Assembly: GCA_013423385.1 (NCBI GenBank) | Contig: BLZA01000007.1 | Coordinates: forward strand, 682,001-746,000 | From: Naganishia liquefaciens | Taxonomy: Eukaryota > Basidiomycota > Tremellomycetes > Filobasidiales > Filobasidiaceae | Direction of reading: 5' to 3' | Length of the DNA: 64,000 nt | Shown: piece after piece, positions 1 to 64,000 of the stretch | Layout of the letters: every line of letters begins with the position of its first letter | How positions within the stretch are numbered: position 1 is the first letter of the stretch | Notes under the pieces: model-generated | What the model saw: only the letters and a program-made list of their open reading frames with translations | Told to the model about the DNA's origin: nothing | Databases searched by the model: none | Translations under genes and position numbers: made by a program

Positions 1-331
1 GTGCGCAGGAGGGGTCTTGCGGGGATCGCTTGTGTCGCAGAGTGGTGGAAATGTGGAAGGCGCATTAACGGCAAAATCGGCCGTATGCCGATATGGCATG
101 ATCGTAAGCGCTGCATGCTGCTCTGTCGTGCTCGCGGGTCCGTCAACAGCAGAGACGGGCAGGCGGAAAGCAGCATCCGAACTGCCAAAACTAAGAATTC
201 GGTCGAGGTCTTAGCCGACTCGTGGCCGATCGCTCCTTAGCGCGCCGAGTTCAGCCAGCACCCTTGCATTGATATATCAAGCTCATTCGTCAACCCGTGC
301 CCGCCTTCCCCTTTCTACCCCATCGCGCACC
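1..331. other. Left-edge intergenic DNA / promoter of the first gene
   Basis: No coding pattern is visible here. The only reading frames are short, open with non-ATG codons and resemble nothing I know. A pyrimidine-rich tract at about 300-325 lies just before the ATG at 332, as in many fungal promoters. Confidence 0.5.
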
Positions 332-2818
332 ATGAGCTCTACCCGCGACTTTACCCCAGACGAAGACGAGGCCGACGAACTCCTCCTTTCTGCCACCCGT
401 CCTGACCCGCCACCCCCCACAGTGCAGGGAGACGGGCAGGGACCGCAAGTGACGTCGATTCGGCTCAAGATTAGTGGATCCCACAATGGGTCGAGAGCGG
501 GTGGTGGTGGAAGGCCCACGGAGATCGATGCAGCTGAGAGGGTAAAGCTTGAAGAGTCGAGGGCAGATGCGAATGTGGAGATGGAAATGGAGCCAATAGA
601 TGCGTCATCAAGCATGATCGACAGCAAGCCGGACCCCGGGAAATCGCTACCTGTTCTCGATGAGAAACCCGCCACGGGATCTCGCAAGCGTGTTCTGTCA
701 AATCCATTGGATCCACCCTCGAGTGCGTCAACAACGACGGCGGGTAGGAAACGCCCCAAAGTCAGCACGCAACGCAAGCCAAAGCGCAAACCGCCCGCGC
801 ACCAGCTTCTGGATCCCACGAGCTTGCCCTCGCCGGGGATATATACCGCCGACGGGGACGACTTGCTTGCGGATGAACTATCGCTCATGGACGAAGAAGT
901 CGCAAAACGATCAACGAGAGGATCGTCGCCGCAATACCGTGAAGACTTATTCGCGCCCGATGACCAGCCGCCGCGCGCTGTGTCCCCCTTCGTGCCGCTG
1001 CGCAGTGAACGGTCAATATCCGGCGGACGCATGACGCCAGAGTCAAGTCCGGAAATTACATTGTTGGCCGATAACGTTGCATCAGTTCCCCGTGGCGTCG
1101 CTTTGCCGATCCCAACCTCGTCGGCCACCGGCGCCGCGACGGCTCCCAAGAAGAGGAAAAAGGCATGGCTTCAAAAAGCTGCACCCGTAGCGATCGCGCC
1201 AAATTCCTCGCTGGACCAGACTCCGCCACCTCCGGCGGCAGGACCATCGGAGAAACGCAAGCCGGCGCGAAAGTCTCGCGCGTTCAAGAGCAGCGCGGTT
1301 GTGTCGTCACCTCAGCTGGACCCCGCGGGGGATTCCGAGGCATTGACCGCCGCCGGTGAGATATACCTCGACCGCGGGGCGGGCGGTGAGCATTCCGCTG
1401 AGGGGCCGACAGCCCAAGAGGTCAAGCCGAAAAAGAAAAAGTCGCGCAAGTTGAAGCCCGGGGAAGTAGGGCCAGGCAAGCATTGGTGAGTCGGCGGCTC
1501 TTCTTTTGCCAATGTTGAGTCTTGCCTGACGGGCTTGTTACAGGCGGAAAGGGGTATTCGGATCGCATTCAGCGCGACAAGCGGGCGCCGAGAGCGGCGA
1601 GATGGCCGAGGCCAGCCCGAGATCAACACCGGGAGGCGGCGGGCGCTTGATTCTTCCGAAACCCACTGGTGGCGGAGCAGAGTCACGCCGACACTTGTTT
1701 ACTGCCGACGGCGAAAGCAATTATGATGCCGGGACACCCGAATACGAGGCTGGCGGTGCCGGCGAATACGCCGGCTCGGCGCGTTCGAGTCCTGAAATTT
1801 CGATGCGCAACGACCCGAGCATCTCGCTTGCGCGTCCACCGCTGCAGACGCGCGGATCCCAGATGACGACCAGCGTCCCAGCGCCGCGACCAAAACCATT
1901 GTTGGAAGGCGCAAACGGGCAGTATATCGTGCCCAAGGCCGGTGCCCGGGTGGACGACCTGGGGCACCCCGTGTACAGGAATAGTATTCTCACGCGCGGA
2001 ATCTCGATCATTCGGATTCAGGATTACAGTGGAGCCAAAGTGAGTTTCCAAGCGGGTCTCTCCGCGACGAGGAGCGTTCTTTACTGATGATGGGACTCAG
2101 GCAAAGGAACGAGAGGTGATAGTCCCGCGTGCGCTCAAGGATAACTTGGGCCCTAGAGCGAGGCAATTTGCGGATGGTCACCGCGTGATCACGGGTGTCG
2201 GCGGCACGCGACTCAAGTTTCGAAGTTGGATACCTCGTGAGTGGATAGGGTGGCGCGATGTGTCTGGGCACTACTAATGGACGCAACATAGGTACTGCCA
2301 CGTCCGAGTACCGCTTGGAGCGCGATGCCAAGATCGAGGAAATGCGCGCAAAGGAGATGGGCCATGCTGATTCTTCCGCGCCATCCAGACCGGGTCTATG
2401 GGCGACAGCGGCCCACACGAGCCAACGAAACCTGCATGGCTCACACGACGGCGCGACGCCGGACCCGGCGTGGACCGCGGCGCAGCAGGCGCAGATCCAC
2501 CTGGGCCAACAAGTACGCAAGATCAGCGCCTATGCGCCTGCTCCCTCCGAGGCGGATTCGACCGCTGCCGCGCCCATGAAGCCGGCCAAGAAGAAGAAGA
2601 AGAAGAAGAAGGTGATCAAGAGTGCGGCCGAGCTGACGGCCGGGGCGGATCTTGTGGCGCCGAGTCTGCCGAGTCCGCTGTTGGAGAGCGCGGCGCCGTC
2701 GAGCGTTGCTGCGAGTCCGGATGTGCAGGTGCGGGGTGATCCGATGGAGGGTGTGCGCGGGAGAGTGTATCGCGAGGTGTCGCCCGTGGTGGATGACCTG
2801 ATCATGGAGACTGTATGA
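332..2818 (+). CDS. Unknown basic, low-complexity protein, probably nuclear
   Basis: Four exons (332-1485, 1544-2039, 2101-2236, 2292-2818) splice into a 770-residue protein; every join keeps frame and uses GTGAGT donors. The start at 332 has a good context (gcaccATGa). I do not recognise the family. The N-terminal half is Pro/Ser-rich with basic patches (KKKKSRKLKPG near residue 380, followed by GPGKHWRKG). The middle, about residues 490-610, looks folded: it contains ANGQYIVPKAGARVDDLGHP, then VYRNSILTRGISIIRIQDYSG, then a segment with RLERDAKIEEMRAKEM. The tail has an eight-lysine run (KPAKKKKKKKKVIK). The basic runs suggest nuclear location. GKHWRKG faintly recalls short motifs in fungal chromatin-remodelling subunits, but that is a guess and no name is justified. 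Confidence 0.75.
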
Positions 2819-3327
2819 GGGGGGGGGGGGTGGCCGTAGGATGACGGTTGTGGGACCGGGGGATGCGACCGAGTGCGCGCTGGAATCGCTCGCGTAAAGG
2901 GGATCGCGCGCGTCGGAAACAAGCCCCGGGCCTCCGTCTTTCGTCATCAGGCATCGGGAATTTATATTATCATTGTACGGCTCGTTTCTATAAGTTGCGG
3001 CGCATCGGGGATCCGGATCGTATCGAGGTCGTGCCTCTTCCCCTTGCTCTTCCCCTCGTCCACTGCCAGACGTCTGCTCGCGCGTCTATTGTTCGCCCAG
3101 AGACATCCATCATTCCACTCTTCCCGCGCAATCCCGGCCAGTCAGGTCTCCCAGGCGCCGCTGCCGCACCCCTCCGATCGCTCGTCCACGCTCGCACGAC
3201 CCACACACACGACCGCCAGCGCTCACCGCCCGTTGGAACAACGGCCGCTCGATCCAAGGAGACATCGGGATACGCAGAGCAGCCGATCAAGCTCAAGAAG
3301 ATTCTGTACGAGGATAAAGTGCGAGAG
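2819..3327. other. Intergenic DNA upstream of the amidase
   Basis: It begins with a run of about ten G directly after the previous stop. A CT-rich tract near 3030-3060 and the following C-rich stretch look like promoter/5' leader sequence. An open frame covers part of it, in frame with the amidase, but its residues are low-complexity and unlike any amidase N-terminus, so I left it out. Confidence 0.4.
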
Positions 3328-5810
3328 ATGTCGCGCAGCCAGGCCAATCCGGGAGGACACGGGGTAAAGATCGGGGATGCGATTAGGCAGCTCAATGACC
3401 TGGATTTGTCAGAGACCAATCTCGCCAGCCCGAGCTCGACGTTGCGTTCGCGACAGAAACCGTCGAATCCAAAGCCAAAGCCGACGGAAGCGGACCTGAT
3501 GAATCTCGCGGGCAAGCTAGACATGCGCATTCCGCCCGAGGTGAGGCATTTGTATCTGGAGGCGCTCAAGAGCATTCACGATGCCGCAGAGGTGACAATG
3601 GAGGAGGAAGGTCAGTACAACCCGCCGGATGGAACGATATCACCAAAAAAAAAGGATGTAACGGCTGACCATTCGCGAGGGCCCGCTAGACTACTATCCC
3701 CGTCCGGACAGGAAACTCTACCCGCGCAGAAACATTCGGTTCGCAGACGAGGACGAGCTGCGCCGGGGCTGGGCATGGCGCGCCGATGTCGCCAAGGATT
3801 ACCGCATTGCCAATGCGCGACAAAAGGAGGACGATTCCACGGCGGCGGATGGACGGCAGGCAAATCGATCCGAAACGCGGGACGGCGAGGAGCTGACAAA
3901 GGTCGTCTCGAATGGCGCGCATGAGGATGTGACTCGGCCGCATCAGGTGGCGCGTTTGCCTCGGACAGACGTCGATGCCGATCCGTCCTCGATGCGGCCG
4001 ATTGCTAACGAGGCGACGGCCCCAATCGAGAAGAAGACGGCTTCTCCGGCACAGGATGGCGAGGATGGTAAAGCGATTGACAATGAACGCAAGCAAAAGG
4101 GAGAGGGTGACAAGTTATTGTTGGAAGGGAAAACGGTCGTGTTGAAGGATATGATCATGCTCGCGGACGTGCCGTGCCTGTTTGGCTCCGAGACGGGCGG
4201 AGAGTATGTCTGTGAGTTCGAAAGGGGATATCTTATACGGACATCATGTAACTGACATGTTCCGCCTTTAGCGGAGATGGATGCCACCTGTGTGACGAGA
4301 ATCCTGGACAGCGGGGGCCATATCAAAGGAAAAGCCAATTGCGAAGTAAGGTCTCATCAACGCTGCTTGTACACCGCTAACCTCGCTTGTGCCAGTCCTG
4401 GGCCATCCATTGGACATCATCGAGCGCACCGAAAGCCATCATCGATAACCCCGTCGCCCCAGGATTCTCCGCCGGCGGATCCTCGAGCGGATGCGCGGCG
4501 CTCGTTGGAAGCGGGGAAGTGGATATGGGGATCGGAGGCGATCAGAGTGGGAGTATTCGAGTGGTATGTTCCGAGGTTGCGAGGATGCCGGCTGCCGCTA
4601 ATTGGGTTGTCGATTAGCCTGCTTCGCATTCTGGAATCGTCGGTTTGCGGCCGACGTACGGCTTGGTTCCAACGACCGGTGTCATCAGTATCGAGGCTGA
4701 AAAGGATATCATCGGTCAGCACATTGTTCGCTGGGATCCCTGCATCATTCGGACTCACCCTGTCTGCAGGCCCCATGACCCGGTCCGTATATGAGAATGC
4801 ACTCCTCCTCGAGGCCATCGCGGGTCCGGACTGGATCGACCTTCGACAAGCCGATAGGCCTATGCCGAATCCCATTCCCAAGTACTCATCCTTATTGCTC
4901 GAAGCACGTGAAAAGATTGAAAAAGAGGGGCTCAAGGGCGTCAAGATTGGTCTGCTCAAGGAAGGATTCTCGGCTATCGGCAAAGACGAGCGCGTTGAAA
5001 AAGTTGTTAGACAGGCGGCGGACAAGTTCAAGGAATTGGGTGCGACGGTGCACGAAGTGTCTTGCCCTTCGCATTTCGGCTTGTCAAAGGCGAATACCAT
5101 TGCGACGACGGTCGGGGCCACGGGTGCTATGCATGGGCGGGCGATAGGATCAAAGCAGCTCAAATTGGGCGGGTTCTGGGAAGGCGTGCTGCCATTCAAC
5201 CAGGAGCGATACAGTCAACTTGATCATATACTGAAACTGGAAATTATCTCTGCGTGAGTCTTCCCGACGATCCGCCGCTATGCACTGCTGAAGTTGTCTC
5301 TAGCGAATACGTCTCGCGGTACTTTCCCACGGCGTATGATCGCTCCATGAACCTACTGCGCAAGTGGTCCGGCGAAGTAGACGCTTTGCTCGACGAGGTC
5401 GATATTCTCCTCATGCCGACATGCGTGCAGCCGCCGCCACGCAATATTCCCAAGGAAGCCGGCGTCGAGCAGCTGATGAAAGCCGGGTGTAAGTCTCGTC
5501 TCCGCTTCCGTGACTCGAACTCATCGACATCTTCACAGCCTCTTCGAGCGTCAACACGAATCCCTTTTCCGCGACAGGTCATCCATCAATAACCTTGCCC
5601 GTCGGATGGAGTCCACCCTTAGACGAGGACATACACCAAGAATCCGACAAAAATATTCGCCTGCCCGTCGGCATGCTCATGGTTGGCGCCAAGTATGACG
5701 AGATGACACTGCTGAAGTTGGGCGATGCGTGGGAGCAGAATTGGGGTGGGTACCCTATTGTCGAAAAGGGTATTGGATGCAACGAGAGCGAGGGGAGTGC
5801 AAAGTCATAG
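3328..5810 (+). CDS. Amidase (amidase-signature family)
   Basis: Eight exons (3328-3610, 3690-4211, 4272-4345, 4396-4563, 4618-4714, 4770-5253, 5304-5488, 5539-5810) give 694 residues. It should hydrolyse a carboxamide; the substrate cannot be read from sequence. The Ser-cisSer-Lys machinery is visible: Lys in GKTVVLKDMI, cis-Ser in GFSAGGSSSGCAALVG, and the nucleophile Ser in MGIGGDQSGSIRVPA. The C-terminus has the family ending NTNPFSATGHPSITLPVG and LPVGMLMVGAKYDE. A Lys/Glu/Asp-rich insert of about 85 residues lies between the DYYPRPDRKLYPRRNIRF segment and the catalytic Lys, making the protein longer than the usual 500-600. The start at 3328 is the first ATG in a plausible frame; an upstream exon cannot be excluded. 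The gene converges with the MFS gene on the other strand. Confidence 0.85.
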
Positions 5811-5976
5811 ACATGACCCTGTGAGAGGCAATATACAGAAAATGGCTCGCCACCGAAGCGAAATTGTTTGCATACAACAGACATGGGAATGTCCTCTACT
5901 CAATTGTATCATAACACACCGTTACGTTCTACAAATCCCATCTATAGTGCAATCTGTCAAGAAGCCCGACTTCTCG

Positions 5977-8362
5977 CTAACTCTCCATGGCGACTGGTGG
6001 CACATCCGTCTTTTCGCCCTTTTCCGCGTCCTTGTCGGCTGGAGCTTGCTCCCTCGCTTTCTTCGCGGTACCCGGCCCCCCTCCGTTGCGATTGATCAGA
6101 AATGCCGATGCAAAAGCAATGACACCGCATGGAATGGCAATTGCATAGACGTTAGACAGCGTACGCGCATAGGCTGTAAGGACGCTGTAGCGTAGGTTCT
6201 GAGCGGGGCGAGATCAGTTACGCTTCTACGCACGGAGATCGAAGCACTCACCTCGGGCACCGATGTCCAAACTCCGCTCGCCGAGGACAGAACTATCTCG
6301 GTTTCTTCGCGGCCAAGAGTGGGCGCAAAGTGCAAGAGGTTCTTCTTCAGCTGGGAGAGGATCAGTCAAAGCAAGCGTGATCACATCATGACACTTACTG
6401 TATTGGAGAACACGGCACCACCAAGACTGATACCCAGAATTCGTCCGACGAAAGACCAAAACATAACGGCTCCCATCGCCTGCGGAATAACCTTCGGCGT
6501 GGTGTGGTAGTCCCATTGGACGAGGATCATGGTATTCTGCAGGAACAGGCCGATGCCAACACCAATGATGGCTCCGTATCCCATAAGATGGCTGATTGAA
6601 GTTTCGGCCGACCGAACGCTCGTCAAGAGTGCTCCACCGATAGCGATGAGCACTGGTCCCGGAAGGATAACGTACCAGGCCTTGCCGAAGCGGGAGATGA
6701 GGCGACCGCTGACGATCAAAGTGACAATCTGGGTTCCGATCATGGGCAAAAGACGGATACCGGCATCGGTGGCGGATAAGCTGTATGAATAATTAGCGCC
6801 TTGTCAAGTTGTCCTCCCGCGATTTGGAGGACTTACTTGTAGAGTGCTTGCATGTCTTCAGACATGTAGTAAATGAGCACCATCATCGCTGCAAATCCAA
6901 AGGCCGTGACAAGACAGGCTCCAACGACTGTTGGATTCTTGAAGAGCGAAAGCTGGAGCATCGCTCTGCCTGGTCCCACATAGCGCTCCCATGCGAGAAA
7001 GACGGCAAGAAGGAACGGGATCATCACGAGGCAAGCGATGACACTGCCGTCACTCCATGGCTTGGACGCTCCCTGTGACAGGAGAAATCAGCGAGCGCTC
7101 GCGAACGATGAAATGGACACATACCCCCCATTGCAAAGCCAAGATGAAACACGTGCTCCAACCGAGGATAATGGCTCCTCCAATCCAGTCGAATCGGGCA
7201 ACGTCTCGGAACATGTGACGTCCCCAGCCTTTCCACGAGTCTTTCTGGCCCATTGGGGGTGCAGCAGGAAGGATGAAGATAAAGGAGGCAATGCTAACGC
7301 CACCGAATGGACTAAGAGTACGGGTCAGTATCCCAACCGCTTGTTGTGAAGCGCAACTAAATTCACTGACAGGTTGATATAGAAACACCTGAAGAAGAGG
7401 TGATAAGTATCAAGCGAGCCGCTGAGTGTTCAGACTTACCATCGCCATGTGACATGATCGGCAAATGCCCCTCCGACAAGAGGTCCGACAACACTGGCAA
7501 TAGCGAACCTAGAAGGTGGTTTCAGTATCATGTGTCGCGTCGAAAAGCTGCAAAACGACGTACGATACTCCCACTAAGCCCATGTATTTCGCACGCTGAG
7601 CCATCGTTGAAGTTTCGGCGAGAATGACAACGGCGCAGGTGAATATTCCAGCGGCCCCAAGACCAGCTACTGCTCGACCAAAGATGAGGACTGGCATGCT
7701 TGGCGCAACACCGCAAATAAGGCTCCCGACTTCGAAGATGAAGACGGCGCAAATGATGACAGCCTTCGAGGGGAATACTCGGAGAGCTTGCGAGTATAAT
7801 AGATTGGCAGCAAGCATGGTGATGAAGAATCTGAGGCGATAGCAATGTGCTATTAGCCAAAATGTATCGGTGTACGGTGAATGTCTAACGCTCACCCATT
7901 CGCAAGCCATGGCAACTGATCCAAGGCTCCAAATTCGTCGGTGATCTTGGGAATGGCGGTAGCCAGAATCAACTGATCGAGCGCGAAGAGAAAGACACAG
8001 ATGCAGAGGCTGATGAACAGGAGCCAAAACCGAAGGCGCGTGAGCGGAATGGCGACGACATCTTCTGGCTTCCCGGCCGCAGGCGCGACTGTGGGCACAT
8101 TGCTTTTGTCGAGCTCATGTATGCCTAGGCAGGGTTCAATCAGTTCTAGGCCGTCGAATTTAGAGAATGCCTTACTGCGTGTGCTTGTCGTATCCGAAAG
8201 AGCTTTGCTGTACTTGGCGTCTTGATCCGCGAGAGATACGGAACGGGATGCACCCAAGGTGGCATCGCTGGAGGAAATGTGATTTGCGTCTGCAGCTTGC
8301 AAAGCCGAGGGGGTCGCTTGCGTCAGCGGGATGTTCTTGTTAATTTCGTATTTTTCCGACAT
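5977..8362 (-). CDS. MFS transporter, DHA2 (14-TM) drug:H+ antiporter type
   Basis: About ten exons encode a polytopic membrane protein of roughly 560 residues. After a hydrophilic N-terminus the first helix runs [20 protein letters not shown], followed by [16 protein letters not shown], the DHA2 motif at the end of TM1. Later family marks are [52 protein letters not shown] and FYINLPVGGVSIA, which follow the standard DHA2 order. The C-terminus is charged ([18 protein letters not shown]). Such proteins usually export drugs, siderophores or metabolites at the plasma or vacuolar membrane; the substrate is unknown. Introns are about 50-65 bases. The first (8125-8175, 51 bases) is a multiple of three and stop-free, so retention would add 17 residues. 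An ATATATA stretch at 8419-8425 lies 57 bases before the ATG. Confidence 0.88.
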
Positions 8363-9365
8363 GGCAGATGTTGAGTTGAATGAAGTCTCGCTTGAGGTAG
8401 CCTCACAGGCCCTTCATCATATATACATGAAGACCAATACAAATGGCCGTATCGACCATTCGCAAGCCGAAGTGTGTTACGAAGCGTTTCGTGTCCCATC
8501 GGCCAATACCTGCAAGGACGATTGCAGAGATTGACTAGACGACCTGTACTTCAGCCACTTCATCAGTATACCCCGTATCCCGAAATAACCCTGGCCGAAC
8601 CCCGAGGTTCAAGAAGGTTCACGTGCCGCGGGTCGCGCGTGTCGTCTCTTCCGAGTTTCTTCCTGCCGGCAGTCGAGATAGACAATAGGCAGCCTCGCAA
8701 GCTCTGCGGCACTCTGAAAGTAGACTATTAGACGAGGCTGCGGACTCGGCATATCTCCACCCATGCATCCATGCCTGGCGCGACTACGGCTTTCTGGTAT
8801 TGAATGAGCTTTGTGAATCACCTCGGCCAGCTCTTGCGGCCGCGCATTTAGCGGCAGTGCTGACTCAGCTCAGCGTCCAAGAGACATGCACGTCGATCTC
8901 CGGTATGTCTGAAGCTTGTTGGCATTCACATGCGTTCGAGACGCGCAGGATACTTGAGATAGTGAACCCGAAAACCCTTACCAGAGATCGGGACGACCTG
9001 GAGAATGGCCGTTATTCCATCATTTTCTCGATAAGGTACTGAAAGGTGTCGGCCTCGAGAAGCTGCTGGAGTGCCGCGATCTGCTCAATTTCGATTACTC
9101 CTCCTCAAAGTTTCAGATGTTTCGCTTCCGCGCAGACTCGTCGCTTTCTCCATAGCTTTCTCCAAGTTCTCGACTCTGACAAGTCCGATCTCGACTTGTG
9201 CCCGTCTCGTCGTCTTCAGCCGGCCAACGGTCTATCATGTACTATTATCTCTCCTTTCTGCGGCCACCTCCAGCTTTAGTCCATGTTGGCGAGGGGAGCA
9301 TCACAATCACCCCGCAAATAGCAAACGACCTTCGCACAGAGTAGGTAAGCCCCTCGCGAGCCTCT
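8363..9365. other. Divergent intergenic region between the MFS and methyltransferase genes
   Basis: About 1 kb without a convincing gene. The left end holds the TATA-like promoter of the MFS gene. Several short open frames have no recognisable domain. Part of the right end may belong to a 5' leader or an unrecognised first exon of the methyltransferase, whose start is uncertain. Confidence 0.4.
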
Positions 9366-10700
9366 ATGTTATTCGTCCTGATCTGCGAGGCATGTCCCAG
9401 ACTAAAGGAAGACGAGCCGACAGACATCTTCTATACATGGCAACGCATCGCGCCTTCTGTCCTAGATTCCACACGTTCAGCAAAGTTGACAACATATCAA
9501 CCACCAATAAACACCTACAAAGCTATTTCGGTGCCCCTCCCAACGACTGCCAAACCATCCGAGTCATGGCGTCTGGGCTTATTTTCACCTCCTGCCTCAA
9601 CAGTGCGCGGATCCCTCGATTGCCTTGCAAAGCATAATTGCGGTGTATGGAGTGAACCTATCGCATTCCTAGGTGGACGGCCCATAAAGGGAAAGGCGGA
9701 CAAACAGGGCGCTATAAAACAGGGTCGCGTCTTTCGAGAATGGCAGGTCGGGCCTGTCGTGGCGGAACAGGGGCCGGATAACGTCTTGCGAGTCGTTGAA
9801 CAAACGAGCTTTGATCTCGACAAGGTAAGGTTTCGCCCTCATTCGATGCGACTCCAGCTGACGCTCCTCAAAGAAAATTTGGGATTCGGGCCTGGCACTC
9901 TCCGCATGGTTGCATGCGCATCTGTCCTCTCCAGCACCGAAGCAGCATAAGCAAGTCACAAAATATCTTTCCCGTCTCACTCAGTCGTCTGGTGACGGCC
10001 GAATCATTGAGCTCGGCGCGGGAACGGGTCTTGTCTCTTTCGCGATCGGGTCGGCTGTGAGGAGGCTCAAACATACCTCATCGGGGACGCTGGATATCTA
10101 TGCAACGGATCTGGGTAAGAGCGAGATACGTATTTATGATGTCTGACGGCTGGTTTACCTTTTTTTGACCAAAGATTCCGCAATTCCGCTCATTGACGAA
10201 AATACAGCGTTAAATTCGCGTCTATGGAAGTCACCACCCCGCGTCGTGGACGAGGATGCTGCTGGAGAGGAGACTGGGGATGTTATATCACGAGAAATAT
10301 CAGTGCACAGTCGCGTGCTGGATTGGGATGAGCCAATTCCTGCTTGGGCAAATGAAGGTGGCATTACACTCGTCATGTACGTTCCCTCGCGTTTCCTGCC
10401 GACCTTGGCTGACCCGCCATTGACAACAGCGCAGCAGACGTGACGTACAACACAGCGTCATTTCCTTCCCTTGTCAACACTCTCGTTGGTCTCCTTCAGC
10501 CGGATGCAGAGGGACACGCGCCGATGCTTCTACTCGCGTACAAGGAGCGGGATCCGTCAGAGCGAGAGCTGTGGGATATGGTGCGGGCGCGAGGATTGAC
10601 ACTGGAGTTGGTGGATACAATCACGGGTCACGAGGAGGAGGGAATGACGGGCGCGACGGAGATCTGGATCGGAGGATTTGGGAAGAGCTCGGAACCTTGA
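9366..10700 (+). CDS. METTL21-type protein-lysine methyltransferase
   Basis: Exons 9366-9824, 9874-10114, 10175-10376 and 10430-10700 join in frame into about 390 residues. It is a seven-beta-strand SAM-dependent methyltransferase. The segment before the SAM site, KIWDSGLALSAWL, matches the VWDxxxxLSxYL element of METTL21/EFM proteins. The glycine loop is IIELGAGTGLVSFAIG, the acidic end of strand 2 is LDIYATDL, and the catalytic D-x-x-Y motif is AADVTYN. LLLAYKERDPSERELWDMV is the conserved helix near the C-terminus. Family members methylate lysines on elongation factors or chaperones in the cytosol; the target here is unknown. The N-terminal ~110 residues look irregular, so the true start may be further in or use another exon. 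The stop is 64 bases from the stop of the converging PQ-loop gene. Confidence 0.8.
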
Positions 10701-10764
10701 CAGCGCGTAGCCATATACTGTGATACTTGATGATCTAGTGATACAACGATTCCTGATATCCTGA

Positions 10765-11810
10765 CTATACGTCCTCTATTCGGCTCGAAGGCTCAGGTGC
10801 CTCAAGTTTCTTGGTGCTTTTCAACGATGGCACTCGGGCTGGCTTGGACTCTGTCATCGAAGTCGCATTCGGATCCCCACCATCAATTTCCCGCGCCGTA
10901 TCTTCCCTTCCCTCATCCCCACTTTTTTCTATCCGCTCTATCGCTCGGCGTCTCGCCCGTGGATTCAGCATAACGGCAAGTACGACCACGATACCGTCTA
11001 AAAGCACGACCGCTGCGTAATTAATCTATTCATGTCCGTTAGCCGTTTCCTAGTAAGCGACAACTTTCGCGCGGCTCACCGTCGCCAGAATATCGATGAA
11101 TTCCTTGAATACAAGGCTCAAGATGCAAAATACGCCGCCGGCCATATCGACGGCCATGAATGTCATGGAGATCCCCTTGACTTCGCCGAGCCTGTAGATC
11201 TCCCAGTATTGCGGGAGTAAGGCCCCGGCAAGGAGGACTGCGGAGAGGATCCCGAAAAGAAGGACGGGCGCATCTGTACCATTCGCCTGACCGGCCTGTG
11301 GACGAATCAATGGATCAACATACGCAAGGAAAGCGAACAAAAAAAAACGTACGCGGAGGGCGAAGGTCATCCCAGCTTCGAATGCGCCGAAGAATGCGCA
11401 AAACCCGAGGAAGAAGACGATGCAAAGTTTAAGAGGTTTTCCATGCCCGTAGTATAGACATTGCGCAGTCGAAAGTGCGGCAAGCGTTGAAAACAGTTGT
11501 GGCTGGAGCTGGAGGACGGTCAGGTGAAGGCTTTGCAGCTGCCGCCGGACCTACGATGATGGGGATATTTATGTTCTGCACAATGGCGTAGGTGCCGAGG
11601 AACAGTCCGGCACACGCCCAAATGCTATGACACTTTGTCAGCTCCTTCCGTTGTCGAAGGAGCCTTTACTCACAACATCAAGAGTGTGCTCAGGCCTTCG
11701 GTTTCCTTGGTCCGGTACGACTTCCATATTTGCGGGATGATCTGAACAGACCAGAGGACGGCTCCGATCGTACCAAAGACGTTTTCCAGCGCGGCGTTGG
11801 GATGCGGCAT
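10765..11810 (-). CDS. PQ-loop repeat membrane protein
   Basis: About five exons encode a multi-pass membrane protein beginning MPHPNAALENVFGTIGAVLW. Two PQ-loops are visible: VLWSVQIIPQIWKSYRTKET near residues 18-37, and ALLPQYWEIYRLGEVKGIS in the second half. Each is the Pro-Gln pair at the end of a helix that defines this SWEET/cystinosin-related family. Members move amino acids or sugars across vacuolar, lysosomal or Golgi membranes; the substrate is not readable. The C-terminal tail (LNPRARRRAIERIEKSGDEG onward) is charged and probably cytosolic. The start at 11810 is the first ATG of an exon leading straight into helix 1. It diverges from PPWD1 with 271 bases between start codons. Confidence 0.82.
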
Positions 11811-12081
11811 GATCCGCCGACGAACTGACTATGGAATCATGGATAGCTTGCAGACATGAGGATCTCTGTATACATCGGAACCAGAGCACCCGGAGTAAGA
11901 CTGAAATCTGCAAGGCGAGTCTGATAACAGAAATAACCCTCTCGTAGATAGCCGCGTTTCTTTGCCGCGCGAACCACGCTACGAATGATCGAGACTTTGG
12001 AACGGTCGACTTGGTTAGACATAATTGACATGGGTCGATACCTATGTATCGATACCTTGTGCATACACCTGATCACACACC

Positions 12082-14643
12082 ATGGCTGACCAAGTACTCG
12101 GTAAGCGCGCGCGCTCATCGTCCCCGTCAAACGAAGCGACGACGGAACAACCAGACGCCAAACGCGCCAATGGATCATCCGCCGGGGAAGGAAATGTGGA
12201 TGCCGCGCCCGTCGCAGCGAACGGTGGAATGAATGACATCGCAGAGGAAGACGACGATGATGAAGATATCGGTCCGATGCCTGAGATGCCGGGAGCTGAA
12301 GGTGGCGCTGGCAAGGGGAAGAAGAAGAGCAAGAAGGCTGGTACGTGATTCACGACATGTTTCGCTCTAACGCTCACAGGTCTGTAGTCCTGCCTCATGA
12401 AAAGCTCTACCTCGAGCATCTTCCGTCTGCAAATCGGTACTACAAGTCCTTTATGCACAGAGACCAGATCAACTTTGTCACTATGACCAAGTACGTTCCT
12501 TCCTCCACCCCGCTTTGCAACGCTCATCCTTCCTCAGGACCAACTTTCTCATTACCACGTCCCTCGATGGTCACGTAAAACTTTGGAAGAAGCAAGAAGA
12601 GTCGATTGAATTCGTCAAGCACTACCGAGCATCGCTCAGTCCCATCGTCGGCGTTAGTGCGGATTCCGAGGGAAAGGTCTTTGCGACCGTTAGTGAAAAG
12701 GGCGAAGGTCGTGTATTCGACGTTGTCAATTTCGGTGAGGAGTCTTCCGGCGTGAGCAAGGACGCAGAGACTAATACATTAATCAGACATGATCAACATT
12801 CTCAAGTTGGACTATACCCCCAAGGCATGCTGTTGGGTACATCACCCTTCGGATGGGAGGACGCTCCTGGCAATGTGAGTTCTGCTCATGCGGTCATGGC
12901 TTTCGCTAACAGTGTGCATAGATCCGACGCCGATTCACCGCGTATCCGCATCTACGACGGACGTGGCGACGGAAAGGTTTTGCACACTATAGAAAAGCTA
13001 CACAGAGATTCCGTGCACCTCATGACCGTGAGCAGTTTCAGTTCACCTATATTCAAAAACTCACGCGAACCAGTATTCGCCGCATTATGACTGCGTCATT
13101 TCTGCCGACGAGTCGGGGTTTGTAGAGTACTGGCGGCCGAGCGAGCCCTGGAACGCACCAGATGATGTGCGAGGATTATGGCAATTCAAGAGTCAGACCG
13201 ACCTGTTTGAATTCAAAAAGGTGCGTTACTGCCGCTTCCTAAACCTCTTGCGCTGACATTCCTACAGGCAAAGTCGATTCCGACATCAATCACTCTCTCG
13301 CCAAATTCCTCTCACTTTGTCACCCTGTCATTGCCCGACCGGCAAGTTCGAATCTTCAACTTTTTGACCGGCAAGAAGACGCGTCAGTACGACGAGTCCC
13401 TGACGGCGATCGAGCAGATGCAGCAAGCAGGCACGGCTGTCCAGCAGCTCGAGCCTATGGAATTCTACCGACGCATGGCCGTCGAGCGGGAGCTGAACAA
13501 GGATGGTGAAGGCGAGACGTGTAAAGGCGGGATGCTGAGAACGGCGAACGCGGTATGGGATGAAACGGGAAACTTTATTCTCTATCCGAGTCTACTGGGA
13601 ATCAAGCGTGAGTCTGCAACGACACACATCTCGCAAGCGCTAATCGCCTCCAGTCGTCAACACGGTGACCAACCGCGTCTCGCGCGTGCTCGGCATGTCA
13701 GAAACCGCGCGATGGCTCAATCTTTCGCTATACCAAGGCGCACCCGCCAAAAAAGGTCTCACAACGCTTGCTATGGCCGCGTCCACAAATCCGCTCCTGC
13801 AAGACAAGGGCGCGCGCGATCCGACATTGTTTTGCACAGCGTACAAGAAGCAGCGATTCTACATCTTTTCCCGTTCCGAGCCCGAAGATACCAAAGGCGG
13901 AGATCGAGATATCTTTAATGAAAAGCCAACGAGGGAGGAGCAGAGCATCGCCTTGGCGGCACAGCCGGCCAAGGGGAATGCCGCTTTGGGCTCGAAGGGG
14001 GTCATACATACGACCAAGGGCGATATTGTGAGTACTTCGTTGACGTCCGCGATGCGATGCTCATCCGCCCGCAGTATTTCCAACTGTATCCCGACCTCGT
14101 GCCAAAGACGGTCGAAAACTTTGTTACTCACGCCAAGAATGGGTATTACAACGGCATCATCTTTCATCGTATCATCCAAAAATTCGTGAGTGGTGGTGAA
14201 TCGTTACTTTTCCTCATGCTCACTCCGCCCAGATGCTGCAAACGGGTGACCCGCTGGGCGACGGTACCGGTGGTGAATCGATCTGGGGTCACGAGTTTGA
14301 GGATGAATTCCATCCGCAGTTGAAGCACGACAGGTGAGTACCAGACGAAGTAGAATCTTCGCATACTGACATCTTTCAGGCCGTACACACTGAGCATGGC
14401 CAACGCTGGACCTAACACAAACGGCTCGCAGTTCTTCATCACCACCGTACCGTGCCCGTGGCTGGACAACAAGCATACGTGAGTAGTATTCCACCTGCAC
14501 CTGAAGCGCGCTGACACTTGCGCAGTGTGTTCGGACGAGCTACGGCTGGGCTCGATGTCATTCACGCCATTGAAGAGGCAAAAGTCGACAAGAATGACAA
14601 GCCGTGGGAAGACATCAAGATGATCTCGATAGACATCGAATAA
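12082..14643 (+). CDS. PPWD1: PPWD1-type WD40-cyclophilin (peptidyl-prolyl isomerase)
   Basis: Roughly ten exons encode an acidic/basic N-terminus ([28 protein letters not shown]), a WD40 half and a C-terminal cyclophilin. The first WD blade reads [20 protein letters not shown]; the linker to the WD part is [20 protein letters not shown], typical of PPWD1. The cyclophilin keeps catalytic residues: Arg in FHRIIQKF, then [28 protein letters not shown], and Trp/His in [15 protein letters not shown]. The domain order matches human PPWD1, which is found with late spliceosomes. It should act in the nucleus on proline bonds of splicing proteins (family knowledge). It ends 88 bases from the stop of the converging exchanger gene. 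Confidence 0.92.
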
Positions 14644-14731
14644 GCAAATGGTGTTTGATGCTGTAACTTCGTGTTTCTACTGGCATGGGTATACTAGGTC
14701 TATACAACAGTGTGTGCGCCAGACTGACTGG

Positions 14732-17648
14732 CTATATTCTGATTCCCTTGACTTCAACAAGAACATTGACGGCGGTCAAGCTGATGTAAAAGCTGTAGAG
14801 GAAGATTGCCCACTTGCGTGAGATGCAGTAATTGTTGAAGGGAACAAAGACAAGCGTGATGCAAAGCAGACAAATCAAGCCGATCGCCGATACCCATAGG
14901 GTTGGGGAAAAGTGAACCGGATAGGAATGGCCGGTCGACAGGATGACATAAGTTCCCGCGCCGCCAATCCCGAGCAGGATATTGAGCATCGGTCCGCCGA
15001 AACTGCGTCAATGGTGAGCGCGGGCAAATCATGACGAGGATAACAACGTACCAAGCGGCGTACGACATATTGGGCGCGAACGAGGCGATCGTGAGACACG
15101 AAATTAGGTCGGCACACGAGTTGCCGACGGCAAAGACTGCGAAGGGTTAGTTGATGAACGGGAAACGGATGACTCGGCGTACCTGTCAGCCCAATGATGG
15201 CGTTGCTGAGTCCGAGGATCTTGCCAAATGTCTGCGGATCGTTAGGACACCCCGTGCTGTGCAGATGCCAGTGACATACCTGCAAGATCTCGACCACTTC
15301 GTCTGCAATGGCTGCGATCCAGAGCATAGCTGAAAAGAATCCCGCAAAGCAACGGATCAGACGCCATGTGGGATCCATGCCGTCTCGAGCTGTAATGATG
15401 ATGGCTACGGCGAGAATGAGGCCGGCCGCCGTTGAAAGCGGAATGATGTATTTGCCCGCCGTGTTTTCGGCTATAGAGGGAGGTCAGACTTGCGAGAGGC
15501 TTCAGATAGGGGGCCACTCACAAAACATGACGCAGGAGCAGAACAAGGTGCCCAGCACGGATTGCACTGCCGTAAGATACTTGTTGAACAGCAAGACCTC
15601 GTCCTCACTGCCCTCGGAACACGTCTCGGAGGGATCCTTATCTTCCTTGGGCGTACCCGCATCCCCAGGATTCAATACCCGTCGATGCAGATCCCTTCCA
15701 GCCTGGCCCATGACGCGCTGCGAGTCTTCCCTCTCAGCATCGTCGGTATGATGAACGATGACTCCGGCCTCGGCCTCGGTCTGCGCCGTGAATCGTTCAT
15801 CTCGCTCAGGCTCGGGCTCATCGTCCCCCAACGCGATACCGCCCTGATTGAGCGCGACGCCTTCGGCGGCGTCATCGACCACGGGAAGCGTCAGCGTCAG
15901 CGCCAAAATGGCAGGGCTTGCGAAAATGCCGAGGATCTTGCCCGAGATGGATTTCTCGCGGAAGCCCTCGAGCGCCGGAAAAAGAATGTGCAGGATGTGG
16001 CGGCATGTGTGAACCCATGTGGGTGGATTCAAAGGCTTGGGTGAGGCCGAGGGTCCGCTAGCGAGGAGGGGGATGCTATCGGGCTCGACATCGTGCAACG
16101 AGGCTGCGGACGTCGTCTGCTCGCGCACAGACGCGTCTTCGCCTCGTCCGAGATCGCGTATCGCATCCGCCGACGCACGCCGTACATCGTGTACGCTGAC
16201 CTGTAGCTTTCCGCCGGGAACGACCGGGCTCGATTCGATCCGCGCTGGCTCCAATCGCTTCGCTAGCAAGCCCGCCTCGGTCTCGGGCAGACGAAATGAC
16301 GACGACACCTGTCGACTATGCGCCGGTCGACTGGGCGAACGTGCGCCGGAAGCCGATGTGCGCGCATGGTGGTGTCCGTGTCCGTGCAATGAATGATAAT
16401 GCCCGCTCGGGTACGGACTCGCGCCGCCAAAGTAATCCGTCACGAAGCTCGGCTCACCCAGAAGGTCGTCCAATTGTCCGGACAGCTGACCGGCATCGAC
16501 GAGCTGGCGACCCGATTCCGCGGCGGCAGCCGCCGCGGATTCTTTACGAAGGGCGTTGATGGCGTCGCGAAACTCGATGGCACCAATGAGGCTGAATGCC
16601 GGCCGTGATTGATCAATTTGCGGACGTGAGGTGGCGGTGGCGGCGTTCAGTAGGGCGAGCGTGCCGTTGCTGGATCGTCGGGAAAGAGGTAGCGGGGTGG
16701 CGAGGGGTGAAATGTCGCTGGCAGAGGCGCGGCTGGCATTGCTGACGCTGCGAGATCGTCCGCCGCGTAACGCATCGGCCGGCTTGAGAAGTTGGGCCTG
16801 TTCGAGCGTCATCGTCGGCGTCGCGGTAATCGCAGACGGCCTTTGACTCTCCACGGATCCAGGCTGGGAAAAATAATCCTCGACCTGGGCCTGCATCTTT
16901 CCCTGCTCCTCCCTTTGCCGACGCCGCGTGGCCCACCAGTTCCCGCCAACGACGATTCCTACGTACAGAACGTACATGCCGACGAGCCCGCCCGTCTCGG
17001 GCAACGTTAGCTTGCCGTCCCTGAGACACGCGACGAGGATCATGACGGCGCACGTAAAGAAACCGACATCCCGTAGGAACGGCCACCGCGGGACGTGGAA
17101 CGGCTGGACGAGCGCCATGGAACCGACGACGATTGAGGTGATGAAAGCCGACGCTCCCAACAGTTCGCCGATCGCCAGTGCAAAGGAATCACTCTTGAGA
17201 GCGCTAAATGTCGAAAACACATCAGGCGAGCCATTGCCAAATGCCAGAAAAGTGACGCCCGCTGTGGATTCGCTGAGTCCGAGTCTATCGGCGACGGTCG
17301 CAAGGTTTGGGCAGAAAAAGTCCGAAGCGGTGATGCCGATGGTGGAGAAGAGGAATCCGGCCCTGCGGACTGAACATTGGTCGAAGAGGTCGGGCGGCAG
17401 AAGAGGAGGACGTACCATAGGACGAGTGCTACAAAGCGGAACGGCCGCTGCGCCTTGTGACTGTCAAAGTACCATTCCGAGTAGTCGATATTGAGGAGCG
17501 TACCGGGACGGTCATCGTCGGGGTCTGCGCGACGACGGATGCCCGGTGCTGCGCGTGCGTCGATGCGTGCTGCGGATCGCCATAGCAGGACCTGGAGCAC
17601 GAGCGAGAAGAGGACGAGGGCGAGCCATGCTCTGCGACGGGTGGCCAT
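14732..17648 (-). CDS. Sodium/calcium exchanger (NCX superfamily, NCLX/ECM27-like)
   Basis: A membrane exchanger with the two alpha repeats of the Ca2+:cation antiporter superfamily. Alpha-1 contains VTFLAFGNGSPDVFSTFSAL and GELLGASAFITSIVVG; alpha-2 contains FAVGNSCADLIS and FGGPMLNILLG. Splicing the first intron at the second AG gives the continuous helix LVLWAGFLFSTIGITASDFF. A signal-anchor-like helix follows the start (RRRAWLALVLFSLVLQVLLW). Between the two halves lies a cytosolic loop of several hundred residues, Ser/Arg-rich with a HGHGHHHAR patch and acidic stretches. Family members move Ca2+ against Na+, H+ or K+ in mitochondrial or endomembranes; the location here is not certain. 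The start at 17648 is the first true ATG in frame. Confidence 0.88.
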
Positions 17649-17800
17649 CGTTGGAGGGCGCACAGCTCACCTTTGCTCTCTGGGTCCATGGGCCCCAACG
17701 GTCGGCCTCTTATGGCGGCGATGGCTCGGGGCGCACCACACCCACCCGCATCTCGACTGACCTCTTGTTCCTGGTTTCTCTATATACAATAATGTATTGG

Positions 17801-17825
17801 AATGTAATGTAATGTAATGTAATGA
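17801..17825. repeat. Pentanucleotide microsatellite (AATGT)n
   Basis: Four exact AATGT units followed by an imperfect fifth. It lies in the 206-base gap between the SEC24 stop codon and the start codon of the exchanger gene. Confidence 0.9.
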
Positions 17826-17854
17826 TTACGGCTATCCATGACATCCTACGAAAA

Positions 17855-20800
17855 CTACGACGACCCGTTCACCTTGTCCTTGATCAGCGACAGGAACTGC
17901 CCATAGCTCGCGCTTCGGTCCACCCGGTCCTCGATCAACATGCTCAGCGCCCAGTTGCGCAGCGCAGGCTCCGTGTCCGCCTTGACGACATACAGGTGCG
18001 GCCAGTACGGGTTCCTGCGCATCTCGCGCGTCTTGCCAATGATGGCGTTGACACGCTGCGAAAACGGATTCTCGAGCACGGGCAGCGTGTACTGCAAGCA
18101 TTCTGTCAGCCAGGAGATTGCGGGGGAATGCGTACCGACCGACTCACCTTGCCGCCCTTGAGCTCCTGGTAATTCGGCAAGTCAAACACGTCCATAATAA
18201 GCTGCGGCACGGCGTCCTGCCCGACGTAGAGGAACATGTTTTGCGAATCCTCAATCAGGTACAGACCGTGTCGTTCCAGTCGCTCCGACGTCAAGTTGAG
18301 CGCCGGCGGCATCACCATGCCGTCCTCGCCAATCGTGCCCGCGTCGGCCGGCATGTTGTGCAGGCTGTAGAATCGCGGGTGCAGGTACGCCAGGAGCGAC
18401 TGCGTCGGCAATGTCGTCAGCAGCGCGTGGGCATACGCGCGCAAGTCGGGCGGGATCTGCGTGCTCTCGCGCAAGCCGACGTGTTTGACGAGCCCGCAGC
18501 ACAGTAACGGCAGCAGCTTGAGATTTTCCGGGATCGCCAGTTGGGCGCTGGCGCCGCCGCCGGCCGAAGTCATGCTGTCCTTGTACACCTTGAGCACATC
18601 GACGAGCTTGTTGACGACGGCGTCGCGTGCGTCTTCCAGCTTGGATGACATGGCGCGCTCGACAGCCTTGTTGGCGAGCAAGGTGACGATCGCGTTTTGG
18701 TCGGCCGATGCAAACACCTCGGACATGCTCGTCGTCGTCGGCAATGCGGTCGTCATCACACGGATCCGTCGTTCGCCGTAGCACGTCGTATGCAGGACGG
18801 CCGTCTGCAGCACAATCACGGGCTGCGTCAGCGGGTCCTCGATCTGCAGCTCGATCGCGTACGACTGGTCGATTGGCACCGTCGGCAACGACAGCAAATC
18901 GGTGGAACGGGTGAAAAAGTTGCCATGGAATGCCGACATGCGGATCCCGCGCGAGCCACGGACCCGAATGACGGCCTCGAGACCGATCGGACTGGCCAGG
19001 ACGGTGCCAAACTCGGTGGCAAACTTGATGGCGTCCTCGCTCCGGCCGGCGTTGAATCCGGGATAGTAGTAGACCTGGCCGCCCGTGTACCGCGGCAGGC
19101 ATCGCAGGCTGGCGACGTCCGTGTACTGCGGGCTGAACAAGAACATGTCGACCGTGACCTGGTTGCGCGCACAGTCGATCGAAAAGGTCTTGTAGAAGCT
19201 CGACGCGGCCTGCAACAGTGAAGCTTCCTTGGCCGTTCCCAGCAGCTTGGCATCGTCCCGCGCCTTGAGTGCGCCCTCCCCAACGGTCGGCAACGTCGCC
19301 GTCAACGTGATGATTTTGCCGCCAATCGTGCCGATCAATTTGTGCGCGGCCTGCATCGCCGGTCCGACGGCACTCGCCTGGGTGAAGCTGTCCTTGAACA
19401 TGTCGCTGAGGCGCGAGAGGAAGGACTCGATCGCCGGTCGGGATTCAGTCAGGTTGACCAGCAGGTCGGTCGGTTTCGGCAAGTAGACGTCGTCGATATC
19501 GGAGACGACGAGCATCGAAGGATCCGATTGGCCCGGCTGAGAGGGGGTCAGTATGATCTTGCCGTTCGCGCGCGCGAGCATAACCCACAGGAAGCGAGAA
19601 AAAGTGCAGCGACGAGGAAACGGCGATAAAGCCGACCTTGGTTCGGTCATCAGCGTTGGGCAACCTGTCGAGCGACTCGAGAATCGTGCGAGCGGCCGTG
19701 GCAACCATGCCTGAACAGGAATCAGTCGGGTCGATGAGTGCTGCCTGTGCGCGCCAACAAACGTACCTGATTGGATGGCATTTTGCGAAACGTCAATGAT
19801 AAAGACGTAGACGGGTGGTTGCGGTGCTCGGATCTGCAAATTTAATATCGTTAGCTCTGCCCAGCTCCGACCGCTGCATCCTCGTCACTGACCATGTACT
19901 CGGCCGGCGCGACAAATTCGACGACGCCATGGTTCAACTCTGCCCGACTCCACCGATCCGCCGGCTGATTCGTCTGCGCATTCCAGTCAAACAGCTGCGG
20001 CACCTCGTTGCTCAAGTTGCACATGCAGCACTTCCACCGGGCGCCACCCTCGATGAACGTGACGTACGGGTTGATATAGCTTCGGCAACGACGGCATCGC
20101 GCAATGACGGTATCGCTGACGACGGGCACAGGTTCGTCTCCCGGTTTGAGGGAGCGGTATGGGGTGAGAACGAGCGCGAGCGGAAGCTTGGATTTGTTGA
20201 GCAAGGAAGCGGTCGTGGGTACGGCATTGATGGTGCATCGTTGGTAAGAGGGGTCTGCCTGGGCCGTCGCGTGTGGGGAGATGCATGCGCCGGGCGGAAG
20301 AAGAATGGGAGGCGGGGCCGAATCGATGTTGCGGACGTCGGGTTGCATGCCGATGAGGTTGATGGTTTGGAGCGGATGAAGCTGAGCGGGGGAGACGAGG
20401 TGAGGCGAAGCGAGGCATAAGTGATCAGCGATGGAATGTTGTTGTAAGAGAAAAGTCCATTCTCGGCCATCATCGCCGTGATGCCACGGAGAGCCTGCGT
20501 CTCGAGCTTTCCGACGCCGGGTGACTGACTGCTGGCACTCTGCACCCCACGCGCTCCCACCGCCCGCCGAAAGCGCCAACTCACCTTGTCCCCGACACCG
20601 AGCCCCCTCATGCCGTCCATCAATCCCTGTACACCCGGCACCTGAGCCTGCTGCCCGACCCCGATCTGCTGCTGCCCATACCCGGCATACCCTTGCTGCG
20701 CCTGCTGCTGCTGCTGCTGCTGCTGTTGCTGTTGTCCAGGCGCAAAGTACCCCGGCTGCGGCTGCGGCTGCGACTGCTGCTGCTGTCCGGCCATCATCGT

Positions 20801-21204
20801 CTGCTGCCCCTGCGCTGCTAAACCGGGCGTAAACATTTGACCCGTGATGGGCTGCTGCATCGAGGATGCATAGTCGACCGCGGATTGCTGCTGCATCGCC
20901 ACGGGAGTCGCCGGGGTAGTATCGTACCCGGCCAACTGGGCGGTCGGGTACTGTCTCCTCCGTGGGTTATGATGCGCCACGGGAGTGCTGCTCGCCGGCG
21001 GGGCAGGAGGGGCGGACATGGCGGCAGCCGCGACGGGTTCCTCCCATTGCGCGTGATTGGTCGTCGTATCTTGATCCGCCCGTCAGCTGTCGATACACAC
21101 TGCACGGATAGGAGGGACACGGAAAGCTCACCGATGTAGAGATACCTGTTTGCCTGTGCGTCCCACTGGGCTGTCCAGCCTGGCGGGAGTTGCTGTGCGT
21201 CCAT
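17855..21204 (-). CDS. SEC24: COPII coat subunit Sec24, with N-terminal WW domain
   Basis: It binds cargo signals and pairs with Sec23 in the COPII coat on ER exit sites. Following the Sec24 order: [10 protein letters not shown] near the start of the yeast-like part; a Gln-rich stretch with a run of eleven [21 protein letters not shown]; the zinc finger [12 protein letters not shown]...[30 protein letters not shown] (trunk); [35 protein letters not shown]; and the gelsolin-like end [20 protein letters not shown]. The first coding exon (21132-21204) starts with [19 protein letters not shown] and joins the next (20585-21069) to give [12 protein letters not shown], a full WW domain ahead of the usual Sec24 N-terminus. 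An intron of about 200 bases (20382-20584) separates the Gln-rich exon from the core. The last residues are [10 protein letters not shown]. Confidence 0.93.
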
Positions 21205-21648
21205 TGGTGGCGGTGGTGGTGGTGGTGGTGGTGGGTGGAACGGAGCAGGGGAGGGGAGGGGAGGGCAGCAGGCCGGGGATGTCGCTCGGTCGTTATGACG
21301 ACTCTCGGTGTCAACTCGACGCTCGACGCGTGGAACGGGTGGGCGGGCCGTATAAGCGCCATTTAGACCCGCCGAGGGGTGCCCGGGTGGGATCTGGGAG
21401 CGGGTGCCACAGCTGGGGTGCCTCCCGCTGCGGGAGTTTCCCCCCCCGAGGGTGATTTTCCTTCCAAAGTCGACCAATTCCGCGCATAATTCCCCTCCAC
21501 CCCGGCGGGCCAGCGTGAGAAGGCGTGCGCGAATCGAGGGAGCGTTTCAGCTGTGGCATGCTCTATAGCATCCTCTCATCAACATCACCGTCATCGGCAC
21601 CGGTGCCACCTCGTCCACATCACCGCTCGGCCCGCACACAAGCCCACC
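21205..21648. promoter_or_regulatory. Divergent promoter region of SEC24 and SMD1
   Basis: The two start codons are 444 bases apart on opposite strands. The SEC24 side is a CCACC/ACC-type repeat (positions about 21210-21240). The middle is GC-rich with C-runs and G-runs. I saw no clear TATA box on either side. Confidence 0.5.
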
Positions 21649-22624
21649 ATGAAGCTCGTCAGATTCCTCATGAAGCTGTCCAACGAGACAGTCACCGTCG
21701 AGCTCAAAAACGGCACCGTCATTCACGGTACCATTACGTGTTCGTCTCCCCTTGTCCTTGTCGCTTCTACATCCACGCCAGTCCGCTTATACACCCATTC
21801 TTCTTACTGCTCACAGCGGTGGACCCACAGATGAACACGCACTTGAAGACGGTCAAGATGACGGTAAAGAATAGGCCGACAGTGAGCTTGGAGACGCTGG
21901 CGATCAGGGGGAACAATGTGCGGTATTTCACGCTGCCCGGTGAGTTTCCTCGAGTCTTTCTGGCTGCCTGTTTGCTCGCGAGCGCTGCGTGCGGATGAGA
22001 GGTTGTGAGCGGCGAGTATGGTGGTGGATTTGGATGTCGTGGAGATGACTCGGGGAATCAACGCTGCGGGAGACGAGCTGCCAATCCGCGCGTCCCCAAC
22101 ACGGGACCACCGGGCGTTAGATGATAGGCTCCGATCAAAGGGGGCACGGTCCCAGATCTTGGTTGGAACCATGCCATCAGGCTATCCGGAAGCTCTCGAT
22201 TCCAGCACGAGCGGCAGAACCCTACAAGTCGCGCATCTCAGCGGGATCTCCTGCCGTCTTCGAGGATGGTTGGACCATGGGATGTCACGACGCCCGAGAC
22301 TCGGCCTATCTCGCGGGCCATCTCCATCCCACCAAGACCACCCATCCTACGCAATCCGCTTCCGCCAACACGCCTCACCAAGCTCTTCCTTGACATTTCC
22401 CCTGCGCACTTCCCACGACCCTAGCGCCCCACACACACACATCAATGCTAACCTCAATCTTGCCGACAGACTCCCTCCCACTCGATTCCCTCCTCGTCGA
22501 CGACGCGCCAAGACCAAAAGGCAAGAACCCCGGCCGTGGGCGTGGAAAGGCCTCGTTGGCGCTCGAGCGTGGAAGGGGCAGAGGCGGACCGCGGGGCGGA
22601 AGGGGCAGGGGAAGAGGGTTCTAA
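21649..22624 (+). CDS. SMD1: Small nuclear ribonucleoprotein Sm D1
   Basis: Three exons encode a protein of about 120 residues that forms part of the Sm heptamer ring around U1, U2, U4 and U5 snRNAs. Sm1 reads [20 protein letters not shown] followed by NGTVIHGTI; the second exon adds [20 protein letters not shown] and [12 protein letters not shown]; the last exon starts [12 protein letters not shown], diagnostic for SmD1. The C-terminus is an RG-rich tail ([17 protein letters not shown]) like that of animal SmD1, a substrate for arginine methylation and SMN-type assembly. The exon 1 donor that keeps frame is the weak GTTCGT. The second intron, about 525 bases, is far longer than the window norm of about 55. 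Confidence 0.92.
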
Positions 22625-23511
22625 AGAGTACCGTCCCGTTGCTTGCACGGGTACTTTGATTGCGCGACCGGGAATGACAAGGATGCGTTTTTTTCCTGCG
22701 TGAGCGCGTGATGTGCTTGGATCGAGGTCAAGGGGGGAAAGAGAGAAATCATGGTGGAGCGTCGGTTCCCCGGGGTGTTATGATGTGGGGATTGTATCAG
22801 CCCTCCTTGAATGGAGGACCATTGTCATTTAGAATGGATTAAAAAGACTTGCTGCATCGTTTGAACCGCGACGAGGCGGTCGGGTGTAACTCTTTGATGC
22901 AATTGCAGGGTGATTCCGCCGTTAGAGGTCGCTCGCATGCACAAACAGCAATTCCCCAGGTCGTCGAAGAAGTCGTGGTGAAGAGATCTGAGCTCTGCCA
23001 CGATGCGTTCCCGCCGCGGATTTCGCCACAGCAAAACCCCTATAGATGTGATAGACGGTTGAGGACCTCCGTAGCCGCGATCAGTGGAACGCTCGTCCTT
23101 TTTGCACCGCGCCGCCAAAGCCAAGTCGTGCCACGGCAAAAGCGATCGTCATCCCAGACCGTTCGTCAGACATCGTGCCAACCTTGTTCACGCACGATCA
23201 CAGCTATTGTCAATCCGGCAGCATCGGGTTCTGGAGGAGGGGGCGCGGGCAACCGTCCTGCAGGCTTGCCACAGAGTCTGAAGGACTGGCCGAGGCTGGC
23301 TTGATCACGTACTTTCACGCCTGGCGCTTGTGAAAAAAGAAGTTCATGTTGATGGATGGCAAGACCCGCGCAGGAAGACGGACGGTACCACCCTGGCGAG
23401 CGTGGGTCGTTCTTTCCGTGAGTGTTTGGTCTTGCGATCGACTGATATATGGTGGATGACAGATGGAAATAAGTTGGCGGAAAGGCTGGAGCTGTTGCCT
23501 CAGAATTGCAG

Positions 23512-23549
23512 GAAGGAAGTAGACGAGTGAGAAGGAAGTAGACGAGTGA
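23512..23549. repeat. Perfect 19-bp tandem duplication
   Basis: The 19-base unit gaaggaagtagacgagtga occurs twice head to tail (23512-23530 and 23531-23549) with no mismatch. It lies in the gene-free stretch left of UXS1. Confidence 0.9.
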
Positions 23550-24829
23550 CAGCATTCTCCAATAGCCAAGGAGGACGTTGACCGGGAAAGATTTCCGTGA
23601 ATCCGCGCACAATTCGACTTCTTCGGTGGTCCGTCTATGCTTTTCGAGTCCCCCACTCGTTCTCCTCGTGCCTTTCCAGGAGACTGGCGATGATGGATGA
23701 CATCTTTCTGAATGCCCGGCCGTACTCGGTCGCATAGGCGCAAGCAAGGCCGCCCAAGGGGTCAAGCCACACGGAGACGATTCTTTGCATCCAGCAAACC
23801 AATCTTCATAGGCCTGTATCTATCTGGCGGGCGGCCTTATGTATTGTCCGTGGTGAGGGTGATAGAAACACCTGCCCGTCCGAAGTCAGATGCAGGGTCT
23901 CTCTGGGCGTGTCCTCGGGTCTCGCCACTTGATATCTCAGGCGACGTGGTAAACGCTGAAGGCACGAGGGCATTAGACTATGCGTTCCTAGAGTATGGAC
24001 AGCCGGCAATCACGCAATGACCAGCCACTTGGAAAGCGAGGGACAACTTGGCTGATGAAATGGCATGGACATTGGAAAGACGCGGCGATTCCGTTAACGC
24101 TGCAGCCGGACCCACGGGGCGTGAGATTGGGAGGGACGGTGGGTTACCAGAGTCGTGGCAGTGGCACTCGATCTTGAGAAACTTCGGATGTCGTGTGACT
24201 CGGCGCAAAACTTGTCCGAGATCGATGAACAGGCAGAAATCCGAGACTTGGGCCGTTGTCGACAACCAAGTGTCTGCTATGCCAGCTTCTATAGCGTTCC
24301 CCCTGGCTTGTCGGACAATTCACCAGCTACTTTTTCTGAGCAAGGTATATCTGCCAATACTCTATGCCAAAACAGTCGCGTCTACATCTACCAGAATTGG
24401 CAGAATTGGATTCATGGATGCCAACTCATTCTGCAACCTCGGTTTGCGCGATGATCTGCGGCTGTGATCGGTAGTGCCTATCAACCATGCGTCGATCGAC
24501 TCACAGCTCGTTCGGCGGGGGTTTGCCAGCAATCTCTGGAGCTCGACTGCCACGGTACGTACAGTACCCGGCCAGCTGCATTCTCGCCCAAGCAATAATG
24601 TCAATGATAACAAATGTCCCACCCAGTACGGCAGCATTTGGACATTTGGACGTGCTCTTACGGTCCGCCATGGTGGGCACGTGGCGCCCTGCGTTCGGAT
24701 AGAGACGCGTCTGGCAATTCGTCTGGCGGGCGCGCGGAAAAAGCAGGCAGAGAGCGGCGGAAGCAAACGCGGGTGGTGCGCTGGCACAGGCGATGGGGCA
24801 AGGCGGGCGGGCGGGCGAGGATGCCTGCC

Positions 24830-24836
24830 TATATAG
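24830..24836 (+). promoter_or_regulatory. TATA box of UXS1
   Basis: TATATAG, 116 bases upstream of the UXS1 start codon, followed by a pyrimidine-rich leader (about 24885-24935). Position and composition fit a strongly expressed fungal gene. Confidence 0.6.
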
Positions 24837-24951
24837 ATTGCCATGGCGACGCGGCAGAATGATGGATGTCGACGTTGGGTCTGCATCCCTCCTCTTGGTC
24901 CCCCTTCTCCCCCTTTACCTTTCCCCTACTTCACGTTCATTACCCATCACC

Positions 24952-26607
24952 ATGTCGGTAAGTGTCACCTCATGCTCTCGTCATCTTGGATCGACGGGGA
25001 CCGGCGCGTGAGGATGGCGCGATAGGGGTAGCCTTGTCGCCGCTGGCCTTGCTCGATCTCTGCATGTCGTGGCACAGCAAAGCAAGCTTACATCTGCCCT
25101 GCGTTTGAATCATAGGCTCACAAGACCGGTGGGTGTCATTCTTACAAAACCATCAGCCTTGACTTACACCTCCTATTCATCCAGTTGGCTACAACAAGTT
25201 CGACTTTGACTCGACCATCGAGACCGAAGTCTTGCGAAGCTTGTACTTGGTGAGTAGCGGTCAGCGCTGAACGACTGGCAAAGTTCCAGCTGACACAGCC
25301 ATGCATCAGGCTCCCAAGGTTGTCAAGGGCGAGGCTCCCCCCAACAGCGTCGAGCGAGCGTGAGTAGTCCGTGTCGACTTCCGCCGACAATATCGCTGAG
25401 GTCTGTTTTTCTCGATAGTTACGGTGCTCAGTCGACCTACAATGAAAAGGACAACTCGATCGCCTTTACGACCATGGCCAAGTTCCCTCCCGTCAAGCTC
25501 TTGCCCAACGCTGAGCGAAAGCGAATTCTCGTTACCGGCGGTGCCGGTTTCGTCGGTTCCCACTTGGTCGACCGATTGATGCTCCTCGGTCACGAAGTCA
25601 CCGTCTTGGACAACTTCTTCACCGGTTCCCGAACCACCGTTTCCCACTGGGTTGGTCACCCCAACTTTGAAATGGTCCGACACGACGTCATTGAGCCCTT
25701 CATGATCGAAGTCGACCGTCAGTGCATTCTCCCCTGTTTCCGAACGCACGCTCAAATGTTACTCCTTCTCCAGAGATCTACCACTTGGCCTGCCCCGCTT
25801 CCCCTCCCCACTACCAGTACAACGCCGTCAAGACCATCAAGACTTCGTTCATGGGTACTCTCAACATGCTCGGTCTCGCCAAGCGAACCAAGGCGCGATT
25901 CTTGATCACCTCCACCTCGGAAGTTTACGGTGACCCGGAAGTCCACCCCCAGACCGAGGAATACTGGGGTCACGTCAACCCCATCGGTATCCGAGCTTGT
26001 TACGATGAGGGTAAGCGAGTCGCCGAGACCTTGACCTACGGTTACCAGCGTCAAGACGGTGTCGACGTGCGAGTCGCCCGAATCTTCAACACTTTCGGTC
26101 CCCGAATGAACCCGTACGATGGCCGAGTCGTCTCCAACTTTATCATTCAGGCCTTGAAGGGTGAAGACATGACCGTCTACGGTGACGGATCCCAAACCCG
26201 ATCTTTCCAATACGTCCACGACTTGGTCGACGGTTTGATCTTGCTCATGAACGGCCCCGAGACTAGACCCACCAACATTGGTTCCTCGCACGAGTTCACC
26301 ATCAAGGAATTCGCCGAGCACGTCAAGGAGATTGTCGCCAAGGTGCAAAAGGAGGAAGGTACCTACAAGAAGACCGCCGAGATCATCTACAAGGACTTGC
26401 CCCAGGATGACCCTCAGCGACGACGAGCCGACACCGCCCGAGCCGAGGAGAGTCTCGGATGGAAGTCCCGATGGACCGTCGCGTAAGTAGTTTGCGTGAC
26501 GTGATGCTGGATTCAAGGGCTGATTTTTCTTGGTCGCTCTTTGCAGTGACGGTGTCGAGGAGATGGTCCGATACTACTCTGCCAAGATGCGAGCTGGTGA
26601 GATCTAG
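24952..26607 (+). CDS. UXS1: UDP-glucuronate decarboxylase (UDP-xylose synthase)
   Basis: Converts UDP-glucuronate to UDP-xylose, the donor for xylose in basidiomycete capsule and wall glycans. Seven exons: 24952-24957, 25117-25129, 25185-25249, 25310-25359, 25419-25717, 25774-26482, 26547-26607. The first is only ATG TCG and the second 13 bases; all joins keep frame and give [16 protein letters not shown]. The NAD-binding Rossmann motif is [19 protein letters not shown], followed by [28 protein letters not shown], the catalytic Y-x-x-x-K in [12 protein letters not shown], and [18 protein letters not shown] are typical of UXS. The extended SDR domain fills nearly the whole protein, with no transmembrane anchor, so it is probably cytosolic as in Cryptococcus. 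Nearly every arginine codon is CGA, unlike neighbouring genes, suggesting high expression. Confidence 0.95.
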
Positions 26608-26953
26608 ATGCATCCCACTTAAGAGTCGGTTCATCGGTTATCAGGGTTGCATGAGGACACTTGTATCGTTTCATTCGGAGCATTGTCATACTAGATTTGA
26701 TAGATCACACGGGTTTCATCGGAGCCAGAGTCCTGTCCTCTGGTTGACTGTGAAGGTGCAGGGATCAGGTATCACCCAGAATGCTTCGGGCGCCGTGGAG
26801 CCCGAAGCCGGTCGTCCATACCCCGCGGGAAGCCCTCCTTGGGTTTGCAAGTCTGCGGGTAAGTTCCCGTTCGTCACCAACAGATGCGGACGACGGGCCC
26901 TGCTCCAGTAGAGCAATCAATTCCATTGTTGCGAGAGATATCCCATAATGCCA
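26608..26953. other. Convergent 3' intergenic region (UXS1 / UPF0014)
   Basis: Contains the 3' ends of two convergent transcripts. Nothing else is visible. Confidence 0.5.
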
Positions 26954-28313
26954 CTATCTATCCGATCCCTGATTACCGAGCAGTCCCTGACGCTCCTCCT
27001 CACTTCCCGCTTCAGCCCTGGCTCTCTTGCCGCTTACTCTACGTCCAGCCGCCTTGAGGCCTCGCCAAACCTTGATTCCCGCCTCATCTCTCCATCGGTA
27101 GAACAAGGGCTTTCTCGAATCCAATCGGTCCATGCGTATCCTGTGCGATCCATCGACGAGCGTCGACAGCGCAAAGACGAGGGTGGCCGATACACAGAGA
27201 AATGACGAGGCAGCAATCATGAACATGAGAATCATTTGCAGCATGGCCGCTTGGGAGACGCTCTTTCCGCCGAGAATGCTTCCGACCATGACGCCCGGGA
27301 TGGAAATCAGGCCAATGACGCTCATCTGGTTGATGGTCGGCAAGAGGGCGAGCTTGAGTGCCTCGGTGGCGATCGGACGGCACGCCTCGAATCTTGTAGC
27401 GCCGAATGCCAGGTATGTCTCGATCTTGTCCCTGTTATCGCTGCAGTGTGACAGGCCTTAGCAGCTGTTTCGACAGGACAAGCGGGTTCCAGGCGATTTT
27501 CCTGAAACTCACGCGAATTCCTTGTGGACAGAGTTGACTCCTACACCGATCGCAGATATCGCATTTCCGAGCATCATACCAACGATTGGGACTGTAAGAG
27601 TTGAAAGACTAGCTAATAAGCTGGCGGTGCGGCGGAGGGTGCGCATCCTCAATATCTCACCGAATTGATCCGGTTGCCAGAATGGATGCTGTTTCATGGC
27701 GAATTGTGTGCCGATGATGGAAATGGGTACCGTGGAGGACGCCATGGAAAGCAAGACCAATGGGAACTGGAATCAGGCGATGGATACCATGAGCCAAGCA
27801 CACAAGGTGTGATTCTGAAATCGACGTGCCATGTTGGTGAACCTTCTCTTGGATTTGTTAAAAGTCGCTTCAATGGCCCCAAGAATGTTGAGGAGCGCTT
27901 CAGTCGAATGTCAGCGTACAGCTCTGATCCACGACCCTCACCGACTTGCCAGCGATTCCAAAAACGCCGAATATGTTCCCCGTCGCAAATACCTTGTCCA
28001 AGACCAGTGCCATAACGCTCAACTGCAAGATGCATCTGGTAGCAGCGACCAACAGTGACGAAGCGATCCCAAGGCCAAGGACGATCGACAGTACCGAATC
28101 AAACGCAATGAATGCAAGTGCCAGAGCGACATTGAGGGGTGTAAGTTCCGACGACTGAGACTGCTTGTCTTGAGGCGCCAGGAAGGCCATGGTGCTGTTG
28201 GCAGCAAACGTCGCCAGCATGAAGGGGTCCATCATTCGGCGCGATGACAGCGCCGAATCTAGCGTGCGCAGAGGAGTGCGGCAGGTGAACGGCGCACTGT
28301 GCTCGCTGGCCAT
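26954..28313 (-). CDS. UPF0014 family membrane permease (FetB/STAR2-like)
   Basis: About five exons encode a polytopic membrane protein of the UPF0014 family, the permease half of bacterial FetAB iron exporters and plant STAR/ALS ABC half-transporters. Visible parts: LTPLNVALALAFIAFDSVLS, SIVLGLGIASSLLVAATRCI, LVLDKVFATGN, the family core IEATFNKSKRRFTNMFPLVL, ISIIGTQFAMKQHPFWQPDQ, VPIVGMMLGNAISAIGVGVN and IGLISIPGVMVGSILGGKS. Substrate in fungi is not established. To keep frame and the TNMFPLVLLS motif, the first two introns must use GC donors: GCAAGT after FGVFGIA, and GCACGT at 27829 (intron 27767-27829). The tail is basic and probably cytosolic. Start at 28313 is the first ATG; the next good one is 26 codons in. 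A tatata stretch lies at 28481-28486. Confidence 0.85.
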
Positions 28314-29231
28314 GGGATGCTCTGCCCAGGTATTTCTCAGGAGGATCCGCCGGTCTCGAGCTGTCGAATAACCTGAAACGACCGTCCGCAGCTTGCGTCA
28401 TCAGCCCATTTGTTTCCGCATTCCGCATTCACTCTCAGAAGAAGCGCACAGCCCAACAAGCGCGCATCCGTTTTCGCTCCTATATAATCCCCGGACCGAT
28501 ACACCTGCTATGTGAAGACATCTTTTGTTTTCTCAAATTGTATACAGACGCCTTATTGTAAGGGAGCATTTTAAAGTCTGCCAGCGCCCATCTCGACGCC
28601 CTCACGGGATCGACTGGGCGGGGCGACAACACTCGACAATCTTCCTTCTGCCGGTAGTTCTCAGAGCGAAGAAACACACCCGTCTTTCAACGACATTCAT
28701 CAGTTTGGAGCTGCCGTTTTCTCGTTCGAGTTGGGGGCATGTCGGGGATGCTATTCTTGGCTTGCTTTCATGGCGATGGGTTCCTTCACCGGTGGGGTGA
28801 CATGCATTATGATCATGCTTTCATTTTTCAAAGTTTGGCAAAAGACGTTCGGTTTGCCTGTTTTCGAGTCTAACCTGTAGGCTGCGTATCATGTATCAGT
28901 TCTTTCACCTCGGTTGCCATTGACAGTAATGCTACCTGTGACGATGAGTTGGTTGCTATTCCCCTGTCCCCGATGACCGACTTTGCATGGAAATCCCTAG
29001 CGCCATGATATCGCTGGCTGACTCAGTTCGGCGATGGCCGTACAGCCAGGAATCCTCCACCTGCTCCGATTTTGGGCATGTGCGGTCCCCCCTCTGATAA
29101 GAATCGCCCCAACCTATATACCCATCAGCACACTTACTCGGCGCCTAGATTCTTTTTGCAGATCAGCTTGCAAGATCCAGAATAGCGTCTCCCTTATTCC
29201 CCGACGACGCCTTACACACGATCACGCCATC
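28314..29231. promoter_or_regulatory. Divergent promoter region of the UPF0014 gene and the aromatic aminotransferase
   Basis: About 0.9 kb with TATA-like elements on both sides: TATATAA at 28481-28487 (reads ttatata for the leftward gene) and TATATA at 29114-29119, 113 bases before the ATG at 29232. Between them the DNA is AT-richer than the genes, and I saw no coding pattern. Confidence 0.5.
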
Positions 29232-31449
29232 ATGGATTCTGCATTCGCCATCGCCGATCAGGACCGTTACCGGGATGACTCGGCCAGTCTGCCCAATTCC
29301 ATCGACATGAGCCATCACTTGTCGTCGCTCGCCAGGAACCGTCAGAGTAGCGCTCTCAAGGATCTCTACCGATATGCCGCTCGACCGGGAATGATCGCCC
29401 TCGCTGGCGGTCTCCCGAGTCCCGCCATCTTTCCCTTCTTGGAGTTATCCGCCGAGGTATACACGCAGGATGCACTCAGCATTACGCCGGCTACAGCCCA
29501 AGCTGGCAGTCCCGATGCCCAGGATGCACAGACAATGATCAAGAAGCCGTCGTTTCTTTCCTGGCTGTTTGGCAAGAAGAATACGGAAACCATCACCATC
29601 TCCAAGCCTCCGTCGAGCTCGTCTCCGCTGGATATCAACCTCAACACGCTCTTGCAGTACTCGTCAGCTCAGGGACACCCAGCCTTGCAGGCGTTTATCC
29701 GGGAATTCGTCTCCAAGGTATATCAACCGGCGTTTGCGGATTGGGATGTCCTTCTCAACGTCGGATCAACCATGGCGTGGAGTCATGTCGTTTTCATGCT
29801 GCTCGAGCCGGGAGACGGGGTCCTTTATGAAGAATGGTCCTACCCTGGTGCCATGAACACTGCTAGTCCGCTGCCAACGCACAAGGTTTCGTGCGTGTTT
29901 CAGTGGTGCCTGATCGGGTGGCCCTCGTTGACGCTTTTGACATTGCAGGATCAAGGTCGACGGTGAGGGTCTCATCCCTGAAGACTTGAACAAGGTTTTG
30001 GAAGAATGGGACGAAGAGAAGCGGGGATTCAGGCGGCCGAGGGTCTTGTACACGGTACCCACGGGACAGAATCCAACGGGTAAGCCGCCAGTCGCAGCGG
30101 GTGTTTGCATCCCGAGCGTGTGTTGACGCGGTTGTCTCGCAGGTGCAACCATGCTGGCAGAGCGAAAAAAGATCATCTACAACATTTGTGTCAAATACGG
30201 TAATCAACGTGTGCGCCGGCAGATTCAGTGTCAACTAACCATCCCATCTTTTCCAGACATCATTATTGTCGAGGACGAACCGTACTACGCACTGTACGCC
30301 GACCCGTGGAAGTCCCGGAACCACTCGACGCGCTTTGGTGCCCGGTACGCCGATGTCGAACATTACAAAGACAGCAAAGACACGGATGAGGAATTTTTGA
30401 AAAAGTTGCCACCCAGTTATCTAAAGTTTGACTACCAAGGTCGAGTGATCCGAATGGACGTGAGTCGATTGGCATGCGGGTACTTTACGCCGCTAGAAGC
30501 ATTCTTTTTTCATCGCCCAGACCTTTAGCAAGACTATCTGCCCCGGCTCGCGTCTGGGCTGGTTCACCTGTGGACCCTTGTTGTAAGCCCATTGCCGATT
30601 TCCGGTTCGATCGATCGTGACCTGATCCTGACTGCCTTTCATAGCACTGAGAGGCTGCTGCGAGCTACAGAAGCCTCAACGCAGGCCCCGAGCGGTCTCG
30701 CTCAAGTGAGTGTGAACGCCCGCGTGATGGGCGCCCCCGCTAATATCTCAATTCGTAGGCCTTGGTTGCCAAGCTTTTGGCCGATACCTGGAAGTATGAC
30801 GGATACATTCGGTGGCTGCGAGGCATCAAGGCGACCTATGCGATGCGTCGGGACTGGATGGTGCGTCCGCTTCGCGAGTCAACCTATTTTTCTAACCTTG
30901 TCAATCGCTTAGTGTGATCTCTTTGAATCCGTCTTTCACCTCGAATTCGACCAAACGCTGACACTCTCGCCTCATATCAAATGGGTCACCGCTTATGAAC
31001 GGACCATTTCCGGGATGGGAGGTCTGGTCATGGATGAGAAGAAGGGCTACAAATCCAAGAAGGCCCTCGTCAGCTTTGTCCCTCCGACGGCCGGCATGTT
31101 TGTCTGGCTTGCCGTCCATTTGAGCAGTCATCACAAGTTTGCGCAGATCAAGCGCGAAGAGGGACCCGATGGTGTCAACAAGATGCTCTACGAACTGTGG
31201 ACCGACTTGGCAGAGAGCAATGTGAGTATCCGCTCGTCCGATGTTCCCGTTTGTGTTGGCTCATCGTCGTGCCGTCAGGTCCTCATCTCGCCCGGTTACT
31301 TCTTCGATGCGCAGCCGGGTGTGCCTCACGAGGGTACAGAAGACTTTGGCTTCTTCCGCCTGAGCTTTTCGTCGGCAACTCACGAGGAGATGGAATCCGC
31401 GATCAAGACAATGTACAAGGTGTTTGTGAAGTTCTTCCAGGAAAAGTAG
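29232..31449 (+). CDS. ARO8: Aromatic amino acid aminotransferase (ARO8-like)
   Basis: About ten exons encode a fold-type I PLP aminotransferase of the ARO8/kynurenine-aminotransferase group. It transfers amino groups between aromatic amino acids (and 2-aminoadipate in some members) and 2-oxo acids. In order: IALAGGLPSPAIFP (substrate arm), LLQYSSAQGHPALQAFIREF, VLLNVGSTMAWSHVVFMLLE, EEWSYPGAMNTASPL, VLYTVPTGQNPTG, IIVEDEPYYALYA with the PLP-contacting Asp and Tyr, and FSKTICPGSRLGW, where the Lys binds PLP. The C-terminus (VLISPGYFFDAQPG...FFRLSFSSA) has the family arginine. A Ser/Pro-rich insert with LSWLFGKKNTETI lies near residue 105-130, absent from short bacterial homologues but common in fungi. 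Confidence 0.92.
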
Positions 31450-33280
31450 GCGTGGCCACCAAGGGAATTCTTTGTATCTTTTTTCACGGACGATGGCTAT
31501 GAATCCTGGTTTGATGTATGCTTGCTCGGTGAGCTATGACCTGTCTGTGGCATCTCGTGCGTACTTGTAAAGGTTTGGCGCAAGATACTTTGGCGAAGTG
31601 GCGTGGCGGCGACTATCTTGCGCTCGTTCCCGGGCGTCGTCCGTCGGTTTCTGCAGTCGATGATTCCGCTAGACGGACACAGCTTGAAGATTGCAAGAGC
31701 AGACCTGACCCAGTCGGCAATGCGAAACACGGTCCACACCTCGGAGCCGGTCTTATAGGATGTATCAGGGTGAGAATCGTCGATGCAAAGCGGAGTTCAA
31801 GCTTGCCCTCATGGTTGGTATGCAGCCTTCCAATCTAGCAGGCTCACCGCCAAAGTCGCGGGATACGCGGTGACCGTCGATCCATGGCCGGAACGCTGGA
31901 ACGGGTGGTCACGTTTGCAGTCTTCCCGTTGACAGACTCTGCACAGTGAGTGCGTTATTGCTTGAACTCTGCAGCAATCGCGTGCGCATGTCCTAGACTT
32001 TTAGTTCATCTGTTCTTGCTTGCTAGAGCTGGATGGCTTGAAACAAATCGCCGGATGCCTAGGCTCTTCCGCAGGAGACATGGTATTGTGGATCCCTTGA
32101 TCAGGTTTAACGGGCGCCGCGGCCCGTGACATATCGGCGAAAGATAACACAAAGTCAGCTGCGCCTGTTGACGTGCGGGTTACGCAAGAACAGTGTATTC
32201 CGAAGTCGGAAAAGTCTACTGACGTTATCTGGATGCTACGCTCACTGCTCTGTCATGAGCTCCCCAGAGCTTTGGCTCGCAATCCGATCAGAGCGCCTGC
32301 TGTGCCAAGGATCATGTCCGCGTTGCGGCATGGCATATGATCTTTGCGCACCTTCGGGCTTTGGCGAGGCAGCTGGTCTTCACAGTGCTTTGGAGATAGA
32401 TGCGACCCTCTTTGTGCAAGTTTCAAGTTTACAGGCTTGTATCCGAGACTCGCGCAGCCCGGTTTCGCATTCGAGTGAACTATGGTGAACTGGTGAAATT
32501 CTTCGGTTTGGACCCGATACCACAGTACGATTGACGAAGACGGATAACTCGTAGGAAACATCGCCGCTGTTGTGCTGGGCAGCGATCTTGCGCTGTAGCA
32601 GCATCGCGCAAGGCCATTGGCAGTTCCGATCGACTATGAAATGAGCACTGCTTGCGCTTGCATTTCCTGGGTACTGAGGTCCTGCCGGTCGCTCGGATAG
32701 AAAGCCGAGCCTGCTGCGAAGCCTGCGATGGCAGACGGTGTGCATGTGCGACGCGCGGACGATCATGGCGACCCGGTCGTCAATGGACGATAACCGTGAT
32801 CTTAGCTAATTCGGTATACATAGTGTCATAGAGGGGACATTCCATAGCTGATGACGAATACAAAGTGTCACAGAGGGGACATTTCTCCGGATAGACGTCT
32901 TCTCAAACGCTTCAGACCGTCGCTCTCCCACTGAGCTAAGCAGACTTGGTTCAGACGCAAAGAACTGTGCGGCTCTCGGTCGCAAAAAGCTAGTCCCGGC
33001 TGACGTCATCCCGGTGATCCCGGTGCTATTCTCGGTTGCTATTCCGGTTCTTCACCCTTCGATCGCTGTCTCAGAATGAAACCACGGGATGCACGCTGAC
33101 TGGAAATCCAAACGACGCCAGGGTCACCGAGCGCTCGAGCATACGTACTGTGCGACTGCAACACTCGAATAGGATATCATATCAAGATCGGTGAATCCGT
33201 GTCGAGGCCCCCTTTCCCTGCCTCGTTGACCTGACCCCGGTCATCGTCCTCGCAAGCACCGGCTCATTCACGTCGGCATC
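31450..33280. other. 1.8 kb without a recognisable gene
   Basis: No domain or exon pattern on either strand. It contains a 22-base motif repeated 42 bases apart (32822-32843 and 32864-32885) and, just beyond, a stretch that on the minus strand looks like the first half of a tRNA (about 32909-32945) with no 3' half. The last ~100 bases are the leader of the MoeA-like gene. Confidence 0.45.
32822..32885. repeat. Direct repeat, two copies 42 bp apart
   Basis: Copy 1 at 32822-32843 reads agtgtcatagaggggacatt plus two bases; copy 2 at 32864-32885 reads agtgtcacagaggggacatt plus two bases. There are two mismatches in 22. The spacers differ except for a shared ATAC just upstream. Confidence 0.85.
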
Positions 33281-34539
33281 ATGTCATCTTTTACCCAGGC
33301 GACCGCCATTATTGACGACTTTGTCCGGACATTCTACCCTCCGACCAACGAGGATGTCGTTGGCATAGATTCACCCTCCTCGTCTCCACCCACCCAGATC
33401 GAGCCACCACCGAGTCCACAAGACAACCGACGGAATGTACCGCTACTGTCCGCCCTGGGTCAGGTATCATGCTGCACAATCCAGGCGCCCTTACAGATGC
33501 CCTTGTTCGACAATTCAGCCATGGACGGGTACGCTATCCGGTCATGGCAAACCGCCGATGCGAGCCCGGCCAATCCGCTCACGTTTCGCGTGCTCGGATC
33601 CATCGCAGCGGGCGATGAACCGCCCGTGGTGCCCGCAGGGTCGGACCCGTCGGAGAGAACGTGTTGGGCTATCATGACGGGTGCGGCGTTTCCGGTATCG
33701 GTGGAACAACATGGACAGCCCGTCGTCTCGGGGCCGGACCGATATGACGCGTGCGTCAAACTGGAGCTCGTGACGGCAAGGTATGCCCAGCACTTGACGT
33801 ACCCGGAAAGTATCACCCTGACGAGCGTCGTGGGCCCGGAAGCCAACCGACGACGCGCCGGCGAGGATATTCATGTCGGCGATGTACTGTTGCAACAAGG
33901 CGAGGTAGTACGCAAGGAGCATGTCATGGTTCTCGCCAGCATGGGTATACAAGCGCTGCATGTATCGACGCGGCCGGCGACTGAGCGACAGCACGCAGGC
34001 CGCCGTCTGCGTATAGGTATTCTCAACACGGGAAAAGAAGTCGTGCTCAACCTCAATTCGCCGACGGCGCCCGACGACGATTCCTCGCTCCGTGACCCCA
34101 AGCCTGACCCAACGCTATCGCCCTGGACGCCCGCCCACGCTCTTCCAACCCCGCCATCATCCCGCTCACCGTCCCTCTCTTCGCTGCCACGAGCGCGAGC
34201 GCAACTCGGCGTGTCCCAGATATGGAACTCGAACGGCCCGTACATCCACGCATCCCTTCTCACGTGGGGTTTCCCGCAGGACGATATCGACGTACTCCCC
34301 ATCCGGCTGCTGCCGGGCCAAGACGGCGACGACCCTGCAGCGTTCCAGGCGACGGTGCGAGCGGCACTGGCGGCGCCGTACGACGTCTTGATCTCTACGG
34401 GCGGCGTCTCGACGGGCGTACATGACTACGTGCCCGCCTCGATCGCGGCACTTGGCGGAGAGATCGGGTTCCACAAGATCCAGATGCGGCCGGGCGGGCC
34501 CATGATGTTTGCGCACATGGGGAACGGTCGGCGCACGGA

Positions 34540-34571
<32 letters not shown>

Positions 34572-34996
34572 GACGGACGGCGTATTTCGGCTTACCGGGG
34601 AACCCCGTGGCGGCTGCTGTGTGTCTACGGTTTCTTGTCGGGCCGGCCCTGGTGGCGATGCGCGCGGGGGGCGGCGACGATCATGGGCTGACGCTTCCCC
34701 GGGGACGAACGGTGCGGATACGCGCGGAGGAAAGCCGTCACCTTGCCAATAATGTCGTCGTCGTCGTCCAGCGCAAGCCCGCCCTGTCGCGGATGTACGT
34801 GGCGGCCAGGGTGTGCGCGGGGACCCGTGGTGCGGATGACCGGGATGGCGTGCTCGAGGTCGAGGCGCTCGCGCGGGGGTCCAACATGACGCGGGCGTTG
34901 ACGCGTGCGGATGGCTGGGTGTGTTTCCCCGAGGGTGAGGCAAGGGATACGGTATATGACGGCGACCTTGTCGAATGGTTCAGCCTGGATTTATGA
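33281..34996 (+). CDS. MoeA-like molybdopterin molybdenumtransferase
   Basis: A single-exon gene of 571 residues, unusual in this intron-rich window. It should insert molybdate into adenylylated molybdopterin, the last step of molybdenum cofactor synthesis. MoeA marks: MPLFDNSAMDGYAIRSW, ILGTIAAG-like VLGSIAAGDEPPV, CWAIMTGAAFPVS, VGPEANRRRAGEDI, RIGILNTGKEVVL (canonical STGDEL; the Glu is kept but Asp is Lys), VLISTGGVSTGVHDYV, KIQMRPGGPMMF and FGLPGNPVAAAVCLRF. The C-terminal beta-barrel (domain IV) is present. A Pro/Ser-rich insert of about 50 residues follows NTGKE. An imperfect GGGCGC repeat at about 34541-34570 encodes alternating Gly-Ala. The MogA (G) domain fused to MoeA in Aspergillus cnxE is absent. 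The gene ends 42 bases from the stop of the converging SNF8. Confidence 0.9.
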
Positions 34997-35038
34997 GCAT
35001 GCCATGTGGATACGAGCCACGGGCACATACCCCTCCAT

Positions 35039-35902
35039 TCACTCCCACTTGCACGCACTCGGCACCCAAATCTCCATTCCCTGGCCGCCCGGCGCGGCCT
35101 GCTCGTCCACCCACGCGATCCCATCGCGCATGACGACTTTTTCAAACGCCGCGCGCGTCCTGACGTCGGTCCATCCCGTCGCCGCAACGACGTCCAACTC
35201 GCCGAGGTGTCCGTTGCCCCCGGACGTCGACGACGAGGCAAGACTGAGCAAGGTGATGGTATCCGTGTCGAGTTCCGCGGGTACGCTTCGGATGTAGAGT
35301 TCCGTCGAGGATGGGATGGTGTGGATTTGATAGCCCGAGTGAAGCGGCTGGAGGAGCTTGACCGATCGGACGACGTCTTCGGGCGTGATCTGCGTTGCGG
35401 CGGCGGCGGCGGCGGCTGGGATAGTTTTATCGTCATCGTTGCCAACACTGACCGTCCTAAGCTGCTGCACGCGCCGCACGAGTTCCTGCATCGAGATCAT
35501 TCCACCATTGAGATCACGCGTACTGGCGCAGACGTCGACGATCTGTACGGCCAGCTCGTGCTGCCAGTCTGACATGCCGAGAATATCCCCGCCGACGAGC
35601 CCGCGCGCGGCATCGAGCCATTTCCCGCCCGCTGACGCGCCCGACGGGCCCGTTGCCCCAATCGCGAGCGGATCAATCCCAATGGCGGCACACATCTTTT
35701 GAAACTCGTGCCGGAGCCTCGGGTCGGCGCGAATGTCGGCACGATGGGCGCCGGCAAAGGCGACGAGGTGACGTCGAAAGGCGTCGAGTTGGGTACGGAG
35801 GGCGGCGAGCTGTTGGGACGTGAGGGCCGAGGAGAGGGTGGTGTAGGATGCGGCGGTGGATGTATGGCGGTCGAGGCCGGACAGACCGGCTCCGCGACGC
35901 AT
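35039..35902 (-). CDS. SNF8: ESCRT-II subunit Snf8/Vps22
   Basis: Single exon, 287 residues. ESCRT-II sorts ubiquitinated cargo into multivesicular bodies on endosomes. The start MRRGAGLSGLDRH matches the conserved Vps22 N-terminus (MRR-x-G-x-G), so I took the ATG at 35902 rather than the upstream in-frame sequence. Next come the coiled coil TLSSALTSQQLAALRTQLDA, then FRRHLVAFAGAHRADIRADP with RLRHEFQKMCAAIGIDPLA, and the winged-helix core HELAVQIVDVCASTRDLNGG with MISMQELVRRVQQLR. The C-terminal winged helix includes ITPEDVVRSVKLLQPLHSGY and ends near FEKVVMRDGIAWVDEQ. A run of eight Ala interrupts the linker between the two winged helices. It diverges from RPC34, 254 bases between start codons. 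Confidence 0.92.
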   Translation of the reverse strand: MRRGAGLSGLDRHTSTAASYTTLSSALTSQQLAALRTQLDAFRRHLVAFAGAHRADIRADPRLRHEFQKMCAAIGIDPLAIGATGPSGASAGGKWLDAARGLVGGDILGMSDWQHELAVQIVDVCASTRDLNGGMISMQELVRRVQQLRTVSVGNDDDKTIPAAAAAAATQITPEDVVRSVKLLQPLHSGYQIHTIPSSTELYIRSVPAELDTDTITLLSLASSSTSGGNGHLGELDVVAATGWTDVRTRAAFEKVVMRDGIAWVDEQAAPGGQGMEIWVPSACKWE

Positions 35903-36156
35903 GGTGGGTGGGTGGGTGGTGGTGGGTGGCAGGGGGGAGGGGGGAGCAGGACCAGGGGGGGAAGGGGGAACGGAAACGGCGATCACCCGTTGACTGACTC
36001 AATTGACTGGAGGGGGGCCAGCGCGGATGCAAAAACAAAAAGAAACCAGCCGCCCTCCTTCTCTTCAAGATTCCCTCCCTCCCTTCCTTGCCCCCGCGCT
36101 CCCCCGTTCGCCCCCGCCCTGCCCCTCGCCCCGCCGCCACCGCCACCACCACCACC

Positions 36157-38319
36157 ATGTCGCTCACATCGGTCGAGCAGACCATCTACAAGAAAATCAA
36201 GGCCCAGTCCTCCCACATCCTTGGCGCGCCAGAGCTCGAGCAGCAGCTCAGGGGCATCCACACCGTCGACGAGATTGCCCTCGCCATCAATGGTCTCTCG
36301 CGCAAGGGCCTCATCCTGATCAAAAAAGCCGGACAGCGCATCTTGTATCAAGCGATCAGTAAAGACGAGGCCAAGAGGACGGGAACGTTTGAGCATGACG
36401 AAGGGCTCGTGTATAGCCACATCAAGGATGCCGGGAATATGGGCGCGTGGACGAGGCCGCTCAAGATGGCGACCAACTTGCATCAGACGTCGTTCAACAA
36501 GGCCATCAAGGGACTCGAGCAAAAGATGGCCATCAAGTTGGTCAAGAGCGTCAAGGTGAGTCCCCCCCCCGGGCCCGTCGAGATTGCGCCGCTGATTCCC
36601 CCCCCATCTTTTCTCCGCCAGTGGCCGACGCGGAAAATCTACATGCTCGCCAATCTGACTCCCTCGGTCGAGCTGACCGGTGGGCCGTGGTACTCGGACG
36701 GAGGCCTCGATCAGGCATTCATCGATGGCCTGCTCAAAGTGTGCCTGAATCATGTGAAAAAGCTGGCAAGTCTCTAACCCCCCGTCCTCCCCTGCGTTTG
36801 CCTCTCCTGCTCTACATCTCCTGATGACGAGCCTTTGGACCCCTCGCAGACATTCCCCCGAAAGCCCGCAAAGAGCGCCGACATTCCCGACGACATTTAC
36901 GTCCCGGACCCCATCTATCCGCCGTCGCATACCAAGCGACTCCCGACGCCGCACAAGATTCTCGAATTCATCGTCGCCTCGGGCATCTCGCAGCAAACGC
37001 TCGCCGTCGAACACGTCATGCAACTCATGAACGTGCTCGTGTACAATGGTCAAGTCGAGATTCTGAAACCGCCCTCGGGCACCAAACACGAGGAAGGATG
37101 GAACAGTGATCTCGAGGGCGATGGCGGCGGGATGGCCGACAGGGAGTGGAAGGATGAGCTCGTCAAGCGCAGGGCGAGGGAAAGGGAGCGTGAGCGCGAG
37201 CGTGAGCGCGCCAGGGCCGGGTCGAAGAAGCGCGTTCGTGCGGCCGGGGCGGCGTTGAGCGATGATAGCGATGATGCCAAGGCAAAGAGTCAGAGTCGAA
37301 GCAAGAGTAAAGGAAGCAGTAAATCCAAGTCGACGACGACGACGGCCACGGATTCCGCCGAGGACGACACGGGTTCCGCGTCGGACAAGGCCATGTCGGT
37401 CGACGACGACGACGACGGCGACAACAACAATCACAAGGCATCCTCGAGGACCGCCTCGTCCGCCTCGTCCGCCTCGGGCACCGACTCGGAGGACGAAAAA
37501 GCCCGGGCCAAGAAACGGCGCAAGCGGGAAAGGGAACGCGAGGCGCGGGAAAAGGAAAAGAAGCGCGCGCGGGAAAAGGAGAAGCGACGGCGCAAGAAGG
37601 AAAAGGAGCGGAGGGCGCGGGAACGGGAGCGGGAAAAGGAGCGCGAGCGCAGGCGGCGCAAAAAGGAAAAGGAGCGAAAGGAGAAGAAGCGGCGCGAGAG
37701 GGAAAGGGAAAAGGTGCGTGCTGACTTTTGTGCGGCCGCGGCGCGACGAACGTGGCCCGGCTGATCTCCCCCTTGCCTCTAGCGACGATCCAAGTCTCGG
37801 ACGGCGGGCAGCGACTCGGACTCGGACAGCGACAGCGACGAGCTCAAGACGATTGATGATCGGAACAAGAAGCGCTCGTCCTCCAAGAAACGCCGCGGAT
37901 CGAGCTCGGACTCGGATTCGTCGACCAGTGGCAGCAGCAGCAGCAGTAGCTTGAGCGACAGCTCGTTCATCTCGTCGTCGTCGTCGACCACCTCGACCTC
38001 GGATTCCGATTCCGACGCCGGCGGCAGCAAGAAAAAGACACGCTCAAAGTCCAACGGCGACGACAAGGCAAAGCAAGAGCCCGACGTGTCGGGCGCCGCC
38101 GCACCGATGCTGTCCATGTACGATTTTGACCACGACATTTACCACGACACCGACGTCGTCTACCGTGCCGTTCATCCGCCCTCGGCGGGCGCCGAGTCAC
38201 AGGTGACCGAGGCGCCGTGCGTGCAGTGTCCCGTGCACTTGTTCTGCTCCGAGACGGGACCGGTGAATCCGGCGGGATGCGTCTACTATGACAACTGGCT
38301 CGCGATGGATTATGTGTAG
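36157..38319 (+). CDS. RPC34: RNA polymerase III subunit RPC34/RPC6 with a giant charged insertion
   Basis: Exons 36157-36555, 36622-36765, 36850-37713 and 37783-38319 give 647 residues, twice the ~316 of human POLR3F. The subunit helps Pol III recruit TFIIIB and open promoters. The N-terminal winged helices read IYKKIKAQSSHILGAPELEQ, LSRKGLILIKKAGQRILYQA and GNMGAWTRPLKMATNLHQTS; the third ends VLVYNGQVEILKP near residue 257. Residues about 262-578 are an insert of RERERERE, KEKERR, SKSKSK, DSDSDS and poly-Ser/Asp. The family then resumes with DTDVVYRAVHPP and a C-terminal cysteine set at 615, 618, 624 and 635; spacing C-x2-C-x5-C-x10-C equals that of the human [4Fe-4S] ligands. The second intron appears to use a GC donor (GCAAGT at 36766). 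Confidence 0.92.
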
Positions 38320-38485
38320 TGCCGTGTGCACAGAGAGAGAGAGGGAGAGGGAGGGGATGGGGTGTAGCTGGCTGTATTAGCGCGTCGGATGCAAATCCCC
38401 CAGCCAGCTAGGGCGACGCTGAATGACCTCGTAATGATCCCATGCATATGGCATGTCCTGATGTCCCTCCTTGACCCGCCATGAC

Positions 38486-39321
38486 ATGGCCTCTCCCCAT
38501 CCCACGACCTACTCTCCCGCCGGCCTCAGCCCAGGGCTCCCTCAGGCGCTTGGATCCAGCGCCAGAGGCTCAGCGACGCCCGGAACACCCTCCATTCACG
38601 GCCTGCCCTCGACAGCGGCCACCCGTCCCGGCGTGAGCAGCAGCAGCCATCTCAAACCTGCCTCGTCCGCCGCCATTCGAATCGCACCCAGCACCCACGC
38701 GGGCTCGGCGCGTGGCGCAGGTTCCGTCGCGGCGACCTCGGTCTACCCTCATTCGGCGAATCCGCAAGACTTTGAAAAGGCCCTCGATGAATTTGTCGAG
38801 CGGCAGCTGCCCGAGTTGGAGCGACTCTTGGGCGATGTCGTTGGTGGAATGTAAGTAGACTGGTCTCGACCGGGAGATGGACAAGCAGTCGCCGAGCCGA
38901 GTATTTGCTAGAGACGGCGCATTCGACCAACGTGTCTCTTCAGCCTCAACGGAGCGTGAGTATCCATCCTGTCGCGTCTTTCCGAAAGCCTCGGCTGACT
39001 CGCGCGGCTCTAGGTCAATTTCAGCAACGTGAGTCGACGTTTTGACCCAGACGCCGGCACCATCAAGCTGACCACCAGGGTACACCAGTCCAAGCCACGC
39101 TGCAACATCTCATTACCTCCACACGCCAGACCGGGCTCGCGGGCATTCCGATCACCCACGATACCCTCGTTACACCCGCCACAAGCCAGCCCGCCCGACC
39201 CGCGCTCAGCCAGATAGCCGATCGCGTCGAGCGCGCGACCGAACATTGCTACGCTCAACGGGAGACGGTGCGCGACGGCGCACGAGCCGTTTGCGAGATC
39301 ATGAGGGGTGCGGGTAAATGA
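38486..39321 (+). CDS. Small unknown protein with coiled-coil-like helices
   Basis: Probable exons 38486-38850, a short one around 38912-38954, a 15-base exon at 39012-39026, and a final exon from about 39081 to the TGA at 39319-39321; total about 240 residues. I do not recognise it. The N-terminal 85 residues are Ser/Ala/Pro/Gly-rich. Then comes a helical acidic segment, DFEKALDEFVERQLPELERL, leading into a Gln-rich helix (RQFQQLQATLQHL) and a C-terminal helix SQIADRVERATEHCYAQRET. Small helical proteins of this layout occur in Mediator, kinetochore and BLOC complexes; I cannot choose. The middle junctions are uncertain. Confidence 0.5.
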
Positions 39322-39834
39322 GCGTGGCGTTCGCAGGGTGAGGAGGCTTGGGTGGACAACACTGCCGAGTGAAGCACGTCAAAAGAGGAAGGGAGCCGGA
39401 AGCAATTCGCGATTCCTGCGATTGAAGGATGACGGCCGACAATGTTGATTACCCTGCCTTTGCCTTTTCTGCGGCAAGCACCGGTATACTCACCAGGTGA
39501 TCAGTAGCCAGAAATCGAGGGACAAGGTTCACGGCGCGGCTCCTCGGATCGGCTCCTTCCCATTGCGTCAGCTACCATCTGTTGTACCGAGTACGACGCC
39601 AGCGGGATGACAGCTCGTCAATCTTTATCGGACACTATTCATTCTGCGTCAGTTATGACGCAGATCGTCATAGACAACTCGCTCGTAACCCATGCAGCCA
39701 TATGCAAAAGAGGACGCGAGTTCTCCACAATGAAAAGCCATCCCGCAAGCTATGATAGATCTATTGATGCAGTCATTGATCCTATCGATGTCATTATGTA
39801 TACACGCCATCCCTGCAACCGGCCAGGGTCGCAT
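39322..39834. other. Intergenic DNA
   Basis: Convergent gap between the small coiled-coil gene and the dihydrolipoamide dehydrogenase gene. No gene, repeat or structural RNA is visible. Confidence 0.5.
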
Positions 39835-41702
<1,868 letters not shown>

Positions 41703-42200
41703 GATGACGGATGTGACAGAGTAGCAGTCCGATTTCCCAACGGGGGCAGTCAGTACCTTTTTGCAGCAAGAAACAACCGCGAGATGAGCGGTGGCCAGGG
41801 CTTGCAAAGACCCACGGCGTCGTTCGTGGTTTGCCCTGCTTGCTTCGATCACCCCAGCTTGCGCGATATCGGCGCGCGGATCCAGGCGGCCGCCCACAGG
41901 CCCGCGCCGCGACCGAGTCCCCATTCCGAGGTACGCGATTTTCGCGCGTGCGATCGGCTTAACCGGAGCTACAAGGCCGCTCGCGGCATAGGGGATGGCA
42001 AAAGTCGAACGCAGACACGCAGCACGGGGCCGCTCGAGTCGAGTCGAGTCGAGTCGAGTCGAGTCTAGTCGAGTCTAGTCAAGTCGAATGATCCTTGCCC
42101 ATATCTGCAACTCCCAACAACAAGTGTCTATAATGTCTATAAATCGATTTTGCCCTATGCTCTATTTTACGGTGTTGGCTGCCACTTCAAGCAATCCAAC
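41703..42200. other. Intergenic DNA between LPD1 and ALO1, with a pentanucleotide repeat
   Basis: Both genes lie on the minus strand, so this is the LPD1 promoter plus the ALO1 3' end. The left part is GC-rich; the right part turns AT-rich after the GAGTC repeat. Confidence 0.5.
42036..42085. repeat. Pentanucleotide microsatellite (GAGTC)n
   Basis: Six perfect GAGTC units (42036-42065) followed by TAGTC, GAGTC, TAGTC and AAGTC units. It lies upstream of LPD1, about 330 bases from its start codon. Confidence 0.92.
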
Positions 42201-44123
42201 CTATTGTCTTGCTCCCATATGATGCTGCCCTTCCTCTGACGCAGCGGCCCGCTTGGACCCAGGCATCGCACCCTGGTCTCCAAAGTGTCTCGCCGTGTAG
42301 CCACATCTCCATCGACCCTCTGGATCCGCCTTTTCGACGACGCGGAAAAAATCGTCATACCTGTCGTATTTCTGCCTGAGCGTGTCCGCCGTGAAGCCGT
42401 GTTGCTTTGCCCAGTGCGGTCGGCCGTCGTGCTCGGCCATGATTTGTGAAAATATGTCGAAAATCTTTTCATATGGTACAGATTTTCTATAAGGCCTGGA
42501 GAGTAGTCTTTAGCCGTGGACGTCTCTGCACAATGTGAACGACCCAGGCTTACCTGTATTGCACAATGCCGATATACGTCGTCTGTCGCCCGTAGCAAGG
42601 TGAGAGCCAGATATCATCGGGCGCGGTGAACCGGATCTCGATGGGGAAATGGACGCGTTGGCCCTTGGGATCGGCTTCCTCGGCTGCAAGCCAGTCGCGC
42701 AAGGCTGCCAGAGCATTACGCGTTTGTTCCATGGGAATTGCCCATTCAGTGGTGTATTGCGGGTACTAGAGATGCGGCGATGGTGTCAGGAAAGGGCGGC
42801 GCGACAGCTTGGTAAAACTTACGAGACAATCAAACGTAAACACTTTATAGCTATGATCTTGCTGCACGACTGATCCTTCGTTTAGCCACCATGCCCATTT
42901 GCCGACGAGCGATGTGTATCGAGGCACAAAAGTAGCCAACCAGAGAAAGAATTGCGTGACATGGTAGTGGAAGAAGTTGCCAAAGAGCGAGGACACCTTG
43001 ATGGGTGGCTGAAAGGATTACAGTGTCAGGTTCGGAGGACTAGCGCACTGATGGCCAAATGCGACACTCACTTCGTATGTCCGATTGGCTCTCGCCACAA
43101 TGACACCGCCAGTCTGCGGGTACCACCACATCCTGACATGCTCGGCACTTTTTGCAATGTCCTCAATCTTTTGCATACTCTGCTGATTGCGCTGCTCGAC
43201 AAAATGAGCATCTTGAGCCGGTTGAGCATCATCAAGTGCCGAGATCAGGGGTGTCTTTTCGTCACTGGCGCCGGCGTGAGTCGAGCGTCGGGTCAAGCGT
43301 TCTTCGTCGAGTGATGTGCCCAAGAGGTAGTCGATGTGAACGGGAACCTTACTTTCACGAAGTCGGAACGCCGGCTCGACTTCGAGTTTGACCTTGACCA
43401 TCAGACCGGTCATGCCGAGACCGCAGCTGGGGAGGTCGCCTCTGGTAAGAAGATATTGCCGATAGGTAAAGAAAGAGGATACTCACAGAGACGCAATAAA
43501 CAGGTCGTGATTTTCTTCTCGAGAGCAGTGAATCACCTCGGCGCCTTCTGCACTGCTGATAATATCGAGCTCCAGGACATGAGAGCTGATGACGGGAAAG
43601 TTGAAACCACTACCGTGGGTGGCGGTAGCAATGATGCCGGCGAGTGTCTGCTCAGTGATCGAGCCGTTGTTGCAAAGCGCCAAACCTTGCTGAAGAAGGT
43701 ATTCATGCAGGTCCAGCAGCGTGATACCAGCCTCAACCGTGACCGTATTGCGCTCGGGGTCGACCTGTGCAGACGTAGTTAGCGACATTCCTGACGTCCG
43801 TTCACTCCACCGACCTGTAGGACCTCTTTCATGCCGTCCATACGGATCATCCACTCATCGGTACATGCCAGGTCACTTGGACTGTGTCCGACGCCGGCCG
43901 CTCTCAGGGTTTTGCCTTCCCTTCTTGCCCATTCCGTTATCAGCCGGCACTCGTAGATGGTGGTCGGGATGAATGTTTTCTGAGGATGACACTTGAATGT
44001 ACGAGCCCAGTTGAAGAATGTCGCTTTCGGCGAGGAACTTGGTATCGCGCATGGCGCAAGAAGGGTGGAAAATTCGGATGTTGCGATATCGACGGGGTGT
44101 ACGCTTTCGTCGAACGATGCCAT
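42201..44123 (-). CDS. ALO1: D-arabinono-1,4-lactone oxidase
   Basis: Makes the last step of erythroascorbate synthesis at the mitochondrial membrane: oxidation of D-arabinono-1,4-lactone with H2O2 release. About six exons. The FAD domain reads LRAAGVGHSPSDLACTDEWM; in this family a His here carries the covalent flavin. Then come VDPERNTVTVEAGITLLDLH and LCNNGSITEQTLAGIIATAT with HGSG. The ALO domain includes GLGMTGLMVKVKLEVEPAFR, EHVRMWWYPQTGGVIV and, near the end, the HWAK motif in RPHWAKQHGF. The C-terminus is longer than that of yeast Alo1, by an Arg/Gly/Gln-rich tail ending HMGARQ. A hydrophobic segment HYHVTQFFLWLATFVPRYTS could be the membrane helix. Confidence 0.92.
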
Positions 44124-45302
44124 TTTTGTGATTCGCTTGGTGTTTCCCTGGCCGGCTGCTCGGGGGAGATTGTGATGTAGGGTATAGCTGAAATAGGGGA
44201 CGCGTTCACGGTGGCTTCACACCGCGTGCTTTGTAAGATGCAGTCGTCGCTCAGATATTTCAGCCTGATCCGGCTTCGCCGCGGCCTTCGCCGCCAAGAA
44301 CGCGGGGAGACCAGTCTGCGCACGAAAGTCGAACCATCGATCGGAGATCGGGGGCCACGTGTCTCAAGTGTGCGTTATGGCTGCACTTTATTCCCCAGCT
44401 TGTTTACCCATGAAGCTCAAATGATGGCTAGGGCTTCTTTTGCCATCACCAGCTTGATGAGTCCTGTGTGAGCAGATCTTTAAGAGCTTCTTCGCCAACC
44501 TCCAAGCTAGCCTTTATGTAAAGTCTTTCCCCGTTCTGCGACTGTCGCTTTTCACACATATATAGCCTTCTGCTTCCCCAGGTCTGCTCCCGGGCCTGGT
44601 CTTTGCGATTTCTCACAAGTCTTACCGTCGGCTACCCTGACAGTATCGACAAGAGCACGCGTCGTATCGTTCTCGCCACAAGTGCGTGAGATGAATACGG
44701 AATGATCCGGGTGTCCACTTCGTAAACGCAATCTGTTGCATTTTACTCTTTCTATTGGACCACTTTACCATAGCTCATCGGCCTGTGCGATGACCTCTGA
44801 AAAGCGTTCAACATGAACGGCCGCAACTCGCCCAGAGGATAAGATTGGAGGCTAGATCAGCGAGATTCTCGTCATTCCCCGCGATTCAACGGACCCTTGG
44901 AGCAGTTGCTAGAGGAGTTTTGCCAGATTGGCCCGCGAGAGGTTGGAACTAAACGACCAGTAGACAGGGTTAGCGGTACATTGACAGTTTCACTGTCGGG
45001 AAGGATCATTGACGCACTTTGGCCCGCCGTGCGAAGGGAAGAGTGGCGTAGGATGCATGGTCAGTATTGTAGGCTATGAGGGGGAAGTTGGCTGACATCA
45101 AGACTCGCCCTATCTGATCTGCCCGTCCGCCGTCAGTCGGGCGAGTCCGACTGCTCGCAGGTGTTGATATGTTTCAGAGGCGTGAGGCTTCTCTATAATT
45201 TGTTGTTACAACTTTATACAACTGGCGTGCCGAGTGATGCGATATATGCTTGAATCTGAGCGAATGATGTGCAAAGCCACAAACACAGCCATACTTTTTG
45301 GC
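44124..45302. other. 1.2 kb without a recognisable gene
   Basis: Contains the ALO1 promoter on its left and the 3' end of the MPP-alpha gene on its right. Short open frames carry no known domain. No repeat or structural RNA was seen. Confidence 0.45.
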
Positions 45303-47174
45303 TTAGCGGATTGTCGCTCTTGGCGCAACTCCGCCCTTGCCTAGGCCCCAGCTCTGCAGCACCTCGGCAATATCGTGCAGCCCATCCAACTTGCCCTGCG
45401 CCACAATCGTCGGCTGTCCGCTTCCCAGCCCGTAGTTGAGCGGAACATCGCCCTCTGACGGCCGCAGCACTCTCGTTGCCGTTCGATGAATGTCCGCCAA
45501 CGTTACCCGATCAATCTTTTCGCACATCTCCTCGACGGGCACCTTGTGTCCGTGGATCTGGGTCTGACGGCCAAGATCCTCAACCTCGACAGAGCGAGAT
45601 TCCAAAGCCATCATGAGGGAACTCTTCAATTGATTCTTTGCGCGTGACAATTCTTGCTGAGTGACGCCGTCTCGCATCGGACGCGTCAACGAGTCGAGCT
45701 GCCACGCAAGGAGATTGCCGATCGAGGTGTTGAAGTGAGGCTGTACGGATACAGCGATACCGAAGAGACCTGGAATGGAGACGGCGTCAGAGTCGGTCGA
45801 GAATCAACGCGCAGGCACGCACCTGTATCAGCGTAACAATGGTGGAATCCGGCGCAATAGTCGACGGCATGATACTGGTTGAGGACCTTGGTGTAGAGGC
45901 GAGAATACATGCCCTTGCCGGGACCACCTGGAAGTAGGAGATTATGAATTGGTCCGGAACAATCTATCAAGATACTTGCCTGCCGAGAAGCTTCCGCCGC
46001 CACCGAGCAGCATCTGCATCGTCGCCAATGCGTACTGATTCTCGAGTTAGTCAGGGCGAAAAACCTTGGGGGCGACTACTCACGATATCGGGATCGTGGA
46101 TCCCTAAGCCCTCAAAACCGACGTAAACATGCGTAAACTCCTCTTCCGGCTTTTCAATCATCATTTGACCACCCGTATATCTCGCCCTCGCGGTCGAGAG
46201 CGTTGCAAAATCGCTACCTGCCACGGATCCCGGCTGCAACGTGGCGAATGACTTGCTGAGCGATGGATGGGATGATGGTGAAGACTGATAGAGCTTGGCG
46301 TTGGCGGCGTTGGCGGCGGCGGACGACGTCATGTTTCCGAAATGTTCTGTCGCCAAGTGCACGAGATGCTCGTGCTCCATTCCGACACCCGCAATGACCA
46401 TTCGCTCCGGCTTGTACCAGTCCCGCATATACGTCCTCAGCGTCTCGCTAGTGATTTCCGGCAACCGCTCCTCCGGACACAGCAGCGGCATTCCCAATGT
46501 GTTGTCCCTGTAAGCGACAGTGTGCACGAGCTCGGGCAAGATCATCTCGGGTTTTGCCCAGATTTCTCGGATCTCGTATGCGGCGGCTTCCTTTTGTGCC
46601 TCAAGTTCTTCTTCTTCCAAGAGTGGACGTTGGATTGTTGATGACATGAGGGAAAGCGCTGTAGGAACGTCATGCGGAAAGACGGTAGCTTGGTACATTA
46701 TGGTTTCGCGGGACGACGAGCAGAGAATGTTGGAGCCGAGAGAATCGATGACGTTGGACATCGTGGAAGCCGTGTAGTCTTTGGTAGACTGTACAGCGAC
46801 GTCAATGTTCAGAATCCGTCGGAGCGACCTATACTACTGCGCCTCACCTTGAACGCCATTCTATCCATCAGATGGCTCACCCCGCTCGTCTCTTTGCTCT
46901 CGAATCGACTGCCTGCGTCGATATAAACGCCAAGAGCTTGGAAATGTCCCGGGGTCGTTTCAGTTGCCACTCGTATCTTGTTGGGCAATGTCGTCACTCT
47001 CGTCAGAGGCGATGCAGAATAGCTCTATCCCGAGAGGTCAGCTGTGATTGTGATACAAGAAGAAAGTGAAAGAGAGCTTACAGAGGTGGACGCCAATCTG
47101 CTCAGAGCATTCCCTGGCTTGAGGCTCTTGCCTACGGAATTAGCAAGTCCAGAGCGCAGTACTGTTGCCGACAT
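45303..47174 (-). CDS. MAS2: Mitochondrial processing peptidase alpha subunit
   Basis: MPP removes presequences in the matrix; the alpha subunit binds them. The protein starts with its own presequence, [20 protein letters not shown], then [20 protein letters not shown] and [20 protein letters not shown]. Where catalytic beta subunits have HxxEH, this one has [10 protein letters not shown], as expected of the inactive alpha subunit. The alpha-specific glycine-rich loop is present: [20 protein letters not shown]. The second M16 half contains [20 protein letters not shown] with [12 protein letters not shown] Ser/Ala-rich insert ([20 protein letters not shown]) lies near residue 250. About seven exons. 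The start at 47174 opens the presequence exon. It diverges from PRP22 with 258 bases between start codons. Confidence 0.93.
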
Positions 47175-47432
47175 GATGGACGGGTATGTTGGGTGGTCGA
47201 AATCCTATGGAAATTGCAGCAGATTCGTCAAGTCAAGTGAATGAATGCATCATCGGTCCCGCACGCCTTGGTCCGATCGACACGTCACGTGATGACAGGG
47301 GCGGCCCTGGCCCTGGCCACCATTAGCTACTCGCTACCTCCCTTGTCTTTTGTGATGTCTGCGTGATACAACGCCCAAATTGCCCCTTCCTCTCTGGCTC
47401 ACTACCCTCGGAACGTCCCATTCTCCAAAAAA

Positions 47433-51655
<4,223 letters not shown>

Positions 51656-52570
51656 GGGGGAGATGGTTTCTTTCCGTCGTTCACCTTTTGATTGGTTCTC
51701 GAACTTGGCCATCCGATTGTCAAAAGACACATCGTTGTATCAACTACGATTTCTCGCATACCATCCAACATTCCAACATCCGATCAATTAAAGAAATACT
51801 AGGGATATGCCCCTTTCCTTTCTGCTTGGAAGGGTCCTAGGTCGCATTGAGCACCCGCTCCATTTGGCTTGAGCGGGTGAAGTCAATGCTGCTTCTCAAG
51901 GTGATCCTATTTCATAGTATCGTTATCACAGTGAGCCTATGGGTGGGCTTAACACACATGTCGAATTCCCTCCGGCTGTCCAGGCAGGTCATTGGTTGAC
52001 AGCATGGTCTTACCGGGACAGCAACGGCTTGAACAGTGTGGCAAAGCAACGAGGAGCTTGCTGCTGGAGGTCTTGTCTTACAAGAAACAATGATCATGCT
52101 GGAGAATACAAATTTAAGGAACTACACATGAAGGCACGTTCGAGGCATACTGGGTGACAACACTTTTCTGGGGTACATGAACCGGGCCAAGAATACAGAG
52201 GGACTGGCGGCGAGCTAACTTGCTTCAAATTGTTCCCTATCAATCCACCCTTGCCTCCTCCTGGACTCTGTCTACTTGTCTCAGCGATGAACCCAATTGA
52301 GATCAGACACCTCGACTAGTTTCGTCTTGTCGAGGGTTTTCCCCGAGAGACTCCAGTTGCCTTACGGTACGAGGGAGGTGGTTACGATAGGGAAACCTGT
52401 GACAAGACTTTCAGCGGATAAAGCAAGGAATGCAACCAGGAGGGAGGGCTCACCGGGTGAGAACCGGACGTTTTGAAAATCCATTCTATGCAATACAAAG
52501 ACCAGGTCAGCACCGATTCCCAGCTGTCTTGGCATTTTCGGACCTTCCAAACGATTCACAGTCGTAACAC
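51656..52570. other. Intergenic DNA downstream of PRP22
   Basis: About 0.9 kb with no convincing gene. It contains a strong imperfect hairpin at 51844-51889. The right part may hold the 3' end of the unknown minus-strand gene, whose stop I placed at 52571-52573; further exons could extend into this stretch. Confidence 0.45.
51844..51889. repeat. Inverted repeat able to form a 16-bp hairpin
   Basis: Outer arms GCATTGA (51844-51850) and TCAATGC (51883-51889), inner arms CACCCGCTC (51852-51860) and GAGCGGGTG (51871-51879), all perfectly complementary, with a 1-base/3-base internal loop and a 10-base apical loop. It lies about 190 bases past the PRP22 stop. Confidence 0.88.
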
Positions 52571-53214
52571 TCAGTCACTCGCGTACTCAATCGTTGCTTG
52601 TGGAGGTGACTTGTACACCTGATATAAATCACAATCATGAAGGAAAGCTGGTGATGTCACGATGTTGGAAGATGACTTACCGTCTTCTGGACCCGCTCCA
52701 AAGCTTGAGTAGCTGCTTGAGTGGTAGCTACATCGCCACTAGAGGCCCCGTCGCTGCTGGAAACCTTATCAAGCTTATGTTCCGTCCATGCCGCTCCCAT
52801 CATTTTATGGCCGATGTTGTCGAGAAGCAATGCTACCTGATCCAATCCCCAATTCCAGTTTTGCACCGTGAAGAGATCCCGAAGCCGACTCACATCGGGT
52901 TCCTTTCCCAGTCCACACAAGTCCAGCTCTTTGAGCAAATCCAGCTGTTCCAGGACGCTCCACCCCTGGACGAGAGGGATCAGGGGTGGTCGAAATGTTC
53001 GGAACCAGGTAACACGTTGTTCCACATCACGCTTGAGGACTCGAAGCATTACGACTGGGAAGCGCACACCGGGAGGGAAGGTGAGCGTGCGCAATCGTGG
53101 ATCCAAGCTCGAATGTGGGAACTTACAGAAGATCATGATATGCTTAGGATCCATTTTTGAAAGTTCGATTGCATCGCTTTGACCGTTTACCCAACGGCCG
53201 AGAGGGGTGTCCAT
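52571..53214 (-). CDS. Unknown protein
   Basis: Three probable exons. The first begins MDTPLGRWVNGQSDAIELSK at 53214 and ends at a GTAAGT donor near 53125. The second carries most of the protein: VMLRVLKRDVEQRVTWFRTF, PPLIPLVQGWSVLEQLDLLK, DLFTVQNWNWGLDQVALLLD and a Ser/Thr-rich end. A last short exon would give VYKSPPQATIEYASD. About 170 residues in all. I do not recognise a family; the middle is Leu/Trp-rich and helical in character, with no clear membrane segment. A TATATATA stretch at 53332-53339 lies about 118 bases upstream of the ATG, and a 39-base tandem duplication lies just beyond it. Splice sites are good, so it is probably a real gene, but the 3' exon is uncertain. Confidence 0.45.
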
Positions 53215-53367
53215 GTCTGTCTAGGGATAGGATGGCTTCAAAACCACACAAGCGTAGATATTCGTTATCGAGTCGCAGTGATATCGTGCGGGCTCTGCGA
53301 TAGAGAGGGAATGGCAGGCAAGCCAGTCCTCTATATATATTGCCATCAAAAGGGATTCCGTTGATTA

Positions 53368-53445
53368 CCATCGTACGATGATTGGCCGTTTGATGCCAAA
53401 GGACTCCCATCGAACGATGATTGGCCGTTTGATGCTAAAGGACCA
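53368..53445. repeat. 39-bp tandem duplication
   Basis: Two head-to-tail copies, 53368-53406 and 53407-53445, sharing the core cgatgattggccgtttgatg and differing at about four positions. It lies about 155-230 bases upstream of the start codon of the unknown minus-strand gene. Confidence 0.88.
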
Positions 53446-53861
53446 TGGGCATGGAAGAGGCGGAAGGCAGCTCGGAAAGCCAGAATATTACGTGATATGT
53501 TACTTCCTCAACAAGAAAGGCTTCAGATTGACAGGCGGCAAGTGTGGTGCGAGTCTTTACTTGATAGGAAAAACATCAGTCGTGCTTGGTCGAGGAAGAA
53601 CTGCTTTAAGATCGCAGGATTCGTCATCAGCACACATGCTGCTGAACGGATGAGCTATTGGATCAGGAGGTACTATCTCCGTCCATCTTACTGAGCAAGG
53701 AGGAAGACTACTTTCAAGGCGTTCTCTATTCTCTGCAACGATCTGAGGGAGTTGATCGAAAAGAACCTGCAGTCAACAGCGATGGATACATTATCGCTCA
53801 AAACGCGCGTCACAGATTTGCATTGCGCCACCGCCATTGCCCATCACGTCCATTCAACGGT

Positions 53862-53973
53862 GCATGAGAATAAGATTGGAATCGAGGCTGGTCCACAAAG
53901 GACGATGTACGTCTACACCATTGTATTACAAACAGCTGATTCTATGGCTAAAGAAGTGAAGCGAAAAGCGAAG
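53862..53973 (-). promoter_or_regulatory. Conserved 3' UTR element of H2A with 6-bp/4-nt stem-loop
   Basis: On the H2A (minus) strand this stretch runs from CTTCGCTTTTCGC to ATGCAC and matches the H2B 3' UTR along its whole length at roughly four bases in five. The core hairpin is GGTGTA-GACG-TACATC (complement of 53904-53919), 6 bp with one G-U pair and a 4-base loop, starting 147 bases after the H2A stop. A second small stem, GTCC/GGAC, follows it. Confidence 0.75.
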
Positions 53974-54066
53974 GTAGAAAGAGGAGGTAGGGCAAGTCAT
54001 CTAGGCAGGGGAGGTCAGCATGATAAAGGTGCAAGGTATCGCCCATGATGCTTACAGACAAGTCCC

Positions 54067-54587
54067 TTAAACTTCCTGCGAGGTAGCACCCGAGGCCTTC
54101 TTGGACTTGGCGGTCTTGGCGGGCAAGAGTTCGGAGTGGATCTGGGGCAAGACACCACCCTGGGAGATGGTGACACCACCGAGGAGCTTGTTCAACTCTT
54201 CGTCGTTTCGGATGGCGAGCTGCAAGTGTCGGGGGATGATTCGCGACTTCTTGTTGTCTCGGGCGGCGTTACCGGCCAATTCGAGGATTTCGGCAGACAA
54301 GTATTCGAGAACGGCTAAGAAGGGAGGGTAAGATGATGAAAGACAGAGGCGAAAGGAGTCGGCTCACCAGCAAGGTAGACAGGGGCACCGGCACCGATTC
54401 GCTGAGCGTAGTTTCCCTTCTTCAACAATCGGTGGATACGACCGACGGGGAACTGCAAACCTGAGAGGGAGTCAGAAGAAGGAACGGAGGTGCAGTGCTC
54501 GAGAGACGTACCAGCCTTGGACGATCGGGACGCAGACTTGACAGCGGGAGCGTCGGAGGACTGAGCCTTACCACCTTTGCCGGACAT
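54067..54587 (-). CDS. HTA1: Histone H2A
   Basis: Exons 54512-54587, 54368-54460 and 54067-54314 encode 138 residues. Core histone that pairs with H2B in the nucleosome. The N-terminus [20 protein letters not shown] is followed by the H2A signature [20 protein letters not shown], then [40 protein letters not shown] and [19 protein letters not shown]. The C-terminus GATSQEV keeps the SQE motif phosphorylated after DNA damage in fungal H2A, so this is the main, H2A.X-like form. It diverges from H2B with 643 bases between start codons. Arginine is almost always CGA. Its 3' UTR carries the element described separately. Confidence 0.97.
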
Positions 54588-55230
54588 TGTGAAAGTTGCT
54601 GGGTTGGTTGGGTGTTGGAAGAGGTGGTGCTAGTGGTGGTCGCGAAGACTGGTTGAGGAATGAGATGGAGTTGTCGACGAGGTGAAGTGGAAGTGAGCGA
54701 AATCGTGCTTGATATATACTCGTTTCTATCAAAACGGCGCTGGACGCGATGACAACAGAAGCGACGAGGGCGGGACGCGTTTGCGTTGTTCCCGCGGTTG
54801 TCTCCCGTATGGATCACATCTTTGGATCCGCATTCTGATCTTACGTAATTAGTCACGTGATCATTGTTTTGGCTGAGGAAGTGATCTCCGATACGTCGGA
54901 GAAAGTGATCTGATTTGGGGTACTGGCATACACGGGATGCCATTAGTGATCGGCACATCAAGAGATTTTGCGGGCACACCGCGGATCGAGCCTGACGTTT
55001 GTTGACAGAGTGATGGAACAGCTGATGGAACCCGATCGAGCTGAGCCTAGCGTGTGTTTCCACTGACGCGTTGCGCGTCCGTCGCCTGAGCGTGTCGGCC
55101 AGGAAAGGAGTATATAGTTCCACACTGTCACATCCCCCTTCCCCCGTTGCGAATCATCGTCTCCATCACCAACTCGTATTCACACACCACCCACTTCAGT
55201 TCTCAACCCAGCCCAAACACCACTATCACA
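54588..55230. promoter_or_regulatory. Divergent histone H2A-H2B promoter
   Basis: Shared 643-base control region. TATA boxes face outward: AGTATATATC (complement of 54711-54720) for H2A and TATATAG at 55111-55117 for H2B, each about 115-130 bases from its ATG. Near the middle are a CACGTG box (54854-54859), two direct AAGTGATC copies (54879-54886 and 54903-54910), and between them the palindrome TCTCCGA-TACG-TCGGAGA (54885-54902). This looks like a compact two-way control module for S-phase expression; the binding factors are unknown. Confidence 0.7.
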
Positions 55231-55773
55231 ATGGCCCCCAAGTCCGCTGCTCCCGGTACGTTGCAGACTGCCCTCATCATCACTGATTCACCCCTTTGCT
55301 GACCTTTCTCCTCTTCCAGCTTCCACCGCCTCCAAGGCCCCTGCCACCAAGGCTCCCGCTGCCAAGGCTCCGGCCAAGAAGACCGCCGCCCCCAAGGAAG
55401 CCGGTGACAAGAAGAAGCGATCCAAGCGAAGGGTCGAGTCCTACTCGTCGTACATCTACAAGGTCCTCAAGCAGGTCCACCCCGACACTGGTATCTCCAA
55501 CAAGGCCATGTCCATCTTGAACTCTTTCGTCTCGGACATTTTCGAGCGAATCGCCGCGGAAGCTTCCAAGTTGGCCGTCTACAACAACCGATCCACCATC
55601 TCGTCGCGAGAGATCCAGACCGCTTGCCGATTGATCCTCCCCGGAGAGTTGTCCAAGCACGCCATCTCTGAAGGCACCAAGGCTGTCGTAAGTGTCCCTC
55701 TTGACTGCTGTGTGCGAAAACGAGTCCTGATTTCGATCTCTTCCAGACCAAGTTCTCCTCTTCCACCAAGTAA
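55231..55773 (+). CDS. HTB1: Histone H2B
   Basis: Exons 55231-55255, 55320-55687 and 55747-55773 encode 139 residues. The Ala/Lys/Pro-rich tail ([20 protein letters not shown]) is followed by the H2B fold: [60 protein letters not shown] and [20 protein letters not shown]. The C-terminus [16 protein letters not shown] contains the lysine that Bre1/Rad6 ubiquitinates in other fungi. The final exon encodes only nine codons including the stop. Arginine is nearly always CGA. It pairs with the divergent H2A gene. Confidence 0.97.
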
Positions 55774-56124
55774 AGCTTTGGCTTCTGGTTGGACCGTTAT
55801 TTTACGCCTTCGCTTTTCGCTCCCATTACCTTTAGTCGTAGAGTCTGCTGTTTGTATCACAAAGGTGTAGACGTACACCGTCCCAGTGGACCGGCTTTGA
55901 TTCCAATCATTTATGCACATTGCATTGTTTGAAATCTGTCCTTGCCTGCATTTTCATTAATCTTGCTTCGCCTTGGCTCGTTTACCCTACGTGATGGCCA
56001 TGAACTTTCGAGCCTGCGAGACGACGGGGACAAGTAGAGATATTATGAAGATGACTGTTACAACCATTCCTGTCGACATCTATCGAATTCCACACATCAG
56101 CCTGTCCGGCGGTGTTGAATCCTT
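55774..56124. other. H2B 3' region and convergent gap to the pol gamma gene
   Basis: The left two thirds is the H2B 3' untranslated region with the conserved element (55808-55918). The rest holds the 3' ends of both convergent transcripts. No gene is seen. Confidence 0.55.
55808..55918 (+). promoter_or_regulatory. Conserved 3' UTR element of H2B with 6-bp/4-nt stem-loop
   Basis: Matches the H2A 3' element along about 110 bases. The core is GGTGTA (55864-55869), loop GACG (55870-55873), TACACC (55874-55879): a perfect 6-bp stem and 4-base loop, preceded by CACAAA and starting 90 bases after the stop codon. A second stem GTCC-CAGT-GGAC follows at once, then the conserved GATTCCAATC. Confidence 0.75.
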
Positions 56125-59100
56125 TCACTGGACCCGCGTGGCATTGTACAACTTGATATAGTTGTGTACCGCCTTTGCGTCCTTGCCTGCTTGTGCCCGA
56201 AGGTACATCTCGTGCAGGCCATCACCGAGATCGGGTGGCGACGTGACGTGCGTGAGCGTGACGGGACCCAGTGCTTGCTCGTCTTGCGCGATACCCAGAT
56301 CCCCACGGGTGACCTTTAGTAGACTGTCAATATCGAGCGACTCGCCCTTTGGCAAAGGTACGGGCTGTGAAGGCGTGATGCACGGCATGTCGACCTCTTT
56401 CCGCAAATAACGATCAATGTCGACGGCGGAAAAGAATGTGACGCCCTGGGGAAGATCGTGCATGCCCAAGTTGTAACACAACAGCGCTCGAGTCCAGGCA
56501 TTGACAATTTGCAGCGCGAGGGCGGCCCGATACTTGTCTTGCTCCTCCACAAGATATCGCAATTCGTCATGTAGGGAAATCATGTACCGAGCCTTGATGT
56601 CGTACTTTTTGATGAGGTATTCCATCCCAATGATGAGCAGATGAAGGTAGTCGACTCCCGAAGACTGGACTACCCAATTGATGCGTGACGGCAGGTAGTC
56701 GGTGCCGAATGCGCCATTTTTGGGCAAATAGACGCTCTTGAGGGCGTCCGTAACTCCGCATCCTAGAGCCGGCGTTTGCGGCAAGGAGCTGGTGGCAATC
56801 CTTTCCAAAGTGTTGAAGAGGTAACTTTCGGAGCCTCCGTGCCAGAGCGATTTGATGGCGTCCTCGGGTGTTGACGGGCCGTTCTTGTTCCACTGCTTGA
56901 GTCTCGTCTTTTTGCCCTTGGTGGCAACATACAGATTGTTGGCCAGCGTGGTTGCTTCTTGGTCGGACAAGTCTGGATTGTTCTGCTTGAGCAACTGTAG
57001 CGCGTGTTTGACTCCTGCTCCGTAAATACGGGAATAGTTGAAGACTTTGGCATTGTCTCGCGTGGTGTTGAGGATTTTTGCCGTCTTGGAGTGCAAATCG
57101 GTCCCCGCTGACTTGGTGCCTTCCAATGTCATCCAGCCGATTGCCGTGGCGCCGTGCAAGCCAAACTGCGAGTCGCCCATGACACTTGCGATCCACAGTT
57201 CCTCCGAGTCTACGTCGGCGCCGACAATGGCATAGCCCGGTGGTGAGCGAATCATGGCTTTGAGCTCCGAGCCCACTCGATTCTTCTTTGCATTGGAAGC
57301 TGTGAGCCATGTCGCTTCGACGGCTCGCCGCGTCACGGTGCCCATGGTGATGACTCGAGGCAGAATGATACCCAGCCGATTCTCTTTTTCAGCGGTATCG
57401 CCAAAGCCCATGGTACCGATTTCGGAAGCGTAGACATCCATTTGCTCCAGGATACGCTCACGAGCCGAGATCCAATAGCTGCACTGAGCATTCATATTCA
57501 TGGCGTCAGCTGCGGCATTTGCGATTCCATTGTCGGCGACGCCCTCGCCAGCAGGCGCGGAAGCCAATACGCCGCTGTCGATATACCGCAAAAAGTTTTT
57601 GGACATGGGATTGCCCACATTGGCGTCTCCTCCTGCGTGGTGAGGTATTTTCACATAGACACTCGAAGCGTCGGCGGCGAGTCTGGAATCTGTCGTATCC
57701 TTGAATTTCGTAAAGACCACTCCAGCATCGGCACTGCTCTGGCGTTCGATGGGGACTCGGTAGAGCCAACCGTGCTCACGACTGTGGCAGATGGGAAATC
57801 CTTTCCATTCCAAGCGAAGGAGGAGAGGCGCGACTCGCTTGCGTACAGTCAGATCGAGCTCTCCTGGAGGGAGGGCATTCACACCGCCCGGTACTAGATC
57901 ATGGAACCACTTTGGCCATATGCCGTGTTCATCTCGACTCCGTCGGGGGGCCTTAGGCTTTTTGGGTGATTCTTTGGGGCGAACAACTTGGTCGACGTCG
58001 GACCAATCCAGTGCACAAGCCTGAACGGTAGTCTTGCCGGCCTCCAAAAACTTTTCGGTAGCCTGAGTGAAGACGTCGGCGTGGTGCTCGCGGAGATCCC
58101 CATTCAGCACTGCCATGCAGATTTCTCCGTATGGTGAACTGTATAGGCCTGATACCCAGTCCGAACGCCTATTTTTGGTAAACGGAGACGCAACTTTGGC
58201 TTTAGGTGATGGACGGTGAAATGTGTAGCGGTCCGACAAAGCTCGAAGTCGATGATCGTCTGGATGGGAAAAGACGAGATTCTTCCCAAATGCCGCGGCC
58301 ACCGTGGGCTCTTCTGCCTTGGAAACGGCGGTGATCCAGCGATGCTCACGAGACTCGACGAGCGGTTGACCTTTGTACGAAATTTGCAAGATGTATGGCA
58401 GGATATCGCCGAGCTTTGAGAGGGACGGCTGCCCCGTGAGCCATATCTTGCCGTCCGCAAGCCAGCGCGGATTGGGCGATACTGCAACATGATCAGCAGC
58501 CATCCTTCTTTGCAACTCTAGGTACATACCTGTATCTTCGTCCGATTGTTTGTCCAGCTCAACCCCCGCATCGTCCCTGGTCTTCGGCTCGACCATGAGC
58601 TCTCGATTCTCGCTCACACCAACAGCAGAAGCGGCGTCACTTCCAGTCGCGTTGGCGTCCCCGCCTTCTGCCTGCGTTTCCTGCGCTTTGCTGCCGATCG
58701 CGTGTACAAAATCGTCGTTCCATCGAGCTGCCTTTGGTGTCCAGTCTAATTGCTCCGACCAAGGATCGCCCTCGACGTGTCCCCTTTGCTTCAACTTGTA
58801 GGCCAGCTCCCATAAGACCCCCTTGACGCCGCCATCCAATTCCTTGTACTTTTTGTCTGCGTTTTCGATGTACTGCCTCCATGACTTGTCGATGGGCAAG
58901 AAGGGGTTGCCCATCGTGAGAGCACCCGCAAACGATACTGGATGCGGACAGGATAGCAAGAACAAAGGCAAAACCTTTTGCAAGACTTGGTGCGTGACTT
59001 CGACGTCCTTGGCGCAATATTCCAGCAGTTTCTGTAGATCGGGTCGAAGCTGTGCGGCCGATGTAATGTCTTCGTTGCCAAATTCATCGCGAACGGCCTT

Positions 59101-60646
59101 GTCCATACGAATGCCCAAATGCAAGCGAGCGACCTCGGACAAGGCATTGGCCGAAGTCACGTCCTCCCAACGGTCCGCATCTTCCCAGGCTTCGCCTTTG
59201 CCGACCGGGAATGCACTGTCAGGGCCGTCGACGTCCTTTGACCCTTCAAACTCATTGATAAGGCTTTCGGACTGCGAACGTTGTTCTTTGGCCTGATGTT
59301 TTTCCTTTCTGCGCTTCATCCATGCAGGACGCTGAACCGACGTGATGCCCTTGGTGGACACGTGAAGAGCCAGAGTGTCAAGCCAGCGGTTCCGAGAACG
59401 CTTCACGTGATATTCATCCAATACCTTTGACCGGTCATACCCCACGTTGTGGCCAACGATGATTTTGGGCTGATCAGGATGCGTTGTCGCAATCGGAATC
59501 AACGTGGAAGGCACTCCCGACAAAGGCGAGCTGGTATCGGCAAAAATAGCTGGAGATAGCCAAGAGTACCACGCGCGTGGCGTTGCTGCCGTTGCAATCA
59601 CGGGGTACGGTGAGATCTTGTACAAGACTTCGACGTCGAAACAGACAAGTTGCTCGTCTCCCAAATCCTGAACATGCTCCGCCTCGCCGGAAAGGGGATC
59701 GTAGCGATACCATCCGGGTTGATCGGTACACCATGTCTTGGGCATCGGAGGCAATGTCGACTCGGCAAAGCGTTTCGATAAGCCCAAGTATGGTTCTGCT
59801 TCCTGCTTGCCGATCCGCTGGAAATGCTCGCGAATATCATTCCCCTGCAGCGGCGGCATACCGAAACTGATTTCAGGAAGCGTTGCTGCTCCCGAAGGGG
59901 AGAGATCGTTGTCCGCTAAATGCTGAAGCGATATTTTGGTAAGAGCATCCGACGGCTTCTGGTTGGGATCTCCGGGAAATAGCTGGCGCTGCAGGGAAGG
60001 AGAGAGCAGTTGTACACCAACAGCATTTCTCCGTGGACTGGACGAGTCGGCCTTGTTGTCGAGCGACGCGTCATCCGGTTTGACAGGTGCACCAGATCCA
60101 AACGCAGTGCCAGAGTCGGAAAGTGACTTAGCTGGTCCTTCAGTAGGGACGGCAGGGTCCTCTACGCTCGCAGGTGACTCCGGACCTGAGGTCAATAACG
60201 CCTCTTCCCGTGTAGATCTATCTTCCACGAGACGTTTCCGATTGCGGCGAATCTCTGCTAGATTAAGGACTTTTGCTACAAGGCATGTTAGCGGCACGAC
60301 GCAGCCAAGATTTGACGTGCGAGGACTCACGACTTTTACCCCTGACAGATGGCCGGTATGACCAATCCTCTTCCACGGGAGCGTCATCAAAACCTGTGAT
60401 TGACGCATCCGCCAACCCATCAAAATGGTACGGATACTCCTCATCTGCTGCCGCAGGTCCGGCCCGCTTTCGCGAAACCGTCGAACGGGCTGCGCCGTAA
60501 TGGGTCCAACGTGAGATTACCAGCCGATGCCGAGACGTCTGAAGCAAAGGAGTGCGAGCTGGTGCGGCCGGCTTCGCAAGACATGTCGTCCAAGGGTGTG
60601 AAGGACGTGGAAAGCGTTTATATGCGTCGACCCATCGTATTGCCAT
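56125..60646 (-). CDS. MIP1: Mitochondrial DNA polymerase gamma
   Basis: Replicates mitochondrial DNA. The first exon (start 60646) begins AIRWVDAYKRFPRPSHPWTT, an Arg-rich presequence with no acidic residue apart from one Asp; its intron joins KSP to KVLNLAEIRRNRKRLVEDRS. A long second coding stretch of ~1.4 kilocodons has a single further likely intron (58482-58529, 48 bases, in frame). Exonuclease motifs: I CFDVEVLYK, II VGHNVGYDRS, III YCAKDVEVTHQV. Polymerase motifs: A GYAIVGADVDSEELWIASVM, B region TTRDNAKVFNYSRIYGAG, C YMISLHDELRYLVE. All catalytic Asp/Glu residues are present. The protein is about 1,480 residues, longer than yeast Mip1 (1,254), partly through a Ser/Pro/Asp-rich stretch after the presequence and an inserted hydrophilic loop. 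It diverges from PDX2. Confidence 0.94.
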
Positions 60647-61016
60647 ATTTAAATCGATAACCGTCCATGCGCTTAAATTTCTTGAAGCCGGACAAGCAGT
60701 ATCATTCCGAGAATCCCCCAGCGATATACTCTGTGCGCCCGGGATGGCAGCATCACACGATCGGTGCCCTCAGGCCTTGAGTCGTCGCTTGATGCAGCAG
60801 AACTTCAAGCAGGACAAAGCGGTTGACGATCGATCCGAGCGATCGACAGCGGAATCAAATTGAAACCCGATCGTCCGTCTCACCCGGTTGGAAATGGTCT
60901 CAGAGGTATTCCTTGAAATCACAGAAGAGCCCGCATATATATCGCCTCTTGCCCTCGCCTCGCTCAGCATCGTGCATCTAGGTGCACCATTCTATTCCAT
61001 CATTCGAGGATACAAC
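60647..61016. promoter_or_regulatory. Divergent promoter region of MIP1 and PDX2
   Basis: 370 bases between start codons. A TATATAT stretch at about 60935-60942 lies 75 bases before the PDX2 ATG. An inverted GATCGATCCGAGCGATCG-like stretch near 60829-60847 is visible. No TATA box is clear on the MIP1 side. Confidence 0.5.
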
Positions 61017-61930
61017 ATGTTGATCGGAGTACTCGGCAAGTCTTGGCCTCCCCTTTCACGAGCCATCTTGCTGAAGACCACTGTAGCCTTGCAGGGTGCC
61101 TTTCTCGAGCACTACACGCACCTCAACAAGTGGGTTTCACAATAATCGCCCGACAGGTAACATGATCTCAGACCGTTCGTGAAACAGAGTGCGTTCCGAA
61201 CAAGACCTTGACTTTGACGTAACGTTGGTGCGAACGACAGAAGAACTCAAGGTAGATCTTCATCCGACTATGCTGGATAACGACTAACATTGCGTTTCAG
61301 AAATGTGATGCACTGGTCTTATGCGGAGGAGAGTCGACGGTCATGCTTGCACAAGCCGCCCGGCACCCTGGGCTTCTCGAAGAATTGACAGAGTTCTGTC
61401 AAGACCCGCAGAAACCGGTATACGGATCCTGTGCCGGTATGATCCTGATGGCAGACATTGATGGAGTCGCGGGTGGCAAGAGACCTCAAAAGGGTCTCGG
61501 CGCGATCCCCGGTATGAACATCTGGCGAAATCTGTATGGCAGTAAGTGCCAAGACTGACAAAAGGCAAGTCTGTTAGCTGATCCGATTGCAGACCAATTG
61601 GCCAGTTTTGAAGCGCAGCTGGAAATGCCCGAGCTCAGCAATCCTTCGCTACCGTTCCCCGCCATCTTTATCAGAGCTCCAGCGATCCACTCCCTCGCTC
61701 CAACAGGTAAAGCAACGGGCGATGTCAGCTTCCAGCCATTGTGTTCGCTGCCGCCCGATTTGGCCGCGGATGCGCCGCCATCAGATGGCCCTCTAGGACC
61801 GGCCGACGAGGAAGCGCTGCGAGTCGTAGCTGTCAGAAAAGGAAAGAAAATGGCGACCAGCTTCCATCCGGAATTGAGTCCGGATCTTCGTATACACGAG
61901 TACTTTGTCCGTAAAGTATGCATGGAATAG
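61017..61930 (+). CDS. PDX2: PLP synthase glutaminase subunit (Pdx2/SNO)
   Basis: Releases ammonia from glutamine for Pdx1, which makes pyridoxal 5'-phosphate (vitamin B6). About five exons. The first is 19 bases (ATG TTG ATC GGA GTA CTC G); the only way to reach ALQGAFLEHYTHLNK in frame is a GC donor, GCAAGT at 61036. Family motifs: LIGVLALQGAFLEH, CDALVLCGGESTVMLAQAA, the nucleophile Cys in PVYGSCAGMILMA, PFPAIFIRAPAIHSLAP and the His-Glu pair in ATSFHPELSPDLRIHEYFVR. The usual PGGEST is CGGEST here. An Asp/Pro-rich insert (PPDLAADAPPSDGPLGPADE) lies before the last strand. The partner Pdx1 is not in the window. Confidence 0.94.
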
Positions 61931-62033
61931 ATGTAACAACTGCGTGTTGTATGACAAAACTTTTGCATCGATTTAGCCCGGGGCATTTGCCCCTTGGCAT
62001 ATCTCTCGCTTACCCTCTCACGTTCACTCTTCA

Positions 62034-64000
62034 TCAGTATCGCTCAACACGGCGACGGATTTGCTGCAGATAGGTTTCAGCATTATTCTTCCGAACCGAG
62101 GCTACCACCCACAATTTCGTCTTTTTTGTCGGTCTATCTTCTCCCCCTTCATCCCCGTCTGGATCAACGGCTGCGGGTCGCTTCTTCTTCGGCTTTGGTG
62201 TCTGATCATGAATGATGAGCTTTTGTCTCGAGAGATCGTCGAAAACTGACCTTTGATCGAGCTCGGGCTTGCACATCATCTTCATCCGTGTGCATGGCAT
62301 TCGCCTCCTCATCATCATCGATCATGTCATCGTCAGAGCCACGCTTGGCCTTCTTCTTTGATTTGCGACGCGGTTTGCGTTCCACTTCGTCGCCGCTGCC
62401 AAGAGGCTCTTTGTCCTTGCGAGATCTTGCTCTGCCCTCTGCCCTCTCCTGTTTTTTGATGCCCTCCTCTTCCTCCTGTTGTCGAATCTCCATTCTCCAG
62501 CTTTTTGCCTCCTGGCGCTGTCGCTCTCGAATCGCCTCCTCTTCTGCAAGACGTGCCCTTTCAGCTTCCACACGCTGACGCTACAAGGAAGAGCAGCGTC
62601 AATCGAAATGCAAGCAGGTCTCGCAGCTTCACCAACCTGTATCTCGTCAAGTCGAGCCTTCTCCTCGGCTCGCTTCTTCTTGGCGATCTCATGCTTTGTT
62701 GATTGCTCCGTTTCGTATGTCTCCTGCTTCTCCAACTGCTCTGGGACTTTACGAAGCAAAGATCCTCCGTATTTCGCTCGGTATCCTGCCATCTCTGGGT
62801 CGTACCCCGCTCCATCTTTCGGCAAAGTCGCGAGTAGACGGAAAAGACTGTCAACAGATGTTAGCATGGGGCCCGAAACGCCTCAGAGATTGCTTACTCG
62901 TTGGCGCTGCTAGCCTGGCCTGACACCTGGTGCACTTCAGTGATGGACCGTTGGTCGGGTTCCAAATTCAAGACAATTTCCGCTCCTTTCTGCTGGATCA
63001 TGGCAATGTTGTACAGCGTCGTTTTATCGTGTGGTTTCACTTGACATGCCTGTCATCTACATTTCAGCATCAATGAACGCTTGAGCTGCAACGGACGTAC
63101 TCTTTGCGCATACATCAGCGCTTTGCCCATTGCTGCATAACTCGAAGATTTCAGTGCGAAAGAATAGTACGCTCGACAGAGGTACATCAAGATCTGCCAA
63201 TCTTGATTCTTGGTCATTTCAGCTGCGGCACCGTACTGTTTTGCAGAATTTTAGCGCGACCGAACTGACCACGCTCGGGCGTCACTTACCGCCTCGATGG
63301 CACGCTCCTCGTCTCCTTTGGCAAAGTGGCAGTGACCAATGTTTACCAGAACGCTCGACGTTAGCATCGAGTCTTTGATACGGGTAAATATCGAGAGTGC
63401 AATCTCGAGTCCCTTGAGTTTAGCTGCGCCATCAGAAGGTCGACTGGCTGGTCCATCTTTGCGCAGGGGCAAAGTATCCTCTGCGATAGCGATGGCCAGT
63501 CCCTGTGCTGCTACGGTACACGTTGGGTCAAGCGAAAGAGCTTGAGAGAAAGCTTCGGCGGATCGACAATAATCTTTGGCGCGTTCGGTCTCTCCGGCTT
63601 TCGAGTCTCTAGCCAAGTGGTAATGATAGGAGCCAAGGGTGCACAGAGCATGCAAGTCATCCGGGTGGGAGCGCCTCGTTATCGTTGCAAACTTTTGCAA
63701 TTCGGTCCATTTTTCCTGCGAGTGCATGTAGTGAGAGACATAAGATCGGAATTCAATATCGGAGGAATGGCTTGTGTTGATCTCTTTCAAGATCTGATCC
63801 GCCTCGGCAACGCGGCCCAGCGTAAGGGCCACTTTCGACAGGCGAATTTTGGCTGCAAGATTCTGTCAGCCTGGGATATAAGTCAATGAACTCATTCCCT
63901 TACCATTGACGTATTCCGGATGTTCTTCGAGAAGACTTCGATATGCCTCCGACGCCCGGACCACATCATTCGAGTCTTCGTACGCCCGTCCCAGATTGTA
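62034..64000 (-). CDS. CTR9: Paf1 complex subunit Ctr9 (3' part; 5' end beyond the window)
   Basis: Ctr9 is the TPR scaffold of the Paf1 elongation complex, needed for histone H2B ubiquitination and H3K4 methylation. The visible part starts inside the TPR array: ALTLGRVAEADQILKEINTS, LCTLGSYHYHLARDSKAGET, VLVNIGHCHFAKGDEERAIE, WQILMYLCRAYYSFALKSS and ALMYAQRACQVKPHDKTTLY. It continues with the family segment NIAMIQQKGAEIVLNLEPDQ and ELFRLLATLPKDGAGYDPEM, then a long charged coiled coil rich in E, R, K and Q, and a basic Asp/Lys tail ending IRRRVERY. An intron near 62215-62263 precedes TPKPKKKRPAAVDPDGDEGG. The stop is 103 bases from that of PDX2. The gene is cut by the right edge. Confidence 0.93.

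Follow-up and report, generated by a model that had tools for sequence, protein, structure and literature searches.

A two-part control element probably resides in the 3' UTRs of the core histone mRNAs of this basidiomycete, composed of a linear motif shared by the core histone genes and a structured RNA junction found behind H2A and H2B. The linear motif, CTTCGY-N1-3-TTCGCT, stands on the sense strand 34-93 nt past the stop codon at 6/6 of the core histone genes found. Its exact 13-mer form, CTTCGCTTTTCGC, is restricted to three of these genes, and the base pairs of the H2A/H2B core are retained in both copies.

Histone loci and the bipartite motif

The evidence for both the motif and the core comes from one genome (19.4 Mb, 28 contigs), in which the histone searches were run exon by exon, so that counts are lower bounds and an overlooked histone gene is possible. 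We detected at least one H2A, at least one H2B, at least two H3 (H3a and H3b) and at least two H4 (H4a and H4b) genes, together with one H2A.Z-like, one H1 and one CENP-A-like gene; the ends of the histone genes and the H2A.Z and CENP-A labels were assigned by our own reading. A PF00125 match at C7:43k was read as TAF6-like and excluded from the histone set. H2A and H2B form a divergent pair within the window, the 64,000-nt stretch of DNA analysed here, with the following features:

53862..53973, minus strand: whole homology block, H2A copy (end-to-end alignment and genome DNA similarity search)
53879..53942, minus strand: structured core behind H2A, a closing stem and three hairpins with 23 base pairs; minimum free energy (MFE) -18.9 kcal/mol for the 68-nt stretch
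53904..53919, minus strand: central hairpin of H2A, GGTGTA-GACG-TACATC, with one G-U pair
53960..53973, minus strand: bipartite motif CTTCGCTTTTCGCT behind H2A, 93 nt past the stop codon in DNA, 38 nt if the candidate intron is spliced
54001..54055, minus strand: candidate 55-nt intron in the H2A 3' UTR (GTAAGC ... CTGAC ... CCTAG)
54067..54587, minus strand: histone H2A gene, start to stop codon including introns, exons assigned by eye; the sole canonical H2A found genome-wide
55231..55773, plus strand: histone H2B gene, start to stop codon including introns, exons assigned by eye; the sole H2B found genome-wide
55808..55821, plus strand: bipartite motif CTTCGCTTTTCGCT behind H2B, 34 nt past the stop codon
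55808..55918, plus strand: whole homology block, H2B copy (end-to-end alignment and genome DNA similarity search)
55841..55903, plus strand: structured core behind H2B, with the identical 23 pairs and a further pair when folded by itself; MFE of the 67-nt stretch -20.4 kcal/mol
55864..55879, plus strand: central hairpin of H2B, GGTGTA-GACG-TACACC

Judging by its splice-site-like sequence, the candidate 55-nt intron would lie directly 3' of the H2A stop codon. An apparent intron close to the end of the coding region was also seen by eye in H2B, both H3 genes and H4a. The ORF next to H2B, convergent to it, encodes mitochondrial DNA polymerase gamma (Pfam), with its best named matches in Naganishia (64-68% identity, residues 190-700), which makes a tremellomycete yeast close to Filobasidiales the probable source. 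Elsewhere in the window, two tandem 39-nt copies, 90% alike, lie at 53363-53440 ahead of the minus-strand ORF 52657-53214, and each contains ATTGG, a CCAAT box on the opposite strand.

The 3' blocks of H2A and H2B aligned end to end over about 112 nt at 80% identity with small gaps. This agrees with the preliminary description of the region, which had reported an element of ~110 bases, ~80% identical, after both genes, opening with the exact 13-mer; we placed this opening at 53961-53973 on the minus strand and 55808-55820 on the plus strand. The same description had set a dispersed repeat as a test beforehand, and the result was negative. A DNA similarity search of the same genome with a 126-nt H2B stretch returned itself and the H2A copy only (80%, E = 3e-20; counts are lower bounds), and with no block copies at unrelated loci returned, a dispersed repeat was ruled out. 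A tRNA gene was likewise rejected, as ARAGORN found none in 53700-56100.

In addition to what had been described, the 13-mer was found behind an H4 gene, and variants of it follow the two H3 genes and the second H4 gene. The three genomic occurrences of the exact 13-mer (both strands counted) are the 3' flanks of H2A, H2B and H4b, all in sense orientation, while its reversed control had one genomic match. Since the 13-mer had been fixed on H2A and H2B alone, the H4b match is an independent success, and the presence of the 13-mer at histone genes is more than chance. A U7-like guide with exact complementarity was considered and rejected, there being no exact 13-nt complement besides the three histone sites on both strands.

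The motif takes the form CTTCGCTTTTCGCT in H2A, H2B and H4b, CTTCGCCTTTTCGCT in H4a, CTTCGCCTTCGCT in H3a and CTTCGTTCTTCGCT in H3b, and starts 93 nt (H2A), 34 nt (H2B), 93 nt (H3a), 72 nt (H3b), 40 nt (H4a) and 60 nt (H4b) past the stop codon. Whole-UTR alignments beat all 200 shuffles in 3 of 12 pairs (H2A/H2B, H4b/H2B and H3b/H4b), and the other nine pairs, H3a/H3b and H4a/H4b among them, aligned no better than shuffles. Because the whole UTRs of these two paralogous pairs do not rise above shuffles, the motif is conspicuous amid diverged surroundings. The six sites are not six independent events, as two lie in one duplicated block and others in paralogues.

The motif could also work as double-stranded DNA, in the manner of a downstream enhancer or terminator site. 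Its opposite strand reads AGCGAAAAGCGAAG, which we take to resemble GCGAAA-type G1/S transcription-factor sites (SBF/E2F-like), and histone genes would be a natural G1/S target; moreover, the genes are closely packed, with about 200 nt between the end of the H2B element and the convergent DNA polymerase gamma ORF, and the H3b promoter, one of those scanned, contains TTTCGCG. However, all six sites share their orientation to transcription and start 34-93 nt past the stop codon, and none of the 45 genomic matches of the composite pattern CTTCGYN{1,3}TTCGCT lies in any histone promoter. Beyond scattered TTCGC or GCGAA words, the scanned promoters hold just a single CTTCGY, in H4a, and ACGCGT twice in the region that separates H2A from H2B. 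The constancy of strand and position favours action as RNA rather than as DNA, and we regard a DNA-level element as unlikely.

The structured core of the H2A and H2B flanks

In the H2A and H2B copies, the motif is followed by a core that folds into a closed structure. The central hairpin, with its G-U substitution in H2A, was as described earlier, and so was the second stem, GTCC/GGAC, whose loop is TTTGT in H2A and CAGT in H2B. Both hairpins turned out to be enclosed in a larger closed structure, in which GARUC/GAUUC plus GCUG/CRGC surround three hairpins and the hairpin first described forms one arm. For the 68-nt cut of H2A, the MFE structure is exactly this closing stem with three hairpins.

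Comparing the two copies, we found 20 of the 23 core pairs identical and 3 altered by a one-sided change with pairing kept, and none was broken; two-sided compensatory changes were not found among the 23 pairs. Of the 46 paired columns 3 differ, against 9 of the 22 unpaired ones (Fisher p = 0.001). RNAalifold gave -20.05 for the 68 columns, where column shuffles averaged -9.24 (z -4.0, p 0.001, 1000 shuffles), and z -3.0 with p 0.007 for 120 columns. None of 1000 dinucleotide-preserving simulations was as good as the core, and when the 12 observed changes (one of them a deletion) were placed randomly, all pairs stayed intact in 10 of 5000 trials. As a two-copy structure, the core is more than chance, with its boundaries and structure derived from the two sequences on which they were tested.

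As single sequences, the 112-nt blocks were unremarkable and folded no better than shuffles (z -0.7 and -0.6, with 50 and 51 of 200 shuffles folding equally well), and the MFE of the H2B 112-nt block closes differently from the core structure. The cut-out cores folded singly were moderate (z -2.6 and -1.8; 1 and 10 of 200 shuffles as good). Among genomic 68-mers with GC near that of H2A, 58 and 29 of 2000 fold as well as the two cores, and an H3a stretch folds as strongly as they do (-21.7).

A covariance model built from the two cores found nothing convincing in the seven loci that hold both H3, both H4, H1, H2A.Z and CENP-A (best 9 bits, E = 2), so that this check, suggested in the preliminary description, did not detect the hairpin or the core at the H3 or H4 genes. 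The idea of a histone-specific 3' UTR element consequently divides: it is supported mainly by the opening motif, present at all four H3/H4 genes found, and not by the hairpin, which was not found at H3/H4. A search for the hairpin in prokaryote genomes gave one Microbispora match, which is uninformative.

The likeness of the two blocks might have a simpler origin, in which one 3' flank was copied inverted onto the other and both were then held alike by gene conversion, the core being functionless. Such copying fits the count of just two copies, which lie inverted on either side of the divergent H2A and H2B genes with about 1.8 kb between them, and the lack of evident H2A/H2B similarity outside the block. 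It leaves the motif at H3 and H4 unexplained, as it does the concentration of differences in loops with zero broken pairs, and we consider it quite unlikely.

Distribution of the motif in the genome

The composite pattern, which was composed after the six histone sites had been seen, has its 45 genomic matches spread over both strands (21 forward, 24 reverse), and 6 of the 45 belong to core histone genes. The reversed control gave 68 matches, so the composite is not rarer than the control; since the pattern itself is not rare, the surprise lies in its presence at 6/6 core histones, in sense and near the stop codon. None of the 45 sites adjoins H1, H2A.Z or CENP-A, whose flanks contain half-sites only, and these half-sites may be chance. 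Allowing up to 2 mismatches, the 14-mer had 298 genomic matches versus 324 for the control, and thus there is no broader enrichment.

Relative to ORFs of 150 aa or longer, 15 of the 39 non-histone composite sites are inside and in sense, 10 are antisense and 14 fall outside; with these 14 outside long ORFs, other mRNAs may carry the composite motif. Pfam was run on 10 ORFs lying upstream of seven of these 14 sites, and no family scored over its curated cut-off. Three non-histone composite sites, L031 (C1:32246), L041 (C4:110253) and L072 (C25:129008), are one mismatch from the exact 14-mer; they lie outside long ORFs and are possible further targets. A tandem array at C14:1195228-1195301 consists of six 12-bp units, each yielding CTTCTCTTTTCGCT, which differs from the histone 14-mer by one mismatch. 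The H4 protein had no match in viral contigs, and the 14-mer against the same contigs was, among the matches listed, uninformative.

The 200-nt UTRs of the six genes were also compared by the words they share. Their word-sharing score was 57, where 150 dinucleotide-shuffled sets reached at most 52 and 150 random genomic sets at most 50; with H2B removed, the score was 44, and 150 shuffled sets reached at most 40. CTTCG and TTCGC occur often in this genome, and six coincidental matches would accord with the abundance of the composite pattern relative to its reversed control. With the exact 13-mer solely at three histone genes and the word-sharing score exceeding all 300 control sets, chance is a very improbable account of the motif.

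Relation to histone control in animals and yeast, and a proposed role

The preliminary description had offered two readings of the element, either related to the animal histone stem-loop but diverged from it, or an independent analogue. The animal consensus has a U-rich loop and a YYY/RRR stem. Both copies here share with it a 6-bp stem and a 4-base loop, GGTGTA-GACG-TACAYC, an agreement in shape only, as the loop is GACG and the stem GGUGUA/UACAYC; furthermore, the core was found only at H2A/H2B and not at every core histone gene. RF00032 (Histone3) had no match at E<=10 in 53700-56100 or in the seven loci with H3, H4, H1, H2A.Z and CENP-A, and genome-wide its best score was 14.9 bits versus a gathering threshold of 34 (75 of 1614 candidates scored). 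Genome-wide, RF00066 (U7) reached at best 15.8 bits versus 34 (65 of 1763 candidates scored, without positive control). For an SLBP homologue, PF15247 gave a best score of 14.8 bits versus a cut-off of 27 (exon by exon, without positive control), and this weak hit was rejected because it lies in the wrong frame of an ORF with transportin-3/importin-13 Pfam domains. That the hairpin is a diverged version of the animal stem-loop, with an SLBP homologue to serve it, is therefore hardly credible, even though it opens with GG and has CACAAA before it in H2B, given that no RF00032 match among the candidates scored comes near the required score, no SLBP domain passes its cut-off, no U7 candidate scored comes near its own, and the hairpin, with its GACG loop, is an arm of a larger junction not found at H3/H4. 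An independent analogue, as judged from the sequence, is a live option.

The likeness to the metazoan system of RF00032, SLBP and U7 snRNP lies in a cis-element carried by core histone 3' UTRs as a class, close past the stop codon, and in the dimensions of the central hairpin, 6 bp and 4 loop bases. Unlike in the metazoan system, what the genes share here is a linear motif rich in pyrimidines, and the hairpin was found at H2A/H2B only, as part of a junction. Searches for RF00032, SLBP and U7 gave nothing over a cut-off among the candidates scored, and, set against the metazoan system, the histone genes here contain introns.

Budding yeast offers a closer comparison in one respect. According to the part of PMC5706932 drawn on here, yeast histone mRNAs are polyadenylated, without stem-loop and SLBP, their 3' UTR contributes control, and the trans-acting factor on it is stated as unknown; the part of PMC8551654 drawn on likewise gives them as polyadenylated. 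The present case resembles this in having fungal histone mRNAs with no stem-loop or SLBP detected, and the resemblance would extend to 3' UTR-dependent cell-cycle control (PMC5706932, same part). It differs in that these parts of PMC5706932 and PMC8551654 mention no sequence motif that the UTRs of all core histones in budding yeast would share, whereas one was found here in a basidiomycete. Among the matches listed (titles and abstract beginnings), no publication described such a motif in fungal histone UTRs.

As to possible binding proteins, the Ssd1-type motif is CNYUCNYU, and in yeast Ssd1 is found mainly on 5' UTRs and hardly binds RNA with a single motif (PMC8934651, in the part drawn on). 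An 8-mer fitting CNYUCNYU (CCTTCGCT or CCTTCGTT) overlaps the histone motif in 5 of the 6 core histone genes, which constitutes a likeness to Ssd1 targets; no such overlap was found at H4a, so an Ssd1 site does not mark every member, and the motif lies in 3' flanks, unlike the mainly 5' UTR sites of yeast Ssd1 (PMC8934651, same part). Considering the 5/6 overlap, the 5' UTR bias in yeast and the weak single-copy binding, Ssd1 is a candidate rather than a result. PUF proteins were considered and rejected: the PUF site is UGUANAUA, and none was found within 300 nt of any of the six histone UTRs.

The most economical reading of the motif is an RNA-binding protein that recognises CUUCGY-N1-3-UUCGCU in core histone mRNAs. 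In the two-part element that we propose, this pyrimidine-rich bipartite site, downstream of the stop codon in all canonical core histone genes found, would be the first part, most likely bound by a sequence-specific RNA-binding protein. Such a protein would handle the six core histone mRNAs (H2A, H2B, two H3 and two H4) as one set, and its binding might serve S-phase-limited stability, translation or 3'-end formation. The second part would be the 64-nt RNA junction found at H2A/H2B only, a closing stem with three hairpins, probably adding control common to both halves of the H2A-H2B dimer. We infer that the element is transcribed and would act at the RNA level, through a binding protein and with a role in the cell cycle. 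More tentatively, this may be a fungal lineage with no detectable SLBP that has a histone mRNA code of its own, a linear site, read by an RNA-binding protein, that would join all core histone mRNAs into one regulon, combined with a structured RNA that would tie H2A to H2B and so coordinate the two partners of the dimer.

In fungi that lack the animal stem-loop, the restriction of histone mRNAs to S phase is understood only in part; for yeast, the review PMC5706932 assigns control to the histone 3' UTRs. With a copy behind each of the core histone genes found, and its exact 13-mer form at histone genes alone in the genome searched, the motif provides a bait for such a binding factor and a target for mutation. 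The junction at H2A and H2B only, if functional, would illustrate how two subunits of one complex can be matched at the RNA level.
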